DNA from: Cryomorpha ignava
GTDB lineage: Bacteria; Bacteroidota; Bacteroidia; Flavobacteriales_D; Cryomorphaceae
DNA length: 64,000 nucleotides
Assembly (NCBI RefSeq): GCF_010686655.1
Contig: NZ_JAAGVY010000004.1
Coordinates: 1 to 64,000 of the forward strand
Reading direction: 5' to 3'
Shown: positions 1 through 64,000 of the stretch, piece after piece
How the letters are laid out: each line of letters begins with the position of its first letter
Numbering within the stretch: the first letter of the stretch is position 1
Notes under the pieces: generated by a model
Seen by the model: the letters and a program-made list of their open reading frames with translations, nothing else
What the model was told of the DNA's origin: nothing
Databases searched by the model: none
Translations under genes and position numbers: made by a program

Positions 1-117
1 AATGTAACGATCCACCGCAAAATCAAAAGTATCAGGGGGTCCTTTTTTGAAAAACGCGAATATTGGACCGGGAAGTCAGTAGAAGCCGCTATTTTTATGC
101 AAATTGAAATCGTTTAG
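1..117 (+). CDS. C-terminal end of an unrecognised protein (cut by window edge)
   Basis: Frame 1 is open from the first base to a TAG at 115-117, giving 38 residues rich in Lys, Arg, Ile and Glu. The gene start lies outside the window. I do not recognise the family; a basic, charged tail of this kind would fit a transposase or DNA-binding protein, but nothing proves it. The next gene starts 26 bases downstream on the same strand, so the two could be cotranscribed. It may also be a chance open frame. Confidence 0.3.
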   Translation, partial: NVTIHRKIKSIRGSFFEKREYWTGKSVEAAIFMQIEIV

Positions 118-143
118 GACAGTATTGGTTTTATTCTTATAAA

Positions 144-704
144 ATGAAAGCAAAGGTTGTATTACTTTTTTTGGCATATTTTCTATTGGGAATCATCCCA
201 GTATGTGTAACAGGTTGCGGCTGGCTAAGAAAAGAAGTCTATATATGTGATATCGATTTTTTCCCTATTACTACCGTAAACATAGATAGCATCCCTAAGT
301 TTACAAATGAAATTGGTTTCCAGATCTGGACAGCAGAAAGGAAGCCGACGTGTTATAATATACAGGTGCAGATTTTTAATACCGCCTTAGCCACCAGTAT
401 AAGTTATGAATATCAAAATAAACTAATTATTTCTTCCTATGAGCTTTATCTTGATCACGCTATCGTGCTAGAAGGAGATACAATCGCGCCAAACACAGAT
501 TTGTTGATGAATGAAACGATAAATTCTAAAACAGTTTTTGATTATGTAGATGACTATGATCTTGTAACAAGCACGATTAAATTCAATTCTGAACTGGTTG
601 ATAGTCTACAGTTTGAATTAGGCGTTTATCAAGTAATTTTCAAATGTGCCACGGACGATGGGAAAGAATTTGAAAAAATCACGCAAGTTATTTTTAAGGA
701 ATAG
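144..704 (+). CDS. putative lipoprotein, unknown function
   Basis: This 186-residue protein begins with a basic residue pair and a hydrophobic stretch ending in V-T-G-C at about residues 22-25, which fits a lipoprotein signal peptide with Cys25 as the lipidation site. The remainder alternates short hydrophobic and polar stretches, consistent with a beta-rich domain exposed in the periplasm or on the cell surface. I recognise no family motif. No good terminator or ribosome binding site was seen. The 5' flank is AT-rich and carries the end of another reading frame. Function unknown. Confidence 0.6.
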   Translation: MKAKVVLLFLAYFLLGIIPVCVTGCGWLRKEVYICDIDFFPITTVNIDSIPKFTNEIGFQIWTAERKPTCYNIQVQIFNTALATSISYEYQNKLIISSYELYLDHAIVLEGDTIAPNTDLLMNETINSKTVFDYVDDYDLVTSTIKFNSELVDSLQFELGVYQVIFKCATDDGKEFEKITQVIFKE

Positions 705-800
705 AATGAATAGCTAGCTTTAAAAACACAAATAGAAATCTAGCTCAACCTATCACCTCAATCCTATGCTTGTATATAAATTATCAATCTCTGCTATTCG

Positions 801-930
801 CCGTGGGCGCACATTTTGCCGTACGGTCTTCCTTCTGTCGTCAGGCTCCTTGCGGTCATATAAAAGACTCTTCTCAGCTTAGCTGCATCAGACCTTCGCC
901 CGCAGGGAGTCCGTATGGATTCGCCCACAG
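801..930. repeat. intergenic imperfect inverted repeat (large hairpin)
   Basis: The 340-base gap between two genes is largely one palindromic structure. The left arm (801-832) contains CCGTGGGCG and CCGTACGG. The right arm (905-930) contains the matching CCGTATGG and CGCCCAC, separated by about 72 bases. The right arm includes GGGAGTCCGTAT, a word that recurs in other gaps of this window. A 68-residue open frame on the minus strand crosses the structure but has no credible features. Confidence 0.5.
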
Positions 931-1045
931 CAGTTAAAATGCGAAACACCATTCCAAAGCCTTGATTTCCAAATCCCCAAATAATACCTCTGTTCACCAT
1001 TCATTTCCAAATCGATAAAAAGAAGAAAAAACAAAAAACCTTCTC

Positions 1046-1813
1046 ATGAAATCTCTATCTATTTTTATTACAGCTTCAATAATTATTTGCGGAATCTCCA
1101 CAGCTTCGGCCCAAAACGAAAATAGCAGCGGCGAAAAAATAATAATGCACCCCATTCCCAAAACAGAGCAGAACTCAATAGGAATGCAAATGCCATTGCC
1201 TCATGCCTGGACACTAAACAACAACGCTCCTGATGGGCAGCCTATTATTACAGCTCCCGGCGAAATAGAAGTTTATGCCTATCCGCAGCCGCAGGAATTT
1301 CTCTACGCAAACGATTCCGTTACGCTTAAATATTATCACGACGCTATGGGCACCCCAACCCGTGAGGCAAAAGGGATTGACAATATTATTGAAAACGATA
1401 TAAAGCCCCTTGCTGAAAAAAACGGATATAAATTCCTGAAACAATATCCTTTAAAAGACATTGCCATGAATATTGCCACTTTTACGGCCACTCTTTACAA
1501 TCCATTAAATATGAACAACCTGGTTCAGGCATCAGGAACCGAATGGACTGATAAAAATGGTAATATGCTTTTAATCGTGCTTCAATACACCGAAACAGGC
1601 TCTGCAACAGACATTTTAAGCTGGGGATACAGTGCGCATTCTTTGCAAGCTCCCCCTAATGAATTCGAAGCCGCACGAGATCACTTTATTTATGGATTGA
1701 TAAATCTTCAATACAATCCTGATGACATTAGCGCATATAATAAAGCGCAGAGTGCGGAATGGAATAAAAGCCAGGGAAGCTATGACGAACCCTATAATCA
1801 GGATAAAAATTGA
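1046..1813 (+). CDS. secreted protein of unknown function
   Basis: 255 residues with a clear Sec signal peptide (basic start, hydrophobic core, cleavage after A-S-A near residue 22). The mature part has no motif I can name. It contains short hydrophobic beta-type stretches and a polar, Asn/Gln/Glu-rich C-terminus. Its closing section (residues about 130-220) resembles in general style the small secreted proteins that bind or stabilise outer-membrane components, but this is only an impression. The ATG lies 20 bases after an A-rich stretch, typical for this phylum, which rarely uses strong Shine-Dalgarno sites. A heptamer repeat begins seven bases past the stop. Confidence 0.65.
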   Translation: MKSLSIFITASIIICGISTASAQNENSSGEKIIMHPIPKTEQNSIGMQMPLPHAWTLNNNAPDGQPIITAPGEIEVYAYPQPQEFLYANDSVTLKYYHDAMGTPTREAKGIDNIIENDIKPLAEKNGYKFLKQYPLKDIAMNIATFTATLYNPLNMNNLVQASGTEWTDKNGNMLLIVLQYTETGSATDILSWGYSAHSLQAPPNEFEAARDHFIYGLINLQYNPDDISAYNKAQSAEWNKSQGSYDEPYNQDKN

Positions 1814-1819
1814 GATATA

Positions 1820-1916
1820 ATTAATTACGAATTACGAAGGGTTAATTACGAAGGACGAATTACGAATTACGAATTACGAATTACAAATTATGTATGGCGA
1901 ATTACGAAGGACGAAT
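1820..1916. repeat. GAATTAC-type heptanucleotide repeat array
   Basis: Imperfect tandem copies of a 7-base unit (GAATTAC, with variants such as GAAGGAC) run directly after the stop codon of the preceding gene. The densest part, 1858-1885, holds several exact units in register. There is no coding potential. It sits between convergently arranged genes. Confidence 0.8.
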
Positions 1917-2145
1917 ATTCTCGCCTATTGCATGCCTATTACCTTAAATGAATTTTGTGGGAAAGTAACTCCTACGCAATAGCTCGTGTCTCACGAGGGA
2001 GATATTTTCGGGCGTTTCGGCCGGTTTTAGAAATACAACTTTATTTATTAATACCCGATAGCATTGTAACCTGGTGAGACGCTAGCCTGCACGCAACTTT
2101 AACTGCGGCACATGGCTAATTTGTTCATGTAAATACCTATTGAGT

Positions 2146-2240
2146 ATTGTCAATTGCAAATTGCCTATTGCTTATTGCCTATTGCAAATTGCTTATTGCA
2201 AATTGCCTATTGCCTATTGGAAAATTGCCTATTGCAAATT
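2146..2240. repeat. ATTGCCT/ATTGCAA heptanucleotide repeat array
   Basis: About thirteen 7-base units (ATTGCCT, ATTGCAA, ATTGCTT) lie in almost unbroken register; only one extra base near 2223 disrupts the period. The last unit runs into the stop codon (2239-2241, minus strand) of the methyltransferase gene. The word differs from that of the array at 1820-1916, but the period is the same. Confidence 0.85.
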
Positions 2241-2958
2241 AACAACTAACCCCCATCAAAAACATACAAGGCCGTTTGTCAATCTTTGGCGGATGTTTTA
2301 TCCACTCATCTACAGTATGGGTTGTTATGACTTCGGTTTGCAGAGTGATATCAGTTGCAACACAGATTTCGGTACCGGGCGAGCAGTGGTTCATCATATC
2401 CTCAAATAGCGACTCATTGCGAAACGGAGTTTCCATAAAAATCTGGGTAGCTCCGGTCTTGCGCACTTCATTCTCGAGAATTCTCAACTTGTGCAATCTG
2501 TCTTTTTTGTTCATAGGCAAATAGCCGTGAAAGGAAAATTCCTGACCATTAAATCCCGAGGCAATCAAGCCCAAAACAATAGATGAAGGCCCTGTTCCAG
2601 GCACTACTTTTATTTTGTTTTGATGACAAGCAGCTACAGCCAAACCACCCGGATCGGCAATAGCCGGTAGGCCTGCTTCAGAGATCAAACCCATGTCAAC
2701 TCCCTGCAATAAGGGTGCGATCAATCGCGGCACATCAATGGCTTTTGATCGTTTATCGAGAATGTAAAACTGCAAATCGTCAAGCGGATGTTCTGTGCCG
2801 ATGGCTTTGAGATAACGACGTGCAGATCGCTCATTTTCAGCAATAAAATGCTTTAAACGACGAGAGGTTGCCAAAACACCTGCGGGTATTACCCAATCTG
2901 GTTTGCTCTCGCCCAGCGTAGTGGGAATAAGATAAAGCGTTCCTTTCTTAGCGGCCAT
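2239..2958 (-). CDS. RsmI-like SAM-dependent methyltransferase (tetrapyrrole methylase fold)
   Basis: 239 residues with the tetrapyrrole/diphthine methylase fold. An N-terminal strand (GTLYLIPTTLGE) is followed by the motif GLISEAGLPAIADPG near residues 89-103 and then the PGTGPSSIVLGL loop that binds S-adenosylmethionine. RsmI of this family 2'-O-methylates C1402 of 16S rRNA, but this shorter Bacteroidetes form lacks the extra C-terminal domain of classical RsmI, so its RNA target is inferred. The start codon lies 11 bases inside the end of the upstream phosphatase gene, so the two are very likely cotranscribed and translationally coupled. A heptamer array abuts the stop codon. Confidence 0.85.
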   Translation of the reverse strand: MAAKKGTLYLIPTTLGESKPDWVIPAGVLATSRRLKHFIAENERSARRYLKAIGTEHPLDDLQFYILDKRSKAIDVPRLIAPLLQGVDMGLISEAGLPAIADPGGLAVAACHQNKIKVVPGTGPSSIVLGLIASGFNGQEFSFHGYLPMNKKDRLHKLRILENEVRKTGATQIFMETPFRNESLFEDMMNHCSPGTEICVATDITLQTEVITTHTVDEWIKHPPKIDKRPCMFLMGVSC

Positions 2959-3409
2959 TTAATTTTGATATAAGTACATCTGCCGATTGCGACAGCATTT
3001 CATAAACCTTTTGAAAGCCGGATTCTCCCCCAAAATACGGATCGGGAACATCGATATTCTCTCCCGGATGAGAGAGATTCATAAAAAGGTCGACCTTTTT
3101 CTTATCGGAATCGTTTCGTGCCAAAGCGATTACATTTTCGTAATTCGATTCATCCATTACATAGATTTCATCATACGTGTCGAAATCGCTCACCGTAAAT
3201 TGTCTTGCGCGAAGTTTTGAAATATCATGACCGTTTTTATCCATATTGGCAACAGCCCGTTTATCAGGCCCCTCACCAATATGAAAATCGCCGGTGCCGG
3301 CAGAGTCTATATCCACATCAACTCCGGCCTCTTCAAACTTATGACGCAAAACACCCTCGGCCATTGGGCTTCGGCAAATATTCCCTAAACAAACTACTAA
3401 TATTTTCAT
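2948..3409 (-). CDS. low molecular weight protein-tyrosine phosphatase
   Basis: 153 residues, the normal length for the family. The catalytic loop is at the N-terminus: Cys7, then LGNIC, then Arg13-Ser14, the C(x)5R(S/T) signature of LMW-PTPs. The general acid is in the DPY motif near residue 123. It is a cytoplasmic enzyme that removes phosphate from tyrosine; in bacteria such enzymes often oppose tyrosine kinases that control exopolysaccharide export, but no kinase is visible here. Its 3' end overlaps the methyltransferase gene by 11 bases, indicating one operon. The upstream gap contains a short heptamer repeat. Confidence 0.92.
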   Translation of the reverse strand: MKILVVCLGNICRSPMAEGVLRHKFEEAGVDVDIDSAGTGDFHIGEGPDKRAVANMDKNGHDISKLRARQFTVSDFDTYDEIYVMDESNYENVIALARNDSDKKKVDLFMNLSHPGENIDVPDPYFGGESGFQKVYEMLSQSADVLISKLNGR

Positions 3410-3452
3410 GGGGCAAAGTTAATCAATTTACGGGGCTTGACAGTTTCTATTT

Positions 3453-3483
3453 AGCTTTAAGCTATAAGCTTTAAGCCGCAAGA
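3453..3483. repeat. AGCTTTA-type heptanucleotide repeat
   Basis: Four consecutive 7-base units, AGCTTTA, AGCTATA, AGCTTTA and AGCCGCA, lie in the 150-base gap between the phosphatase gene start and the stop of the DUF4139 gene. The same words recur at 30552-30710. Confidence 0.7.
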
Positions 3484-3561
3484 TATTGCCATCGGCTTGG
3501 ATGGAACTAAAAGTCAACTCCATTTAGCGAAGTACAAAACCAAGAACTAAAAATCAAAGAA

Positions 3562-5451
3562 TCACTTATAAACAGGTACATCAACCGGATATTTCAATTC
3601 ATAATCAAACAAGATCTTTTCAGTATTAGCAGCAGGTATCGTTTTAATCCAGGTCAACTTTCCGGTTTTATCATCCAGACTTGCGCCACCGTAGTTTCCG
3701 CGGTTTACTTCAATAGTTTTTATTTCTGAAAGCGGAAACTGATCTATTATTTCAATTTTGATCGGCACCGGCTTATTGTTTCTAACCTTTAATTCCCAGG
3801 CCACAGTTTCTTTCACAGTATTTCCAAAAATTCGTTTGTCGTTTAGCTCTTTATTGCCTTCACGGCTAATGGTGATGTTTCTATCCCGACCAAGCGAAAG
3901 CTGCAAAGTGTCACCAGTAAAATCGGCATCTACAAAAGCATCGCCGGTATAAGCTCCCTGATAGTAAATACTCGAATTTCCTGAAAGTAGATTGAGATTA
4001 GACCAGTTTGGAATACGCGCAATTAAATACACATCGGTGTCGTACTTTGGAATAGTCTGATAGATATAATCAGCTGTAACTTCTTCCTGTTTAATGGCCA
4101 TTAAATAATCCTGACCGTTTGAAGGAATGGTATACGAAGTTGGAATTTTGTATGAAATCTGATTGGGAGTGAGCTGCAAAGCCGGAGGTGGCGGAGCACT
4201 CATTTCATCTGAAGAAATACTTTGCTTACTCAATCCTTGAGATCCATATGCTCGATTGGCACTTGGTTTTCCCTCAATTTGAACTTCTTCAAGCTGTACC
4301 TGACTAGCATACATATTCAAATCATAAACTTTATTCTGATTGGCATTGACATAAATGCCTCCCTGATCTGCATTCTGATAACCCAAATATTGAGCTCGAA
4401 TAGTATAATTTCCGGCTTTTACCGGCTTTAGTGCATAGCGGCCATCCATCGAGGTGGTGGTTTGATACATTGGTGAGCCATTTAGCAATAGCGATAAATT
4501 TACATACGGTAAGGGTTCACCTGTCCCTGCATCTGTGATTTGCCCACTAATAGAACCCTGACCACGAGGAGATTGCGGCGCTGGTCGATAAACAGGTCTG
4601 TTTAAATACCATGGATTTAATTCGGGTGCAGTACCACTCATTTCGGGAAAACCGGAAGACAGTGTTACGTCTACATTCTTCCAGTCTTCGCCAGATGATT
4701 GATACACATTTGCATTGTAAACCACCTGCAGCGGATCTGTAATTTCGCGTACTCGAAAATCGTAAAGCGGCTGCCATCCAGCAGATTCTACAAAATAACT
4801 AAACTCCACAATTCCCGAAAAGGCTGAAGGGCAATTTACCGCAACGAGTATTTCGCTTTCCAAAATATTCGCACCGGCAGATATTTTACTCAAGTTTTGA
4901 TTGATAGCCTTCACGCTGTCGCGCACTTGAGCAAGTTGGTTTGAAAGATCGAGTTTGGCAGCACCAATTTCATTGAGTCTCGCTCTATAAAAGTTGGCTG
5001 CTTCGCGTATTTCGGTTACTGTTGCACCGGAAGTTTTAGTCTGGAAATTCATATTTTCCATCAGCAACCTCTCCTCCACTCCATAAACATTGTCGCGGTT
5101 AAGCAGTGTTTTAATTCGGTTTTCAAGCGCTTTTATTTGAGATTCCGATTGCGCAAGAACTAATTTATTCTTCTCATTATCGGGCTTTTGCAAGCGGTGA
5201 TTTACAGATAAAATGGTCAGTCCGCTTCCACCTTTTACTTCTATCCTTTCGGGATTCAGCTGGCCTGTAATACCTGTAAGCACCAGAGTTTGCTTTCCTG
5301 CAGCAAGTTTAACCTTTGCCTTTCGGGAAATCTGGGCACCCTGAAAATAGATCGTTACAGATTCAATCTGCGAAGTGGCTTTGGTGGTATCGCTTTGCGC
5401 GAATAAAAATGTAGTAAAAAGTGCTGCGAATGCCGTAATTAATAACTTCAT
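3562..5451 (-). CDS. secreted DUF4139 / MuiA-family protein with inserted carboxypeptidase-regulatory-like domain
   Basis: 629 residues with a Sec signal peptide ending at L-F-A-Q near residue 19. The first ~100 residues match the DUF4140 N-terminal region (ESVTIYFQGAQISRKAKV). A coiled-coil segment (about 95-190) follows, then the DUF4139 beta domain (ending ..FDYELKYPVDVPVYK). Inside it, at about residues 300-390, sits a CarboxypepD_reg-like beta-sandwich (GSISGQITDAGTGEPLPYVN), as found at the N-terminus of TonB receptors. The family was named after a mucoidy inhibitor in E. coli-type bacteria, but the molecular function is unknown. It likely acts in the periplasm or at the outer membrane. 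A terminator-like hairpin upstream belongs to the neighbouring gene. Confidence 0.85.
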   Translation of the reverse strand: MKLLITAFAALFTTFLFAQSDTTKATSQIESVTIYFQGAQISRKAKVKLAAGKQTLVLTGITGQLNPERIEVKGGSGLTILSVNHRLQKPDNEKNKLVLAQSESQIKALENRIKTLLNRDNVYGVEERLLMENMNFQTKTSGATVTEIREAANFYRARLNEIGAAKLDLSNQLAQVRDSVKAINQNLSKISAGANILESEILVAVNCPSAFSGIVEFSYFVESAGWQPLYDFRVREITDPLQVVYNANVYQSSGEDWKNVDVTLSSGFPEMSGTAPELNPWYLNRPVYRPAPQSPRGQGSISGQITDAGTGEPLPYVNLSLLLNGSPMYQTTTSMDGRYALKPVKAGNYTIRAQYLGYQNADQGGIYVNANQNKVYDLNMYASQVQLEEVQIEGKPSANRAYGSQGLSKQSISSDEMSAPPPPALQLTPNQISYKIPTSYTIPSNGQDYLMAIKQEEVTADYIYQTIPKYDTDVYLIARIPNWSNLNLLSGNSSIYYQGAYTGDAFVDADFTGDTLQLSLGRDRNITISREGNKELNDKRIFGNTVKETVAWELKVRNNKPVPIKIEIIDQFPLSEIKTIEVNRGNYGGASLDDKTGKLTWIKTIPAANTEKILFDYELKYPVDVPVYK

Positions 5452-5593
5452 CGGATCGATATTTTTTAGAGTGTTTAAAGGTAATACACGTAAGTTTGGT
5501 TTGCGTTCATTTCAATGATGAAAAAAAAGTTGATTTTCCACAAAGCAGAAGATTCGGTCGCGATTTATTTGTCTAATAGCGATAGAACTAATT

Positions 5594-5625
5594 CAAAAAT
5601 CGCTGCGGAGCGGCAGCTTTTTAGA
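5594..5625 (-). terminator. rho-independent terminator of the PqiA-domain gene
   Basis: On the minus strand a GC-rich hairpin (GCTGC paired with GCAGC around a short GC-rich loop) is followed by a run of Ts. It lies about 45 bases after the stop of the PqiA-domain gene. The stem contains CGCTGCGGAGCG, also found at 56097-56108. Confidence 0.6.
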
Positions 5626-5667
5626 TTATTGCTTCTAGTGAAATTTCACCATGTCAGCCCTATCATT

Positions 5668-6936
5668 CTATGGCTCTGAGGAATACGGCGCCCCCTTCAA
5701 ATCACCAATCCGCTGCGAAATAGCCAAGCTAAGCAATACAAAAGCAGCAAACATAAAAAACCCGGTTTGCAGACTCGATTGATTCGTAGTAAGAATATCT
5801 GCATTCTTAGCAAGCCCCTCAAGCTGGCCAAGCTGCTCTGATACGATTCCCGAAAAACCGATATACGACATAAAAATGGCCACAACCATTACATCAGCCA
5901 TTGACCATTTTCCGGTCTTGAAAATCATGAAATTCAAGAACTTATTATTCTTGCTGCCCTTCCGGGAAAGATAAACCAAAGAAGAAATAAGCTTACTGAA
6001 AGGAAATAAAACGCTGAATGCCAAAACCAGAAAACCCACTGCGAGCAAATCGGGCTTTCCTTGCTCTGCCATAAGCTCAACCACTTCGAGAATGCTTTTA
6101 CTTTTATAGAAAATAACCTGATCGCTAAAGCGTACCTGCTCGCCTAGAAGTTGAAACCGCATTTCTGCAATACGCGCATCAATCTCTATCATAGGAAGTA
6201 AAATGCCTAAAACGAGAGGCAAAAATGCTGTGGCTATAACAACCATAAGCTCCCATCGGAAAATGTTTTTGAATGCAAGTATTACTACCATGAGCAATAA
6301 AAGCACGGCGTAGAGGGCATAGCTATAAGGCTGTTTTTCTGCTTGAAGCAAACTTGCTCTGGTTCGAAGTACTGCCACAGTTTCTTCACGCGAACCTATT
6401 CCATGCCGAGCCAAAATCTCGTTGTGAAGCGTATAATCAGTTTCCGCAAAGGTATTGTCGGCATAGTTGTCAATCTTTTCCAGAATATACTCGCGCAAAT
6501 CTTCCCGGTTTTTGGGATCGTCAATAAACCGCATTATCTGACTGGTAAACTCCGGTATATTCCGTTTCATATTCCCAAAGATATCCAGGAAACTCGCTCC
6601 GGCATTTTTAAAGAAACCTTTAAAGCTCCCTTCGTTTTCGCGTTTAAAGTTCGATTCCAAATCGGTAATAACTGTTGTAAGCAAATCATTAATCCGTTTG
6701 CGCATTGTAGATCTATTTGCATCGGTAAGCTCTAGTTCCTCAACTTTTGCAGTAACCACTCGCGCTACAACTTTCTTCCATTCATCAATATTAAAAAGGC
6801 CGTATTTAACCTTGCTAAGTTCTATCACATCTTCCTGAATGGCACGACGAGTTGCCTCAACATGAAAGAGTTTTATACTCACCGCCAACGAAAAAAGCAG
6901 TAAGCCGAAAAAAACTAAAAATCGAGTATTTTTCAT
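5668..6936 (-). CDS. PqiA-domain (paraquat-inducible protein A-like) inner-membrane protein
   Basis: 422 residues. One N-terminal transmembrane helix (about 5-22) is followed by a long soluble, charged segment (about 25-200). Several membrane helices come after residue 205. The C-terminal part carries the PqiA hallmark GKWSMADVMVVAIF (about 342-355) flanked by helices. PqiA proteins belong to systems that move lipids between membranes together with MCE-domain partners. No MCE gene is beside this one, and the large soluble insert after helix 1 is unlike E. coli PqiA, so the role is inferred. The gene appears monocistronic, with its own terminator. Confidence 0.75.
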   Translation of the reverse strand: MKNTRFLVFFGLLLFSLAVSIKLFHVEATRRAIQEDVIELSKVKYGLFNIDEWKKVVARVVTAKVEELELTDANRSTMRKRINDLLTTVITDLESNFKRENEGSFKGFFKNAGASFLDIFGNMKRNIPEFTSQIMRFIDDPKNREDLREYILEKIDNYADNTFAETDYTLHNEILARHGIGSREETVAVLRTRASLLQAEKQPYSYALYAVLLLLMVVILAFKNIFRWELMVVIATAFLPLVLGILLPMIEIDARIAEMRFQLLGEQVRFSDQVIFYKSKSILEVVELMAEQGKPDLLAVGFLVLAFSVLFPFSKLISSLVYLSRKGSKNNKFLNFMIFKTGKWSMADVMVVAIFMSYIGFSGIVSEQLGQLEGLAKNADILTTNQSSLQTGFFMFAAFVLLSLAISQRIGDLKGAPYSSEP

Positions 6937-7120
6937 AAACGAAGTACCCTGATAAGTAAACCGGGTACGAATATGGTCAGATTTCTATTAAAACATCAAG
7001 TTTTACCATTCTATTCGCAGAGAAGCAAATAAAAAATTTCGCCCATCACAGAATACAACCTTTCATAAAGCAGAATAAGCGATTTATTTTTTTTAACAAA
7101 ACCTCAGTAACAAACCAGGC

Positions 7121-7128
7121 TACTTTTG
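7121..7128 (+). promoter_or_regulatory. candidate Bacteroidetes -7 box with long G-poor leader
   Basis: TACTTTTG fits the TAnnTTTG consensus; no clear -33 TTG is present. If used, transcription would start near 7134 and leave a leader of about 70 bases that is almost free of G and built from ACAAAC-like words. It would serve the secreted protein starting at 7206. Confidence 0.4.
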
Positions 7129-7205
7129 AGTCATACGAACAACAAACAAGCAACAAACAAATTTAATAACAAACAACAAACTAACCATTTAACAAACTAA
7201 ACATT

Positions 7206-7805
7206 ATGACTACAATGATCAAATTTTTCGCATTGGGGCTCTTCGTTAGCAGTACCGTACTCGCAGGCGCCCAGCATTCTAACACCAACCCTTACTCAGA
7301 GCTTGAATCTCTGGTAGAGATGGAAAGACCAACTTCAGAAAAGCTTATAAAAGAAGTTGATAAAATTATAAAACTTACAGAAGAATTGGCTACAGCCAAT
7401 AAAAAACGAGAGCAGTCGCTGAAGCGTAAAATTGCCGAAGGCCAGAAACGAATAATAGAACTAAAGGATGAGCTAAGTTCTGAATCCGCAATCGCTGCCA
7501 ATACAGCTTCATTTACTAAATACAATTTTGATGTTGCAGATAAATCTCTGAATGTGAGCAAATTTTCAGCAGGCAGAAATGGAAACACGGATAATTTCGA
7601 CATTGCTTTCGAAACAAAAACTACAGGAAAAGCAAGAATCGATATTGTTTCTCCCGGAGGTGAATTGCTGAAATCTGTATTCATTTCAAATTTTGACGGA
7701 AAGGCACGTAGGCAAATAGACCTAAGTTCAGAAAAAGGCCAGGTTTACTTTATCCATATTGATATTGACGGAAAAGCTGTAACCAATAAAGTGCGCTTCA
7801 GTTAA
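7206..7805 (+). CDS. small secreted protein with coiled-coil and probable T9SS-type C-terminal domain
   Basis: 199 residues. The signal peptide ends near residue 22 (VLAGAQ). Residues about 30-95 are rich in Lys, Glu and Leu and should form a coiled coil. The C-terminal ~70 residues form a beta domain (GKARIDIVSPGGELLKSVF.. ending VTNKVRFS) with the spacing of type IX secretion sorting domains: a GxL..S/V strand, an I-D-L strand, then G-x-V-Y-F-I-H and a terminal K-V strand. It is therefore probably exported to the surface. An in-frame ATG three codons later would also preserve the signal peptide. A strong terminator follows the stop. Confidence 0.7.
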   Translation: MTTMIKFFALGLFVSSTVLAGAQHSNTNPYSELESLVEMERPTSEKLIKEVDKIIKLTEELATANKKREQSLKRKIAEGQKRIIELKDELSSESAIAANTASFTKYNFDVADKSLNVSKFSAGRNGNTDNFDIAFETKTTGKARIDIVSPGGELLKSVFISNFDGKARRQIDLSSEKGQVYFIHIDIDGKAVTNKVRFS

Positions 7806-7827
7806 AAAACAATTCTCAAATAAGCTT

Positions 7828-7864
7828 AAAAACCGGCTGCTTTATCAAGCAGTCGGTTTTTTTT
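7828..7864 (+). terminator. rho-independent terminator
   Basis: The hairpin AAACCGGCTGCTT / AAGCAGTCGGTTT with a 4-base loop is followed by eight Ts, 23 bases after the stop of the preceding gene. From here to 8109 I see no gene; a 65-codon minus-strand open frame reads through the hairpin and is not credible. Confidence 0.85.
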
Positions 7865-8109
7865 ATTGATTATACCTTTTTCGACCAAACCCCTTGCTCC
7901 ATTCGCACATAGTGTAATTCTCAAATTCTCAAAATACGGCTCCTCGCTTTTATAGATTTGTGTTGATTTGCTGAAAGGCTCAACCTTTATCAATAATATC
8001 AATAAGAATAAAAACAAAATCACAGTTCCATTGGTTAACTTTATGCATTCTCGCGCTCGCCTTGTACATTCCTTAAAATTATCTCTTTATAATTCTAAAA
8101 ACATAAACC

Positions 8110-10893
8110 ATGAGTAACCACCCATACCAAGTAGAAAAAGAATTAGACACATCGAATGGAAAACTAAAATATTTTAGCCTTTCAGAGCTTGAAAAACAAG
8201 GCCATAAAATTTCAAAACTCCCTTTTTCCATAAGAATTTTATTAGAAAATGTACTGCGCAATTACGATGATTATGCCATTACAAAAGAAAACATTGACAC
8301 CCTTCTTAACTGGAAACCCGAGGCGAGTGATAAGGATATTCCATTCAAGCCAGCCCGCGTACTTATGCAAGATTTTACGGGTGTTCCGGCAGTTGTAGAT
8401 ATTGCTTCACTTCGCGCCGAAGCCGAAAGAAAAGGCAAAGACCCAATGAAAATCAATCCTTTAATTCCGGTTGATCTGGTGATTGATCATTCTGTGCAAG
8501 TAGATTATTTTGGAACAGATTATGCCTACGAAAAGAATGTAGAAAAGGAGTATGAGCGTAATAGTGAAAGGTACCAATTATTAAAATGGGCTCAAAAAGC
8601 CTTCAACAATTTTTCTGTTGTTCCTCCGGGAATGGGTATTTGCCACCAGGTAAATCTTGAATATCTTGCACAAGGCATCACCAAACGCGATGGTTATGCA
8701 TTTCCAGATACCCTTGTAGGAACAGATTCGCATACGCCTATGGTAAATGGAATTGGTGTAGTAGGTTGGGGAGTTGGCGGAATTGAGGCAGAAGCAGCTA
8801 TTCTCGGCCAAGCCATTTACTTTATTATGCCAGAAGTTATTGGCCTTCGCTTAACTGGTCAATTGCAACCGGGAACCACTGCAACAGATATGGTTCTAAC
8901 TATTACGAAATTGCTTCGCGATCATGGTGTGGTTGGTAAATTTGTTGAAGTATTCGGCCCTGGTCTCGATCATCTTTCCATTCCCGATAGAGCTACAATA
9001 AGTAATATGTCGCCTGAATTTGGTTGCACCGTTACTTATTTTCCTATTGATGATCAAACATTGAGGTACATGGCAAATACGAACCGTTCGCCAGAGCAAA
9101 TAGAGCTGGTAGAAGATTATTGCAAAGCCAATATGCTTTGGCGCGAAAACGAAGATGAAATTACGTATTCAGAAAATCTTGAGTTAGATTTAGATACTGT
9201 TGTACCCACTGTGGCAGGGCCAAAACGTCCACAAGACAAAATTGTGCTGACCGAGTTTAATGACACCTTTCAAAAATTACTGCAAGAAGTTCACGGACGC
9301 TCTTACATTAAGCCATCAGAACGTGAAGTAGCGCGCTGGCTGGCTGAAGGTGGTAGCCCGAAAAACGAGGTTCAGGAATCTGGACAGGCAGGTGAACCTT
9401 CTGAAGTAAAAACAGAAATGAAAAATGGGCTCAAAACGGTGAGTATTACCAAGAGAAATGAGCAATACACCATTAGCGACGGATCGGTGGTAATTGCAGC
9501 TATAACTAGTTGCACCAACACTTCAAATCCAAGTGTAATGATAGGTGCCGGCTTGGTAGCCAAAAAAGCTGTAGAGCGAGGCATCGATGTAAAGCCTTGG
9601 GTTAAAACGAGTTTGGCTCCCGGCTCTAAAGTGGTTACAGATTATTTGGCTTCCGCCAATTTATTGAAAGATCTGGAAGCGCTGCGTTTTCACCTCGTAG
9701 GATATGGCTGTACCAGCTGTATTGGAAATAGCGGCCCCCTCCCGCCAGATATTGCCAAAGCGGTAGATGACAACGACTTGGTAGTTGCTTCTGTCCTTTC
9801 GGGAAATAGAAACTTTGAAGCACGCGTGCATCCGCAGGTTAAAATGAATTTCCTAATGTCGCCAATGCTAGTTGTGGCATTCGCCTTAGCGGGACGTGTA
9901 GATATTGATTTAACCAATGAACCGCTTGGCTACGATAGCAACTCCGAGCCTGTTTTTCTTAAAGATATTTGGCCGTCGAGCGAAGAGATTCGTGAAGTAA
10001 TGAACGATGTGCTTACCGCAAAAGACTATGAAAGAAACTACGGAGAAATCTTTGATGGTGATGATCAATGGAAGGCTTTGAAAGCTCCGGAAACTAAAAG
10101 TTATCAATGGGATTCTGATTCGACCTATATTAAGGAAGCACCGTTTTTTCAAAATCTATCTGAAGACCCTCAAGATGCACAAGACATCAAAGGTGCTTAT
10201 CCATTGCTTGTTTTGGGAGATTCAATTACTACCGATCATATTTCGCCGGCTGGATCGTTTAGCAAAACATCAGCTGCCGGTAATTACCTCATCAATCGCG
10301 GTGTAGAGCGTCTTAATTTCAACTCATACGGTTCACGCCGCGGAAATGATGAAGTTATGACGCGCGGTACGTTTGCCAATGTGCGCATTAAAAACCAACT
10401 TGCCGAGAAAGAAGGCGGCTATACTGTACATATTCCCTCGGGCGAAGAAATGACCGTGTATGATGCTGCTCAAAAATACCGCGAAAGCAACATTCCACTT
10501 GTTGTTTTGGTTGGTAAAGAATACGGTAGCGGTTCATCACGCGATTGGGCCGCAAAAGGAACTTATTTACTTGGAATAAAAGCTGTTATCGCAGTCAGTT
10601 ACGAACGTATTCACCGCAGCAATCTGGTGCAAATGGGTGTTTTACCCTTGCAATATTTGAATGGTGATACAGCTAAAAGTCTTGGTCTAACCGGAAAAGA
10701 GAAAATTGACATTTCCGGCATTGCCGACAATTTAAAACCAGGAAAAAAACTTCAGGTTATAGCCCATAAACAAAATGGCGAAACGGTACAGTTTGAAGTA
10801 GAAGCTCGCCTGGATTCCGAAATTGAAATAGCTTATTACAAAAACGGAGGTATTTTGCAATACGTATTGCGCAATTTCCTGAAAAAGGATTAA
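8110..10893 (+). CDS. acnA: aconitate hydratase (aconitase A type)
   Basis: 927 residues, in the range of the AcnA/IRP family. The enzyme interconverts citrate and isocitrate in the TCA cycle through a [4Fe-4S] cluster. The three cluster ligands are visible: Cys468 in SCTNTSN, and Cys534 and Cys537 in GCTSCIGN. The C-terminal swivel domain has LGDSITTDHISPAG and the GKEYGSGSSRDWAAKG substrate-binding stretch. The start at 8110 gives the usual N-terminus. The gene stands alone with a terminator downstream, and no other TCA gene is adjacent. Confidence 0.97.
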   Translation: MSNHPYQVEKELDTSNGKLKYFSLSELEKQGHKISKLPFSIRILLENVLRNYDDYAITKENIDTLLNWKPEASDKDIPFKPARVLMQDFTGVPAVVDIASLRAEAERKGKDPMKINPLIPVDLVIDHSVQVDYFGTDYAYEKNVEKEYERNSERYQLLKWAQKAFNNFSVVPPGMGICHQVNLEYLAQGITKRDGYAFPDTLVGTDSHTPMVNGIGVVGWGVGGIEAEAAILGQAIYFIMPEVIGLRLTGQLQPGTTATDMVLTITKLLRDHGVVGKFVEVFGPGLDHLSIPDRATISNMSPEFGCTVTYFPIDDQTLRYMANTNRSPEQIELVEDYCKANMLWRENEDEITYSENLELDLDTVVPTVAGPKRPQDKIVLTEFNDTFQKLLQEVHGRSYIKPSEREVARWLAEGGSPKNEVQESGQAGEPSEVKTEMKNGLKTVSITKRNEQYTISDGSVVIAAITSCTNTSNPSVMIGAGLVAKKAVERGIDVKPWVKTSLAPGSKVVTDYLASANLLKDLEALRFHLVGYGCTSCIGNSGPLPPDIAKAVDDNDLVVASVLSGNRNFEARVHPQVKMNFLMSPMLVVAFALAGRVDIDLTNEPLGYDSNSEPVFLKDIWPSSEEIREVMNDVLTAKDYERNYGEIFDGDDQWKALKAPETKSYQWDSDSTYIKEAPFFQNLSEDPQDAQDIKGAYPLLVLGDSITTDHISPAGSFSKTSAAGNYLINRGVERLNFNSYGSRRGNDEVMTRGTFANVRIKNQLAEKEGGYTVHIPSGEEMTVYDAAQKYRESNIPLVVLVGKEYGSGSSRDWAAKGTYLLGIKAVIAVSYERIHRSNLVQMGVLPLQYLNGDTAKSLGLTGKEKIDISGIADNLKPGKKLQVIAHKQNGETVQFEVEARLDSEIEIAYYKNGGILQYVLRNFLKKD

Positions 10894-10922
10894 CGAAAGC
10901 AATTTAATCCTTGTATAAAATC

Positions 10923-10961
10923 AAATGCCGCACAGTCTCTATGTCTGCGCGGCATTTTTTT
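10923..10961 (+). terminator. rho-independent terminator of acnA
   Basis: AAATGCCGC pairs with GCGGCATTT across a short loop and is followed by seven Ts, about 30 bases after the aconitase stop. It may also limit leftward transcription of the convergent gene. Confidence 0.8.
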
Positions 10962-10986
10962 CCCATTTACGAAATAAGGAAGTTGA

Positions 10987-12956
10987 TTATGGTAGTGAAA
11001 CTCCCTGAAGACCAAAGTTGACCCCCAGAAGAGAAAAATCAACAAGGTTTACATTGGAGTCGCAATTTAGATTAGCCAAATTATTGTAGTTTGGAGAGCT
11101 AGTAGTTGTTCCGAAACAGCTGGCAAACGTGGAAATGTCGGAAATATTAATTGAGTTACTTCCATTCAAATCATCGATTGCCAGATCAGTGATTTCAATA
11201 AAATTGATTCCCTCGGTCAGCGTTTGACTTTCTAAAAGAATGCGCAAAGCACCATCTATTTCGATGTACATATCTACAGTTCCTTCGGGCAAGCCATTAA
11301 TTAGAAAAGTGCTTGGATTGTAGATGGGCACGGATGTGCTCATAATGAAAATATTCGTTCCGGGAACATAGCATCTTGCTAAAAACGTTCTATTGCCGCA
11401 GGTAGCTGCCTCAGGTATTGTAACAATGATATTGGCGTTAAGCAAATGCCCTTCACATTCACAATCTTCTCTTATGTAATCACCAGCGGTTGTGTAGGTT
11501 CCATCAAAGCATTCATCACCAAAATTCTTTTCCAATTCGGGACAATCATAAACGGGTAATTCTGTAAGGTTTAATTCAAATGTATAAGTAAAAGATTCTT
11601 GGATTTGGCTGGAAACGACAAAATAATAATTCACACCCTCCAAAACAGGAACATAATTTATTTCGAGCCCTGAAGGACTGCTTAATAAATCCCAACCGTA
11701 GGTTTCCTCAAATGGGCATTCCGTAAAAACAAAAAGAGCCATTGCAGTTCCATCTCCAACGAGTGAAGCGCTTACAAATTGATCTTCTTCTGGAGTATAT
11801 TGGTAAACCACATCAAAACCATTTATATAATTAGCTACTAAGACTCCGTCTGCGACTGGGTCCAGTGCTGTTGGAGGCAAATCAATTGCACTATAATCAT
11901 TGCCGTATTGCGATGCCTCACTTTGATGTGAAAAAGGAAGATCTTGAACCTCAATCGGAGATTCGCAATCAATTCCCAGTGCTTTTAGGGTAAATGTAAA
12001 GCCATACGCTAGCTCTTGGTAAGGACTTGAAAGCACAAAATAATAAGTTTCTCCAGCCGTAACCGGAATATTATCAATGACTTGATCCTCTTGAGCTGTT
12101 GAATAATCCCAACCAATAGTCGACTCAAACGGACAGCCCGTAAAAACCCACATACTAGTCCCTATTACAGTTGTCGAAAGCCGCGCTTCTAAAAAACCGT
12201 CGGATAAAGGAGTATAAGCAAAAACCAATTCGGCTCCATTCAGATAATTCGTGCTATAAGGTTCATCATATATGGCATCATTTGAAGCAGGAGGCACATC
12301 GCTGGCGTTATAATCGTTCCAATAAAGATGGGATAGAACCAGAACCCGTAAATGGAAGTGCAGTTACAGGAATATCATACGGAGCTTCACAAACATGCGC
12401 AATAGATTCCTCAAGAATAAAATTATACTCATAGCTACCCGAAGATTGAGCGCTTGAAAGGACAAAGTAATACGTTTGACCTTCCAGTACGGGAATATTT
12501 AAGGCTTTAAGATCTTCTGGGAAAACGCCGAAATCCCAACCTACAAGTAGATGAAAAAGGACAACCGGTCAAAACGAACATACTTGTTTGATAGCCATCA
12601 GCATTTGCAGTAGCAAAAACGTAACCATCAGCTTCCGGGGTATACGCATAAACTACTTCATTACCTGATATATAACCAGCGAAAAACGGGTCATTAAATA
12701 CGGCATCAGCTGCTGCAGGAGGCAAATCTGACGGGCTATAATTGTTCCCATAGTCTTCTAGCACACCAACATTTGAAAATGGTAGGTTCTGTATATTAAT
12801 AGGATTTCCGCACACAGAACCAACTTGAGCGTGTGACAAATTGATAACAAGTAAACCGAATATGAGCATCGTAAAACGAAGCCACAAGGATTTGTGTTCG
12901 CGGATAATTCGGAGGTAACGGAAATGGAAGTTCATAACATCAGATATTTCAGCCAA
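10987..12956 (-). pseudogene. secreted three-repeat protein with dockerin-like tail, broken by two frameshifts
   Basis: Read on the minus strand this is one gene split by two single-base frame changes. The first part (12956-12507) has a signal peptide ending S-H-A-Q and the first repeat. Deleting one A of the AA pair at 12545-12546 restores GWDFGVFPEDLKALNIPV. A second extra base near 12324-12327 must go before the frame joins the last part (12297-10987). The restored protein has three ~130-residue repeats, each with LPF, a Y-G-N-D/N-Y-S segment, a PP-A/T motif, and T-G/E-CPF followed by GWD. The tail (DLNGSNSINISD ... NLNCDSNVNLVDFS) resembles a degenerate dockerin pair. Both breaks are in short homopolymers, so sequencing error is a real alternative to decay. 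Confidence 0.75.
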
Positions 12957-12999
12957 ATCAATAACGATGAGCCCAAGTTAGAAAATTGATTGATTAATT

Positions 13000-13149
13000 A
13001 GAGTCTGTCAATAGAGTCAGGTGGCTGGATCATAAAGTTCGATAGCAAGGCGCACGTAGGATTGAAAATCAAGGAGTTGACATTTGTCAATGACTGTTTT
13101 CAAGACAAGTGCAACGTAGATAGTGGACTGTATGGACAGACACTAATTA
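13000..13149 (+). repeat. copy 1 of a diverged coding-like 150-bp repeat
   Basis: This stretch matches 21388-21536 along its whole length. Both begin with AGAG(T/C)..TGTCAATA and end CAGACACTA. Translated in the frame of KFDSKAHV, the copies encode nearly the same peptide, and more than half of the differences are silent third-base changes, so both derive from a protein-coding gene. The frame here continues to a stop at 13219. I cannot name the family. Confidence 0.7.
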
Positions 13150-13262
13150 ATGGTGCAATTAAGAGTGGTTATATAAACCGATTGTCACCCGAAAGGATGA
13201 TTTTGATGATAAAACCTTAAGAATTTTTACTTCGCATTCCAAAACGATCTAAAATATTTCGT

Positions 13263-13420
13263 GAAAAAACTGGGTAATTAAATCTGAATATAGAATTATC
13301 TGCAGCAATGAATTAGCTCCATGCGGCATTCTTATTTTTGGATGTTGGGTTATTCGTAAACAGCTACTTAATGAGCTTGCAAGTATTGAATTAGCAAAAG
13401 GGTTAAAAAAAGGAGAATAA
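13263..13420 (+). pseudogene. possible remnant of a small gene
   Basis: An open frame of about 50 codons without a start ends in a Lys/Glu-rich tail at 13420. It lies in the degenerate 860-base gap between the frameshifted secreted-protein gene and the PorT-like gene. I recognise nothing in it. It could be chance. Confidence 0.2.
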
Positions 13421-13497
13421 ACCGAAATAATGGAACTCTAAATTCCAGAACAATTTTGAAGAAAGTCCCTAAGTCATTCATAAGGCAAGGTGTTGTA

Positions 13498-13534
13498 TCA
13501 GGCCTTTACGATGCCTGACTGGTTGTTTTTTTTT
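13498..13534 (+). terminator. terminator-like hairpin without an obvious gene
   Basis: TCAGGC pairs with GCCTGA around a 9-base loop, followed seven bases later by ten Ts. The gene it served may be the decayed one just upstream. Confidence 0.45.
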
Positions 13535-13819
13535 TGGTTAGGTCGATTAATAAATCACAGGTTAAAGATAATCGAAATGTTTTACGCTGCCAATCACCCA
13601 TACTAGTGATTTTTGGAATATTTCAACTGGGGAAAATATCACAATTCCACGGGGAATTGATTACTCAAAGAATCAGAGTTTTAATTACTCCTTCATGGAT
13701 ACGAACCAAATACTTACATCCTAATTAGCTAACAATGAGTACGATCTATGTACTCGCCAATAATGGATGCTCTCTGGCAGGATATTCTCTAAGGATATAC
13801 CAAACAAAACTAAAGAACT

Positions 13820-14446
13820 ATGAAAAAAATAATCTTAACTACTGTTTTAATAAGCCTATTAGCGGTTGCCGCCAAGGCACAATATGTGGGAGTAAAAGGT
13901 GGTTTGAATTTATCAAACCTCAATATTGACGGTGTCGATGATGAAAATATGCGTTTTGGTTACCATTTTGGAGCGTTTATTAATCTTCCTATCAGCGATG
14001 GATTCGCCATACAGCCAGAGGTTCTGTACTCAACAAAGGGAAATAAAGCGCATTACAATCAGGATTTTGGCATTTTTGGTGAATTTAATACTGATGCAAA
14101 ATTCAAGTTAGATTATATCGATATCCCACTTCTTGCGGTTTTCCGGGTAGGTGATGCGTTTGAAATACATGCCGGACCTTATATCGGATTCCTTACGAGT
14201 GCGAAAGTGGAATTCGACGGTGACGTCGATGATGAATTCGATTTTGATTCTGATAACTTCAAAAATCTCGATTTCGGTTTGGTAGGAGGTGTAGCTTTGA
14301 ACTTTTCTGCTTTGCAAGTGGGAGCGAGATATAATTATGGTCTTCAAAAAATACAAGACAGCAGCACAGCCGATTTAATCCTGGGTGATGCAAAAAACTC
14401 GTACTTTCAGGTTTTTGCAGCCTTGAGGTTGGGTAATTACGACTGA
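13820..14446 (+). CDS. outer-membrane beta-barrel protein, PorT family
   Basis: 208 residues with a signal peptide cleaved after A-K-A near residue 20. The opening of the mature protein, YVGVKGGLNLSNL, is the standard start of Bacteroidetes PorT-type eight-stranded barrels. Alternating strands follow, including FAIQPEVLYSTKG and LDYIDIPLLAVFRVG. The acidic stretch near residues 134-150 (many Asp) probably forms a surface loop. The family includes PorT, needed for type IX secretion, but most members are generic outer-membrane proteins, so no specific role is claimed. The gene is monocistronic with its own terminator. Confidence 0.85.
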   Translation: MKKIILTTVLISLLAVAAKAQYVGVKGGLNLSNLNIDGVDDENMRFGYHFGAFINLPISDGFAIQPEVLYSTKGNKAHYNQDFGIFGEFNTDAKFKLDYIDIPLLAVFRVGDAFEIHAGPYIGFLTSAKVEFDGDVDDEFDFDSDNFKNLDFGLVGGVALNFSALQVGARYNYGLQKIQDSSTADLILGDAKNSYFQVFAALRLGNYD

Positions 14447-14468
14447 TAAAAAATTTCCCTTTAAACTT

Positions 14469-14500
14469 AAAGCCACACTTTTATGTGTGGCTTTTTTATA
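14469..14500 (+). terminator. rho-independent terminator
   Basis: AAGCCACAC pairs with GTGTGGCTT around a TTTTAT loop and is followed by six Ts, about 25 bases after the PorT-like gene. Confidence 0.85.
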
Positions 14501-15047
14501 TCCAATAGTTTTTGTCACTAAGAAAAATTATGCGCTGACCGAAGGGTTTTGAAAACTCTAAGATTCAATTTCACACATCTTTCAACCATAGAAGAGAGCA
14601 GCTAAAAAGAGAGGTATATATTTGTGCAAGAAGAACCTCTAGCAGTCCTTGAGAGCCAAGTTAGTCTGGCATTTCCCGGATTTTGGGCTCTTTTAATCGG
14701 AGTGCCTGTGGCTTTAAAGCTGTTAGACCAACTTTTTTAATAGAAGTGAATGATTTTGAACACAGAAGCATGTAATGCAAAGACTCAGAATTGTCAATAC
14801 CTATCACCCTTCGTAAGTTTATGTAGCGTAATATGTGATGCGCATCTTTAAAAATTAAGACGAGTGAAAATGTAAACTAAATAGTCTCCAGAGGCTCAGA
14901 GGTGTTGAAAACCTTTGAGGCCAGACCCAATACAATGATATGAAATACAACAATCAGCTCACTAAAAAATCGCAGAGATTGATAATGACAAATCCACTAG
15001 ATCCAAGAACTCACGACCACAGGGAGCGCCGTATGGGAAATCAAAAA
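14501..15047. other. non-coding gap with little recognisable content
   Basis: No credible gene was found in this 550-base gap. A TATATTTG at 14614-14621 resembles a -7 box but leads to no clear reading frame, so a small RNA is possible but unsupported. AGGGAGCGCCGTATGG near 15021 resembles the GGGAGTnCGTAT word found in other gaps. Confidence 0.4.
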
Positions 15048-17843
15048 CTAATCACTTATCGAAACATCTACTCGGCGTGCATTCGAGCTGAATTTATCTG
15101 CAGATTCCAGCACACCACTTCCACTAACTTCGATTCTATCTGCTGCCACACCTTCGGCAATTAAATAATCCATAACCGATTTCGCTCTTTCCTTAGATAA
15201 TTTTAAATTATAATCTGCATTTCCGCTGTTATCGGTATAACCGGTGAGAAAAACTTTCAGAGTTTTATCATTTTTCAAATCGGCAACGACGGGATCGAGC
15301 TTTTTTAGTTCACCGGCATCCAGCAGCGTTTTATTTAAACCAAAGTTGCAAACCACAGGATAATTTCCGATCAACACTATTGGGTTTGCTTCCACATCCT
15401 GTTGAGCCGAAGATTTGTCTTCTATAATGGTTGAATTGGCTCTAATTTCGTCTTCATCTGATCTTACAGAAGGCTCCAAAATACCATCTGCGAATTCCGC
15501 TCTACTCAAGCTATCTGCACTTAATGAATCCGAAAGGCCAAGCAAATCTTTTTGCATTCTCAAAGAATCAGAATTTAGCACTGTGCCATCTCCAGAAGCC
15601 GCCCCTACCGAGTCGGTTCCGGTTGAGTCGGCATTAAAATACATTCCAATAGGTGGATCAGGAGTATAATTAGTATCAGTCTGGGCGGGAATAGTATCAG
15701 TAATACCATATTGCTTTTTCAATTCCGTCAGTTCCTGTTCCAAGCTGTCAAGCTTCAGTTGGGCTGCATTGCTTTCGTAGTAAACAGTGTCAGGTTTCTG
15801 ATTGTTGCCACTCGCAGCTGTAGCCCCCAGCGCCGTTCCGGCAGCACCAGCAGCAATCATTTTTCCTGCATCACTGTTTCTATTCTCCTTGCGCAATCTT
15901 TCAATTTCTCGTTGATTATCCCTTATTTGCTCGTTTTGCCTTTCTAATAAATCGCTTTGTCTATCCAGACTTTTCTGGTACTCTGCACTGTTATCAGTGT
16001 TCTGGGTTTCAGATACCTTATTGGCCTTTTGATCATCAGCTTTTTCTACTTCAACAGGCTTTTCTTTTTTCAATTTCTCAACAGGCTTATCATTTACAAC
16101 GTACAAGGTGTCCACACGCGATGGAGCTGTTTTTGGTTGAAGTGCTTTCGCGGATGTATCTGCTTTTTGAACGGACTTCTCCATGTACACCGTATCTACA
16201 CGTGTTGGAACCGCCTTAGGTTTTAATGCTTTGGCAGCTGTATCGGCCTTTTGAACGGGCTTCTCCATGTACACCGTATCTACACGTGAAGGTACCGCCT
16301 TAGGTTGCAGTACTTTCGCTGCTGTATCAGCCTTTTGCTCAGACTTCCCCATATATACAGTATCAACAGGCGTAGGCACCGACTTAGGTTTTAATGCTTT
16401 GGCAGCTGTATCTGCTTTTTGAACGGACTTCTCCATGTACACCGTATCTACACGTGAAGGTACCGCCTTAGGTTGCAGTACTTTCGCTGCTGTATCGGCC
16501 TTTTGAACGGGCTTCTCCATATATACAGTATCAACAGGCGTAGGCACCGACTTAGGTTTTAATGCTTTGGCAGCTGTATCGGCCTTTTGAACGGGCTTCT
16601 CCATGTACACCGTATCTACACGTGCAGAAACCGCCCTACTTTGAAGCACTTTCGCTGCTGTATCAGCCTTTTGCTCATTCAAAATCGGTTTTTCATTATT
16701 TACAGTATCTACACGCATCGAATCAGTTTTTGTTTCTACCGCTTTTGCAGATGAGTCAGCTAATTGCTTATTTCCGTTTGTCTTTTCAGTATGAGCGGTA
16801 TCAACAGCAGATTCTACCGTTTTTTGTCCACTTAATGTATCTGCCGATATTATCGAAATGGTATCGCCATCTGTCATATAAATAGTATCGCGAAGCGATT
16901 TCTCTACCCTACCAATATCCAAAGTATCAGCCTTCGCCAGCGAAGTATCCGCAATAGCTTTGGGTGCTTGCCTATCCAATAAGGTTGTATCTGCCCTTGT
17001 TGTGGTGGTATCTACCAGCTCTCGTCTTTTATACAGACTATCAAAATGCATAAAAATAAGTAAAGAGTCGGCCCGAGAAAGTTCCGTACGGACTGGATTC
17101 GAATCATCCGGTGGTTCCGGAAAGCGCTCTTCTTTTAGCTGACTATTGTATATGGAATCATTCGCTATCCAAATATTATCATCTTTTCTTTCAATTTTAT
17201 TCATTTTGCTTCCAAAAGGAATACCGTCGTAAGGCACGAAAACGGGAGCCACATAATTGCTCTTTCTGCTTCCAAAATGATACGAAAGGCCAACTTTCCA
17301 TATATTATATCGTTTGTTTTTAGCTATATCACCTTCAGTCACGCTCGATTTTGTTCCCAATATCTCTACTGCAATATCGGCACTAACTCTGTCTCCAAAA
17401 CGAAGTTTAAATCCATTTTCAAAACCAAAAGCTACATCAGCCGATTTTCCGTTTATACTCTCAATAGTTGAGTACCGATCCATATAGCCTGCTTCTAACC
17501 TGTGAAATATAGATATTGCCGATCGCTGACTAAAAAGATATCCATTATCCCAATGGTATGCCAAACTTAAAAAGCCACCAGTAACATTGTTCTGTGAAGC
17601 TCTATCTATCTCTAATTGAGCCAAATGAAGCCCAAAGGTAAATGAGTTCCCCAATCGTTTTTCTACTCTAAGGCCATAGGCGAAAGAGTTTACGCCTTCG
17701 GGTACTTCCACATCATTATTCAGCGTAAGTAAACCGGCATACGGACTAATTTGCCAATTATAAACATCGCGCTGCGCCAAACTTATCAGCGGACACAGCA
17801 TGGAAAGAACCAGTACAAAATAGAATATTTTTATTGTTTTCAA
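15048..17843 (-). CDS. OmpA-family protein with N-terminal beta-barrel and repeat-rich centre
   Basis: 931 residues. After a signal peptide ending at S-L-A-Q (about residue 24) comes a beta-barrel-like domain (to about residue 200), then a long Asp/Thr/Lys/Pro-rich region. Residues about 385-580 hold 28-residue tandem repeats around VDTVYMEKPVQKADTAAK, with alternating ALKPKSVPTP and VLQPKAVPSR spacers. A coiled-coil stretch (about 610-660) follows. The last ~100 residues are an OmpA domain (FLTGYTDNSGNADYNLKLSKERA), which binds peptidoglycan. The protein probably ties the outer membrane to the cell wall across a flexible spacer. It lies 40 bases after the upstream secreted-protein gene and is likely in one operon with it. 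Confidence 0.85.
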   Translation of the reverse strand: MKTIKIFYFVLVLSMLCPLISLAQRDVYNWQISPYAGLLTLNNDVEVPEGVNSFAYGLRVEKRLGNSFTFGLHLAQLEIDRASQNNVTGGFLSLAYHWDNGYLFSQRSAISIFHRLEAGYMDRYSTIESINGKSADVAFGFENGFKLRFGDRVSADIAVEILGTKSSVTEGDIAKNKRYNIWKVGLSYHFGSRKSNYVAPVFVPYDGIPFGSKMNKIERKDDNIWIANDSIYNSQLKEERFPEPPDDSNPVRTELSRADSLLIFMHFDSLYKRRELVDTTTTRADTTLLDRQAPKAIADTSLAKADTLDIGRVEKSLRDTIYMTDGDTISIISADTLSGQKTVESAVDTAHTEKTNGNKQLADSSAKAVETKTDSMRVDTVNNEKPILNEQKADTAAKVLQSRAVSARVDTVYMEKPVQKADTAAKALKPKSVPTPVDTVYMEKPVQKADTAAKVLQPKAVPSRVDTVYMEKSVQKADTAAKALKPKSVPTPVDTVYMGKSEQKADTAAKVLQPKAVPSRVDTVYMEKPVQKADTAAKALKPKAVPTRVDTVYMEKSVQKADTSAKALQPKTAPSRVDTLYVVNDKPVEKLKKEKPVEVEKADDQKANKVSETQNTDNSAEYQKSLDRQSDLLERQNEQIRDNQREIERLRKENRNSDAGKMIAAGAAGTALGATAASGNNQKPDTVYYESNAAQLKLDSLEQELTELKKQYGITDTIPAQTDTNYTPDPPIGMYFNADSTGTDSVGAASGDGTVLNSDSLRMQKDLLGLSDSLSADSLSRAEFADGILEPSVRSDEDEIRANSTIIEDKSSAQQDVEANPIVLIGNYPVVCNFGLNKTLLDAGELKKLDPVVADLKNDKTLKVFLTGYTDNSGNADYNLKLSKERAKSVMDYLIAEGVAADRIEVSGSGVLESADKFSSNARRVDVSISD
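16090..16695 (-). repeat. 84-bp tandem repeats with a 168-bp higher-order unit inside the OmpA-type gene
   Basis: The coding DNA repeats every 84 bases (28 codons). Neighbouring units alternate between two sequence types, so near-identical copies recur every 168 bases. Words such as CCATGTACACCGTATCTACA recur unchanged. Confidence 0.85.
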
Positions 17844-17883
17844 ATCAAAAGTATTAAGGTGAATGAGAATGAGAAAAGTGGAT

Positions 17884-19050
17884 TTACCTTTCCAAGCCCA
17901 GCCACATATTGATTTCTATACTTACACCAACAAAAGGTCTCACAAATAGGGTTCCGCCACCATTTACATCTTCCAGAAGGGTTGCACCCACATTAAATCT
18001 CAAGAAATACGCCGTTTTGTATCCGTAAGCCAGATAAAAAGGTCGCTCTACTAAAGGTCCTGTATATTCTTTTCCACTGTCAAATTGAAAATTATTGAAA
18101 AATACACCAGCAGAAATTGAGCTGTTACTCCAAAACTTACCTGCAAAATTTGGGTTTGCTAATGGAAATGAAATGCCCACAAAAGGCGACGAATCGTAGT
18201 CAATTTTTTCATCAAATCCGCCGGCATTGTGCACCGCACCATATCCAGCATTGATTGGAATAACCGTCCGCGTTTTTTCTGTTTTATAATTATTGACAAC
18301 CCTTGAAATCTGCACTACCGACAAATTATAAGAAAGATATTGGTCAATTTCACGCTTTACAACCTTTTGTAAGTTCTCAAGCTGCTCATTAAAATATTTA
18401 ATCTTTAAATTGTTTTTGGATTCATCGTCGTCCTTTTTCAGAATATTAAACTTGCTCGATTTAAGTTTCAAATCATCCATATTTTCCAATTGATCTTCAA
18501 CAAGCTGCGAGAAACCGGGAAACTCTATGTTGAGATTATTGCGAAATAAAATCAAGCCATCGTCCATCAATTTGTCTAAATCCTTAACCATTGATTTTGG
18601 ATTTTTCTTTAAATCAACGTTATTGTTAGAAGCTACAATATTCAGTTCTAAATAAGAACGTACAGCATTGTAAACATCTTGCTTTAAATTGTCTTTTTCT
18701 ACCGGCGTTACATTTCTAAAGTATTTTAATTCAATGGTGTAAGCCGAATTAGATCGAAGATTGTAATTTACCGGGACGAAGAAATTAACCTGATCGCCTT
18801 CAAGTGATTTAGTCCATACGGCAGTGTGCAAAGGATCTTTAGATCTATCCTCGGATCCGTAAACTTCAACGGCCACCATAGAGATATCTGGAGGCAAAAT
18901 GCCACTGAGCATCCACGGAGTTTCGGCAGGAAGATTCTGATTTTCACCAAACCAGTTTTTTTCATAGTCGTATTGTACGCTCTTGAATTGCGCATTTGCG
19001 AAAGTGGATGTGAAAATGACTATGAATGCGAGTAGAAGTTTATTTAGCAT
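17884..19050 (-). CDS. secreted protein of unknown function, probable outer-membrane barrel
   Basis: 388 residues with a Sec signal peptide cleaved at A-N-A-Q near residue 21. The N-terminal half is a soluble, charged region (residues about 20-235) with coiled-coil tendency around 150-230. The C-terminal ~130 residues show amphipathic strands (GYGAVHNAGGFDE.., YLAYGYKTAYFLRFNVGATLL) that look like outer-membrane beta strands. No family is recognised. It precedes the OmpA-domain gene by 40 bases on the same strand, so the products may work together at the outer membrane. Confidence 0.65.
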   Translation of the reverse strand: MLNKLLLAFIVIFTSTFANAQFKSVQYDYEKNWFGENQNLPAETPWMLSGILPPDISMVAVEVYGSEDRSKDPLHTAVWTKSLEGDQVNFFVPVNYNLRSNSAYTIELKYFRNVTPVEKDNLKQDVYNAVRSYLELNIVASNNNVDLKKNPKSMVKDLDKLMDDGLILFRNNLNIEFPGFSQLVEDQLENMDDLKLKSSKFNILKKDDDESKNNLKIKYFNEQLENLQKVVKREIDQYLSYNLSVVQISRVVNNYKTEKTRTVIPINAGYGAVHNAGGFDEKIDYDSSPFVGISFPLANPNFAGKFWSNSSISAGVFFNNFQFDSGKEYTGPLVERPFYLAYGYKTAYFLRFNVGATLLEDVNGGGTLFVRPFVGVSIEINMWLGLER

Positions 19051-19298
19051 ATATGTAAGATTAATTTACTGGTTAAACTGCAGAGAAATATTTTTCGAAG
19101 CAGAGAAGGTTAAAAAGATTATTAAATAAAATTAAATTTAGGTTTGTTGTTGTATTTATAATAAAACACGCTGTAAAACAATTTGTTCAAATCAAAAATG
19201 AGAACTAACGAAATCACTTTTCATCCCTACTGACGAGAAATAAGATTCCAGAATGAGAAAAGGTTAAAAACTAATTCAGGTTAATCTTCTTCATCGGT

Positions 19299-19306
19299 TA
19301 TATTTG
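19299..19306 (+). promoter_or_regulatory. candidate -7 box for fhs
   Basis: TATATTTG matches TAnnTTTG and lies 23 bases before the fhs ATG, implying a leader of roughly 17 bases. No convincing -33 element is visible. Confidence 0.4.
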
Positions 19307-19329
19307 CAATTCTTCAGATACCTACATTT

Positions 19330-20997
19330 ATGAGCGATATATCAATAGCCCGATCGATAAAATTAAAACACATCAACACCATTGCAGAAATATTAGGAAT
19401 TGATGCAGATGATTTAGAGCTTTTTGGAAAACACAAAGCCAAGCTTCCGCTGCACCTGATTGATGAAGACAAAATACGCAAGAGCAAGCTCATTCTTGTC
19501 ACCGCGATGTCTCCCACTCCGGCTGGCGAAGGAAAAACCACGGTTTCGATTGGATTGGCGCAGGGAATGAATAAAATAGGCAAGAAGACTACCGTAGTTC
19601 TTCGCGAACCCTCACTCGGCCCTGTATTTGGTATGAAAGGTGGTGCAGCAGGTGGCGGTTACAGCCAGGTGCTACCAATGGAAGATATCAATATGCACTT
19701 TACAGGCGATTTTGCAGCTATTGAAAAAGCAAATAATCTTCTCGCTGCTCTTATCGACAACAATATCCAAAGCAAGTCGCGCACACTTGGCATAGATCCG
19801 CGCACAGTGATCTGGAAACGGGTTATGGATATGAACGACCGCTCACTTCGCAACATCGTAACCGGTCTGGGAGGTATGGGTCAGGGAATTCCAAGCGAAG
19901 CAGGCTTCAACATTACAGCCGCTTCCGAAATTATGGCAATCCTCTGTCTGGCAACAGATTTGATGGATTTAAAAAAACGAATCGGCAATATCTTTATCGG
20001 ATTTACAGATACCAAAAGACCCGTGTATGCCCGCGAGCTCAACGCCCAAGGTGCTATGGCAGCACTTTTAAAAGATGCCATCAAACCAAATTTGGTGCAA
20101 ACCATTGAAGGTACGCCGGCCATTATTCATGGCGGCCCTTTCGCGAATATTGCACAGGGTACAAACAGCGTAATCGCTACAAAAATGGGTCTTTCGCTTT
20201 CAGAATTTGTAGTAACCGAAGCCGGTTTTGGAGCCGACCTTGGCGCAGAGAAATTTCTGGATATAAAATGTCAGAGTGCCGGGCTTTCGCCAAATGCGGT
20301 GGTAGTTGTGGCAACGGTTCGTGCATTGAAATTTCACGGAGGTGCTTCCCTCAAAACCATTAACGATACGAATCCAGCAGCTGTAAAAGCAGGGCTAATC
20401 AACTTAGATAAGCATATAGAAAACATCAAGAAGTTTGGGCTTCCGCCAATTGTGGCAATCAATAAATTCCCAACCGATACCGAAGAAGAAATAGCAATTG
20501 TAAAAAACCGTTGCGCAGAGCTTGGTGTATCTGTGGCTGTAGCCGATATATGGGCAAAAGGCGGCGAAGGCGGAAAAGAACTCGCCGAAATAGTAGCCCG
20601 AGAAGCCGAGAATCAAACTGAAAAATTCAAACCAATTTACGATTGGAATTTACCCATAAAAGAGAAAGTTGAAAAGGTAGCTCGTGAGATTTATGGCGCC
20701 GATCATGTAGAATACACTTCTGATGCCGAAAAATCGCTTACCCAGGTAGAAAAACTCGGTTTAGAGCATCTTCCTATTTGTATTGCAAAAACCCAATACT
20801 CGTTTTCAGACGATCCCGCAAAACTGGGAAGGCCAACAGGCTTTCACATCACAGTAAGAGAAATTGAAATTGCCGCCGGCGCTGGTTTTATTGTTCTTAC
20901 TACCGGTTCCATTATGCGTATGCCCGGCTTGCCCTCGCTCCCATCTTCCGAAGCGATTGATATTGATGCTGACGGGAATATTTCGGGGTTGTTTTAG
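19330..20997 (+). CDS. fhs: formate-tetrahydrofolate ligase
   Basis: 555 residues, the usual length. It makes 10-formyl-tetrahydrofolate from formate, THF and ATP, feeding one-carbon metabolism in the cytoplasm. The P-loop TPAGEGKTT lies at about residues 62-70, followed by GMKGGAAGGGYSQVLPMEDIN, a strongly conserved family stretch. FHGGASLKTIN and the C-terminal TGSIMRMPGLPSLP are also present. The ATG is preceded by a candidate -7 box. The gene appears to be monocistronic; the gap behind it contains hairpins but no clear T-run terminator. Confidence 0.97.
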   Translation: MSDISIARSIKLKHINTIAEILGIDADDLELFGKHKAKLPLHLIDEDKIRKSKLILVTAMSPTPAGEGKTTVSIGLAQGMNKIGKKTTVVLREPSLGPVFGMKGGAAGGGYSQVLPMEDINMHFTGDFAAIEKANNLLAALIDNNIQSKSRTLGIDPRTVIWKRVMDMNDRSLRNIVTGLGGMGQGIPSEAGFNITAASEIMAILCLATDLMDLKKRIGNIFIGFTDTKRPVYARELNAQGAMAALLKDAIKPNLVQTIEGTPAIIHGGPFANIAQGTNSVIATKMGLSLSEFVVTEAGFGADLGAEKFLDIKCQSAGLSPNAVVVVATVRALKFHGGASLKTINDTNPAAVKAGLINLDKHIENIKKFGLPPIVAINKFPTDTEEEIAIVKNRCAELGVSVAVADIWAKGGEGGKELAEIVAREAENQTEKFKPIYDWNLPIKEKVEKVAREIYGADHVEYTSDAEKSLTQVEKLGLEHLPICIAKTQYSFSDDPAKLGRPTGFHITVREIEIAAGAGFIVLTTGSIMRMPGLPSLPSSEAIDIDADGNISGLF

Positions 20998-21193
20998 CAA
21001 AACGTGATAATTTTAGGATCCGTCTTAAGGTCAACAATTGAAGAGCGCTTTGTAGGTAATTTTATTAGCCTAAAAAAAGAATCCACCGGCATTAAGCGCC
21101 GAGAGATTCTACTCTCACCATGAACCATTATAAATTGGTATCGTTATACCACAGAATTGGAGTGGTTCTCGCTCAGAAGTAAGGTATAATGCC

Positions 21194-21278
21194 CATCCAC
21201 CCTCCCAAAGAAAGGGTGGATGAGCAATTAATAATGATAAAATTTTAACTTATAATCCTGAAATTTTTAAAATTTCAG
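21194..21278. repeat. two intergenic hairpins between fhs and gdhA
   Basis: CATCCACCCT pairs with AGGGTGGATG (21194-21222), and CTGAAATTT pairs with AAATTTCAG (21258-21278). Neither is followed by a T-run. They lie in the 536-base gap between convergent genes and may be inefficient terminators or parts of decayed elements. Confidence 0.5.
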
Positions 21279-21387
21279 ATTTAAAAGACGAGCTATAACA
21301 ATTTAGGTTCTGTCAATACAAACCAGAGCCTGAACTATAATAAACTTTCGACGTTTATAGCCCGCACGAGATCAACTAATACTATTT

Positions 21388-21536
21388 AGAGTTTGTCAAT
21401 AACTCGTATATCTTGGTCAGAAAGTTCGATAGCAAGGCACATGTAGACTTGAAAACCAAGGAATTGACCTTTGTCAATGACTGTTTTCGAGACAAGTGCA
21501 ACGCCGATAGCGGACTTTATGGGCAGACACTACTTA
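21388..21536 (+). repeat. copy 2 of a diverged coding-like 150-bp repeat
   Basis: This is the partner of 13000-13149. The frame encodes RKFDSKAHVDLKTKELTFV and continues FVNDCFRDKCNADSGLYGQTL. Its end coincides with the stop codon of the convergent glutamate dehydrogenase gene (TAA at 21534-21536, minus strand). The preceding motif TTCTGTCAATA at 21304 resembles the opening of the repeat. Confidence 0.7.
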
Positions 21537-22814
21537 TGGAAAAATTCCCCGCTGTAGATAAGCCTGTTCAATTCGTCGAATTGCTACAACGTAAGCTGCA
21601 TTCCTCCAATCTGTTTTAAGCTCGTCTGCAACAGCAACAATTTTCTTAAAACTCTGCTGCATTTTAGATTCAAGCTTTACCAGCACCTCATCGAGAAGCC
21701 AAAGCTCACCATTTCTGTTTTGCAACCACTCGTAGTAACTCCCAATTACCCCGCCTGAATTGGCGTATATATCAGGAATAATATCAACACCCATCTCAAG
21801 TAGAATTTCATCTGCTTCAACATCAAGCGGGCCGTTTGCGCCTTCAGCTATCATCATAGCCTTAATACTGCTCGCATTTGCACCAGTGATTTGATTGCCC
21901 ATTGCTGCCGGAATAACAATGTCGCAATCAATACCAAAGAAATCTGCATTTTCGAAGCTTTCTGCTTTTGTATAGCCTTTTATAAAGTTATCGTGGCTTA
22001 GCGCGTAATTCGACAGGTCTTCAGGATCAATTCCATTTGGATTGTAAACAGAACCACTTGCATCTTGAACTCCAATAAGGATTGCTCCTCTCTCAACCAT
22101 AAAATGAGACGCCCAGTATCCAACATTTCCAAAACCCTGAACGATATATTTTTTACCTTTTAGATCTACATCTCTGTGTTTGGCCCATTGATCAATACTT
22201 ATAACAACTCCAAAACCTGTAGAGCGGTCTCTTCCTTCCAAACCACCAGCACCTACCGGCTTACCAGTTACAACGTGAGCGTTTTTACTGCGCTCGTTAG
22301 TTGCTTTAGTTGACATATAGGTATCTGCAATCCACGCCATCATTTGAGGGGTAGTATTTACATCAGGAGCGGGAATGTCGTATTCCGGCCCAATATTATC
22401 GCCCAAAGCATAAGTAAATCTACGTGTTATTCGCTCAAGCTCACTGTCAGAGTAGTCCTTCGGATCGATTTGAATACCACCTTTACCACCACCATAAGGA
22501 AGACCCGCTAGAGATGTTTTCCAAGTCATCCAGGTAGCAAGAGCGCGAGCTGCATCAATATCTACTGTAGGATGATAGCGCAAACCACCTTTGTATGGCC
22601 CTAATGAATTGTTGTGTTGTACGCGGTAGCCCGTTAAAACTTCTACGCTTCCATCGTCCATTTTTACCGGAAAGTGAACTACGATCTCAGTATTTGTATT
22701 TGCCAAAATTTTTCGAACACTGGGATTTAAATTCATCAAATCAGCAGCGTGTTCAAACTGCCGCTTTACGTTATCGTACATGCCCGTTTTGAGCTTTTTT
22801 GTAGTAGCAACCAT
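21534..22814 (-). CDS. gdhA: glutamate dehydrogenase (Glu/Leu/Phe/Val dehydrogenase family)
   Basis: 426 residues, typical for the hexameric enzyme. It interconverts glutamate and 2-oxoglutarate plus ammonia with NAD(P). The catalytic Lys region is GGLRYHP followed by PYGGGKGGI (near residues 100-110). The Rossmann loop is GFGNVG (about 217-222), and IPAAMGNQIT lies in the nucleotide domain. The end, RIEQAYLQRGIFP, is a normal family C-terminus, so the repeat that abuts its stop codon has not truncated it. Cofactor preference cannot be read safely. The gene is monocistronic. Confidence 0.93.
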   Translation of the reverse strand: MVATTKKLKTGMYDNVKRQFEHAADLMNLNPSVRKILANTNTEIVVHFPVKMDDGSVEVLTGYRVQHNNSLGPYKGGLRYHPTVDIDAARALATWMTWKTSLAGLPYGGGKGGIQIDPKDYSDSELERITRRFTYALGDNIGPEYDIPAPDVNTTPQMMAWIADTYMSTKATNERSKNAHVVTGKPVGAGGLEGRDRSTGFGVVISIDQWAKHRDVDLKGKKYIVQGFGNVGYWASHFMVERGAILIGVQDASGSVYNPNGIDPEDLSNYALSHDNFIKGYTKAESFENADFFGIDCDIVIPAAMGNQITGANASSIKAMMIAEGANGPLDVEADEILLEMGVDIIPDIYANSGGVIGSYYEWLQNRNGELWLLDEVLVKLESKMQQSFKKIVAVADELKTDWRNAAYVVAIRRIEQAYLQRGIFP

Positions 22815-23305
22815 TCGTTTTTTTTATTTATATATTTTCAAAGTGAAAGCCGATCAAAATGCTGAATTTTCAGATTAATAAGCAGCCTGCAAATTAATAT
22901 CAAAATTACGAATAAATTTGCTCCTGTGCTTGATTATTTCCCTTAATCATGGGATGCTCAATTTGCCCGGAAATGCTTGCTAATGCCGACGAAAAGCGCA
23001 ATTCAGAATTATAGTCGTTCACAACTTCATGCTCTTCACAAAAGTAAACCGTTTTTTCTGTTCTAAGAATTCAAGTTGGTGCATTCAAGCAGTTTTCACA
23101 TATACCCGGAAGCCTCAATGGCAGATATCTCGGCGATGGCATCATCGGCGTACTTTCAGGCAATAAACGAATCCTTCATTTAGCTGTAAAATGAGGGTTA
23201 AAAACATTGCAGATCAATAAGCCGGTAGACTAAAAAACTACAAAGGAGCAGAGCTGCCAGAAGACCTCTCCACCCCTTTTTTTGTTTGTAGCTCTATTAA
23301 TTTGT
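22815..23305. other. 490-base gap without a gene
   Basis: I see no supportable gene here. CAAAATTA at 22901-22908 is, on the minus strand, a TAnnTTTG-type -7 box that could drive gdhA with a leader of about 80 bases, but a -33 element is lacking. Confidence 0.35.
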
Positions 23306-24040
23306 TTAGGCCATCTCCTTATTCAACTGCTTCTCTAAAGCAATAGCTTTCGGAAACAAGATGTTGTTTTCAAGATGGATATGAAGATGCAAATCTTCTT
23401 CAAAATCTCTTAGCATGGCGAAGGTAACATTATACGTAGTACATCCGTCCGCAGGCGCCGTATAGTTGTCTGTAAGTTCAGCAATCTCTGCAAATCGCTC
23501 TCCTTCAACGGTGTGCTCATCCATCATCATACTCACAGGGTTTTCTACGGTGCCAAAGTGTGGAGCAGCAATATCTTGACCACTGCGCTGTGCTTTCACC
23601 ATTTTGTGAATAAACGGGAAGAGAATCAGCTCTTCTTTCTTCATGTGTGCAGCAAGATCTCCCGCCGATTCATTGAAAATTTTGGTAATCTCAAATAATT
23701 CGGGATGTCTCTCTCCGTGAACTTTGCACAGTTTATCCAGAAATGCTTTTATGGTAGGCGTTTTTTCTTCCACATATCGGTGGTGGCGCTTTTCCACATA
23801 GTCGGCTAGTAAATCTATTGGCCATGCTTTGTAATCTGTGGTCTCGCTACCGGTGTTTTGTTTTACTGCTTCAAGTTCCCTGAAAACCGTTTCTGCATCA
23901 ATATTTTTCTTTTCGCTCACTTCTTTGATGCTTCTATTGCCTTTACAACAAAAGTCAATATTGTATTTCTTGAACACCTGCGCAGCGCGGTAGTCTTCGG
24001 CTACAAATTCTCCGATTGTTTTTTCTTGTATTGCGTTCAT
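23306..24040 (-). CDS. ric: iron-sulfur cluster repair di-iron protein Ric (ScdA/YtfE family)
   Basis: 244 residues. The N-terminal ScdA_N domain (about 1-65) has the motif YNIDFCCKGNRSI, and the rest is a hemerythrin-like bundle with His and Glu ligands in HHRY, HPELFEI, AAHMKKEEL, DEHTVEGE and HLHIHLENNILFP. The family repairs iron-sulfur clusters damaged by nitric oxide or oxidants. It lies 62 bases after an unknown membrane-protein gene and is the last gene of an operon led by an Rrf2 regulator and containing a truncated haemoglobin, which supports a role in nitrosative stress. Confidence 0.95.
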   Translation of the reverse strand: MNAIQEKTIGEFVAEDYRAAQVFKKYNIDFCCKGNRSIKEVSEKKNIDAETVFRELEAVKQNTGSETTDYKAWPIDLLADYVEKRHHRYVEEKTPTIKAFLDKLCKVHGERHPELFEITKIFNESAGDLAAHMKKEELILFPFIHKMVKAQRSGQDIAAPHFGTVENPVSMMMDEHTVEGERFAEIAELTDNYTAPADGCTTYNVTFAMLRDFEEDLHLHIHLENNILFPKAIALEKQLNKEMA

Positions 24041-24102
24041 GTTTTGCTTGTTTTTAAAAGTCCTGTTTCTTAATTCAGACCTTGTGATTTTTATTTTATG
24101 AA

Positions 24103-24546
24103 TTAGAGTGTTACTTTTTTAAATAAACCAATTCCAAAAGCGAGCAAACAGCCCACTTTAATGAACTCCATTCCCACGTAGTAGAAGTGAAGGTTAGATG
24201 CTGGTGGAATTTCTCCGCTTAAATAAGTTTCTGCCCGCGTATCGAGCACGGGTAGCAGCCAAAAGGATTGTATGGCTAAAAGCACCAGCGGTATAAAATA
24301 TAATATGGAGCCTGGTGTGAGGTTATTCCCTTTTACAAATAAGAGATTTACTATGATGGCTATTGCAAAAACCCATTCTATTTTGTTGAGCGCGCCAAAT
24401 ACCAGCCGTCCAATCCCTAATCCAAGTGGAAGAGTAACGCCCGGAGCTCTAAATTTTAACCAGGCTTCGAGAAAGCTAATTGCACACACAAAGCCTATCC
24501 ACAGAAAAGTGGAAATAACTGCTACCGGAAATTTTGTCAAAATCAT
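24103..24546 (-). CDS. four-helix membrane protein of the nitric-oxide operon, unknown function
   Basis: 147 residues with four predicted membrane helices (about 5-25, 45-65, 77-96 and 122-140). Conserved-looking polar residues near helices include FLEAWLKFRAP, LNKIEW and DTRAETYLSG. I do not recognise a named family. Its ATG overlaps the haemoglobin stop codon by one base (TGATG), so translation is almost certainly coupled. The context suggests a role in nitric-oxide metabolism or membrane protection. Quinone, haem or NO binding would be speculation. Confidence 0.75.
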   Translation of the reverse strand: MILTKFPVAVISTFLWIGFVCAISFLEAWLKFRAPGVTLPLGLGIGRLVFGALNKIEWVFAIAIIVNLLFVKGNNLTPGSILYFIPLVLLAIQSFWLLPVLDTRAETYLSGEIPPASNLHFYYVGMEFIKVGCLLAFGIGLFKKVTL

Positions 24547-25001
24547 CAGAGTAGGGTTTTACTTGGGTTATCACGATAATGCTCAAGCTTAAAGCGAAAC
24601 ATTTCGGCCATTTTTTTAGACCTCCATTTGGCTTCTTCAGCTTTTTCCCCTTCAAAGTTGGCATCAATCGTCTCGTAAAAAAGATGCAGCCATTGGTTAA
24701 AGTGTTCAACTTCTAACGGTAGCGAGGCATGAGGCTTAAACGGACTTCCGTAATAAGTATGTTCCCCCAGCAAAATGGTTTGCCAAAACCTAACCATTTT
24801 CTCCAAATGCTCCGGCCATCGATTTTGGATAACGCTATTAAAAATATCGCCAAGCTTCTCGTCGGCTTGAATTTTGGCATAAAACGCATCGACAAGCTTT
24901 TTCACATCCTCAAGTTGAAGAATATCTTTTGGTGAAACTATCACGGTGCCAGCGGTTTTAACCTGCATATCTTTATACATAGATGAGAATGAGCGTGGCA
25001 T
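24546..25001 (-). CDS. group III truncated haemoglobin
   Basis: Up to 151 residues. The globin pattern typical of group III is present: FYAKI..D..LGDIF, then RWPEHLEKMVRFW, LLGEHTYYGSPFKPH and HFNQWLHLFYETID with the proximal His region, then A..R...MAEMF. Such proteins bind haem and are thought to handle nitric oxide or oxygen. The reading frame starts at 25001 but overlaps the previous gene by 29 bases. The ATG at 24980 overlaps it by only 8 bases, and the ATG at 24968 by none. All three keep the globin fold intact, and 24980 is my preferred start. Confidence 0.92.
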   Translation of the reverse strand: MPRSFSSMYKDMQVKTAGTVIVSPKDILQLEDVKKLVDAFYAKIQADEKLGDIFNSVIQNRWPEHLEKMVRFWQTILLGEHTYYGSPFKPHASLPLEVEHFNQWLHLFYETIDANFEGEKAEEAKWRSKKMAEMFRFKLEHYRDNPSKTLL

Positions 25002-25293
25002 TTACAATCAGACTCAAATAAAATATGAGCAAACACCATTTGGCACTGGCCTGTGCTATAAACATAGAGTTAGACCACATTGTAACTACTGCAGCCGTAA
25101 TAAGTGCCCAGTCGCCCGCATGATTTTGTAGCGCTAGCATGGCTGCTATAGATCCCAAGCAACTCTGCGCTGTAAGAAAGATAACCATTCTTCCAAATCG
25201 AGATTCTTCAAAAACGATTTCCTGATTGTGGAACCAGCGAGTCAAAATATTATCACCGGTTACTGATCCTGATTTTGCTGTCATTGTATTCAT
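24973..25293 (-). CDS. small membrane protein of the nitric-oxide operon, unknown function
   Basis: 106 residues with a ~30-residue soluble start and three hydrophobic segments (about 37-56, 64-80 and 86-105). No known motif was found. Cys45 and Cys87 lie within membrane segments. It is the second gene after the Rrf2 regulator (gap 77 bases), and its end overlaps the haemoglobin start. This coupling is a strong sign of a linked function, possibly a membrane partner of the haemoglobin, but no function can be assigned. Confidence 0.7.
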   Translation of the reverse strand: MNTMTAKSGSVTGDNILTRWFHNQEIVFEESRFGRMVIFLTAQSCLGSIAAMLALQNHAGDWALITAAVVTMWSNSMFIAQASAKWCLLIFYLSLIVNATLILIYV

Positions 25294-25370
25294 ATTAATG
25301 TTGATATATAGACCTTTTTATCTTTTATAGTACTTGAGCTATGTTTCGCGCGGTCATTTGTGTTTTAATA

Positions 25371-25808
25371 TTATCTCTTTAAAAAAGTGAGGCCAACTTC
25401 AAGCCCGGTTGCAAGTTCGTAGATGCTCGTTTCACTAAGCATATTTTTCAGATCATCTCTTATCTCCTTAAACTTATCGTGGACGGGGCACGGCATTTCA
25501 GCATTGCATTCGTTAAGACCTAAGCCACACCCAACAAAAATAGCGTCGCCATCGATGGCAGTTACGATATCAATAAGTTTAATTTCGACTAATCTTTGGC
25601 GTGGTATTTTAAAACCGCCTGTAGGTCCTTTTAGAGAATCTATCAATCCATTGCGAGCCAATTGTTGAAGAATTTTGGCTGTAAAGGCCTCCGGAGAAGC
25701 AATTCCTTTCGCTATATCTTTAAGACTAACACGCTCGTCATCAAGAGATTTCATAGAGATATACAAGGTCGCCTTAATTCCGTACTCGCATGCTTTTGAA
25801 AACATCAT
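25371..25808 (-). CDS. Rrf2-family transcriptional regulator, probably Fe-S and NO-sensing (NsrR-like)
   Basis: 145 residues. The winged-helix domain occupies about residues 1-80 (CEYGIKATLYIS, LKDIAKGIASPEAFTAKILQQL, GPTGGFKIPR). Three Cys follow in the sensor loop: Cys94, Cys101 and Cys107. This is close to the C-x5..7-C-x5-C pattern that holds the Fe-S cluster in NsrR and IscR. It heads an operon with a truncated haemoglobin and Ric, so it most likely senses nitric oxide and represses this operon, including itself. A well-formed promoter lies just upstream. Confidence 0.9.
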   Translation of the reverse strand: MMFSKACEYGIKATLYISMKSLDDERVSLKDIAKGIASPEAFTAKILQQLARNGLIDSLKGPTGGFKIPRQRLVEIKLIDIVTAIDGDAIFVGCGLGLNECNAEMPCPVHDKFKEIRDDLKNMLSETSIYELATGLEVGLTFLKR

Positions 25809-25824
25809 AATCTAAATTCCAATA

Positions 25825-25856
25825 CAAATATAAAACAATAGTTCATTTCCGACAAA
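25825..25856 (-). promoter_or_regulatory. promoter of the Rrf2-haemoglobin-Ric operon
   Basis: On the minus strand a -33 TTTG (25856-25853) is followed after 20 bases by the -7 box TATATTTG (25832-25825). This fits the Bacteroidetes consensus. The start would lie near 25819, giving a leader of about ten bases. No clear dyad operator is seen beside it. Confidence 0.65.
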
Positions 25857-25935
25857 TTTATCCGACTTAATTCATTCTACAATATTACTTGTTTTTGTGA
25901 TCACTACATATACCTCAAACAAAAATTGGCAAAAA

Positions 25936-25965
25936 AAAAGACCACGCTTTTCGGCGTGGTCTTTA
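25936..25965 (-). terminator. rho-independent terminator of the cold-shock gene
   Basis: On the minus strand AAAGACCACGC pairs with GCGTGGTCTTT and is followed by a run of Ts, about 25 bases past the stop. Confidence 0.85.
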
Positions 25966-25988
25966 GACTAAAAAGTTCTATGCTAATA

Positions 25989-26180
25989 TTATACTACTCG
26001 TACGTCTACTGCGTTCAATCCTTTTTTTCCTTCTTTAAGTTCAAATTCTACAACATCACCTTCACGAACTTCGTCGATCAGACCTGAGATGTGTACAAAA
26101 TGTTCTTTGTTTGTTCCTTCTTCTGTAATAAATCCGAATCCTTTAGATTCGTTGAAGAATTTTACTGTGCCTTTGTTCAT
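25989..26180 (-). CDS. cold-shock protein, CspA family
   Basis: 63 residues, one cold-shock domain. RNP-1 is KGFGFI (residues 13-18) and RNP-2 is HFVHIS (about 27-32), preceded by GTVKFFNESK. It binds single-stranded RNA and DNA in the cytoplasm and likely acts as an RNA chaperone. Paralogues of this size are common in the phylum, so the gene symbol is left open. The gene has its own promoter and terminator. Confidence 0.95.
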   Translation of the reverse strand: MNKGTVKFFNESKGFGFITEEGTNKEHFVHISGLIDEVREGDVVEFELKEGKKGLNAVDVRVV

Positions 26181-26212
26181 TGTAATAGATTATAAATAAT
26201 GATTTTAAAGTG

Positions 26213-26242
26213 CAAATGTAATCAATAATTCCACCTAACAAG
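26213..26242 (-). promoter_or_regulatory. promoter of the cold-shock gene
   Basis: On the minus strand CTTG (26242-26239) and TACATTTG (26220-26213) are separated by 18 bases. They match the -33 and -7 elements of Bacteroidetes promoters. The leader would be about 26 bases. Confidence 0.6.
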
Positions 26243-26356
26243 CTTTTTTTTGAATTCTTTGCTTTTTATGCAAATTTAATTTGTTTGTTCAAATCTTTGA
26301 AATCACATATGTTGCGGCAAAAATACTTATTTTAATGCGCTTAAGCGCGGCTTTCC

Positions 26357-26760
26357 TCTAAAAACCAAAATTAAGACCAAAACTGATCAGATCTTTTGAT
26401 TTAGGAAAATCTGAATGGGGTCATATTGAAGCTTCTCATGTAGTATTGCAATTTATAGCTTTGCCTTCTCAACCCCCCCACGCTTCTTAACACCAGGTTC
26501 TGCCGAAATATTCTCTCTGATCTTTATCTTCAAAGTTTAAGCTTCCGCTAATGTTGTTATAGGTAAGATTTACAAAGCCTGCAGCACCCGTAAATGAAAA
26601 AATCCGGTGTGATAAGTCAATGAAAGTTTTAACCCGTCTTGCCAAATATTAGCAGAGATATCACCGGTAGTGTTGCAATTTTGAAATATTTCGCGGAAAA
26701 TGATCTTCCATTTTTCAATAACCCACAATAGCATACACGTCAAATAGCAAGTTTACAAAT
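26357..26760 (-). pseudogene. decayed outer-membrane beta-barrel gene
   Basis: The minus strand encodes separate stretches that look like barrel strands: GDISANIWQDGLKLSLTYHTG, then in another frame FTGAAGFVNLTYNNISGSLNFE and DKDQREYFGR, then SDFPKSKDLISFGLNFGF ending in a stop at 26357-26359. The closing aromatic LNFGF is a typical outer-membrane insertion end. Frame changes and in-frame stops separate the pieces, so no intact protein is made. Confidence 0.5.
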
Positions 26761-26811
26761 CTCTCTCGTTTCAACTATCACCGTTGCCATTGTCCTCATT
26801 TTGTAGCAGAA

Positions 26812-27024
26812 TCACCTCTCACCTCCCAAGGTCGCCCCCGATTGCCATACACAATGAGGCGCATGAAACTGAGCTTCACCACCATTTTCTGTTGGGTTTT
26901 TTTTCGTTTGTCCTTTTTTGTCAATCACCGTAATATGTTGTTCACTAGCAATATAAACCGTTTTACTACATGAGCACAAGGCCAAAGCGAGCGACCATAG
27001 TATTACCGATACAATCTTTTTCAT
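26812..27024 (-). CDS. small lipoprotein, unknown function
   Basis: Starting at the ATG at 27024 gives 70 residues with a lipoprotein signal (MKKIVSVILWSLALALC followed by S-C). A longer frame to 27087 adds 21 residues that would hide the signal peptide, so I prefer the inner start. The mature part contains VIDKKGQTKKNP and a Cys/His-bearing tail. It precedes the decayed barrel gene and may be the surviving first gene of that unit, or itself truncated. Confidence 0.5.
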   Translation of the reverse strand: MKKIVSVILWSLALALCSCSKTVYIASEQHITVIDKKGQTKKNPTENGGEAQFHAPHCVWQSGATLGGER

Positions 27025-27132
27025 AAGCACTTTTTTAAATAAATTGTCACAAAAAGCTGTCCACATCATAATTCTCCATTTTTCCAAATCTTTATAATAC
27101 CTTTGTACCGAAAAGCTGAATTAAGCGCGGAA

Positions 27133-27504
27133 GTGATAAGATTAGTTGGCATATTTAGTTTAATATTGGTGCTTATTACCCAATCGATAAGCACGAGCCT
27201 GACGCTTTTAAACTTCGAAATTAACCGTGAAACAATCACTGCATTATTCTGCATTAATAAAGAAAAACCAGAGCTGCATTGCAACGGAAAATGCTATCTC
27301 GAAAAGCAAATTAAAGCCGACGAAGAATCGCATTCTGAAAAACCACAATCACGGGTTGAGTTTCTTAATCTGGTTTTTACCATTACACCTTCCGAAACAG
27401 AATTCTTAGCACAAATTGCTACCCCAGTTACACATAATTTCGGTTACATTATTCCGCACTATTCTAGTGCCTTCTATTCCATTTTTCACCCTCCACAGGG
27501 TTAA
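27133..27504 (+). CDS. small membrane-anchored Cys protein of a metal-uptake locus
   Basis: Up to 133 residues if read from a TTG at 27103. That TTG lies inside a TACCTTTG -7 box (27098-27105), so I prefer the GTG at 27133 (123 residues). A hydrophobic anchor (about 1-20) is followed by INRETITALFCINKEKPELH and CNGKCYL, a C-x3-C motif shared by a Bacteroidetes family found beside metal TonB receptors. The protein ends in FYSIFHPPQG. The function is unknown; capture or sensing of copper or another soft metal outside the membrane is inferred from the neighbours (a FixH-like lipoprotein and an OprC-like receptor). Confidence 0.65.
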   Translation: MIRLVGIFSLILVLITQSISTSLTLLNFEINRETITALFCINKEKPELHCNGKCYLEKQIKADEESHSEKPQSRVEFLNLVFTITPSETEFLAQIATPVTHNFGYIIPHYSSAFYSIFHPPQG

Positions 27505-27666
27505 TTGAGTTTTACTTATTGCGTTTTTTACATTGCAAAGCGCAATCCTTTTCTATTGTATTTCAGCCTTATGGTGTTAATCTGGCCGGAGGTCGCGCAT
27601 CACGATAATTGGTTACAACACAATATATTATCACTTTAATAGTACACTCAATAAATATATCAAAAA

Positions 27667-28494
27667 ATGAAATTTTCATCATCTGCCCTATTTATGGGCT
27701 TGGCTTTAATGGCCACAACATTTGTAAGCTGCACCTCTGACGACGATTCAGATGAGCCAATAAACGAACCGGTTGCAAACGATTTGATATTAATCAATTC
27801 TGCATATACTGATGTAGGCTCTATGCTCGTAAACATTTATGCAGCCGATAGCTTAATGGCACAGTACACCAAAATTTATGTAGAAGTAAAAGACTCTGCA
27901 AGCAACAATATCATAACAAATGCAGCAGTAGATATTCTTCCAATGATGAATATGGGCACAATGGTACACTCTGCTCCCCGCGAAAACCCAACATCCAATA
28001 CCGCTACGGAAGGGATGTATCAAGGCGCGGTTGTTTTTATAATGCCGGGAGAAATGGGCTGGACGCTAAATGTTACTATTTACGATCCGGCAAATGACGT
28101 AGAAGGAACGGCCGCCGTGCCGGTATCGGTTGCCCAACCTGCCGTGACACGTACCAGAGTCATTACACCTCTTGACAGCACCAATAACCTGATTATTTCA
28201 TACTTGCATCCCCAAAACCCAAAAGTTGGCGTAAATGATATGGAAATTACCATTCACGAGCGCATTACAGGAATGAACTTCACACCGGTAAATGACTACT
28301 CAGTAAGTATCGATCCTGAAATGCCTTCAATGGGACATGGATCACCCAATAACGTAAATCCTGTAAGTATTGGAAACGGCCATTATAAAGGAAAAGTAAA
28401 CTTTACAATGACCGGAATGTGGAGAATTAATCTTGACATTTACGATGGAACCACTTCAAAAGACACCACCGGTTTTTTCGACATCACCTTATGA
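27667..28494 (+). CDS. lipoprotein with FixH/YtkA-like domains, metal locus
   Basis: 275 residues. The lipoprotein signal ends T-F-V-S-Cys near residue 22, followed by an Asp/Glu-rich linker. Two similar ~110-residue beta domains follow. The second contains PEMPSMGHGSPNN and GHYKGKVNFTMTGMWRINLDIYDG, the pattern of FixH/YtkA-like domains. The first has the diverged MMNMGTMVHSAP and GMYQGAVVFIMPGEMGWTL. The Met and His residues suggest copper handling. The stop is 4 bases before the preferred start of the TonB receptor gene, so the two are one operon. Confidence 0.8.
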   Translation: MKFSSSALFMGLALMATTFVSCTSDDDSDEPINEPVANDLILINSAYTDVGSMLVNIYAADSLMAQYTKIYVEVKDSASNNIITNAAVDILPMMNMGTMVHSAPRENPTSNTATEGMYQGAVVFIMPGEMGWTLNVTIYDPANDVEGTAAVPVSVAQPAVTRTRVITPLDSTNNLIISYLHPQNPKVGVNDMEITIHERITGMNFTPVNDYSVSIDPEMPSMGHGSPNNVNPVSIGNGHYKGKVNFTMTGMWRINLDIYDGTTSKDTTGFFDITL

Positions 28495-28498
28495 AGCA

Positions 28499-30553
28499 AT
28501 GAAAATAGCTTTAACAACAATTCTTCTTGCCTGCGTTTGTGCCCTGGCACAGGCGCAGGATGAAGATACATTGAAATTTTTTACAAAAGGCGATATCACA
28601 AATCAGGTATTCTCTGTTCAAGAAATTGAAGTGCGCCATGCCTGCGAATGTGTAGGTGAATGCACTTGCGAAAATCCAACTGCAAAATCTTACGCCGATG
28701 ATCGCTTCAATACCACAGATAAAATTCTGGCGCGCAGCGGTAGAATTGATATGATAAAACGCGGGAACTTTGCTTTTGAACCTATCCTTAATGGAATGGG
28801 GTCAGACAGAATGAACCTGACTATAGATGGAATGAAAATATTTGGTGCTTGCACAGATAAAATGGATCCAGTAACGAGCTATGTAGAACCTAACAATCTC
28901 AAAAACTTCACCATTCACAATGGGGCCTCCGGTGGCAAATACGGTTCTTCGATTGCCGGATCAATCAATATGGAAACTGCAGGTGCTACAATCAGCAGCA
29001 CGAAGGAATGGACAGGCGAAGTAGGCGCAGGATTCAATTCTGTTGCCAATGGTATTGATGGCTTGCTTTCGATCAATAAAAGTGGTGAGAAGTGGGCTAT
29101 TAATGCAAATGGGGTTTATCGAAAAAACGATAGCTACAAAGCAGGTGGCGGAGAAGAAGTGCCGTTTTCGTATTACGAAAAATGGAATGGTGCCTTTTCG
29201 GGAAAATATATGCCAACAGATCGCGATCTAATCAGCTTCGATGTAATTATAGACGAAGGGTATAACATTGGTTATCCGGCACTTCCTATGGATGTGGGCT
29301 ATGCCAAAGCGCGCATTTACGGTCTTACCTATCAGCGCTATCCCCAAAGCGAGTTTATTGATAAACTTACCTTTAAGGCTTACGCCAATACTGTAAACCA
29401 CGCCATGGATGACACCAAACGACCGGAGGTTTTTATGCACATGGATATGCCGGGATGGACAAAAACTCTGGGTGGTTTTGCAGATGCCGAAATGTCATTA
29501 AAAAAGCATAAAATATCAGCTCGGGTAGATGGTTATTTTAATAATTCACGTGCCGAAATGACCATGTATCCGGCAGAAGAAGCCGCTATGTTTATGCTCA
29601 CCTGGCCCGATGTTGATAAACTCAATTTCGGTGGGTATATTCAAGATCAAATCCAATTAACAGACCTTGATTTAATTCGTGTAAACGCACGTTTAGACAT
29701 TCTGGCAAATACCGTTCGCAGCCAATTTGGAATTGATCAGGCAAGTGTTTTTAATCAAGATCTTTCGGGAGTTGATCACCGCATAATGCCATCGGTAAGT
29801 GCTACCTATCAGCGCACGCTGTCTAGATTTGTTAAAGCCTGGATAACAGCCGGCTACACCGAAAGGGCACCTTCAGTTACCGAGCAATACGCCTTTTACA
29901 TCTTCAATGCTTACGATGGATTTGACTACATTGGAAATGTGGCTTTAAAGAATGAAAAAGCCCTTCAGGGAGATTTGGGAATGAACCTTGAACCGAACCA
30001 GAAATTGTCTCTCGGCGCCTCCGCATTTTACTACCAGATGTACGACTATATTCTTGGAAAAATCGATCCTGATGTTTTGCCGATGACCCATGGTTCAAAC
30101 GGAGTTAAAATATCAGAGAATATTGATCATGCCCTTATTACAGGTCTTAGCCTTTTGTTGACTTATCAGCCAATTGAGAAATTAGATTTTTCTTCTCAAT
30201 TCTCGTATTCTTATGGCGAAACCGGCGATGGTACTCCCCTGCCGCTTATGTCGCCGCTAAAGAATATGACTTCGGCAAATTACACTATTTCAGAATTTGC
30301 GTATGCCAGTTTTCAGGTAGAAGCTGCCGCCGAACAGAACAGATTAAACCCCGATTTTGGAGAAACCGCAAGCCCTGCTTATGCCCTTTTGCACTTAAGA
30401 GGTGGCTACACGTTTAAGATAAAAGAGAATAGCCTTTCGGCGAATGGTGGGATTGAGAATTTGCTCGACACAAAATACAACGATCACCTTGATTGGGGAG
30501 GAATACCGCGGCCTGGCAGGAATTTTTATTTGAATTTGAGCTACTCTTTTTAG
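28499..30553 (+). CDS. TonB-dependent receptor, OprC/NosA-like copper type
   Basis: The ATG at 28499 gives 684 residues with a normal signal peptide (LLACVCALAQAQ). The longer frame from 28433 overlaps the lipoprotein gene and hides it. A Cys-rich stretch, ACECVGECTCENP, precedes the plug. The plug has the OprC-like MKIFGACTDKMDPVTSYVEP and GASGGKYGSSIAGSIN. The barrel ends in GIENLLDTKYNDHLDW and LNLSYSF. Met-rich stretches (MHMDMPGW, AEMTMYPAEEAAMFM) fit copper binding. It imports its ligand across the outer membrane using TonB energy. The copper assignment is inferred from motif and context. Confidence 0.88.
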   Translation: MKIALTTILLACVCALAQAQDEDTLKFFTKGDITNQVFSVQEIEVRHACECVGECTCENPTAKSYADDRFNTTDKILARSGRIDMIKRGNFAFEPILNGMGSDRMNLTIDGMKIFGACTDKMDPVTSYVEPNNLKNFTIHNGASGGKYGSSIAGSINMETAGATISSTKEWTGEVGAGFNSVANGIDGLLSINKSGEKWAINANGVYRKNDSYKAGGGEEVPFSYYEKWNGAFSGKYMPTDRDLISFDVIIDEGYNIGYPALPMDVGYAKARIYGLTYQRYPQSEFIDKLTFKAYANTVNHAMDDTKRPEVFMHMDMPGWTKTLGGFADAEMSLKKHKISARVDGYFNNSRAEMTMYPAEEAAMFMLTWPDVDKLNFGGYIQDQIQLTDLDLIRVNARLDILANTVRSQFGIDQASVFNQDLSGVDHRIMPSVSATYQRTLSRFVKAWITAGYTERAPSVTEQYAFYIFNAYDGFDYIGNVALKNEKALQGDLGMNLEPNQKLSLGASAFYYQMYDYILGKIDPDVLPMTHGSNGVKISENIDHALITGLSLLLTYQPIEKLDFSSQFSYSYGETGDGTPLPLMSPLKNMTSANYTISEFAYASFQVEAAAEQNRLNPDFGETASPAYALLHLRGGYTFKIKENSLSANGGIENLLDTKYNDHLDWGGIPRPGRNFYLNLSYSF

Positions 30554-30712
30554 CTTTAAGCTATAAGCTGCGAGCCGCAAGAGAGCGGTATACTTGAATG
30601 AAACCGCAGGAATAGTTTTAAGCTTAAGGCTGAAATTAAGTCGCAAGCTGTAAGCCACAAGCTTCAAAATTTGGTTGTGATCTTGCAGCTTGAAGCTAAC
30701 CCCTTACAGCTA
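30551..30712. repeat. AAGCTTT-type heptanucleotide repeats between convergent genes
   Basis: AGCTTTA, AGCTATA, AGCTGCG and AGCCGCA units begin at the receptor's stop codon, which is itself part of the first unit. Further 7-base units (AAGCTGT, AAGCCAC, AAGCTTC) continue at 30618-30668, and more degenerate ones to 30712 against the stop of ogt. The words match those at 3453-3483. Confidence 0.7.
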
Positions 30713-30713
30713 A

Positions 30714-31244
30714 TTAAAAAAGTTCCATCTGCTCCGTCAAAAAAGCTCCTTCAAGCATAAGCAATTTCTTTTTTGCCGGAAGGCCACCAGCATAGCCGGT
30801 TAAACTTCCATCGGCGCCTATAACTCTGTGGCAGGGTACAATAATCGAAATAGCATTGGCTCCATTGGCGGAAGCTACTGCACGAATAGCACCAGGATTA
30901 TTAAGCTTTTCAGAAAGTGCTGAATACGAAAGCGTCTTTCCAAAAGGAATTTGAATAAGGGCATTCCAAACTTGTTTTTGAAAATCAGTACCAACAAGAT
31001 GCACAGGCAAATCAAATTCATTTCGCTCACCTGCAAAATAGGCGTCGAGCTGTGCAATTGTTTCGGTAATAACGACTGAACATCCATCTGCAAATTCCGA
31101 TTTCAATTCTGATTTCATCCGATTGTCAATTGCCGAACGCATTTTTCGGTAGCGCCAGTCGCATAAGCAAAGGGTATTGTCATAGCTACCAACAATCAAC
31201 TCACCAAATGGACTTTTGTATTTGGAAATAAAAATCTTGTTCAT
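30714..31244 (-). CDS. ogt: methylated-DNA-[protein]-cysteine S-methyltransferase
   Basis: 176 residues, the normal length for Ogt. The acceptor Cys138 lies in IIVPCHRVIG, preceded by the DNA-binding helix-turn-helix region (PFGKTLSYSALSEKL) and followed by LTGYAGGLPAKKKLLMLEG. It removes alkyl groups from O6-alkylguanine in a one-time suicide reaction. No Ada regulatory domain is present. The gene is monocistronic, convergent with the TonB receptor gene. Confidence 0.95.
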   Translation of the reverse strand: MNKIFISKYKSPFGELIVGSYDNTLCLCDWRYRKMRSAIDNRMKSELKSEFADGCSVVITETIAQLDAYFAGERNEFDLPVHLVGTDFQKQVWNALIQIPFGKTLSYSALSEKLNNPGAIRAVASANGANAISIIVPCHRVIGADGSLTGYAGGLPAKKKLLMLEGAFLTEQMELF

Positions 31245-31429
31245 GGTGATTTGATTTGAGATATATGTGTGTCAAAATGAAACAGGAAAAGTTTCCGGCT
31301 GCAATTTACAATTCAAAATCGGGAAGGCTTGTGGTTGGGTATCGCATTTCCATAAAAATTCCCAAAAATCGGTGATGACGTAATTTTTTGAGTTCTTTTG
31401 GTTGACCAAAGTAAAAATAACCAGTTTTC

Positions 31430-34400
31430 ATGAAAAATCTTATTCTCTCACTCCTATTTCTATCATTTTCATTTTTAGCATTTTCTCAAGACGTACCTCT
31501 CTGGATGCGGCATCCCGCTATATCTCCCGACGGAAAAACAATTGCCTTTTCTTATCAAGGTGATATTTATACAGTACCCATGTCGGGTGGCGAGGCGCGA
31601 CCGATTACACTTCATGATGCTTATGAAAGTCACCCGGTGTGGAATCCAAACAGCGACACACTGGCTTTTGCTTCCAATCGCTACGGCAACGACGATGTTT
31701 TTATAGTTTCGGCAAAAGGTGGCTCCCCTACCCGACTCACTTTTTACAGTGCGCCAGATACACCTTACGATTTTTCGCCCGATGGAAAGCAGGTACTTTT
31801 TGGCTCTACACGTCAGGATGATGTGAAATCTGTACTTTTCCCGTCACGGGTACTTTCAGAGCTTTACGAAGTGTCGGTAATTGGCGGAAGCACGCATCAA
31901 GTTTTGACCACTCCTGCCGAACTTGCTCAATACAATTCTGAGGGCTCGCTGATTTATTTCCACGATCGGAAAGGCTACGAAGATGAATACCGCAAGCACC
32001 ACACTTCATCTGTTACCCGCGACGTATGGTCGTATAATGTAAAGGATAGCACTTACAATCAACTTACTACCTGGAACGGTGAAGACAGAAATCCGGTTTT
32101 GCTGAGCGATGAAGAAATTTATTTTCTGTCTGAACGCAGCGACTCTTTTAATGTGTGGAGCGGGGCAGTGAAAAACGGCAAGATGGACAATCTGCGGCAG
32201 ATGACCAGTTTCGAAAACCATCCCATACGCGATCTTTCAATTGCCAAAAATGGAATGATTTGCTTCTGGTATAACGGTGAGATCTACACTCAACTTCCGC
32301 CACAAGCGCCTGAAAAAGTGGGTGTACAACTATATACCGACAGAAGATATAATGAAGCTGTTGTGAAACTTATTAATGGCGACGTAGATGATTTTACAGT
32401 TTCGCCAAATGGCAAAGAGATAGCTTTTATCGTACGTGGCGAAGTGTTTGTAACTTCTATCGATTACAAATCTACACGACGCATAACAGATACACCGGAA
32501 CAGGAGCGCAATCTGAATTTTAACAGCGATGGAACCAAATTGCTATACTCAGGAGAGCGCAATGAAAGCTGGAATATTTATGAGGCTTCACTCGGCCGAA
32601 AAGAGGATAAGTACTTTTACAATGCCACGCTGATAAATGAAAAACCGGTTGTAGAAACAGATGCCGAGACTTTTCAGGGAAGCTATTCGCCCGACGATAA
32701 AGAAGTTGCATTTCTGGAAAGCAGAACCACTTTGCGTGTAAAAAATCTCGCTTCGGGCGAAATAAGAACAGTCTTACCGGGAGCATACAACTACAGCTAT
32801 TCTGATGGAGATCAATACTATACCTGGTCGCCGGATAGCAAATGGTTTTTGGTTCAATTTTTTGACAACAATAGATGGAACGGCCAGATAGGCCTGGTAA
32901 ACGCCAGCGGCAAAGAAGCACCCAAAGATTTGAGCAAAAGTGGATACGATAATTCACGTCCGAAATTTGGAATGAAAGGCGAAGTGGTTTATTGGTCATC
33001 TGATAAGGAGGGCTATAGAAACCACGCCAGCTGGGGATCGCAAAGCGACGTATTTGCTCTTTTCTTAACGCGCGATGCCTATTATCGGTTTACAATGGAC
33101 GAAGCCGACTACGCATTCTGGAAAGAAAATCAGGAAGATAAGGAAAAGGAAAAGGAGAAAAAAGAAGAAGCCGATAGAGACAAAAAGAAAGACGAAGATA
33201 AAAAAGAACCTGTAAAACCATTGGAAATTGAATGGGAAGGCTTGCAGGACAGAAAAAAACAATTGACCATTTTCTCGTCCTTTCTATCTGACTTTGTGCT
33301 TGACGAGGAAGGAGAAAACCTCTATTACCTCACAAGCACCGGCGACAAAAGCGACTTGTGGAAAACAAACTTTAAGGAAAAAGAAACCAAAATATTTGTA
33401 ACACTAAATGCAGACGGTTCAAATATTGTACTGGGTGAAGAAGAAAAATTTATCTATTTAAGCAAAGATGGCGGCCTGTTGAAAATAAAACTCGAAGACG
33501 CTTCACAGGAGGCAATCGCATTTTCTGCAGAAATGAACCTCAATGCCGATGCCGAAAGAGCTTATATGTTTGACCACGCCTGGCGCCAATTTAAAGACAA
33601 GTTTTATCTGGCTGATTTGCATAATGTAGATTGGCAGATGTACAAAGAAAACTACGAGCGTTTTCTGCCCTATATTAACAATCAGTTTGACTTTGCAGAT
33701 ATGCTTAGCGAAATGCTGGGCGAAATAAACGCTTCGCATACAGGTGCGCGTACACGGCATAGCGAACCAACTGATGATAAGACGGCTTCACTTGGTGTGT
33801 TTTATGATCAGAATTATAAAGGCAAAGGAATGCGAATAGCAGAAGTAATGGACAAAAGTCCATTGCTGACCGAAAAAGCGGAAGTGAAAAGTGGGACGAT
33901 AATCGATAAAATTAATGGGCAGGAAATTAATTCGAATGAAATTTTCTATCAGTTAATGAACAGAAAAGAAGGCGACAAAATATTGATTAGATATTTGGAC
34001 CCAAAAACCGGCAAGCACTGGGATGACGTGGTAGAGCCAATAAGTTTGGGTGATGAAAACCAACTTACCTATGAGCGCTGGGTAAAAACACGCGAAGCTG
34101 AAACGACCAGACTTTCTGATGGTAAAATTGGATATGTCCACGTTCGCGGAATGAATTCAGAGAGCTTTAGAGAAGTGTATAGTAAAGCGCTTGGCGAGTA
34201 CAATACCCGCGATGCGCTGATAGTTGATACCCGCTTTAACGGTGGTGGCTGGCTCCACGACGATCTGGCGACTTTCCTCTCCGGTGAGCCGTACATGCAG
34301 TTTGTACCACGCGGACAGGACAATATGGGAGGAGAACCACTCGCCAAATGGCAAAAGCCATCGGCAGTATTGATGAGCGAGAGCAATTATTCTGATGCCC

Positions 34401-34681
34401 ACATGTTTCCCTATACCTATAAGTACTTCAATATTGGGAAGTTAATAGGTATGCCGGTGCCTGGAACGGGTACTGCGGTTTGGTGGGAAACAATGCTTGA
34501 CGGAACCGTTTTCGGAATACCGCAGATTGGTATGCGCGATGTGAGAACGGGTGAACTACTGGAAAACCAGGAGCTTCAGCCCGATATAGAAGTGCGTAAC
34601 GATCCGGGACAAGCGAGTAAAGGTGTTGATCAGCAACTTGAGGCTGGTGTGGAAGAATTGCTGAAAGAGACTAAAAAATAG
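31430..34681 (+). CDS. tricorn-like S41-family protease
   Basis: 1083 residues with a signal peptide ending at A-F-S-Q. The N-terminal ~650 residues form WD40/TolB-type beta-propeller blades (HPAISPDGKTIAFSYQGDIYTVP, NPNSDTLAFASNRYG). A Lys/Glu-rich linker (about 569-592) interrupts the second propeller. A PDZ domain (about 785-860) and the S41 core (from about 895) follow. Ser988 in NYSDAHMFP is the likely nucleophile. Tricorn proteases degrade peptides; the signal peptide places this one in the periplasm, unlike archaeal tricorn. The start fits a short AT-rich leader. It stands alone. Confidence 0.93.
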   Translation: MKNLILSLLFLSFSFLAFSQDVPLWMRHPAISPDGKTIAFSYQGDIYTVPMSGGEARPITLHDAYESHPVWNPNSDTLAFASNRYGNDDVFIVSAKGGSPTRLTFYSAPDTPYDFSPDGKQVLFGSTRQDDVKSVLFPSRVLSELYEVSVIGGSTHQVLTTPAELAQYNSEGSLIYFHDRKGYEDEYRKHHTSSVTRDVWSYNVKDSTYNQLTTWNGEDRNPVLLSDEEIYFLSERSDSFNVWSGAVKNGKMDNLRQMTSFENHPIRDLSIAKNGMICFWYNGEIYTQLPPQAPEKVGVQLYTDRRYNEAVVKLINGDVDDFTVSPNGKEIAFIVRGEVFVTSIDYKSTRRITDTPEQERNLNFNSDGTKLLYSGERNESWNIYEASLGRKEDKYFYNATLINEKPVVETDAETFQGSYSPDDKEVAFLESRTTLRVKNLASGEIRTVLPGAYNYSYSDGDQYYTWSPDSKWFLVQFFDNNRWNGQIGLVNASGKEAPKDLSKSGYDNSRPKFGMKGEVVYWSSDKEGYRNHASWGSQSDVFALFLTRDAYYRFTMDEADYAFWKENQEDKEKEKEKKEEADRDKKKDEDKKEPVKPLEIEWEGLQDRKKQLTIFSSFLSDFVLDEEGENLYYLTSTGDKSDLWKTNFKEKETKIFVTLNADGSNIVLGEEEKFIYLSKDGGLLKIKLEDASQEAIAFSAEMNLNADAERAYMFDHAWRQFKDKFYLADLHNVDWQMYKENYERFLPYINNQFDFADMLSEMLGEINASHTGARTRHSEPTDDKTASLGVFYDQNYKGKGMRIAEVMDKSPLLTEKAEVKSGTIIDKINGQEINSNEIFYQLMNRKEGDKILIRYLDPKTGKHWDDVVEPISLGDENQLTYERWVKTREAETTRLSDGKIGYVHVRGMNSESFREVYSKALGEYNTRDALIVDTRFNGGGWLHDDLATFLSGEPYMQFVPRGQDNMGGEPLAKWQKPSAVLMSESNYSDAHMFPYTYKYFNIGKLIGMPVPGTGTAVWWETMLDGTVFGIPQIGMRDVRTGELLENQELQPDIEVRNDPGQASKGVDQQLEAGVEELLKETKK

Positions 34682-35190
34682 AGTCGCTTCATGCAGCGCA
34701 TCTTTTGAGATTCTCACATGATTGGCTTCGCGTAATTATTACTTAACGTGGGATTGTTAGATTTTCTCCGAATGAAAACGGTTGTTAAGTTCCTTCAAAT
34801 CACTGCTTAACAAGCCTTTCACGCGCCCCCAGCCTACTTCGACAAGCTCAGCACATCGCCTAAAGGGTAGCATCCATCGCACAGATTGGCGTTTCAGGAA
34901 AAGCTTTATTTCGGATAGCCTACAGAGTGTTGTGAGAAGGCCTTTTTATGAATAGAACTTGTCCGTTATAAGATGTGTGCGATGGTGCCCTTTAGGGATA
35001 GGGTGCGGGAAGGCGTTGATGTTCAGAAATCTGTAAGATCTAAATATGGAAAGTCAATTTACTCCGGCGATGTTTATAGAAATTTAGTTTACCGATAAGT
35101 GCCGAAAGGCTTTATTATTGGCCCGCTTGCAAGCCTTAAGTACTTGGAAGGATTTCAAAACCAGCATCTGACTGTTTGAATTTTCAAACA
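34682..35190. repeat. gene-free gap containing a large palindromic repeat element
   Basis: No gene was found. The element at about 34812-35078 has left-arm blocks (34812-34829, with CGCGCCCC, and 34861-34883, with AAAGGGTAGCATCCATCGCACA broken by one insertion) and matching right-arm blocks (34976-34994 and 35001-35017). It contains TTCGACAAGCTCAG (34838-34851), a word I have often seen in intergenic DNA of this phylum. Parts align with 47118-47173 (inverted), 47261-47335 and 47374-47500. Confidence 0.6.
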
Positions 35191-35192
35191 TA

Positions 35193-35253
35193 AAAAAAGC
35201 TTTGTTCTACTTGAGAAATCAGAAATTGATCGCTCGCAGAACAAAGCTTTTTC
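35193..35253 (-). terminator. terminator of the YqaE-tailed lipoprotein gene
   Basis: A long stem pairs AAAAAGCTTTGTTCT with AGAACAAAGCTTTTT and, on the minus strand, ends in a T-run. It starts 26 bases past the stop. Confidence 0.75.
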
Positions 35254-35278
35254 GTTTGATCAGGTGCTTAGTTTAGAA

Positions 35279-35896
35279 TTATCCTTTTTTGAGAACCATT
35301 ATAAGCGCATATATCACTCCAGGTAAAAAGAATAAAAGAGTTAACACAAGGCTTATTAAAAATTCTGTTCCTATTCCGTACAATAACCCAACCGCCAGTG
35401 GAGGCAAAATAATTGCCAAGATGATATAAAGAACCATATTTGCTTCACCTGCTTGTGGCACAGCACTTACAGCTTTGCTTCTTAGCTTTTTATTAGAGAG
35501 ATTGCTTTTTGTCTTTTTATCGGCTTTCCTTTCTGAATCAATAGTATTAATAGCTTTTTCGGTGCGGTTACCTAAAGTTTCTGATTTTTCAGGCGCAGAA
35601 AATACGGAAGGGCTTTTTACATCCGCTTCGGTGATTTCGTTAGAAGTTGAAGCTTGCGCCAACACCGGAGACTGTTCCCGAACAATTTCATTTGGTTGAA
35701 CATTTTCCATTTTCGCTGTAGCCACTTTAGCTTTCTCATCCGCTTTCTGGGTTCCTTTTATATCAACCTGGTAACCCTTCAAATAGCGTCGCTTCTTTAT
35801 GATTGAAGAACTTGTAAGGTCAGAACTAGTGCTACAGCTGCTTATTAAACAGATGATCAATGCGAATGCGGAGAATGAGAGTAAAGAAGTTTTCAT
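35279..35896 (-). CDS. lipoprotein with C-terminal YqaE/Pmp3 membrane domain
   Basis: 205 residues. A lipoprotein signal (CLISSC, Cys21) is followed by KKRRYLKGYQVDI and a long Lys/Ser/Glu-rich disordered region (about 40-145). The last ~55 residues match the YqaE/Pmp3 two-helix domain: ILPPLAVGLLYGIGTEFLISLVL, then FFLPGVIYALIMVL. Pmp3 proteins are normally only ~55 residues and affect membrane potential in yeast. This joined form is common in Bacteroidetes, but its function is unknown. With a lipidated N-terminus and two helices it would span the periplasmic face of the inner membrane. It is monocistronic with a terminator. Confidence 0.8.
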   Translation of the reverse strand: MKTSLLSFSAFALIICLISSCSTSSDLTSSSIIKKRRYLKGYQVDIKGTQKADEKAKVATAKMENVQPNEIVREQSPVLAQASTSNEITEADVKSPSVFSAPEKSETLGNRTEKAINTIDSERKADKKTKSNLSNKKLRSKAVSAVPQAGEANMVLYIILAIILPPLAVGLLYGIGTEFLISLVLTLLFFLPGVIYALIMVLKKG

Positions 35897-36031
35897 ATAG
35901 TATAATTTTAGTTATTTGAATTAATTATTACAACCAGTATGAAACGCGTTTTGTTCAAAAATCTCGATTTTGACACAGCTTTTTGACACTAGCTTTTAGA
36001 CCCCATAATGAAAAATATCCAACAAGTTAAC

Positions 36032-36039
36032 TAGCTTTG
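36032..36039 (+). promoter_or_regulatory. candidate -7 box implying a leaderless GTG start
   Basis: TAGCTTTG fits TAnnTTTG and ends four bases before the GTG start of the DUF3820 gene, so transcription would begin at or beside the start codon. Confidence 0.4.
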
Positions 36040-36043
36040 CAAA

Positions 36044-36271
36044 GTGAATGAATTTAAGCCCAAATTACTCAAGGAGATAGTGACTATGAAAATGCCTTTC
36101 GGTCGATTCGAAGGTTACATACTTGCAGATTTGCCGGTATCGTATCTGGAATGGTTTAAACGAAAAGAATTTCCAAAAGGAAAACTGGGCGTACTTATGG
36201 AAACCGTCTACGAAATAAAATTAAATGGTCTGGAAGAGTTAATCTGGAAATTGAAAAAGCTGCATAGCTGA
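36044..36271 (+). CDS. DUF3820 family protein
   Basis: 75 residues from a GTG start. It shows the DUF3820 pattern: MPFGRFEGYILADLPVSYLEWF, then KGKLG, then YEIKLNGLE. The family is small, cytoplasmic and of unknown function; some members are annotated as quorum-sensing-regulated virulence factors on thin evidence. An ATG at 36086 would remove the ~14 N-terminal residues normally present, so the GTG is preferred. A -7 box lies immediately upstream. Confidence 0.88.
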   Translation: MNEFKPKLLKEIVTMKMPFGRFEGYILADLPVSYLEWFKRKEFPKGKLGVLMETVYEIKLNGLEELIWKLKKLHS

Positions 36272-36335
36272 GATTTCACTTCAAGTGTAAACCAATAGTC
36301 GTTTATGCTGTTTTACTTATTCTAAAAGAAAATGA

Positions 36336-37256
36336 ATGAGTGAAAATAAAAATTGGACTTCTGCCGATGCTCCTTCTTTAGAGGGGACACGCGCAATTGT
36401 AACCGGAGCCAATACTGGTTTAGGTTTTGAAACCACCAAAGAACTGGCAGCAAAAGGCGCAGAAGTTATTATGGCTTGTCGCAATTCTCAAAAGGCGAAT
36501 ACGGCCAAGGCGAAAATCCTGGAAGAATTTCCAAATGCCAGATTGCGCGTAATGAAAATCGACCTCGCCAGCCTGGAATCTGTTCGGAAATTTGCATCTC
36601 AATTTAATTTGGAATTTTCTTCATTAGACCTGCTGATAAATAATGCCGGTGTAATGATGCCGCCTTATACTGTTACCAAAGATGGTTTCGAACTCCAGTT
36701 TGAAGCCAATTATTTAGGGCATTTTTTACTGACCGGTTTGTTAATGCGCAAACTTGAAGCAGCGCCTTCGGCAAGAGTTATCTCACTGAGCAGCATTGCC
36801 CACGACTGGGGCGATATTTATTTTGACGATTTAAACTTTAAGTCGAAATACGATAAACGCAAAGCCTACGGCCAGAGCAAGCTCGCCTGCCTTATGTTTG
36901 CGTATGAGCTTGACAGGCGCTTACGCGAAAAAAAGAGCCCGATAAAATCTCTAGCTGCCCACCCGGGAATTTCTGACACCGAACTTGCGCGGTATTTGCC
37001 TTGGATTATACAATTTCTTTCTCCGATTATTGTACCGTTTTTAGCTCAAAGTGCTAAAAATGGAGCGCAACCCACCTTGCGTGCGGCTCTCGATCTTTCC
37101 TTATCTGGAGGCACTTACGTAGGCCCCGACGGAAACGATGAGTATAAGGGGAAACCGGTTGTTGTTGACTCACACAAAAAATCAAAAGATGAAGCCACCG
37201 CAGACCGCCTTTGGGCTCTCTCTGAACAACTTGTTGGAGTTTCCTATTTAGATTAA
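36336..37256 (+). CDS. short-chain dehydrogenase/reductase, retinol-dehydrogenase-like
   Basis: 306 residues. The dinucleotide-binding motif TGANTGLG is at residues 23-30, NNAGVMM at about 106-112, and the catalytic Tyr178-x3-Lys182 in AYGQSK. The MACRNSQKA stretch after the second strand is typical of NADP-dependent, retinol-dehydrogenase-like SDRs that act on carbonyl or hydroxyl groups of lipophilic substrates. The true substrate is unknown. It lies 64 bases after the DUF3820 gene and may be cotranscribed with it. Confidence 0.88.
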   Translation: MSENKNWTSADAPSLEGTRAIVTGANTGLGFETTKELAAKGAEVIMACRNSQKANTAKAKILEEFPNARLRVMKIDLASLESVRKFASQFNLEFSSLDLLINNAGVMMPPYTVTKDGFELQFEANYLGHFLLTGLLMRKLEAAPSARVISLSSIAHDWGDIYFDDLNFKSKYDKRKAYGQSKLACLMFAYELDRRLREKKSPIKSLAAHPGISDTELARYLPWIIQFLSPIIVPFLAQSAKNGAQPTLRAALDLSLSGGTYVGPDGNDEYKGKPVVVDSHKKSKDEATADRLWALSEQLVGVSYLD

Positions 37257-37324
37257 GCTTAGCCTAAATTTTTGATGTAACCATCGTTTTCATTTTAAAT
37301 CAGGTTTTTTAACATAGGGATTCC

Positions 37325-37332
37325 TATATTTG
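37325..37332 (+). promoter_or_regulatory. candidate -7 box of the metal-efflux operon, leaderless GTG start
   Basis: TATATTTG ends five bases before the GTG start at 37338, so the transcript would start at or beside the start codon. No good -33 element is visible, which would fit an activator-dependent promoter. Confidence 0.45.
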
Positions 37333-37337
37333 CAATT

Positions 37338-37646
37338 GTGAAAATTTTGGCTGTCATATTTATGGTTTATCTTTCAGGCTTAAGCTTTATGCCCTGCATC
37401 GTTGACAGCTTTCATACCGAAGTGCAGGTAGAATGCGCCGATACGGATCACGACAACGAGCCGCAGCATCAGCATACCGACAGTAATTCTCACTGTATGT
37501 GCCACTGCCACCACATAAATGCGTATTCTGAAATTTCGACTTTTGAAGTTGAAACCCTTATAGAGCCCGCTGCACACATTAGTTTTTATCAAAATCAGTC
37601 GAGCTCGTCTCACCTGCAAGGTTTATTCAAGCCGCCAAGAGCATAA
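37338..37646 (+). CDS. DUF6660-like His/Cys-rich small protein, first gene of metal-efflux operon
   Basis: 102 residues from GTG. It begins MKILAVIFMVYLSGLSFMPC, the usual opening of DUF6660-type proteins. A His/Asp-rich part (DTDHDNEPQHQHTDSNSHC) and the metal-binding-like CMCHCHH follow. It ends in GLFKPPRA. It is probably periplasmic or membrane-anchored and binds zinc, copper or a similar ion before the pump takes over; this is inferred from composition and from the CzcA-type pump 69 bases downstream. Confidence 0.75.
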   Translation: MKILAVIFMVYLSGLSFMPCIVDSFHTEVQVECADTDHDNEPQHQHTDSNSHCMCHCHHINAYSEISTFEVETLIEPAAHISFYQNQSSSSHLQGLFKPPRA

Positions 37647-37714
37647 TTCAACTTTTTATGGAGTGGTCTGTCTGATTCACTCCGCTTCTTCTTGTTGAAT
37701 TAAATTCTTATTTC

Positions 37715-40700
37715 ATGATAAATAATATTATTGCTTTTTCTGTAAAGAATAAGCTCATAATTGGCCTGATGACGCTCGTCTGGATAGCCGCAGGTATTTG
37801 GAGCATCACCAAAGTGCCACTTGACGCCGTACCCGACATTACCAACAATCAAGTTCAGGTCATTACCCAAGCTCCAAATCTGGGAACCATTGATATTGAG
37901 CAATTTGTAACCTATCCTGTAGAGGTTGCCATGGCAAATCTTCCTGGTGTAATAGAAATTCGCTCTGTCTCGCGATTTGGCCTTTCAGTGGTTACCGTTG
38001 TCTTTGAAGATGATATGGAAACATATCTCCCGAGGCAACTCGTTTCCGAAAAGCTTGTAGAGGTTCAAGGCGACATTCCCGCCGGCTTTGGCACACCCGA
38101 AATGGGGCCAATATCTACCGGCTTAGGTGAGATATATCAATACACCCTACAGGTAGATTCGGCTTTTCGAGATGCATATTCATTAAGCGATTTACGCACC
38201 TTTCAAGATTGGATTATTCGCAGGCAAATGGCCATGGTGCCCGGCGTTGTAGAAGTCAATGCTTTTGGTGGAAACATAAAACAATATGAAGTTGCAATAA
38301 ATCCCGATGAGTTAAACGCAATCGACCTTAGCGTTTCTGATGTTTTTGAAGCGCTCGAAGCCAATAACCAAAACACGGGTGGCGCTTATATTGAGAAAGA
38401 TCACTATGCTAATTTCATTCGTGGCGAAGGCTTAGCAAGAAGCCTTGAAGACATTGAAAAAATAGTTATTACTACCAGAAACGGACTTCCTATTACCATC
38501 GGCAATGTTGCCCAAGTGCAATTTGGCACAGCTATCCGCTACGGCGCGCTTACCAAAGACGGTCAGGGAGAAGCTGTGGGTGGCATGATGCTGATGCTGA
38601 AGGGAGCAAATAGCAACGATGTAATTAAAGCCGTGCAGGATAGAATTGTAGAAATTCAGAAGTCACTTCCTGAAGGGGTTTCAATTGAACCATTCTTAGA
38701 CCGTAGCACACTGATTGCAAGAACTACAGGTACAGTTAGCGAAAACCTGATACTCGGTGCACTGATTGTTATTTTCGTTCTGGTTTTCCTTTTGGGAAAT
38801 TGGCGTGGCGGCTTAATTGTAGCTTCTACCATTCCGCTGTCTTTGCTTTTTGCATTTATCCTCATGAATGTGTTTGATGTTTGGGCAAACCTGATGAGCC
38901 TGGGAGCAATTGACTTTGGAATAATTGTAGATGGCGCGGTGATAATTGTAGAAGGAACGGTATTTCTGATTCACGACAAGTTTTATAAAAAACGGAAGTT
39001 AAATGCAGAAGAGCGCGATGAAGTTGCTATTAAATCTTCGTCAAAAATGATGAATGCTGCCTTTTTTGGTCAGCTTATTATTCTCATCGTTTTCATTCCA
39101 ATTCTCGCGCTTGAAGGTGTAGAAGGCAAGATGTTTCGACCTATGGCACTCACATTTATGTTTGCGATGGTTGGTGTTATAATCCTCTGTCTTACTTACG
39201 TACCTATGATGTCGGCCTGGTTTCTTCGCCGAAGCAAAAGTGAAAAGAAATCTTATGGAGACAAGTTTGTAAAAAAAGTTGGAAATTTCTATAGTCCGTT
39301 ATTGGTTAAAGCTTTAAATCACAGTAAATTAATAGTTATTTCTGCGGTTGTACTTTTAGGAGTTTCTGTGTTTATTTTTTCGCGCCTTGGCGGCGAATTT
39401 ATACCTCAGCTTGATGAAGGCGATCTGGCATTTCACGCCATTGTAAACCCGGGTAGCGCTTTAAGCGAAACAATAGATGCCACTACGAAAATTGAAAAAC
39501 TACTGATGGAAAATTTTCCGGAAGTAAAACACGTGGTGAGCAGAATAGGCGTGGCCGATGTACCCACAGACCCTATGCCGATGGACGTGGCAGATTGCAT
39601 TGTGATTTTAAAACCCAGAAGCAAATGGGTTTCTGCAGAGACGAAAGAAGAGCTGGTTGAAAAAATGAAAACCGTAGTAAGCCAAGTACCGGGTGTGAAC
39701 TTTGAGTTTACACAACCCATTGAAATGCGGTTTAACGAACTCTTAACCGGTGTGCGCGAAGATGTGGCGATAAAACTCTTTGGCGAAGATCTGGATGTTC
39801 TGTCAGCGAAAGCTGAAGAAATAGGCCGATTAATAGCAGATATTCCAGGTATTGGCGACATGAAAGTAGAAGCCACCGACGGGCTTCCGCAAATGACGGT
39901 GCGTTATGACAGGTATAAACTCGCGCAGTATGGATTGAATATTTCTGATTTAAATCAACTGATAGAAACCGCTTTTGCCGGTGGTGTTGCCGGACAGATT
40001 TTTGAAGGCGAAAAGCGGTTTGACCTGGTGGTAAGATTTGATGAACGCCACCGCAGTGGGATAGAAGATTTGCAAAATACTTACGTCAGTATTCCGAATG
40101 GTTCAAAAATTCCGCTTCGCGAAGTGGCTCATATTACCTACGAGCCCGGCCCCATGCAGATAAGCCGCGACAACACAAATCGGAGAACTTACGTGGGAGT
40201 GAACGTGCGCGGGCGTGACGTGCAATCTGTTGTTACCGATATTCAGGCGCGTCTCGATGCCGATTTGGAACTCGCACCGGGTTACTATATCCGCTACGGC
40301 GGTGCTTTCGAAAACTTAGAAAGAGCAGCCAATCGCTTAAAAATTGTGGTGCCGCTGGCTCTGGCCTTGATTTTCATTCTCATTTTCTTTGCGCTTCGAT
40401 CTATCAAGCAAACCACTATGATTTACATCGCTATTCCACTTGCCGCCATAGGTGGGATTTTTGCGCTGTGGATTCGCGATATGCCATTTAGTATTTCAGC
40501 CGGTATTGGCTTTATTGTCCTTTTTGGAGTAGCAGTGCTCAATGGGCTGGTGCTGATAAGCGGCTGGAATGAGCTAAAAGATGAAGGTATGACCGATGTA
40601 AATGAGCGCATTGTGAAAGGTTCTTTGCGAAGAATAAGACCCATTATGCTTACCGCGCTTACAGATATTCTGGGCTTTTTGCCAATGGCTATTTCGTCAT

Positions 40701-42067
40701 CGGCAGGTGCAGAAGTACAGCGGCCGCTTGCAACCGTGGTAATCGGTGGAATGATCAGTGCAACTCTCCTCACCCTTTTTGTGCTTCCCATTCTGTATAA
40801 GTGGGTTGAAACAAGATCGGCTCAAGTGCGTGTGCCGAAACGGTTTGTAACAGCGGCTCTTGCAGGAGTTGTGGTTTTGGCTTCCGCCAATAGTGCGGTA
40901 GGACAAACTCCTGAAAGTGTTAAACATGTGGAAGAAGCCATTTCTATTGCCATAAAAAACAATGGAAAAATGCAGGCGGCAAGATACAATGTGGAAATAT
41001 CGGAACTCGGAAAAAAATCGGCGCTGAATATTCCACAAGCAGATTTCGGCGTCCAATACGGCCAGTACAACAGTTATGAGAATGATTTTTCATTTTCAAT
41101 CCAGCAAAAGCTTGCTTTCCCCACCGTGTATAGCAGCCAGCGCAAACTGGCTAAAATACAATTAGATGGCAGCGAGCTCGATCTGGCCATTGAGAAAAAC
41201 GAGCTAACCCGAAATGTGCGCCAAGCATGGTACGACCTGGCATATCTCAACGCCAGACACGATTTATTGGAATATCAGAATGAACTATTTACCGAGTTTT
41301 CCCGTGCTGCACGAATTCGCTATGAAACCAACGCCACATCGCTATTAGAAAAAACCAGTGCCGACATGCGGGTAAATGACGTTGATAACCAGTTGAATAT
41401 GATCGCAGCAGATGTTGATATCACGATTCAAAACTTGCGAATTCTGCTTAACGATACTTCCCGTCTGGTTTTTAATCCGGATACGATTATGGAATACGGC
41501 GGAATGGAAATGGCAGTTGATTCAAACCCCATTCTGGCAAGAATAGAACTGGAATGGCAAGTTGCAGAAGCTGAAAAATCTGTTGAATCGGCTAAGATGC
41601 TTCCACATTTGTCGGTTGGTTATTTTAATCAATCGTTAATGGGCATACCCACTGAATCCGGAAATATCGCAACTTCTTCTGATCGTTATGATGGCATAAA
41701 CGCAGGAATTGGTATTCCACTATTTTTTAGCGCCCAGAAAGCAGAGATTAAGAAAGCCACTTTGAGAGGTAAGATAGCCGAATCGGATGCATTTTATGTA
41801 CGCCAAGCTTTGGAAGGTGCCTATAGAAAGCAGCTATTTGAAATCGAAAAATTTCGCGGAAGCTTAAACTACTATAAGAACTCGGCCGTTCCACAAGCCG
41901 ATTTAATTATTGAAAATGCAACCAAAAGCTTTAAAGGTGGTGCGATAGATTATATAGAGTACTTCCAGAATTTAAATCAGGCATTAGAGATTAAACAAAA
42001 TTATTTAGAAACATTGAATTCTTATAATCAGGCACTTATAAAGCTCGATTATTTAATAGGACGTTAA
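37715..42067 (+). CDS. CzcA/CusA-type heavy-metal RND pump fused to a TolC-like outer-membrane factor
   Basis: 1450 residues. Residues 1 to about 1035 are a complete HME-RND pump, with porter domains and 12 helices. The proton-relay helix reads LGAIDFGIIVDGAVIIVEG, and the C-terminal helix ends LPILYKWVE. A hydrophobic segment at about 1044-1062 ends in ASANSAVG-Q and looks like an internal signal peptide. Residues about 1065-1450 match TolC/CzcC outer-membrane efflux proteins (SFSIQQKLAFPTVY, ATSLLEKTSADMRV). Such fusions are known in Bacteroidetes. The fused pair plus the adaptor downstream would form the whole metal-export channel. The adaptor starts 18 bases downstream. Confidence 0.93.
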   Translation: MINNIIAFSVKNKLIIGLMTLVWIAAGIWSITKVPLDAVPDITNNQVQVITQAPNLGTIDIEQFVTYPVEVAMANLPGVIEIRSVSRFGLSVVTVVFEDDMETYLPRQLVSEKLVEVQGDIPAGFGTPEMGPISTGLGEIYQYTLQVDSAFRDAYSLSDLRTFQDWIIRRQMAMVPGVVEVNAFGGNIKQYEVAINPDELNAIDLSVSDVFEALEANNQNTGGAYIEKDHYANFIRGEGLARSLEDIEKIVITTRNGLPITIGNVAQVQFGTAIRYGALTKDGQGEAVGGMMLMLKGANSNDVIKAVQDRIVEIQKSLPEGVSIEPFLDRSTLIARTTGTVSENLILGALIVIFVLVFLLGNWRGGLIVASTIPLSLLFAFILMNVFDVWANLMSLGAIDFGIIVDGAVIIVEGTVFLIHDKFYKKRKLNAEERDEVAIKSSSKMMNAAFFGQLIILIVFIPILALEGVEGKMFRPMALTFMFAMVGVIILCLTYVPMMSAWFLRRSKSEKKSYGDKFVKKVGNFYSPLLVKALNHSKLIVISAVVLLGVSVFIFSRLGGEFIPQLDEGDLAFHAIVNPGSALSETIDATTKIEKLLMENFPEVKHVVSRIGVADVPTDPMPMDVADCIVILKPRSKWVSAETKEELVEKMKTVVSQVPGVNFEFTQPIEMRFNELLTGVREDVAIKLFGEDLDVLSAKAEEIGRLIADIPGIGDMKVEATDGLPQMTVRYDRYKLAQYGLNISDLNQLIETAFAGGVAGQIFEGEKRFDLVVRFDERHRSGIEDLQNTYVSIPNGSKIPLREVAHITYEPGPMQISRDNTNRRTYVGVNVRGRDVQSVVTDIQARLDADLELAPGYYIRYGGAFENLERAANRLKIVVPLALALIFILIFFALRSIKQTTMIYIAIPLAAIGGIFALWIRDMPFSISAGIGFIVLFGVAVLNGLVLISGWNELKDEGMTDVNERIVKGSLRRIRPIMLTALTDILGFLPMAISSSAGAEVQRPLATVVIGGMISATLLTLFVLPILYKWVETRSAQVRVPKRFVTAALAGVVVLASANSAVGQTPESVKHVEEAISIAIKNNGKMQAARYNVEISELGKKSALNIPQADFGVQYGQYNSYENDFSFSIQQKLAFPTVYSSQRKLAKIQLDGSELDLAIEKNELTRNVRQAWYDLAYLNARHDLLEYQNELFTEFSRAARIRYETNATSLLEKTSADMRVNDVDNQLNMIAADVDITIQNLRILLNDTSRLVFNPDTIMEYGGMEMAVDSNPILARIELEWQVAEAEKSVESAKMLPHLSVGYFNQSLMGIPTESGNIATSSDRYDGINAGIGIPLFFSAQKAEIKKATLRGKIAESDAFYVRQALEGAYRKQLFEIEKFRGSLNYYKNSAVPQADLIIENATKSFKGGAIDYIEYFQNLNQALEIKQNYLETLNSYNQALIKLDYLIGR

Positions 42068-42084
42068 GAAAATATTTAGAAAAG

Positions 42085-43293
42085 ATGAAAAAGACATTCA
42101 TATATTCAGTTTTCGCACTGCTATTTGCACTTATTGCAATAAGCTGCGATGACCACGCTGATCACGATAATCTCAATGATCATGACCATGCTGAAGATCA
42201 AAACGCCGAAGCAGGTGAAGAAGCCCATTCCAACGAAGTGCATCTCACTCAAGCCCAATTTGACATCATGAAAATGCGGGTAGATTCTTTGCCTTTGCGG
42301 AAAATGAGCGATTATGTAGAAACCAATGGTGAGCTGGAAGTGCCTCCACAAAATGAAGCATCGGTAACAACCATAATTGGTGCCAATATCAATTCGATAA
42401 AAGTAATTGAAGGCGACAAAGTAAAAAAAGGGCAAACCCTTGCTACTATTAGCCATCCTAATTTAATTGTGCTTCAAACCGATTACATCTCTAAATTTCA
42501 CGAACTGGATTATCTGCAGCAGGATTATGAAAGACAATCGCGCTTATTTGAAGAAAATGTAGGTTCCGGAAAGGAATTTCAAAAAATAAAAGCACAATAT
42601 CTTTCTACAAAAGGAATGGTGAGCGGACTGGAAGCACAACTTAAACAAATGGGTATGAATCCGTCAAGACTACAAAAAGGCGATATTTACGAAGAAGTTT
42701 CTGTAATAAGCCCTATTGATGGAAATGTACGATTGGTAAATGTAAAAACCGGACAATATGTTCAGCCTGAAACAGAGCTTTTTGAACTCGTAAACATCGA
42801 TCATATTCACGCCGATTTTATGGTCTTTGAAAAAGACATTAATAAAATAAAAGAAGGTCAGGAAATACGATTTAAAATAGAATCTGCGCCTGACAAAGAG
42901 CTTCGTGCAGAAATTTATTCGATTGGAAAAGCATTTGAAGAGAATCCAAAAGCTGTTCATATTCATGCGGAGATTGACGGTCAGAAGGGCAATTTGCTTC
43001 TGGGAATGTATGTGCGCGGACGAATTTATACCGATGAAACTAAAACCACAGCACTGCCGGATGATGCAGTTGTTCGCGAAGGTGAGACGTTTTTTGTATT
43101 TACTGCAAGTCGGCATAACGATGATGGCGAATGGCATTTTGCACCGATAGAAGTCGTCGTGGGTAAAAGCGACGATGGCTGGAAAGAGATTAAATTTATG
43201 AATCCATTGCCGCAGGGTACTAATTTTGCTTGGAACAATGCCTATTATCTTTATTCTGAAATGAAAAAGGGTGAAGCTGAACACGTTCACTAA
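42085..43293 (+). CDS. periplasmic adaptor of heavy-metal RND efflux (CzcB/CusB type)
   Basis: 402 residues. A lipoprotein signal (FALIAISC, Cys21) is followed at once by a His/Asp-rich stretch (DDHADHDNLNDHDHAEDQ) likely to bind metal. The barrel-sandwich/lipoyl halves (VKKGQTLATISHPNLI and VISPIDGNVRLVNVKTGQYV) flank a helical hairpin. The beta-barrel and membrane-proximal domains complete the adaptor. It links the CzcA part to the TolC part of the fused upstream protein. The spacing of 18 bases shows one operon. Confidence 0.93.
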   Translation: MKKTFIYSVFALLFALIAISCDDHADHDNLNDHDHAEDQNAEAGEEAHSNEVHLTQAQFDIMKMRVDSLPLRKMSDYVETNGELEVPPQNEASVTTIIGANINSIKVIEGDKVKKGQTLATISHPNLIVLQTDYISKFHELDYLQQDYERQSRLFEENVGSGKEFQKIKAQYLSTKGMVSGLEAQLKQMGMNPSRLQKGDIYEEVSVISPIDGNVRLVNVKTGQYVQPETELFELVNIDHIHADFMVFEKDINKIKEGQEIRFKIESAPDKELRAEIYSIGKAFEENPKAVHIHAEIDGQKGNLLLGMYVRGRIYTDETKTTALPDDAVVREGETFFVFTASRHNDDGEWHFAPIEVVVGKSDDGWKEIKFMNPLPQGTNFAWNNAYYLYSEMKKGEAEHVH

Positions 43294-43322
43294 TTTTATG
43301 TTATACAATTAAACATCTACAG

Positions 43323-43685
43323 GTGAAGCTAAATACCAGATTACCAAAAGTACTCAGAGCGCCTTATCAGACCGAGCTGAATAGCTCTAAAGTATTATTT
43401 GCTCAGAAAAATTTGGCAATAGCCTGGCACCATCTAGAGCGGGCGCATATTATCGGACAGGCCTATCCCTTCGCCCATACGCACGTGCATTGGCTTATGC
43501 TCAAATTTGGTTTTGCTATTAAGAGCAGAAAAGAAATTCTCGGTCAAATTCCGAGACTACTCGTGGGCGGAGTGAAATCGTTTGTAGGAGTTATTCCTGT
43601 TGGAAATACTGGCGGAGCGAATGTTCCTCCACTGCGCCCGATGGAAATTCCTGCCGATTTGCAGAATATTCTGAACCACAGATGA
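43323..43685 (+). CDS. DUF3703 family protein
   Basis: 120 residues from GTG. Family features are AWHHLERAHIIGQAY, HTHVHWLMLKFG, then RKEILGQIPRLLVG and GNTGGANVPPLRPM. DUF3703 proteins sit beside heavy-metal efflux genes in many bacteria, but their function is unknown. The several His suggest metal binding. The stop overlaps the start of the P-type ATPase (ATGA), so expression is coupled. Confidence 0.88.
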   Translation: MKLNTRLPKVLRAPYQTELNSSKVLFAQKNLAIAWHHLERAHIIGQAYPFAHTHVHWLMLKFGFAIKSRKEILGQIPRLLVGGVKSFVGVIPVGNTGGANVPPLRPMEIPADLQNILNHR

Positions 43686-46174
43686 AAAAGCATAAGATTG
43701 AAATACCTGTTTTGCTTCCCACTGTGCCTGATGAGAAAGATCAGTGCGTAAGCGAATTGATAAAAAAGCTTGAATACCAAGACGGCGTTGATAAAGTACA
43801 TGTATCTAAAAAATCAGAAAATGACTTGCCGCAGCTCTGTTTTCATTACAATTCAGATAAAATTTCAATCACAAAAATAGAATCGCTGGCTCGCAGAATT
43901 GGTGCTGAACTAACCGAAAAATATGGGCACAGCCTTCTTGAAGCGCAAGGAATAAGGCATGCCAGACATGCGAGAATAATCGAGAAGAGTTTGTTGAGTC
44001 TCGATGGTGTTCTTGAAGCTTCGGTTTCGGGGTCAGGCTTTTTACGTATAGAGTTCGAAAATTCAAAAATTGACCATCGCACAATCGATGAAGTTCTTGA
44101 AAAAAATGATTTAGAAATAATTAATCGCGAAGCAAATACTTCGGAATCTATTGGAGAAACAGAAAAAAACTTAGGGATGCACAAAGGTGATTCCGTAGCG
44201 CCAGACCATCAGGAAAAAGACCATGACCACAGTCATGGCGGTCTTTTTGGCAAGAATTCAGAGCTTATTTTTTCTCTTATTTGCGGAAGCTTATTGGGAA
44301 TTGGATTTGCGCTTTCGTTTGTTGATGAAGTTCCTGCTTACCTTAGCCTGATTATGTACGTAGTTGCTTATGCCTTTGGAGGTTATTACACTGCCAGGGA
44401 AGCAATTGCGACTGTATCAAAAGGTGGTTTTGAGATTGATTTTTTAATGCTGGTAGCAGCTATTGGCGCTGCAATTCTCGGCGTTTGGGCAGAGGGCGCT
44501 TTGCTCCTCTTTTTATTCAGCTTAGGCCACGCACTTGAACATTACGCCATGGGAAAGGCGCGAAAATCTATTGCGGCTCTGGCCGATTTGACGCCAAAAA
44601 TAGCCTTGCTTAAAAAGAATGGCGAGGTTGGTGAAGTCGGAATTGAGAATCTCTTGGTTGGCGATGTTATTCTGGTGCGGCCCAATAGTAAAATCTCTGC
44701 CGACGGATTTATAGTGATGGGTCAAAGCTCGGTTAATCAAGCACCCATTACCGGCGAGAGCATTCCGGTAGATAAAAAACCCGTTGAAAATCCGGATATG
44801 ATTTTTGAAACAGATCTGGACATCCCGGAAGAAAGTCGCGTGTTTTCAGGCACCATAAACGGGAATAGTACCATTGAAGTAAAAGTGAGCAAAGAAACCA
44901 AAGACTCTACCCTCTCGCGCTTAATAAATTTGGTAAACGAAGCCCAGACTCAAAAATCTCCTACACAACGCTTTACAGATAAATTCGAAAAATACTTCGT
45001 TCCGATTGTACTAAGTCTTGTTGTGTTGCTCATTTTTGCTTTTCTGGTTATTGACGAAAGTTTTAGCGAAAGCTTCTATCGGGCTATGGCCGTGTTGGTG
45101 GCTGCGAGTCCCTGTGCTTTGGCCATTTCTACCCCCAGCGCGGTGCTTAGTGGCGTGGCGAGAGCTGCGCGTGGAGGCGTGCTGATAAAAGGCGGTCGCC
45201 CGCTCGAAAATCTGGGTACGCTCACCGCAATAGCTTTTGACAAAACGGGTACACTAACGGAAGGAAAACCCAAGCTTACGCGAATAGTTCCTCTCGGTGG
45301 GATTTCTGAAACAGAACTTCTAAAAATTGCGGTGGCTGTGGAAGAACTTAGCGATCATCCATTGGCAAAAGCCTTAGTTAGAGATGGAAAAGAGCGACTC
45401 GGTGATGTGGAAATACCCGGTGCAGATCATCTGGAAGCTGTATTGGGCAAAGGAATTAAAGCTGATTTGGAAGGCGAAAAAATCTTTATCGGAAATCTGG
45501 AATTATTTGATACTCTCGACGATCAAAAGCCTGGTAAGGCAACGTTAAGCGCCGTTCAGGAACTTGAGGCCGAAGGAAATACAACCATGCTAATTCGCAA
45601 AGGGAAAACATATATTGGCATCATTGGCATGATGGACAAACCGCGGCCAGAGGCGAAGGAGACCTTGAAGAAACTCAAAGAATTAGGTATCAGGCGAATG
45701 ATCATGCTCACCGGCGACAACCAGCAAGTGGCAGACAATGTTGCAAAAGAGATAGGATTGACAGATGCCTGGGGTGGTCTCCTGCCCGAAGATAAAGTAA
45801 AAGCTGTTAAGGATTTGATGCTCAAAGAATCTAAAATGGCTATGGTGGGTGATGGTGTAAACGACGCGCCTGCAATGGCCAATAGCACTGTGGGAATAGC
45901 CATGGGCGCGGCGGGTAGCGATGTAGTTCTTGAAACTGCCGATATTGCGCTGATGGCCGATAAGCTTGAAACGCTTCCATTTGCAATTGGCTTAAGCCGA
46001 ATGGCGAGCCGAATTATTAAACAAAACTTATGGATAAGCCTTGGGATGGTTGCCTTATTAATTCCGCTTACAATTCTCGGTGTAGCATCTATTGGCCCGG
46101 CGGTGCTCATGCACGAAGGCTCTACCTTGGTAGTGGTTTTCAATGCGTTGCGGCTTTTGGCCTACAAGTCCTGA
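43682..46174 (+). CDS. heavy-metal translocating P-type ATPase (P1B, ZntA/CadA type)
   Basis: 830 residues. The ion site Ser476-Pro477-Cys478, the phosphorylation site Asp520 in DKTGTLTEGKPK, the SDHPLAKAL motif and the GDGVNDAPAMA hinge are all present. The CPC-to-SPC change, with the Lys in the last helix region, points to Zn/Cd/Pb rather than copper. The ~160-residue N-terminus looks like two ferredoxin-like folds but lacks the CxxC metal motif. A His-rich loop (HQEKDHDHSHGG, about 176-187) may replace it. It exports metal ions from the cytoplasm to the periplasm, feeding the RND pump. The start overlaps the DUF3703 stop. Confidence 0.94.
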   Translation: MKKHKIEIPVLLPTVPDEKDQCVSELIKKLEYQDGVDKVHVSKKSENDLPQLCFHYNSDKISITKIESLARRIGAELTEKYGHSLLEAQGIRHARHARIIEKSLLSLDGVLEASVSGSGFLRIEFENSKIDHRTIDEVLEKNDLEIINREANTSESIGETEKNLGMHKGDSVAPDHQEKDHDHSHGGLFGKNSELIFSLICGSLLGIGFALSFVDEVPAYLSLIMYVVAYAFGGYYTAREAIATVSKGGFEIDFLMLVAAIGAAILGVWAEGALLLFLFSLGHALEHYAMGKARKSIAALADLTPKIALLKKNGEVGEVGIENLLVGDVILVRPNSKISADGFIVMGQSSVNQAPITGESIPVDKKPVENPDMIFETDLDIPEESRVFSGTINGNSTIEVKVSKETKDSTLSRLINLVNEAQTQKSPTQRFTDKFEKYFVPIVLSLVVLLIFAFLVIDESFSESFYRAMAVLVAASPCALAISTPSAVLSGVARAARGGVLIKGGRPLENLGTLTAIAFDKTGTLTEGKPKLTRIVPLGGISETELLKIAVAVEELSDHPLAKALVRDGKERLGDVEIPGADHLEAVLGKGIKADLEGEKIFIGNLELFDTLDDQKPGKATLSAVQELEAEGNTTMLIRKGKTYIGIIGMMDKPRPEAKETLKKLKELGIRRMIMLTGDNQQVADNVAKEIGLTDAWGGLLPEDKVKAVKDLMLKESKMAMVGDGVNDAPAMANSTVGIAMGAAGSDVVLETADIALMADKLETLPFAIGLSRMASRIIKQNLWISLGMVALLIPLTILGVASIGPAVLMHEGSTLVVVFNALRLLAYKS

Positions 46175-46241
46175 TTAATATCAGATTTTACAAGCTCTGT
46201 TCTCCATTGCCGTCACAAGGCGAATGATTACCTTTAGCGTT

Positions 46242-46286
46242 ATGAGCAATGACTTTAGTTTCACCATTCAAAATTATTCAAAATGA
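46242..46286 (+). CDS. possible 14-residue leader peptide coupled to the DUF3347 gene
   Basis: An ATG five bases after TACCTTTA (46229-46236, a near -7 box) opens a 14-codon frame whose TGA overlaps the ATG of the next gene (ATGA). The arrangement would allow coupled translation, but short frames like this also arise by chance. Confidence 0.25.
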   Translation: MSNDFSFTIQNYSK

Positions 46287-46795
46287 AAAACTCAAAAATA
46301 TTTAATATGGCAATTGCAATTCTGTTATGCACATTTTTTCTCACTTCGTGCAGCGCTAACTCCAAAGAGCAAACCGAAAGTGAAGAAGCATCACCAGTTT
46401 TAGGCGAGCAGGCCAATCCAATAATTGCGGCATATCTCCAGTTAAAAGATGATCTGGTAGATACCGATGCAAAAAAGGCTCAAAATTCGGCTACTGAATT
46501 TATTGCCACTCTAAAAGATGCGGACGGTGAAAGTATTGAAATAATTATCGGAGCGGCGGAGAAAATTGCTGCATCAAGCGACGTGAATGTTCAAAGAGAA
46601 TATTTTGAAACTTTATCTGACGAATTATACGTTTTCGCTCAAACTGAAGATATGGGTGTAAAGCTATATCGCCAATATTGCCCTATGGCCTTTCAAAACA
46701 AAGGTGCTTATTGGTTGAGCAGCGAGAAAAAAATAATGAACCCTTATTTTGGAGACAAAATGTTGCATTGCGGAGTTGTGAAGGAGGAGCTTTAA
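46283..46795 (+). CDS. DUF3347 lipoprotein of the metal-efflux locus
   Basis: 170 residues. The lipoprotein signal ends F-L-T-S-Cys near residue 24. The DUF3347 domain shows ANPIIAAYLQLKDDLV and, near the end, YRQYCPMAFQNKGAYWLSSEKKI followed by NPYFGDKMLHCG. The family occurs alone or at the end of CusB-type adaptors; the Cys, Met and His in the closing motifs probably bind metal. It is the last gene of the efflux operon, about 110 bases after the ATPase. Confidence 0.88.
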   Translation: MKNSKIFNMAIAILLCTFFLTSCSANSKEQTESEEASPVLGEQANPIIAAYLQLKDDLVDTDAKKAQNSATEFIATLKDADGESIEIIIGAAEKIAASSDVNVQREYFETLSDELYVFAQTEDMGVKLYRQYCPMAFQNKGAYWLSSEKKIMNPYFGDKMLHCGVVKEEL

Positions 46796-47620
46796 TAGAA
46801 TTTCTTCTTTTTAAGAAGCTCGACGAAGTATATCGATAAAACACGCAGGTTTTTCTTCGATAAAAGAGAATCATAAAATATACTTCAACTTATTATCTGT
46901 CAATACCCTCGCGCGCGCCCAGCCCCTAATCTAATCTCTTTACACACCTATTGAGATCTAACTTACATGGTATAATTTAGGAGCAAAGAAATATGATATT
47001 GTTCGAATCGCTATCTCAATAAATCCATTTCTAAGGCAACACAAAAATCTCTACATCAATGCCTTTCGCACCCCCAGCCCCTAAACGAATCTCTATACAC
47101 ATCGTACTCGAAAATTGTCTTTTGGTGTTCAGACCTTATAAATCGCTGTTCATCAAAGCCTTCCCGCATCCGACGAGGCTTTTCGCCGACGACCGAAGGG
47201 AGTGCGTATTCTAAGATTAAAAGGGTGAGACAAATCTAAAGGTATGTAGAGGAATGCACGGGCGCGGGAAGCTGTTGGTATTTAGTCAATTGTATGATAT
47301 AAATGTGAAAAGGGAATTTCACCTGACGATATGTAATGAGATGAGACCTAGAGGGGAGTTTCCGCCGCACACATTTCGACTTCGCTCAACACACCGCATT
47401 ATCGTTCCAGAAAAAGCTTAATTTCAGAAATGTTAAAGAATAGCATATTAATGAATAATATTGCTCCCATGAATAACTTGTGCGGCAGTACCCTTTCGAT
47501 TTTATGAGTCCGTATGGAAGGGCAAGGGCGCGCGTGGGAGTTTATTACGCCCTATGGTTGTGAGACCGATGCGCTAAGTTGTCAACCATTTCTATCGGTG
47601 CTAAAGTAAGTAGCCAAAAA
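46796..47620. repeat. gene-free gap made of diverged palindromic repeat elements
   Basis: No gene was found in ~820 bases. Repeated words include C-rich CGCCCAGCCCCTAA (46916-46929) and CCCCCAGCCCCTAAAC (47072-47087), complementary G-rich words (GGGCGCGGGAAG at 47260-47271, AAGGGCGCGCGTGGG at 47525-47539), TTTCGACTTCGCTCAAC (47374-47390) and GGGAGTGCGTAT (47198-47209). Several blocks align with the element at 34812-35078. Confidence 0.6.
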
Positions 47621-47626
47621 AAAATA

Positions 47627-47679
47627 CCCTGCCACTCCAAAAAATTGGATTTACCAATTTTGAAGTAGCAGGGTTTTTA
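47627..47679 (-). terminator. terminator of the BamE-like gene
   Basis: A long hairpin pairs ACCCTGC with GCAGGGT and inner AAATTGG with CCAATTT. On the minus strand it is followed by a T-run, just past the stop at 47692. Confidence 0.75.
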
Positions 47680-47691
47680 AATATCTAAAGA

Positions 47692-48150
47692 TTACGGCCA
47701 GTTTACTGTATCTTCATCTATGAAGAAAGGGCCAAACTGAACTTCTGTAACATGACCTTCGCGCAGCCAGATCAGCATTTCAATTTCATCAGATTCAACT
47801 GTCTCCAGTCGCGAACCATCATCGAAATCTTCGGTGAAAGTTAAATTCTTGTGGCCTTTTTTGCGCAAAAGCTCAATAAGCCGGTCCCGACTCATATCAA
47901 TTATCTTTTCGCCGTAAAGCACTGTTTCATCGTTTGCAGAAACAATTGTGGTAAGCCGCATTTTTTCTATTGCGTCAAATACCAAAGACATACCGAGAGT
48001 GTCATAATGCCAATACTCCAGATGATCTTGGTCTTCAGCGGGTTCTATCTCATCGGGCTCACCAAGAAGCTTTTCAACCTGATCCTTTTTTAATCCAAAA
48101 TGCAATTTACCAATCCCCTGTCCGGGAGTGATTACCGTAAACTTTTCCAT
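47692..48150 (-). CDS. cytosolic protein with BamE/SmpA-like fold, unknown function
   Basis: 152 residues without a signal peptide. The opening, GQGIGKLHFGLKKDQVEKLLGEPDEIE, resembles the BamE/SmpA pattern (a helix that sets G-x-P-D before a beta sheet). Acidic residues dominate. Such folds also occur in immunity and scaffold proteins. It is 64 bases downstream of a large secreted-protein gene on the same strand, so it may be cotranscribed. No function can be given. Confidence 0.6.
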   Translation of the reverse strand: MEKFTVITPGQGIGKLHFGLKKDQVEKLLGEPDEIEPAEDQDHLEYWHYDTLGMSLVFDAIEKMRLTTIVSANDETVLYGEKIIDMSRDRLIELLRKKGHKNLTFTEDFDDGSRLETVESDEIEMLIWLREGHVTEVQFGPFFIDEDTVNWP

Positions 48151-48214
48151 TGTGCGTTTAATGTGTCTTCTAAATTATTTTAAGTAGCAATAATACATTA
48201 ATTTCTATATAAAA

Positions 48215-50515
48215 TCACCTTCTTTTTCTACCGGTTTCTTTATTTTCTTTGGCAGGCGTCGTTTTACGTGTCTTGGGCGCACTGTAAGAACGGCTACGGT
48301 CATAGTTTTGTTGACCGCGTTCACGATTTTGGTATGAATTATTCAAATTAGGTGGCGAAGGCTGCCTTTCGGTTGGTCGCGGTTTTGGTTGAGTTTGCGG
48401 AATAGCCTTCTTTCTGGTCTGAGGACGCGTTTGTGGTTTTGTTGGAGGTTTCCTTTGCTCACGTGTTTGCGGACGCCTATCGGGCTTAGTTTGCGGTCTT
48501 GTCTCTTTTATTGTGTTATTCCCCGGTTGTCGGGTTCCCTGATTTATGTCATCACGCTTTGTTTTTGCGGCTTCCTTACTTTTAGGAGCGTCGCGTGTAC
48601 CGACATTTGTACGCTCTTTCCAATCGCCTTGCTTACTGCGCTCATACACATTCCCTTTTTTGTCGGCATATATATTATTCGGACGGTTTGAAGGTCGAGA
48701 AACGTCTTTGTTTCGAGCTACCTGATCTCTGGTACTTGTATTTCGCACACCACTCTGCTGATTGCGGTAGGCATTTTGCGAACCGGCGCGATATCCATTC
48801 CCAACTCCGTTGTTAATGCTACTGTGATATCCGTGATGATACCCGTTGTAATAACCATTGCGGTAACCGGCTCTGTATCCGCATGGACCCCAATAAGGAC
48901 GGTAATAAGGGTGATAACCCCATCCTATCCATCCATACGAATAACCCATGCCAAAGCCCCAACCGGTGTATGGATTGTAGTGCACATTATAGCCGTATGT
49001 TACAGGACGCGGATAGTAAACTGAACCATACCAGTATGGATAGTTATAGCCCGTACCATAAACTACTACTCCACCGTAAACATAAGAATAAGTGTAGCCG
49101 GGAAGATATCCCACATACACTACTTCGGGAGTAGAATTATAGACATACACATATTTAGTATTGTAAACCGGAGCTGACGGAGGAATCTGATCAACCTCAT
49201 CGGGTCGGTGATCGCTAACTTCCCACGGGCCGGCAGGGTAATTTGATATAAACCAGATACCGTTGTCAACACAGTAAAATTTCTGATTTATTTTCATTAC
49301 CTGTTTATCAGAATTTACCGAATACGAAACGTCGGTATTTGATATCTGTTTAAATTTCGGATCACCGTCGAAATTCACTTCCAGCTTAGCCTCGCTTCGC
49401 ACCACTTCAGCGGTTTGCGGAATAGTTTGCTCAAGCAAAGCATCTTTGGCTTCATCGGTATTTGGCACGCTTACGCGCACGCTTGCCATTTGGCTTTCAG
49501 CTGGAATATTTTGAAAGTCAGCCGGGAGATTTCTGGGATCTTCAAACACCCAACTCCCATCTGCAAGTGTTTTTGATTTATACCACCTGCCGGCCAGCAA
49601 AACATAATGCATTTGGGTATTGATATCCATGATAATATCATTTTCGGTATTCGCAACATAGAGAAGCTTGGTGCCTTGTATTGGCTTGTAATCAGGCTCT
49701 CCAGAGGTTGCGATTAATTCTGATGGCTTATAAACCACAAGCAGTTTAGGGGTTATATCAGCCTCATTTTTTGCTGTTTCTGTATTCTCATTTTCGGGAG
49801 CATTAGCTTTTGCAAATTCCTTTATGTTGGAAGCTACATTGCCGGTCACCACCCAATTATCGGGAGGCGTTTTGGTGGTATACCATTTTCCGCCACCGTT
49901 TATGTAGTAACTTTTAGTCTGTAAATCTTCCGCAATAAAAAAGGGTGAGTTTTCTACATATTGTAAGTTTTGATCTTTAAGTTCCTTCCATATAGGATCA
50001 CCATCAACAGTGATAAGAATGGTAGGCTCGGTTCGGAAATAAATAATTGGCGGTGTATTGTCAATATTATCTGCCAGATTTTGAGTTCTCTCAGCATCAT
50101 CAAGCGAAGCAATTAATCTATCTAGCGAGATTACGATATCCATTTTCTCTAAGGTCGATGCAATCTTGGCGCTCTTATTAGCTATTTCTGTGCTATCGGT
50201 AAGCCCCGGAAATTGCAAATCCATAATGTCTATTTGGTCTAGCACAGCCGTTCTGGCTTCCTTGTCGGTTTGCAAAAAAGACCGAAACCAAAATGCACCA
50301 AACAGCATTTCCCCTTTTTCGGGTTTTAGGCTTATGGCGCATCTTCCTTCAAGTATATTGCCGGTATAAGAATCTATTTGGGGTTGGTAATACGTAAGGA
50401 TTCCCTCATTAGTAGACACTTCACGAGGCCATTCTATATCGGTTATCTTGTCGGTTTGAGCCTTCATAATTATTGTTGAAACAAAAAGGCAGAGAACTGT
50501 GAATAAGAATTTCAT
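48215..50515 (-). CDS. large secreted Tyr/Gly- and Arg/Pro-rich protein (carbohydrate-binding family V/XII-like)
   Basis: Starting at ATG 50515 gives 766 residues and a proper signal peptide (VSTIIMKAQ). The frame could extend ten codons to 50545, which would only lengthen the signal. Three ~100-residue repeats contain W-Y/F-x(T/S) motifs (KWYTTKTPPDNW, RWYKSKTLADGSW, IWFISNYPAGPWE), the pattern of the so-called carbohydrate-binding V/XII proteins of Bacteroidetes. A Tyr/Gly-rich segment (about 475-580: YVGYLPGYTYSYVYGG, GYRNGYYNGYHHGYH) and a ~180-residue Arg/Pro/Thr/Gln-rich basic tail follow. It is probably at the cell surface; the basic tail could bind polysaccharide or nucleic acid. Confidence 0.75.
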   Translation of the reverse strand: MKFLFTVLCLFVSTIIMKAQTDKITDIEWPREVSTNEGILTYYQPQIDSYTGNILEGRCAISLKPEKGEMLFGAFWFRSFLQTDKEARTAVLDQIDIMDLQFPGLTDSTEIANKSAKIASTLEKMDIVISLDRLIASLDDAERTQNLADNIDNTPPIIYFRTEPTILITVDGDPIWKELKDQNLQYVENSPFFIAEDLQTKSYYINGGGKWYTTKTPPDNWVVTGNVASNIKEFAKANAPENENTETAKNEADITPKLLVVYKPSELIATSGEPDYKPIQGTKLLYVANTENDIIMDINTQMHYVLLAGRWYKSKTLADGSWVFEDPRNLPADFQNIPAESQMASVRVSVPNTDEAKDALLEQTIPQTAEVVRSEAKLEVNFDGDPKFKQISNTDVSYSVNSDKQVMKINQKFYCVDNGIWFISNYPAGPWEVSDHRPDEVDQIPPSAPVYNTKYVYVYNSTPEVVYVGYLPGYTYSYVYGGVVVYGTGYNYPYWYGSVYYPRPVTYGYNVHYNPYTGWGFGMGYSYGWIGWGYHPYYRPYWGPCGYRAGYRNGYYNGYHHGYHSSINNGVGNGYRAGSQNAYRNQQSGVRNTSTRDQVARNKDVSRPSNRPNNIYADKKGNVYERSKQGDWKERTNVGTRDAPKSKEAAKTKRDDINQGTRQPGNNTIKETRPQTKPDRRPQTREQRKPPTKPQTRPQTRKKAIPQTQPKPRPTERQPSPPNLNNSYQNRERGQQNYDRSRSYSAPKTRKTTPAKENKETGRKRR

Positions 50516-50680
50516 ACTTATATGTTTTTCAAGGGATAGCTTCATGGCTTATTGATAGCAATTAGCGTGCAAATTATGCAGATGGGAATTTTCTTTGTAG
50601 TATTTTTATTCTCGTTTCCAATAAAGTGGTAATTCTGAATAGTATTTTCACAAAGTTCATACAGACAAAAACATAATGAA

Positions 50681-51271
50681 ATGGAAAAAGAAAAAACTGT
50701 AGAAGCTTACCTTACGAAAAATGAGAACTGGAGAAATGAGCTCGAAAAGCTGCGTGCAATATTACTTCGAACAGAGCTTACTGAGGCGATAAAATGGGGA
50801 ATTCCAACCTACATGGCTCATGGAAAAAAAATACTTGCAATGGGTGCATTCAAGCATCATGTTGCGCTATGGTTTCACAACGGCGTATTTCTAAAAGACG
50901 AAAAAAATGTGCTCATAAATGCAAATGAAGAAAAGACGCGCGGGTTGCGGCAATGGCGTTTTGCTTCCGCAGATGAGATTGATGCCGACCTGGTATATCG
51001 CTATGTTCTTGAAGCCATTCAGAATCAAAAAGAGGGCAAAGAAATAAAACCGGAGTCAAAAAAGATAAGTATGCCGGTTGAGCTAAAGGAGGCTTTGGAT
51101 ACCGATAAAGAATTAAAATCGGAATTTTTTGCGCTTAGTCCGGGCAAACAAAAGGAGTACGCAGAATTTATAGGAAGCGCCAAGCAAGAGTCAACACGCA
51201 ATACGAGGCTAGAAAAGTGTAAACCCATTATTCTCACCAGCAAAGGATTACACGAAAAGTACCGCAAATAA
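50681..51271 (+). CDS. YdeI/OmpD-associated family protein (DUF1801 + C-terminal OmdA domain)
   Basis: 196 residues. The DUF1801 part (about 5-110) has LRAILLRTELTEAIKWGIPTY and VALWFHNGVFLKD. The C-terminal part (about 125-196) matches the YdeI OmdA domain, with SPGKQKEYAEFIGSAKQ and R...LEKCKPIIL. These proteins are cytosolic; E. coli-type relatives are induced by peptides or osmotic stress, but the biochemical role is unknown. It stands alone. Confidence 0.88.
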   Translation: MEKEKTVEAYLTKNENWRNELEKLRAILLRTELTEAIKWGIPTYMAHGKKILAMGAFKHHVALWFHNGVFLKDEKNVLINANEEKTRGLRQWRFASADEIDADLVYRYVLEAIQNQKEGKEIKPESKKISMPVELKEALDTDKELKSEFFALSPGKQKEYAEFIGSAKQESTRNTRLEKCKPIILTSKGLHEKYRK

Positions 51272-51386
51272 GCATCCAAATCTTGAAGGTTGCTATTGTT
51301 GATAAATGGGCTATTTGGTCTCAAAAGTCAGTTAAATAAACCATTGCACCTAGCCATCTATTCCATTACCTTAGCGGTTTCAAAAA

Positions 51387-51394
51387 TAAATTTG
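51387..51394 (+). promoter_or_regulatory. candidate -7 box implying a leaderless GTG start for the esterase gene
   Basis: TAAATTTG ends five bases before a GTG at 51400. The reading frame also has a GTG at 51394, which overlaps the box and is therefore less likely to be the start. Confidence 0.4.
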
Positions 51395-51399
51395 TGGAA

Positions 51400-52170
51400 G
51401 TGATCTCCGGCTTTGCCCCTATTATAACAATTATTGAAGAAGCTTATCAGATTCCTCAATTGGGTCGTAACAGACGTATTTCTGCTCTTTTGCCGTACAA
51501 TTATCATGAATCAAACAAGTCTTATCCCGTTCTCTATCTCAATGATGGTCAGAACTTATTTAATGAAAATGCACCTTTTGGAAACTGGGCGATAGACAAG
51601 GAATTAGCCACTTTGGCCGAGGCGGGCCATTCTGAAATCATTGTAATTACAATAGATCATGGTGGCGAAGATCGCATTACAGAATACCTGCCTTACTTTA
51701 ATCCAAAATTCGGAAAAGGTGAAGGGGTATTATATCTGAAATTTTTGCATGAAACGCTCATTCCATATGTCAATAAGACCTTTAGAACAATTCCCGATCG
51801 CGAAAACACCGGTATTGGCGGAAGCTCAATGGGCGGTCTTATCAGTCTTTTTGCAGGCCTGAACCAACAGCAGGTTTTCAGCAAATTGCTTATCTTTTCT
51901 CCGAGTTTGTGGATTGCACCAAAAATGTTTCAGCAAGCCGAAAATTTCAGCCCTAACCTGCCTATGCACATGTATATATACTCAGGCGGAAAAGAAAGTG
52001 CAAACCATTTGCCCAATGTACTGCGGTTTAAAAACCGGCTGCTTAGAGGCAATCCGGAATATCATAATATAGACCTCCGCGTAGAGTTAAATCCTTATGG
52101 AACACATAGTGAGTTTTACTGGCGGCATGAGTTTCCTAAAGCCGTTTATTGGCTCTACTTCAATAAATAA
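51400..52170 (+). CDS. alpha/beta-hydrolase, esterase family (PF00756-like)
   Basis: 256 residues from the GTG at 51400 (258 from 51394). The fold shows YPVLYLNDGQNLF, IVITIDHGGEDRITEY, the nucleophile elbow GGSSMGG, and a late His in GTHSEFYWRHEFP. It resembles enterobactin/bacillibactin esterases and S-formylglutathione hydrolases of the esterase-D group, and lacks a signal peptide. The next gene starts 15 bases downstream and a third 10 bases beyond that. So this esterase, an M17 aminopeptidase and an ATP-grasp ligase form one unit. The ester or amide substrate is unknown. Confidence 0.85.
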   Translation: MISGFAPIITIIEEAYQIPQLGRNRRISALLPYNYHESNKSYPVLYLNDGQNLFNENAPFGNWAIDKELATLAEAGHSEIIVITIDHGGEDRITEYLPYFNPKFGKGEGVLYLKFLHETLIPYVNKTFRTIPDRENTGIGGSSMGGLISLFAGLNQQQVFSKLLIFSPSLWIAPKMFQQAENFSPNLPMHMYIYSGGKESANHLPNVLRFKNRLLRGNPEYHNIDLRVELNPYGTHSEFYWRHEFPKAVYWLYFNK

Positions 52171-52185
52171 ACCCCCTCTTCCCCA

Positions 52186-53580
52186 ATGATGAAAATCGAG
52201 ATTTACTCTAACAAGATAGAATCAACATTTTGTATTAAACCATTTTTCAAAAATTCGACTGAAAAAGCCAGTGAAATCGCTCAAAAGCTAGATGCCGGTG
52301 AGTGGATTATTACTGACAATGATATTCACTTTTGTATATCGCCAGAGTGGAATCTGAACGAAATAGCACACCACTTCAGACTTTTATCTGTAAAGACAAA
52401 AAAGTTTTGGGGGAAAACTCCCTGCCTTGACATCCCTCTGCAAGGCAGCAAGTTGCGGGCAGCGTTGCGCGGAATTTTAATGAGCTCCTACAATCCAAAT
52501 GCTCAAAACAATAAACCGGCGGAGAAATTAAAGCTTTATGTAAAATCCATTCCTGAGATTGATAATACTGTAAAACAGGCTCAAGCCGAAGCGGAAACAC
52601 AAATGTGGGCTATGAAAATGGTTGATTTGCCTCCGAATAAAAAAACCCCGGAAGATCTGGGAGATTTTGCCCGCGAATCTGCCAAAAAATATGGCTACGA
52701 CTGCGAGGTGTGGAATGACGACCATATTATAAAAGCCAGGCTTCACGCGCTGCACGCCGTAGGAAAAGGCAGCCAGAACCCGCCCGTTTTTATCATTAGC
52801 AAATACGTTGGGCGAGCAGACTCAAAAGAGTTTGATCTCGCCTTTGTGGGCAAAGGCATCACTTTCGATACCGGAGGTATTTCTATAAAAGGCTCAGCCA
52901 ATATGCATTATATGAAAAGCGATATGGCCGGAGCAGCTGCTATGCTGGGCGCTATTGAACTCGCTGCCAGGCTTAAGCTTCCGCTAAATATTGCGACGGT
53001 AGTTCCATCTGCCGAAAATTCAGTTGATGCGAAAAGTGTTTTGCCCGGTGATGTTATCGAATCATATTCTGGAAAAACAATCGAAATAATTGACACCGAT
53101 GCAGAAGGACGACTCGTACTTTCTGACGGGCTGGCGTGGACTGTAAAAAACTTAAAACCTGCTGTAATTATTGATATGGCCACCCTTACCGGCAGCTCAG
53201 TTCGCGCGCTTGGAATGGAAGCTGCTGCGCTTTACAGCGACAATGAAAAACTTGTTGCAGCTCTTTACGAAAGTGGCTTAACTTCGGGCGAAAAGTTGTG
53301 GCGGATGCCCCTCTGGGCTGATTATGATTCTTATCTGCACAGCGATGTGGCAGATGTGAGTAATCTTTCACTAAAACCCGTTGCCGGATCAATCGCTGCC
53401 GCAAAATTTCTTCAGGTTTTCACCAATAAGCACACCGCCTGGGCGCATATAGATATGCCCGGAATGTCGTTTAAAGACAGCCCTTTTTTCAAAACAAAAT
53501 CGGCTACAGGATACGGCGTTCAACTTTTAAGTGAATTTATGCATAGATTAGCTGAAAATACGGATCTTAGCAAAGAATAA
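52186..53580 (+). CDS. M17 (leucyl) aminopeptidase family protein
   Basis: 464 residues (a second Met follows at once). The M17 metal and catalytic motifs are present: VGKGITFDTGGISIKG, MKSDMAGAAAMLGA and DTDAEGRLVLSDGLAW. The two-metal site and the Lys/Arg pair are intact, so the enzyme should be active. It is cytosolic and usually hexameric, cleaving N-terminal residues from peptides. The N-terminal domain is short compared with PepA (~500 residues). It lies between an esterase gene and an ATP-grasp gene, with gaps of 15 and 10 bases, which hints at a dedicated peptide substrate. Confidence 0.95.
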   Translation: MMKIEIYSNKIESTFCIKPFFKNSTEKASEIAQKLDAGEWIITDNDIHFCISPEWNLNEIAHHFRLLSVKTKKFWGKTPCLDIPLQGSKLRAALRGILMSSYNPNAQNNKPAEKLKLYVKSIPEIDNTVKQAQAEAETQMWAMKMVDLPPNKKTPEDLGDFARESAKKYGYDCEVWNDDHIIKARLHALHAVGKGSQNPPVFIISKYVGRADSKEFDLAFVGKGITFDTGGISIKGSANMHYMKSDMAGAAAMLGAIELAARLKLPLNIATVVPSAENSVDAKSVLPGDVIESYSGKTIEIIDTDAEGRLVLSDGLAWTVKNLKPAVIIDMATLTGSSVRALGMEAAALYSDNEKLVAALYESGLTSGEKLWRMPLWADYDSYLHSDVADVSNLSLKPVAGSIAAAKFLQVFTNKHTAWAHIDMPGMSFKDSPFFKTKSATGYGVQLLSEFMHRLAENTDLSKE

Positions 53581-53590
53581 AACGGGCTAT

Positions 53591-54802
53591 ATGAAAAACG
53601 AACTTACCTTTTTGTGCATTTCATCCTATTATAAAGGTGGTGCGTTTCTAAAAGCCTGCAAGGAAGCAGGCAATAATGTTTATCTGGTTACATCGTACAA
53701 ACTTCGCAACGAAGATTGGCCATGGGAGTACATTGACGATGTGTTCTATATGGAAGAAGCCAAGGCCGGACAATGGAATATGGATGTCCTGATAGATTCG
53801 GTGGCGTATCAAATGCGCTCTATCCGTTTCGACCGGTTTGTAGCTTTAGATGATTTTGATGTTGAGAAAGTTGCTGCCCTTCGGGAGCAATTTCGCATTC
53901 CCGGAATGGGCAACACCACGAGTCGCTACTTTAGAGATAAGCTGGCTATGCGCGTAAAAGCGCGCCTGGAAGGAATTTCGGTTCCAGCCTTTACCCCTCT
54001 CTTTCACGACGCTGACATTGAGCGCTATACCCGCGACAATTCTCCACCCTGGATGATTAAACCACGCTCTGAAGCATCGGCAGTGGGAATTAAAAAAATT
54101 GAAAGCGCTACCCTTCTTTGGGAAGTTCTGGACGAAATGGGCGACGACCGACATAAATATCTTCTCGAAAAGTACACACCCGGCCAGGTATTTCATGCCG
54201 ATGCCCTTACGGCAGATGGTAAAGTGGTTTTTTCGCGCATAAGCGGATACATTGATACTCCTTACGATGTAGCGCATGGCGGAGGTATTTTTAGATCGCA
54301 TACCCTCAAATTTACTGATGAATCGGCGAAAGCCCTAACCGCTCTCAATAAAAAAGTGCTAAAAGCATTCGGAATGCAATACAGCGCTTCGCATACCGAG
54401 TTTATAAAGTGCAATGAAACGGGAGATTACCTCTTTCTGGAAACATCATCGCGTGTAGGTGGCGCAAATCTCGCCGAAATGGTAGAAGCTGCAAGCGGCG
54501 TAAACCTCTGGGCTGAATGGGCGAAGCTGGAATCGGCAGTGGCTCGAAGAGAAGAGTACAAATCTCCGGTCGACACCAAAGAACACGCGGGAATTGTTGT
54601 GTCGCTTAGCCGCTTTGAATCGCCTGACACCACCTCTTTTACCGAAAAAGAATTGGTATGGAGACAGAAAAAAAAATGGCATATTGGCTTGATTATAAAA
54701 GCTAAAAAGTCAGATCGGGTGCTGGAATTATTGGAAGACTATACCAAGCGTATTCAGGAAAATTTTCACGCCAGTGCGCCTGTGCCGGATACATCGCCGT
54801 AA
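53591..54802 (+). CDS. ATP-grasp carboxylate-amine ligase
   Basis: 403 residues. An N-terminal preATP-grasp domain (LTFLCISSYYKGGAFLKACKEAGNNVYLV) is followed by an ATP-grasp fold with PPWMIKPRSEASAVGIKKIES, then YLLEKYTPGQVFHADALT, and later FLETSSRVGGANLAEMVE, with the conserved E..R.GG of the magnesium site. Enzymes of this fold activate a carboxyl group as acyl-phosphate and join it to an amine, often making dipeptides or modified amino acids. It is the last gene of the esterase-aminopeptidase unit. The product is unknown. Confidence 0.9.
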   Translation: MKNELTFLCISSYYKGGAFLKACKEAGNNVYLVTSYKLRNEDWPWEYIDDVFYMEEAKAGQWNMDVLIDSVAYQMRSIRFDRFVALDDFDVEKVAALREQFRIPGMGNTTSRYFRDKLAMRVKARLEGISVPAFTPLFHDADIERYTRDNSPPWMIKPRSEASAVGIKKIESATLLWEVLDEMGDDRHKYLLEKYTPGQVFHADALTADGKVVFSRISGYIDTPYDVAHGGGIFRSHTLKFTDESAKALTALNKKVLKAFGMQYSASHTEFIKCNETGDYLFLETSSRVGGANLAEMVEAASGVNLWAEWAKLESAVARREEYKSPVDTKEHAGIVVSLSRFESPDTTSFTEKELVWRQKKKWHIGLIIKAKKSDRVLELLEDYTKRIQENFHASAPVPDTSP

Positions 54803-54880
54803 ATTCTGCCAAATCATTTCTGAGGTTGATTAATGTTGTAACTTTCGGATCAAGCGAAATACCAGGGCTTACTTAAACAC

Positions 54881-54928
54881 TTGTATATCTGACAAGTGAA
54901 ATATTTTAGAAGCAATATTTCATACAAT
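54881..54928. repeat. bulged inverted repeat downstream of the ATP-grasp gene
   Basis: TGAAATATT pairs with AATATTTCA around an 8-base loop. Outer TTGTAT and ATACAA arms also pair if ten left-side bases bulge out. There is no T-run. It could be a weak terminator. Confidence 0.4.
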
Positions 54929-54980
54929 AGTGATCAAAATAAAAATCGTATATTTAAAGAAATTTCGAATAAGCGAAAGC

Positions 54981-55017
54981 TATATTTGAATCAGTTTTAA
55001 AAAACGTTTTTTAAAAC
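54981..55017 (+). promoter_or_regulatory. -7 box followed by a perfect 24-bp palindrome
   Basis: TATATTTG (54981-54988) fits the Bacteroidetes -7 box. Six bases later begins a perfect palindrome (54994-55017) whose half is GTTTTAAAAAAC. The predicted start site falls at its left edge, so it is either an operator or a 5' stem-loop of the microprotein mRNA. Confidence 0.6.
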
Positions 55018-55051
55018 AAATTGAAACAAAAACAGCTAAAAAATTAATCAA

Positions 55052-55168
55052 ATGGCAAAAGAAAACAACGCGCAGAAACCCAATCAAAAGAAGGTAGCCG
55101 CAAAATCTCTAATGGAAAAAAGAGCTGATAAAAAAGCAAAAGAAAAGTCGAAAAGCAAATACGACTAG
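55052..55168 (+). CDS. 38-residue Lys-rich microprotein
   Basis: ATG at 55052, TAG at 55166-55168. The sequence is strongly basic (MAKENNAQKPNQKKVAAKS, then LMEKRADKKAKEKSKSKYD), with about 12 Lys and no hydrophobic core, so it should be disordered or a short amphipathic helix that binds nucleic acid or ribosomes. It has its own promoter-like region with a palindrome and its own terminator, which supports a real gene although it is very short. I recall similar tiny Lys-rich proteins in other Bacteroidetes, but cannot name a family. Confidence 0.65.
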   Translation: MAKENNAQKPNQKKVAAKSLMEKRADKKAKEKSKSKYD

Positions 55169-55228
55169 ATTGTAATCAGTTGTTTGCAGTTAATTAACTT
55201 GTGAAATAACAGATTGAATAAAATAAAA

Positions 55229-55266
55229 AAATCACCATTCACTTTTTTGAGTGGTGATTTTTTTAT
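55229..55266. terminator. bidirectional terminator
   Basis: AATCACCATTCAC pairs with GAGTGGTGATT across a T-rich loop, with A-runs on the left and a T-run on the right. It serves the microprotein gene (+) and the convergent CBS-domain gene (-). Confidence 0.8.
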
Positions 55267-55308
55267 TGGATAAATTTCAAATCGGCTTTTCTGGTTCGAT
55301 TAGGTGAA

Positions 55309-55767
55309 TTACCAGGTTTCATGTTCCAAATTATTGATAGCTCTAAGCACGTCCCGCTGGCTAATTTGACCAATCAGCTGCCCGTTTTTGATGACCGGAA
55401 ACCGTCTTACTTTTAATTCTAAAAATCGCTGAGCGGCTTCAAGAATATTTACATCGGGCGCAATTGTAATAACATCACGCACCATGTGATGGGCAACAAT
55501 TCCCGGATTGTTGGGCACGTTGCTGTATTTTCCTTTTGCAATTTCCTTCAGGCAATCGCCTTCAGAGATAATTCCAACAAGATTTCCGGCAGCATCGAGC
55601 ACGGGACCGCCCGAAATATTCTTTTTGAGCAATACCTCAACAACATGCCCTATACATTGATCGGGGGTGAAAGTTGTCAGCTTTTCGGTCATATAATCAC
55701 AAACCTGCACCTGCTGAATTTCTTTTTTGGGAGGGGCTTTTCTAACCCCTGTGAAGCTTTTTACCAT
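55309..55767 (-). CDS. CBS-domain pair protein
   Basis: 152 residues with a ~15-residue basic start and two CBS domains (about 22-78 and 92-148). Typical features are DYMTEKLTTFTPDQ, GGPVLDAAGNLVGIISEGDCLK, MVRDVITIAPDVNILEAA and RRFPVIKNGQLIGQISQRDVLRA. CBS pairs bind adenosyl ligands and regulate partner proteins. This one has no catalytic domain, and its partner is unknown. It is monocistronic, convergent with the microprotein gene. Confidence 0.9.
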   Translation of the reverse strand: MVKSFTGVRKAPPKKEIQQVQVCDYMTEKLTTFTPDQCIGHVVEVLLKKNISGGPVLDAAGNLVGIISEGDCLKEIAKGKYSNVPNNPGIVAHHMVRDVITIAPDVNILEAAQRFLELKVRRFPVIKNGQLIGQISQRDVLRAINNLEHETW

Positions 55768-55910
55768 AACAGATTAAATGAACTAGGTTAATACTAAAAT
55801 CGAAAATTGAATGTCTCAAAATACTGAATATTTTTGATTTATCTGATAAAAGATTTAAATCAACCGTTTCGCATCGCGCTATTTTTTTTTTGGTAGAGTT
55901 ATTTTCGTTG

Positions 55911-55984
55911 ATAAATCATTCTTAAATTAGTGCTTTCAACAAGTGTAGATGAATCCTTTTTATGCAAATCAATTTTAAATACGT
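55911..55984 (+). repeat. 74-bp direct repeat, upstream copy (duplicated gene start)
   Basis: This stretch is identical over all 74 bases to 56177-56250. It carries the 5' flank, the ATG and the first seven codons of the DUF2147 gene. In this copy the frame runs into the hairpin element and stops at 56032-56034 after 24 codons. Confidence 0.95.
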
Positions 55985-56176
55985 ACTGCTCCGCTGGGTA
56001 TCTACCCTCCGGCCATTAATTTCAAGTAAATATTGATAACCGCTGCTTTAAAATGTTCAATCTATGGTTTATAGATGTTTTCCGCAGGGTAGATACCGCT
56101 GCGGAGCGAACACGACTAAACATGTTGTATATCAACACTTGATACAACTCTGTACTGTTATATTAAAGGGTATCCA
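55985..56176. mobile_element. 192-bp hairpin element between the direct repeats (MITE-like, unproven)
   Basis: Inverted arms at 55988-56008 (GCTCCGCTGGGTATCTACCC..) and 56086-56107 match over about 20 bases except a 2-3 base change. Smaller hairpins lie at 56060-56076 (ATCTAT/ATAGAT) and 56124-56149 (GTTGTAT/ATACAAC). It carries no gene. The flanking 74-bp direct repeats are far longer than the target duplications of known transposons. Confidence 0.5.
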
Positions 56177-56250
56177 ATAAATCATTCTTAAATTAGTGCT
56201 TTCAACAAGTGTAGATGAATCCTTTTTATGCAAATCAATTTTAAATACGT
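56177..56250 (+). repeat. 74-bp direct repeat, downstream copy (intact gene start)
   Basis: It is identical to 55911-55984. This copy continues into the functional DUF2147 reading frame. Confidence 0.95.
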
Positions 56251-56659
56251 CCTCTTCTGTTCTACCAGTATTTTGCTTTCACTTACTGCGCTATCGCAGG
56301 ATGCCAATGATATACTCGGCACCTGGATGACACAAGAAGGAAAGGGCGAAATAGAAATTTATCGAAAACAGGGTACTGATTTTTTCTACGGAAAAATTGT
56401 ATGGTTGAAAGATCCTAAAGATGAAAATGGAAAACCAATAAAAGATGCAAAGGGTACGCCGGTGCTTAACCTGGTAAACTTAAAAGATTTTGTTTTTGAT
56501 GATGGTGAATGGGTTGACGGAACTATTTACGACCCCGAAAGTGGTGATACCTATTATTGTACCATTGAAATGGAAAATTACGACAAGCTAAAAGTTCGCG
56601 GAAGCATTGACCCTATGGGCTGGATAGGGAAAACGAAATATTGGGATAGGGTCAAATAA
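56228..56659 (+). CDS. DUF2147 family secreted protein
   Basis: 143 residues with a signal peptide cleaved near A-L-S-Q (about residue 24). The DUF2147 domain shows ILGTWMTQEGKGEIEIYRK, FYGKIVWLKDP, G..WVDGTIYDPESGDTYYC and the closing GSIDPMGWIGKTKYW. The family is a lipocalin-like secreted barrel of unknown ligand. The first seven codons and the upstream flank are duplicated 266 bases upstream. The nearest terminator faces the other way. Confidence 0.92.
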   Translation: MQINFKYVLFCSTSILLSLTALSQDANDILGTWMTQEGKGEIEIYRKQGTDFFYGKIVWLKDPKDENGKPIKDAKGTPVLNLVNLKDFVFDDGEWVDGTIYDPESGDTYYCTIEMENYDKLKVRGSIDPMGWIGKTKYWDRVK

Positions 56660-56691
56660 AAAACGCTCTGCAAATTTGATCTGCAGAGCGC
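56655..56691 (-). terminator. rho-independent terminator of the M36 peptidase gene
   Basis: CGCTCTGCA pairs with TGCAGAGCG around a TTTGATC-like loop. On the minus strand a T-run follows. It is about 135 bases past the peptidase stop and abuts the DUF2147 stop. Confidence 0.7.
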
Positions 56692-56826
56692 TCATTATGT
56701 ATTTCTCAAGTACCTATTAAAGCTGCTATATGCCTCATTTTAAGCGCTCCATACCGGCTCCATTTGATCGGAAGATGCAAGAAAGATGCAAGAAAGAAGA
56801 AAGAGGATTTTTCATCAATAATTATA

Positions 56827-59800
56827 TCAATGTACAATCATAAGTTTCTGGCGATGAAGTGGCACTCCCGCCGCATCTGATATCCACAAAGCATACATAC
56901 CTGTGGGCAGCTGCGCCGTATTGAATTGCCATTCAAAACCAGACTCCAAATCTTTTTCCAAAATTACTCTTCCCTGAATATCTCGAATGGTGGCACGGGC
57001 AGGGTTTTCAGCTCCATCGTTTTTAATATTTACCAGATCTGAAGCTGGATTTGGATGAATAGAAATACTACCCGAATTGTAATCTTCCACACCTGAAATT
57101 ATCAACTCAATGGTTTCTACCGATTCGCAACCACCATTTGTGATAAGCGTAACGGTATAGACGCCCGGCTCGTTGTATATATGCACAGGGTTTTGTTCAT
57201 CTGAAGTGTTTCCATCACCAAAATCCCAAGCCCATGAAGTCGCACTTCCATTTGCTGTAAAGCTTACTGTAAGTTCTATTGCCTCGGTTTCTATCAAGGC
57301 ACCACCTGTAACTTCGGCCAGTACATCTGTGGCTTCGCTAAGGCACTGTAGCGGCTCCACTTCAAAATGGTAGAAATAGTAATAGAAATCGGGCCCTGCC
57401 GATGATCCGGTAATGGATATCAAACCTGGAGTTGTATAAGGGTAATTTACACCCGAATCGTTTCGGTACAAATTGGCTTGATTTAATCCGATACTATAAC
57501 TTCCCGGAATTTCCAATTCAAGATCTAGTGCAATTGTACCGGGACCTGTAAAGTCAACATCGACCAATATCTGATCAATCAGCTCACCGGTATCTGCCGT
57601 TCCTTCCCAAACCGAGATTACACGGGTACCGGTTCCTCCGCTATTTACATATACCGTATTAATAGTAAGCGGCTGTAAAGTTGTAAATTGAACGGTTCCC
57701 ACGAAAGTGGTAGCATGATTTCCGCCACTACCAAAGTTTTCATTTACAGGACCTGCAAAAGAGGGCTCTTGCGGATCTAATTCTACCTGTGCAAAATAAG
57801 TTTGAGATTGGTTTCCTAAAGTAACTTCAATGCTCTCGCCCTGCCCTGCTTCGTTGCCATCTGCATCTGTCCAAAGTATCGTTCCATCTTCACCATTCGC
57901 CGAAAGGCTAACCACCTGGCCTGCACAACCACTGGCCCCGGTAGCTGTGGGAGCTTGTGGAGTTGAGAAATTAACAATATCGCTCTGCAATAAAACATCT
58001 TCGCCAAGGGTATTTGTAACGGTAAGCGAAACAGAGTAAACTCCCTCATTGTCATATACATGCGTTGGGTTTTGATTTGATGAAGTGCCTCCATCTCCAA
58101 AATCCCATGCCCATGCCTGGGGCAAGTCCAGACTTTCGTCGGTAAATTGAACTATACCGTTGCAAGTTGCAGCATTGGCAATTGAAAACGCGGCAGTAGG
58201 AGCAGATGTAATATTAAAACATGCGGGCGGCAAATCAAAAGCTGCTGTACCATCAGTACGGCTTTCTGAAGAACCTTGCTCGGCGCTGAATCCAAGTCCG
58301 CGTTTGGCGAAAGCCTTCCAGATTAAGCACTTATTAGCTCCATCGTTTGTAAGCTCATCGGCCATTAAAATGGCGTCGCGTCCATCTACAAAACCGGGTG
58401 AGCATGTCTGCAATTTTAAGCCATCTGTAATCAGTTGAAGGGCAATATTGTTTCCACCTGCGCCCGACACCAAATCAGGATCATACCCATATTCGTCCAT
58501 AAAAGCCCAGGAAAGATCCCAAAGCATGGTAGACCAAACGAAGCCCACGCCGTGTGGAACCGAAATCTCATTGTTGCCCAGATCGGCATAGGTGTAATCA
58601 TTTACTGCAAAGCTAGTATCGTAAGGTACTGGTCTTATGCCGTTTCCATCTACGGCCTGATCGGCGGCAAATGTACCCATTGGTCGGTAAACAGGATTGT
58701 CGGCATCTAAATTCATGGTGAGCATTATGGCATACCAGTCGCTCCAGCCCTCTCCCATTTGCTCTTCATTGCCCAGGCAATTTGAAGTGGAGCTTCCTCC
58801 GGTTAGCCTTATGCTAAGCCCGTGCACATATTCGTGTACCACAACGCCATTGTCAAAACTTCCGTCAATAAAATTATCTCCTTCTACGCCAGATATGGTG
58901 GCGTTCACAACAATATTATCTTCCAACGCAGTAATAATGGCTTCGCCGGCTGATTGAAGAATCATAAATGATGGAATTTCAACACCCGGTTCAAACCCGC
59001 CGGGATTAGTAATTCCACCGGCATTGTTTACAATGATGCAGGCTACCGCACCAGCCGCCTGTGCTTCTAATACTTTATCTGCAAAGTTGCATCCGCCTCG
59101 GCGCAGAATGGCGATTTTTCCTTCAAGTTCCAATCCATTTACTGATGGAGTACAGCCAGTACTTGTGCCATCCGCGTCAAGAAATAAGGCAATATCTTCT
59201 GTAATTCCACCGGCAGGTACCTGTGGACCAAATGATGAGAAGCTACTTGTGGTATAGTCTCCTGCCAAATCGCCGGGAGCGTTTACCATAAACAAATCTT
59301 GAATTTGGCCAGACTGCCAGAGGTACATCTGCATACGCGGATTCGTGCCCTCTGGAGGAGTAGCCATATTTGCATTGTTGAAATCTTCGCCATCCTGACA
59401 TTCAGCGTTCACAAAGTCATTTCCAAGTCCCTCATTGGTATAGTTTGAAGCCTGAAAGTTTCCGGCAGCTTCATCAAAACCGTAATTGAAAAGAACATCG
59501 TGAATGCGGTTATTTAGGTAAAATAGATTTGTTGTGGCCGCATTTACATAATTTTCGGGAAGTTGACCGTCATCGTAAGTGTAATCAAATAGCAGATCGG
59601 CACCACCATCGGGCGAAGCACCGGGCGAATTTGCATCGTTTTGATCTTCGTAAGCATACACATTGTTGCCACGTGTAATGGTGTATTCTGCACCATCAAC
59701 ACCGTTTATATCATGCCATCCAAAAGGCGAGGCCAGTATATCTGCAGGTTGAAAAGCAAGCGTGCGCTCGCCGTGGTTTGGGCTTTCTATTGGAAGTTCA

Positions 59801-60522
59801 AAAACGCGGTAGCCCGAGCCATCAAGCGGGCTAAAAGGCAGCGCCGCTTCTACATGCGATGAGTGATTGTGAGCCGCAGTGCTGCTACCGGCCATATGCT
59901 CAATTTTGCAGCTCGTTTGCCAGTCAATTTTCTGTAGGAGCTTTCCATCTATAGCATCTACAAAATAGTGATACCAGTGCTTTCGGTTTGGCAATTCACA
60001 ATCAAATGACCAGGCGAGTTTCAATTCCTTTTCGGGAGTCATAAAATAAACCAGCTCACTCTTTCCATTGTGTTCAAAACTGGTTCCTTCTATTAATAGG
60101 TCAGCTTTATGTGTGCCTTTCGGCGAAATGGATACACTTACACCGGGTATCTCATTTTCTAGCTGTGATGTAATAGCTTGCTGAAGCGAAATAGAAGGGC
60201 TGGATGCTACAGGAGATAAATCCTGAAACAAGCGCGAGGCCACGTATCTCAATTTTCCGTCACTATCAAAAGTGGCCGAAAGCGAAGAGTTGGAAATACG
60301 AATACCATTGATGGCCTGCGAAGCATACACATGGCTCAACTTATTTTTTCCCGACTCAAACTGATTGGTAATTTCGAGATTTTGAATATCGGCTTGTTTC
60401 AGATCAGGATTCTCTTCTATCAAATATTTTTGAATAGCTGAAATCTTATTGTTTTGGGCATTGGCTGTAAAGCTAAGCGCGCAGATTAGCGCAACCCCGA
60501 GAGCAGGTAAAAGTTTTTTCAT
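56827..60522 (-). CDS. secreted M36 (fungalysin-type) metallopeptidase with PA, PKD and T9SS sorting domains
   Basis: 1231 residues. The order is: signal peptide (ending A-N-A-Q, about 23); FTP-type propeptide (to about 200); M36 catalytic domain with the zinc motif HEYVH (His563 to His567) and MGEGWSDW about 25 residues on; a PA domain inserted in the catalytic domain (about 420-545, GKIAILRRGGCNFADKV); two PKD domains (WAWDFGDGGTSSNQNP and WAWDFGDGNTSDEQNP); and a type A T9SS C-terminal domain (SIHPNPASDLVNI.. ending HRQKLMIVH). It should be exported and attached to the surface, where it digests protein. Large size and domain order are normal for Bacteroidetes. Confidence 0.95.
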   Translation of the reverse strand: MKKLLPALGVALICALSFTANAQNNKISAIQKYLIEENPDLKQADIQNLEITNQFESGKNKLSHVYASQAINGIRISNSSLSATFDSDGKLRYVASRLFQDLSPVASSPSISLQQAITSQLENEIPGVSVSISPKGTHKADLLIEGTSFEHNGKSELVYFMTPEKELKLAWSFDCELPNRKHWYHYFVDAIDGKLLQKIDWQTSCKIEHMAGSSTAAHNHSSHVEAALPFSPLDGSGYRVFELPIESPNHGERTLAFQPADILASPFGWHDINGVDGAEYTITRGNNVYAYEDQNDANSPGASPDGGADLLFDYTYDDGQLPENYVNAATTNLFYLNNRIHDVLFNYGFDEAAGNFQASNYTNEGLGNDFVNAECQDGEDFNNANMATPPEGTNPRMQMYLWQSGQIQDLFMVNAPGDLAGDYTTSSFSSFGPQVPAGGITEDIALFLDADGTSTGCTPSVNGLELEGKIAILRRGGCNFADKVLEAQAAGAVACIIVNNAGGITNPGGFEPGVEIPSFMILQSAGEAIITALEDNIVVNATISGVEGDNFIDGSFDNGVVVHEYVHGLSIRLTGGSSTSNCLGNEEQMGEGWSDWYAIMLTMNLDADNPVYRPMGTFAADQAVDGNGIRPVPYDTSFAVNDYTYADLGNNEISVPHGVGFVWSTMLWDLSWAFMDEYGYDPDLVSGAGGNNIALQLITDGLKLQTCSPGFVDGRDAILMADELTNDGANKCLIWKAFAKRGLGFSAEQGSSESRTDGTAAFDLPPACFNITSAPTAAFSIANAATCNGIVQFTDESLDLPQAWAWDFGDGGTSSNQNPTHVYDNEGVYSVSLTVTNTLGEDVLLQSDIVNFSTPQAPTATGASGCAGQVVSLSANGEDGTILWTDADGNEAGQGESIEVTLGNQSQTYFAQVELDPQEPSFAGPVNENFGSGGNHATTFVGTVQFTTLQPLTINTVYVNSGGTGTRVISVWEGTADTGELIDQILVDVDFTGPGTIALDLELEIPGSYSIGLNQANLYRNDSGVNYPYTTPGLISITGSSAGPDFYYYFYHFEVEPLQCLSEATDVLAEVTGGALIETEAIELTVSFTANGSATSWAWDFGDGNTSDEQNPVHIYNEPGVYTVTLITNGGCESVETIELIISGVEDYNSGSISIHPNPASDLVNIKNDGAENPARATIRDIQGRVILEKDLESGFEWQFNTAQLPTGMYALWISDAAGVPLHRQKLMIVH

Positions 60523-60696
60523 TCTATATTGTTGGTTTCAAATAAATATTAGGATGCTAAAGTGGGTGTAAGTTATGAATTTTTCAAATAAATGAATATT
60601 TGATTTTTTGTACAATGGGATTTTTAAGGGGTTAAAACCAACGTTTACGCGACGAGTGAGATGGGCAAAAAAGGGATGTAGAATGGCTGATTTAAT

Positions 60697-60830
60697 CAGA
60701 GGCTTTGCAATTCATTTATATCTGCAAGAAATAGCGGATCTTCAGACGCTTTGCGGAGCAATTTAATTTTTTCCGGGTGGCTTTCGGCAATGACTTCAAT
60801 AATAACCCTAACCCTCAGCTTGAATCTTTA
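60697..60830 (-). pseudogene. C-terminal remnant of a small gene, antitoxin-like
   Basis: A minus-strand frame of about 40 codons without a start encodes FKLRVRVIIEVIAESHPEKI followed by a tail with SEDPLFLADINEL. The DPLFLADI..-type end resembles small antitoxin-like proteins, but the rest is lost. Confidence 0.3.
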
Positions 60831-61243
60831 GGGTATGAATCCCTTCATGTAAATGAAATTCTAACTCAATTCGAAATGGACGCTCTACCGCATTTATTCC
60901 CTTTGATCATGCGAACGTTTCTCTGCATACGCACTCCCAAAGGTCGTAAGTAGTATTGCTGCAGTTCTTTTTTAGATATACCAAAAAATCAAACATGCTA
61001 TTCTGCACAAAATTAAATCAGCAAACCCTTCTAATTTCACCAAAAAACAGTAGGCAATATTCAATAAGCACCACTTCATATTAAAAAATCGTGTTATATT
61101 TGAAATGTGGCTAACATCCCAGATATTAAATCCATTCCATTTGCGGGTAGCTTTCTTTGTAAGAACAGCGAATTAAAAATGATTTATGACCCTGAAGGTG
61201 TGATCAGACCCACCCCTGCAAATGCTAGTAACGAAACTGATTA
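60831..61243. other. gap upstream of the Rhs fragment, with degraded sequence
   Basis: No intact gene. ATACGCACTCCC at 60927-60938 is the reverse of the GGGAGTGCGTAT word found elsewhere. TATATTTG at 61092-61099 is a candidate -7 box. Bases 61180-61242 read as KMIYDPEGVIRPTPAN before a TAG, perhaps a mutated piece of the missing Rhs gene. Confidence 0.35.
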
Positions 61244-62380
61244 GTGACACACTTGCGCGGTGAAACCCGACAGATTAATCATTATTATCCTTATGGTCTT
61301 TCTATTTCCGGATTGGGCAACAGTTCTGATGAATATTTGAATAAATATACCAGTAAAGAATTACAAACCGGAGAGTTTGAGCCTGCTGTTTCTACCGGGT
61401 TGGAAATGTTTGACTTTCATGCTCGGTTTTATGATCCGCAATTGGGGAGATGGTTTACGCCAGACCCGGCCGAGCAGTTCCATAACCCGTATTTGGCTAT
61501 GGGGAGGACGAAGCGTGAAGAATCGCTCCGGGGGAGCGATTTAGCTTCGGGCCAGCCTGCAAGGGAAGCGGTGATGTGTGTAGACCCTGATGGGGAGTTT
61601 GTTCTTGGAATTGGCAGAGGGTTTCTTGATGCAGTTTTTAGTGAAGGTTTGGAGCTATGGAATGCAGACCAAGATTATGTGCGTGATGCTTGGCGTGAAG
61701 CCGACCCAACCTTGAAAGGCACTGCTGGTAATAATTCGGTACGGACTTGGTGGGGATTATTTCAAGGCGACGGAAAGCAGATTCTAAGTCGTTTTACTTG
61801 GGAGTTGCCCCAAACAATTTTAGGCTACAATTCTGCGCAGTTGGCTAATACCTTGGGAAATGTAGAAAGTGTTGAATATTATGATGGTGCGACGGTAGTT
61901 TCAGGAAATAATAAAAACTTGGTGTGGAATCTGGGAGGTCAAGCGGTCACCATGGGATCATATATAATAGGTGGGTCAAAATTAGAGGCATCTACTGATA
62001 ACGATTTACTAAGACATGAATATGGACATTATTTGCAAAGCCAAGAAGTAGGCCCGATTTATATTACGAAATTCGGAATCCCTAGTTTACTATCCATAGA
62101 CGGATCTCATGATTATCATCCAGTAGAGCAAGATGCTAATATTCGTGGCTTGAAATATTTTCGCAAAAAAGATGGCAGTAATCCTTGGAATACTACGAGC
62201 TATCCGATTCTTGGATTTGATGATACAACGCCATACAGTTCAGCCAACAACCAACAAGCCTTAAAAGCCGGTCGAATACGGACTACGGGGTGGGACTATT
62301 TGCCAGGCTGGCGTTTTCTTCCTCAAACGATTTATTACACAATAAAGTATAGACAAGAACAAAAGGAAAATACACCATGA
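61244..62380 (+). CDS. orphan Rhs C-terminal tip with putative zinc-peptidase toxin domain
   Basis: 378 residues from GTG, no signal peptide. Residues about 10-125 are the Rhs core-associated repeat (NHYYPYGLSISG, KELQTGEFE, FHARFYDPQLGRWFTPDPAEQ, VDPDGEF). The long N-terminal Rhs shell is missing, since a TGA lies two codons upstream. The normal N-N-P step before VDPDGE is replaced by ~22 residues encoded by a palindromic insertion. The variable C-terminal domain contains LLRHEYGHYLQSQEVGP with His258-Glu259..His262, a zincin-type motif shared by Rhs tips in Bacteroidetes. It overlaps the next gene (ATGA). As a cassette it may be silent until recombined onto a full Rhs. Confidence 0.8.
   Translation: MTHLRGETRQINHYYPYGLSISGLGNSSDEYLNKYTSKELQTGEFEPAVSTGLEMFDFHARFYDPQLGRWFTPDPAEQFHNPYLAMGRTKREESLRGSDLASGQPAREAVMCVDPDGEFVLGIGRGFLDAVFSEGLELWNADQDYVRDAWREADPTLKGTAGNNSVRTWWGLFQGDGKQILSRFTWELPQTILGYNSAQLANTLGNVESVEYYDGATVVSGNNKNLVWNLGGQAVTMGSYIIGGSKLEASTDNDLLRHEYGHYLQSQEVGPIYITKFGIPSLLSIDGSHDYHPVEQDANIRGLKYFRKKDGSNPWNTTSYPILGFDDTTPYSSANNQQALKAGRIRTTGWDYLPGWRFLPQTIYYTIKYRQEQKENTP
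61509..61549. repeat. palindromic element inserted in frame in Rhs copy 1
   Basis: AATCGCTCC GGG GGAGCGATT (61521-61541) is enclosed by CGAAGC and GCTTCG. It lies within the ~66 bases that replace the short N-N-P turn of normal Rhs proteins and keeps the frame open. An identical copy lies at 62950-62990. Confidence 0.75.
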
Positions 62381-62832
62381 GAACCTATATAACTGCAGTA
62401 CTTATATTTGGCTGGCTTTTATTCACAGCCAACTCTTGTAAAGAAGATGATAACGGTTGCCCTGCGTCATTTATCAATAAGCAAGACGATAGACTTCAAG
62501 TGAGAAACAATCATGCTTTTGGAATTGTCCATCAATTTATTTTCCACTATCCTGATACCAATATTTATAATTCAGATGTTATTGCAGATGATTCCGATAA
62601 TAACAAAACACTAGCGTCCGGTGAATCGGGTCGAATTTCGTACGGAAGATGTTGGGAAAATATTTTTTCACGAGAAATCGATTCAGATACCCTCCTAATT
62701 TTTTCCTACAGTTTAGATACTCTCAATTTAAAAGGATGGGATTATATCGTTTCAAATTACGCTGTGTTAGATCGTAAAACCTATAGTTTGCAAGATTTAC
62801 AGAACAATAATTGGCTGATCGAATTGCCGTGA
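62377..62832 (+). CDS. putative lipoprotein, candidate immunity protein of the Rhs tip
   Basis: 151 residues. The signal ends F-T-A-N-S-Cys (Cys21), a lipobox. The mature part is acidic (EDDNGC, DSDVIADDSDNN) with a C-terminal YSLQDLQNNNWLIELP. No family is recognised. The ATG overlaps the stop of the Rhs tip, the usual place for an immunity gene; a lipoprotein immunity protein would suit a toxin acting in the periplasm. The same frame region at its end overlaps the start of the second Rhs fragment. Confidence 0.6.
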   Translation: MRTYITAVLIFGWLLFTANSCKEDDNGCPASFINKQDDRLQVRNNHAFGIVHQFIFHYPDTNIYNSDVIADDSDNNKTLASGESGRISYGRCWENIFSREIDSDTLLIFSYSLDTLNLKGWDYIVSNYAVLDRKTYSLQDLQNNNWLIELP

Positions 62833-63302
62833 CAACAGGATGGGAAGTGTTGGATCTTGACGCGCGGTTTTACGATCCGCAGTTAGGTAAATGGTTCACG
62901 CCAGACCCGGCAGAGCAGTTTGCTAATCCGTATTTGGCTATGGGGAGGACGAAGCGTGAAGAATCGCTCCGGGGGAGCGATTTAGCTTCGGGCCAGCCTG
63001 CAAGGGAAGCGGTGATGTATGTAGACCCTGATGGGGAGTTTGTTCTTGGAATTGGCAGAGGGTTTCTTGATACAGTTTTTAGTGGGGGATTAGAATTTTG
63101 TAACGCTGACCAAGCCTATGTTGGGAAAGCTTGGCGGGAAGCTGTAGTTATCGCCACAAACTACAATTTTTTTCACCTTTGACGATACAAAAGTAACTAT
63201 CCTTCTTTTGTTGTCGAACCGGATGAATACAGAAAACCTCTAATCAAAGAAACAAATAAGGACGGACACCATATTTTAGTGGGCGCTCTAACTCGGTTTT
63301 GA
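62832..63302 (+). pseudogene. second, truncated Rhs tip with in-frame stop
   Basis: From GTG at 62832 the frame encodes TTGWEVLDLDARFYDPQLGKW and the same Rhs core tail as copy 1, including the palindromic insert, then a different short C-terminal part. It meets TGA at 63180-63182. The same frame then stays open for SNYPSFVVEPDEYRKPLIKE and further to a second stop at 63300-63302, so the toxin part has a nonsense change or deletion. Bases 62928-63084 differ from 61487-61643 at only about two positions. Confidence 0.7.
62950..62990. repeat. palindromic element in frame in Rhs copy 2
   Basis: Same hairpin as at 61509-61549 (core 62962-62982), in the same codon position of the second Rhs fragment. 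Confidence 0.75.
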
Positions 63303-63465
63303 GTGCAGTCGCAAGGCAGCAAGGAAACATCGAGGGTTGATTCTTTGTCTCATAATTAAAGTAAACTAACAATGGGTAATTTTTATGTAATCCATCAAAT
63401 CATAGAAAGAAATTCCTTTTTCCCCTTTTTTCACAACGATATAAACCTCATAAGCCACCTAATCT

Positions 63466-64000
63466 CTACCCCCTCTCCTCCAAAACATCTTCTATTTCTT
63501 TAAGCTTAAATCCCTTTGCTTTCAGTAAAATTAAATAGTGATACAGCAAATCTGCCGCTTCATTTTTAAACAGTTCTGGATTGTTGTCTTTGGCTTCTAT
63601 CACCAATTCTACAGCTTCTTCGCCAACTTTCTGGGCTACTTTGTTGATTCCCCTTTTGTATAATTTGTTGGTATATGACGTTTCTACATCTTCATCAATC
63701 CGCTGGTGAATGGTTTGCTCTAGTTCGTATAAAAATGATCTGGAAGATTTTGTGTTAAAGCAGGAAACAGAGCCTGTGTGGCAGGTTGGGCCATCTGCTT
63801 TCGCCAATATCAACAATGAGTCATTATCGCAGTCTAAATGCACATCTTTTACATGCAGAAAATTACCCGAAGTCTCCCCTTTCGTCCATAAGCGATTTTT
63901 GCTTCTGCTGAAGAAAGTTACTTTTTTCTCTGCAAGCGTTTTGGAATACGCTTCTTCATTCATATATCCCAGCATTAGAACCTGCTGGCTGCTGCTGTCT
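63466..64000 (-). CDS. hisIE: phosphoribosyl-AMP cyclohydrolase / phosphoribosyl-ATP pyrophosphatase (5' end outside window)
   Basis: The frame is open to the window end; about 178 residues are visible and roughly the first 20-25 are missing. The HisI part has QQVLMLGYMNEEA, FFSRSKNRLWTKGETSGN, and the metal and Cys motifs VHLDCDNDSLL and GPTCHTGSVSCF. The HisE part has KVAQKVGEEAVELVIEAK and NEAADLLYHYLILL. The fused protein does steps two and three of histidine biosynthesis. The rest of a his operon probably lies beyond the window. An ATG at 63975 is internal, not the start. Confidence 0.95.
   Translation of the reverse strand, partial: DSSSQQVLMLGYMNEEAYSKTLAEKKVTFFSRSKNRLWTKGETSGNFLHVKDVHLDCDNDSLLILAKADGPTCHTGSVSCFNTKSSRSFLYELEQTIHQRIDEDVETSYTNKLYKRGINKVAQKVGEEAVELVIEAKDNNPELFKNEAADLLYHYLILLKAKGFKLKEIEDVLEERG

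Follow-up and report, generated by a model that had tools for sequence, protein, structure and literature searches.

The start of a DUF2147 gene in Cryomorpha ignava is duplicated perfectly over 74 bp, and the two copies enclose a 192-nt insert that consists mostly of a cut-down copy of a dispersed, RAYT-associated repeat. The locus lies in the 64,000-nt stretch of DNA analysed here, referred to below as the window. We give about an even chance to the explanation that a one-off repair of a DNA break inserted the fragment and duplicated the 74 bp in one step. The event is ordinary to mildly unusual, and it is a single event.

Results

Duplication of the DUF2147 gene start

The two copies of the direct repeat, at positions 55911-55984 (copy 1) and 56177-56250 (copy 2) of the forward strand, were identical at 74 of 74 positions, with a start-to-start spacing of 266 and a spacer of 192 nt. 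When one mismatch was allowed, the direct repeat extended to 77 nt (55911-55987 and 56177-56253). Chance origin of the 74-bp duplication is excluded. The genome that was searched comprises 5.0 Mb in 149 contigs, and the locus is interior to a contig of 159 kb. No third site matching the 5' half of the 74-bp repeat within 3 mismatches was found in the genome-wide search.

Copy 2 comprises 51 bp of 5' flank, the ATG, seven complete codons and two bases of the next, and it runs on into an intact gene (56228-56659, forward strand). The 143-aa product matched Pfam DUF2147 (E 1e-27) with its frame intact, and its N-terminus is hydrophobic, like a signal peptide. The preliminary description of identical 74-bp repeats carrying the 5' flank, the ATG and the first seven codons of a DUF2147 gene was thus correct. 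Copy 1, the upstream copy of the same flank, ATG and first seven codons, shares its start with copy 2 and then enters the insert, where its frame (55962-56036, forward strand) is cut off by a TGA after 24 codons (MQINFKYVLLRWVSTLRPLISSKY, then stop). The left-hand neighbour of the locus is a minus-strand gene for a CBS-domain protein. Among the genomes of relatives that were compared, all of other genera, the closest orthologue of the DUF2147 gene showed 57% protein identity.

Composition of the insert

The spacer is made up of two parts. Positions 55985-56147 (163 of the 192 bases, forward strand) hold one copy of a REP-doublet repeat that is dispersed in the genome and RAYT-associated; we call it REPIN-like. 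The remaining 29 bp (56148-56176) are a filler whose sole match within 3 mismatches in the whole genome is itself. The repeat is built of two GC-rich palindromes that face each other across an AT-rich spacer. The left REP-like palindrome, CCGCTGGGTATCTACCCTCCGG, occupies 55991-56012 and belongs to a class that also flanks a RAYT gene on contig C30; the right one, CCGCAGGGTAGATACCGCTGCGG, occupies 56082-56104 and had 14 pattern matches in the 2.45 Mb sampled. A small AT-rich hairpin, TTGTATATCAACACTTGATACAA, forms the right edge of the repeat fragment at 56125-56147. All of these features were read on the forward strand.

The predicted RNA fold of 55985-56147 had an energy of -51.1 kcal/mol (z = -4.8), and none of 200 shuffled sequences was as stable; folded as DNA, positions 55985-56112 gave z = -4.3. 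The long inverted repeat that had been described in the spacer is thus real, and it consists of the two palindromes facing each other. An Rfam search of the region returned no score near the gathering threshold. Both inspection and a repeat search of the insert (55985-56176) found no matching terminal inverted repeats at its ends, which read ACTGCTCC... and TGGATACC..., respectively. We asked whether an 8-base match, AATACGTC, between the insertion point and the end of the element could reflect a target preference. This reading was rejected because the match lacks significance, as 12% of random 19-bp windows have such a match.

The repeat family across the genome

The search for the spacer elsewhere in the genome succeeded for most of its length (163 bp). 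Three further full-length copies, on C20, C14 and C27, were 94-95% identical to the window copy, and two copies cut at contig ends, on C15 and C70, showed the same identity over the length that matched in the genome-wide search. On C46 lies a diverged tandem pair that is 74-79% identical to the window copy. The palindromes are also found, alone or in arrays, on several further contigs. On C48 (1-20000; locus L089) dense palindrome arrays are mixed with other repeats, at spacings of about 102, 223, 426 and 484 bp. No copy of the repeat was found in 60 related genomes, and the only match listed outside this genome was one 30-bp palindrome in a genome of the same family.

The other copies reach about 60 bp further to the left and 14 bp further to the right than the window copy. 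The left extension of about 60 bp (GTCACATCGAG...CTTAGAAA, also GTCACATCGAGATCTGCTTC...CTTAGAAA) is common to the three complete copies and that on C70, and the right extension, TACGTCAATGATAG, to the complete copies and that on C15; it is largely kept in the C46 copy of 79% identity. Both family extensions are missing from the window copy, although its interior is 95% identical. This comparison of sequences shows it to be a truncated fragment, not a whole element. It carries about 4 private changes in 163 bp, retains four older states since lost from the recent copies, and split off earlier than the ancestor shared by the three near-identical copies.

Flanking direct repeats, whether exact (down to 11 bp) or inexact, were absent at the other copies. 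This indicated that the 74-bp duplication is a property of the single event rather than of the family's normal movement. It also disposed of the suggestion that other gene starts in this genome might be duplicated around the repeat, as none was found.

Association with a RAYT-like gene

On C30, an open reading frame with a Y1_Tnp match (L058:1417-1995) is preceded by the palindrome in forward orientation and followed closely by the palindrome in reverse orientation. Around 61693-61893 of that contig, a RAYT-like Y1 transposase gene thus lies between palindromes of the GCTCCGCTGGGCATGCGCCCTGCGG type in inverted orientation. Related Y1 genes on C80, C49 and C83 had flanks with no close match to the core palindrome. 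RAYT genes with flanking REPs are a described layout (PMC2817692), and REP doublets have been named REPINs (PMC3116915).

On inspection, the palindromes lacked the GTAG/GTGG foot, and their foot is instead GCTCCGC / GCGGAGC. We therefore named the repeat only REPIN-like, since the GTAG foot of canonical REPs is missing. A CGTC tag at one end marks an alternative class of REPs (PMC3733652). CGTC or GACG was seen beside some of the palindromes and in the right end of the complete copies, inconsistently.

Similar arrangements in the genome

Isolated direct repeats were scanned for in 2.45 Mb, about half of the genome with the window included. In this sample, a tRNA-Cys gene on C1 was the only other place where an isolated, long and perfect repeat encloses a short insert of outside origin. 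There, at about 288928-289213 (L088:8928-9213), a 126-bp perfect direct repeat surrounds a 34-bp filler; the repeat starts inside the T-loop of the tRNA (L088:9196-9267, minus strand) and takes in its 3' end and terminator. The 34-bp filler ends in AAAATAAACACTTGTGAAAA on the tRNA strand, and the filler is shared with a tRNA-Glu locus on C11 near 116300 (L158, around 1330-1650), where the 3' half of the tRNA and the terminator are repeated imperfectly. The string TTGAACACC..AAAATAAACACTTGTGAAAA sits just before the second tRNA-Glu copy, and is also present on C48 and C88 with no tRNA repeat. Because the two tRNA genes have in common both the position that was hit and the filler, these loci may reflect a site-specific process, and for that reason the tRNA-Cys locus was not counted in favour of break repair.

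Other candidates for a window-like arrangement were rejected. The repeats of L153, L145 and L148 belong to dispersed or partly tandem families, and in L187 two copies of another repeat flank a membrane acyltransferase-like gene. The window itself holds further repeats of other kinds: tandem repeats of 84 bp (28 codons if coding), 77-85% alike, in an array at 16101-16677, two short-repeat arrays with a period of 14 bp (resembling AATTACGAAGGACG and CCTATTGCAAATTG) at 1823-1920 and 2136-2219, and a 300-bp direct repeat, 86% identical and 1441 apart, at 61384-61683 and 62825-63124.

Discussion

Origin of the duplication

The preliminary description held that a 74-bp duplication does not fit ordinary MITE transposition and suggests a different mechanism of insertion or copying, and our results agree that one is needed. 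The explanation that we put at about even chances is capture of a stray fragment at a filled-in break. A nick in each strand, the two about 74 bp apart and close to the start of the gene, would have opened a break with long single-stranded ends, and fill-in of both ends would have copied the 74 bp onto each side. Stray DNA, consisting of the truncated 163-bp REPIN-like repeat and 29 bp, would then have been joined between the filled ends, probably by way of the Ku/LigD end-joining pathway. Copy 2 would have remained as the working gene start and copy 1 as a dead start of 24 codons. The nicks, the fill-in, the capture and the single-step timing are the parts of this account that we infer.

Break repair is favoured because the insert is not a whole element and includes 29 bp unique in the genome, because the other copies of the repeat have no flanking direct repeats, and because no IS1634 transposase was found. 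The 74-bp duplication directly abuts an insert with broken ends, the truncated repeat on the left and the unique 29 bp on the right. The machinery is also at hand: a gene for Ku (PF02735) adjoins one for LigD_N (PF13298, inside an 840-codon open frame) on C22, and with the two side by side the genome should be able to join ends without homology. Against break repair, 74 nt is long for a filled-in overhang, and the literature that was searched held no example of a bacterial filled-in break with a captured insert of such size. The exact source of the insert, with its 29 bp, is absent from the assembly, which breaks at these repeats. A further point against break repair is that the repeat has about 4 private changes in 163 bp, yet the two 74-bp copies have 0 between them. 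Equal age would predict about 3 differences between the 74-bp copies, and the chance of none is by our estimate roughly 0.05-0.1. The identity of the 74-bp copies thus weakly favours either a younger duplication or a source copy that had already diverged.

A younger duplication is what would be expected if the repeat and the 29 bp already lay upstream and template switching, for instance during a replication stall at the strong hairpin, later placed a second 74-bp stretch of gene start beyond them. This order of events, the main rival, is less probable. It ends in the same sequence as one-step capture, it has a strong hairpin to call on (z = -4.8 as RNA and -4.3 as DNA), and it suits an old-branching repeat copy that carries changes of its own between identical 74-bp copies. 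However, copying would have to jump back 266 bp and then forward again to land exactly at the edge of the repeat, and the account is less parsimonious in that the repeat must end precisely between two perfect copies. None of the relatives compared shows the intermediate. Sequence alone would not separate a one-step from a two-step origin. True transposition with a long target-site duplication, either of an IS1634-type element or by RAYT-driven movement of the palindrome pair, is unlikely. It finds some encouragement in the RAYT gene between the same palindromes, inverted, on C30, and in IS1549 and IS1634, which have been reported with direct repeats of 8-514 bp (PMC2266710); no mechanism for these long duplications had been proposed as of 2008 (PMC2266710). 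The earlier statement that target duplications span 2-10 bp was therefore too narrow as a rule. A search with the NF033559 profile found no IS1634-family transposase in the genome, and the controls matched. The 192-bp insert also lacks matching inverted termini, the other copies of the repeat lack long duplications, and enzymes of the IS200/IS605 type make no larger target duplications (PMC2817692). It is likewise improbable that a dedicated process in this lineage inserts short repeats with long target duplications, of tens to more than 100 bp. Candidate examples of such a process would be the window locus (74 bp around 192 bp), the tRNA-Cys locus on C1 (126 bp around 34 bp) and, imperfectly, the tRNA-Glu locus on C11, and the tRNA-Cys/tRNA-Glu pair is the strongest reason to keep a lineage-specific long-duplication mechanism in play.

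An assembly artefact is very unlikely. The assembly is a draft of 149 contigs, and C15 and C70 end inside copies of the REPIN-like repeat; however, the locus is interior to its 159-kb contig and contains the unique 29-bp filler, and the private changes in the window copy are not expected from a mis-join of known sequences. Least probable of all is the reversible switch that had been proposed for the locus, in which the gene would be turned on or off as the insert is lost or gained. A perfect 74-bp repeat at a spacing of 266 bp can recombine and delete the insert, and the hairpin could enter the mRNA leader if a promoter in copy 1 were active. Behind copy 2, however, the gene is whole and has 51 bp of flank to itself. 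Recombination between the repeats can only delete the insert, with nothing that would restore it, a search between the copies found neither a recombinase site nor an invertible unit, and the arrangement around the repeat occurs at no other gene. A reversible switch is therefore not supported.

If break repair is the correct explanation, the locus would be a clean natural bacterial case in which a gene start was duplicated and a fragment inserted while the gene was left intact, and an event of a kind from which new leaders or promoters can arise. Should long duplications instead be made by the repeat itself, the locus would represent a new mode of insertion for RAYT-associated repeats.

Comparison with known systems

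Tandem duplications arise by end joining in mammalian cells when the two strands are nicked 46 nt apart (PMC5730883), which is the geometry proposed for the window locus and speaks for break repair. Break repair as proposed here shares with that system the duplication of the stretch between staggered nicks, with no need for homology. It differs in scale and setting: the mammalian overhangs are 46 nt long, whereas here, in a bacterium, 74 bp are duplicated around a 192-bp insert by a mechanism that we only infer. With the IS1634/IS1549 family the window locus shares a long and perfect direct repeat around an insert, but the transposase of the family was not found in the genome, and the window insert has no terminal inverted repeats.

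The repeat itself most resembles REPINs and BIMEs with their RAYT genes. Shared features are the palindromes facing each other around a spacer, the strong hairpin, the dispersed copies, and a Y1-type (IS200-like) transposase gene in the genome with the same palindromes inverted around it. REPIN movement is not known to produce 74-bp duplications. The repeat also differs from REPINs in its low copy number and in the longer unit, of about 236 bp, in which its recent copies have spread, and the window copy stands further apart, being truncated and bounded by the 74-bp duplication.
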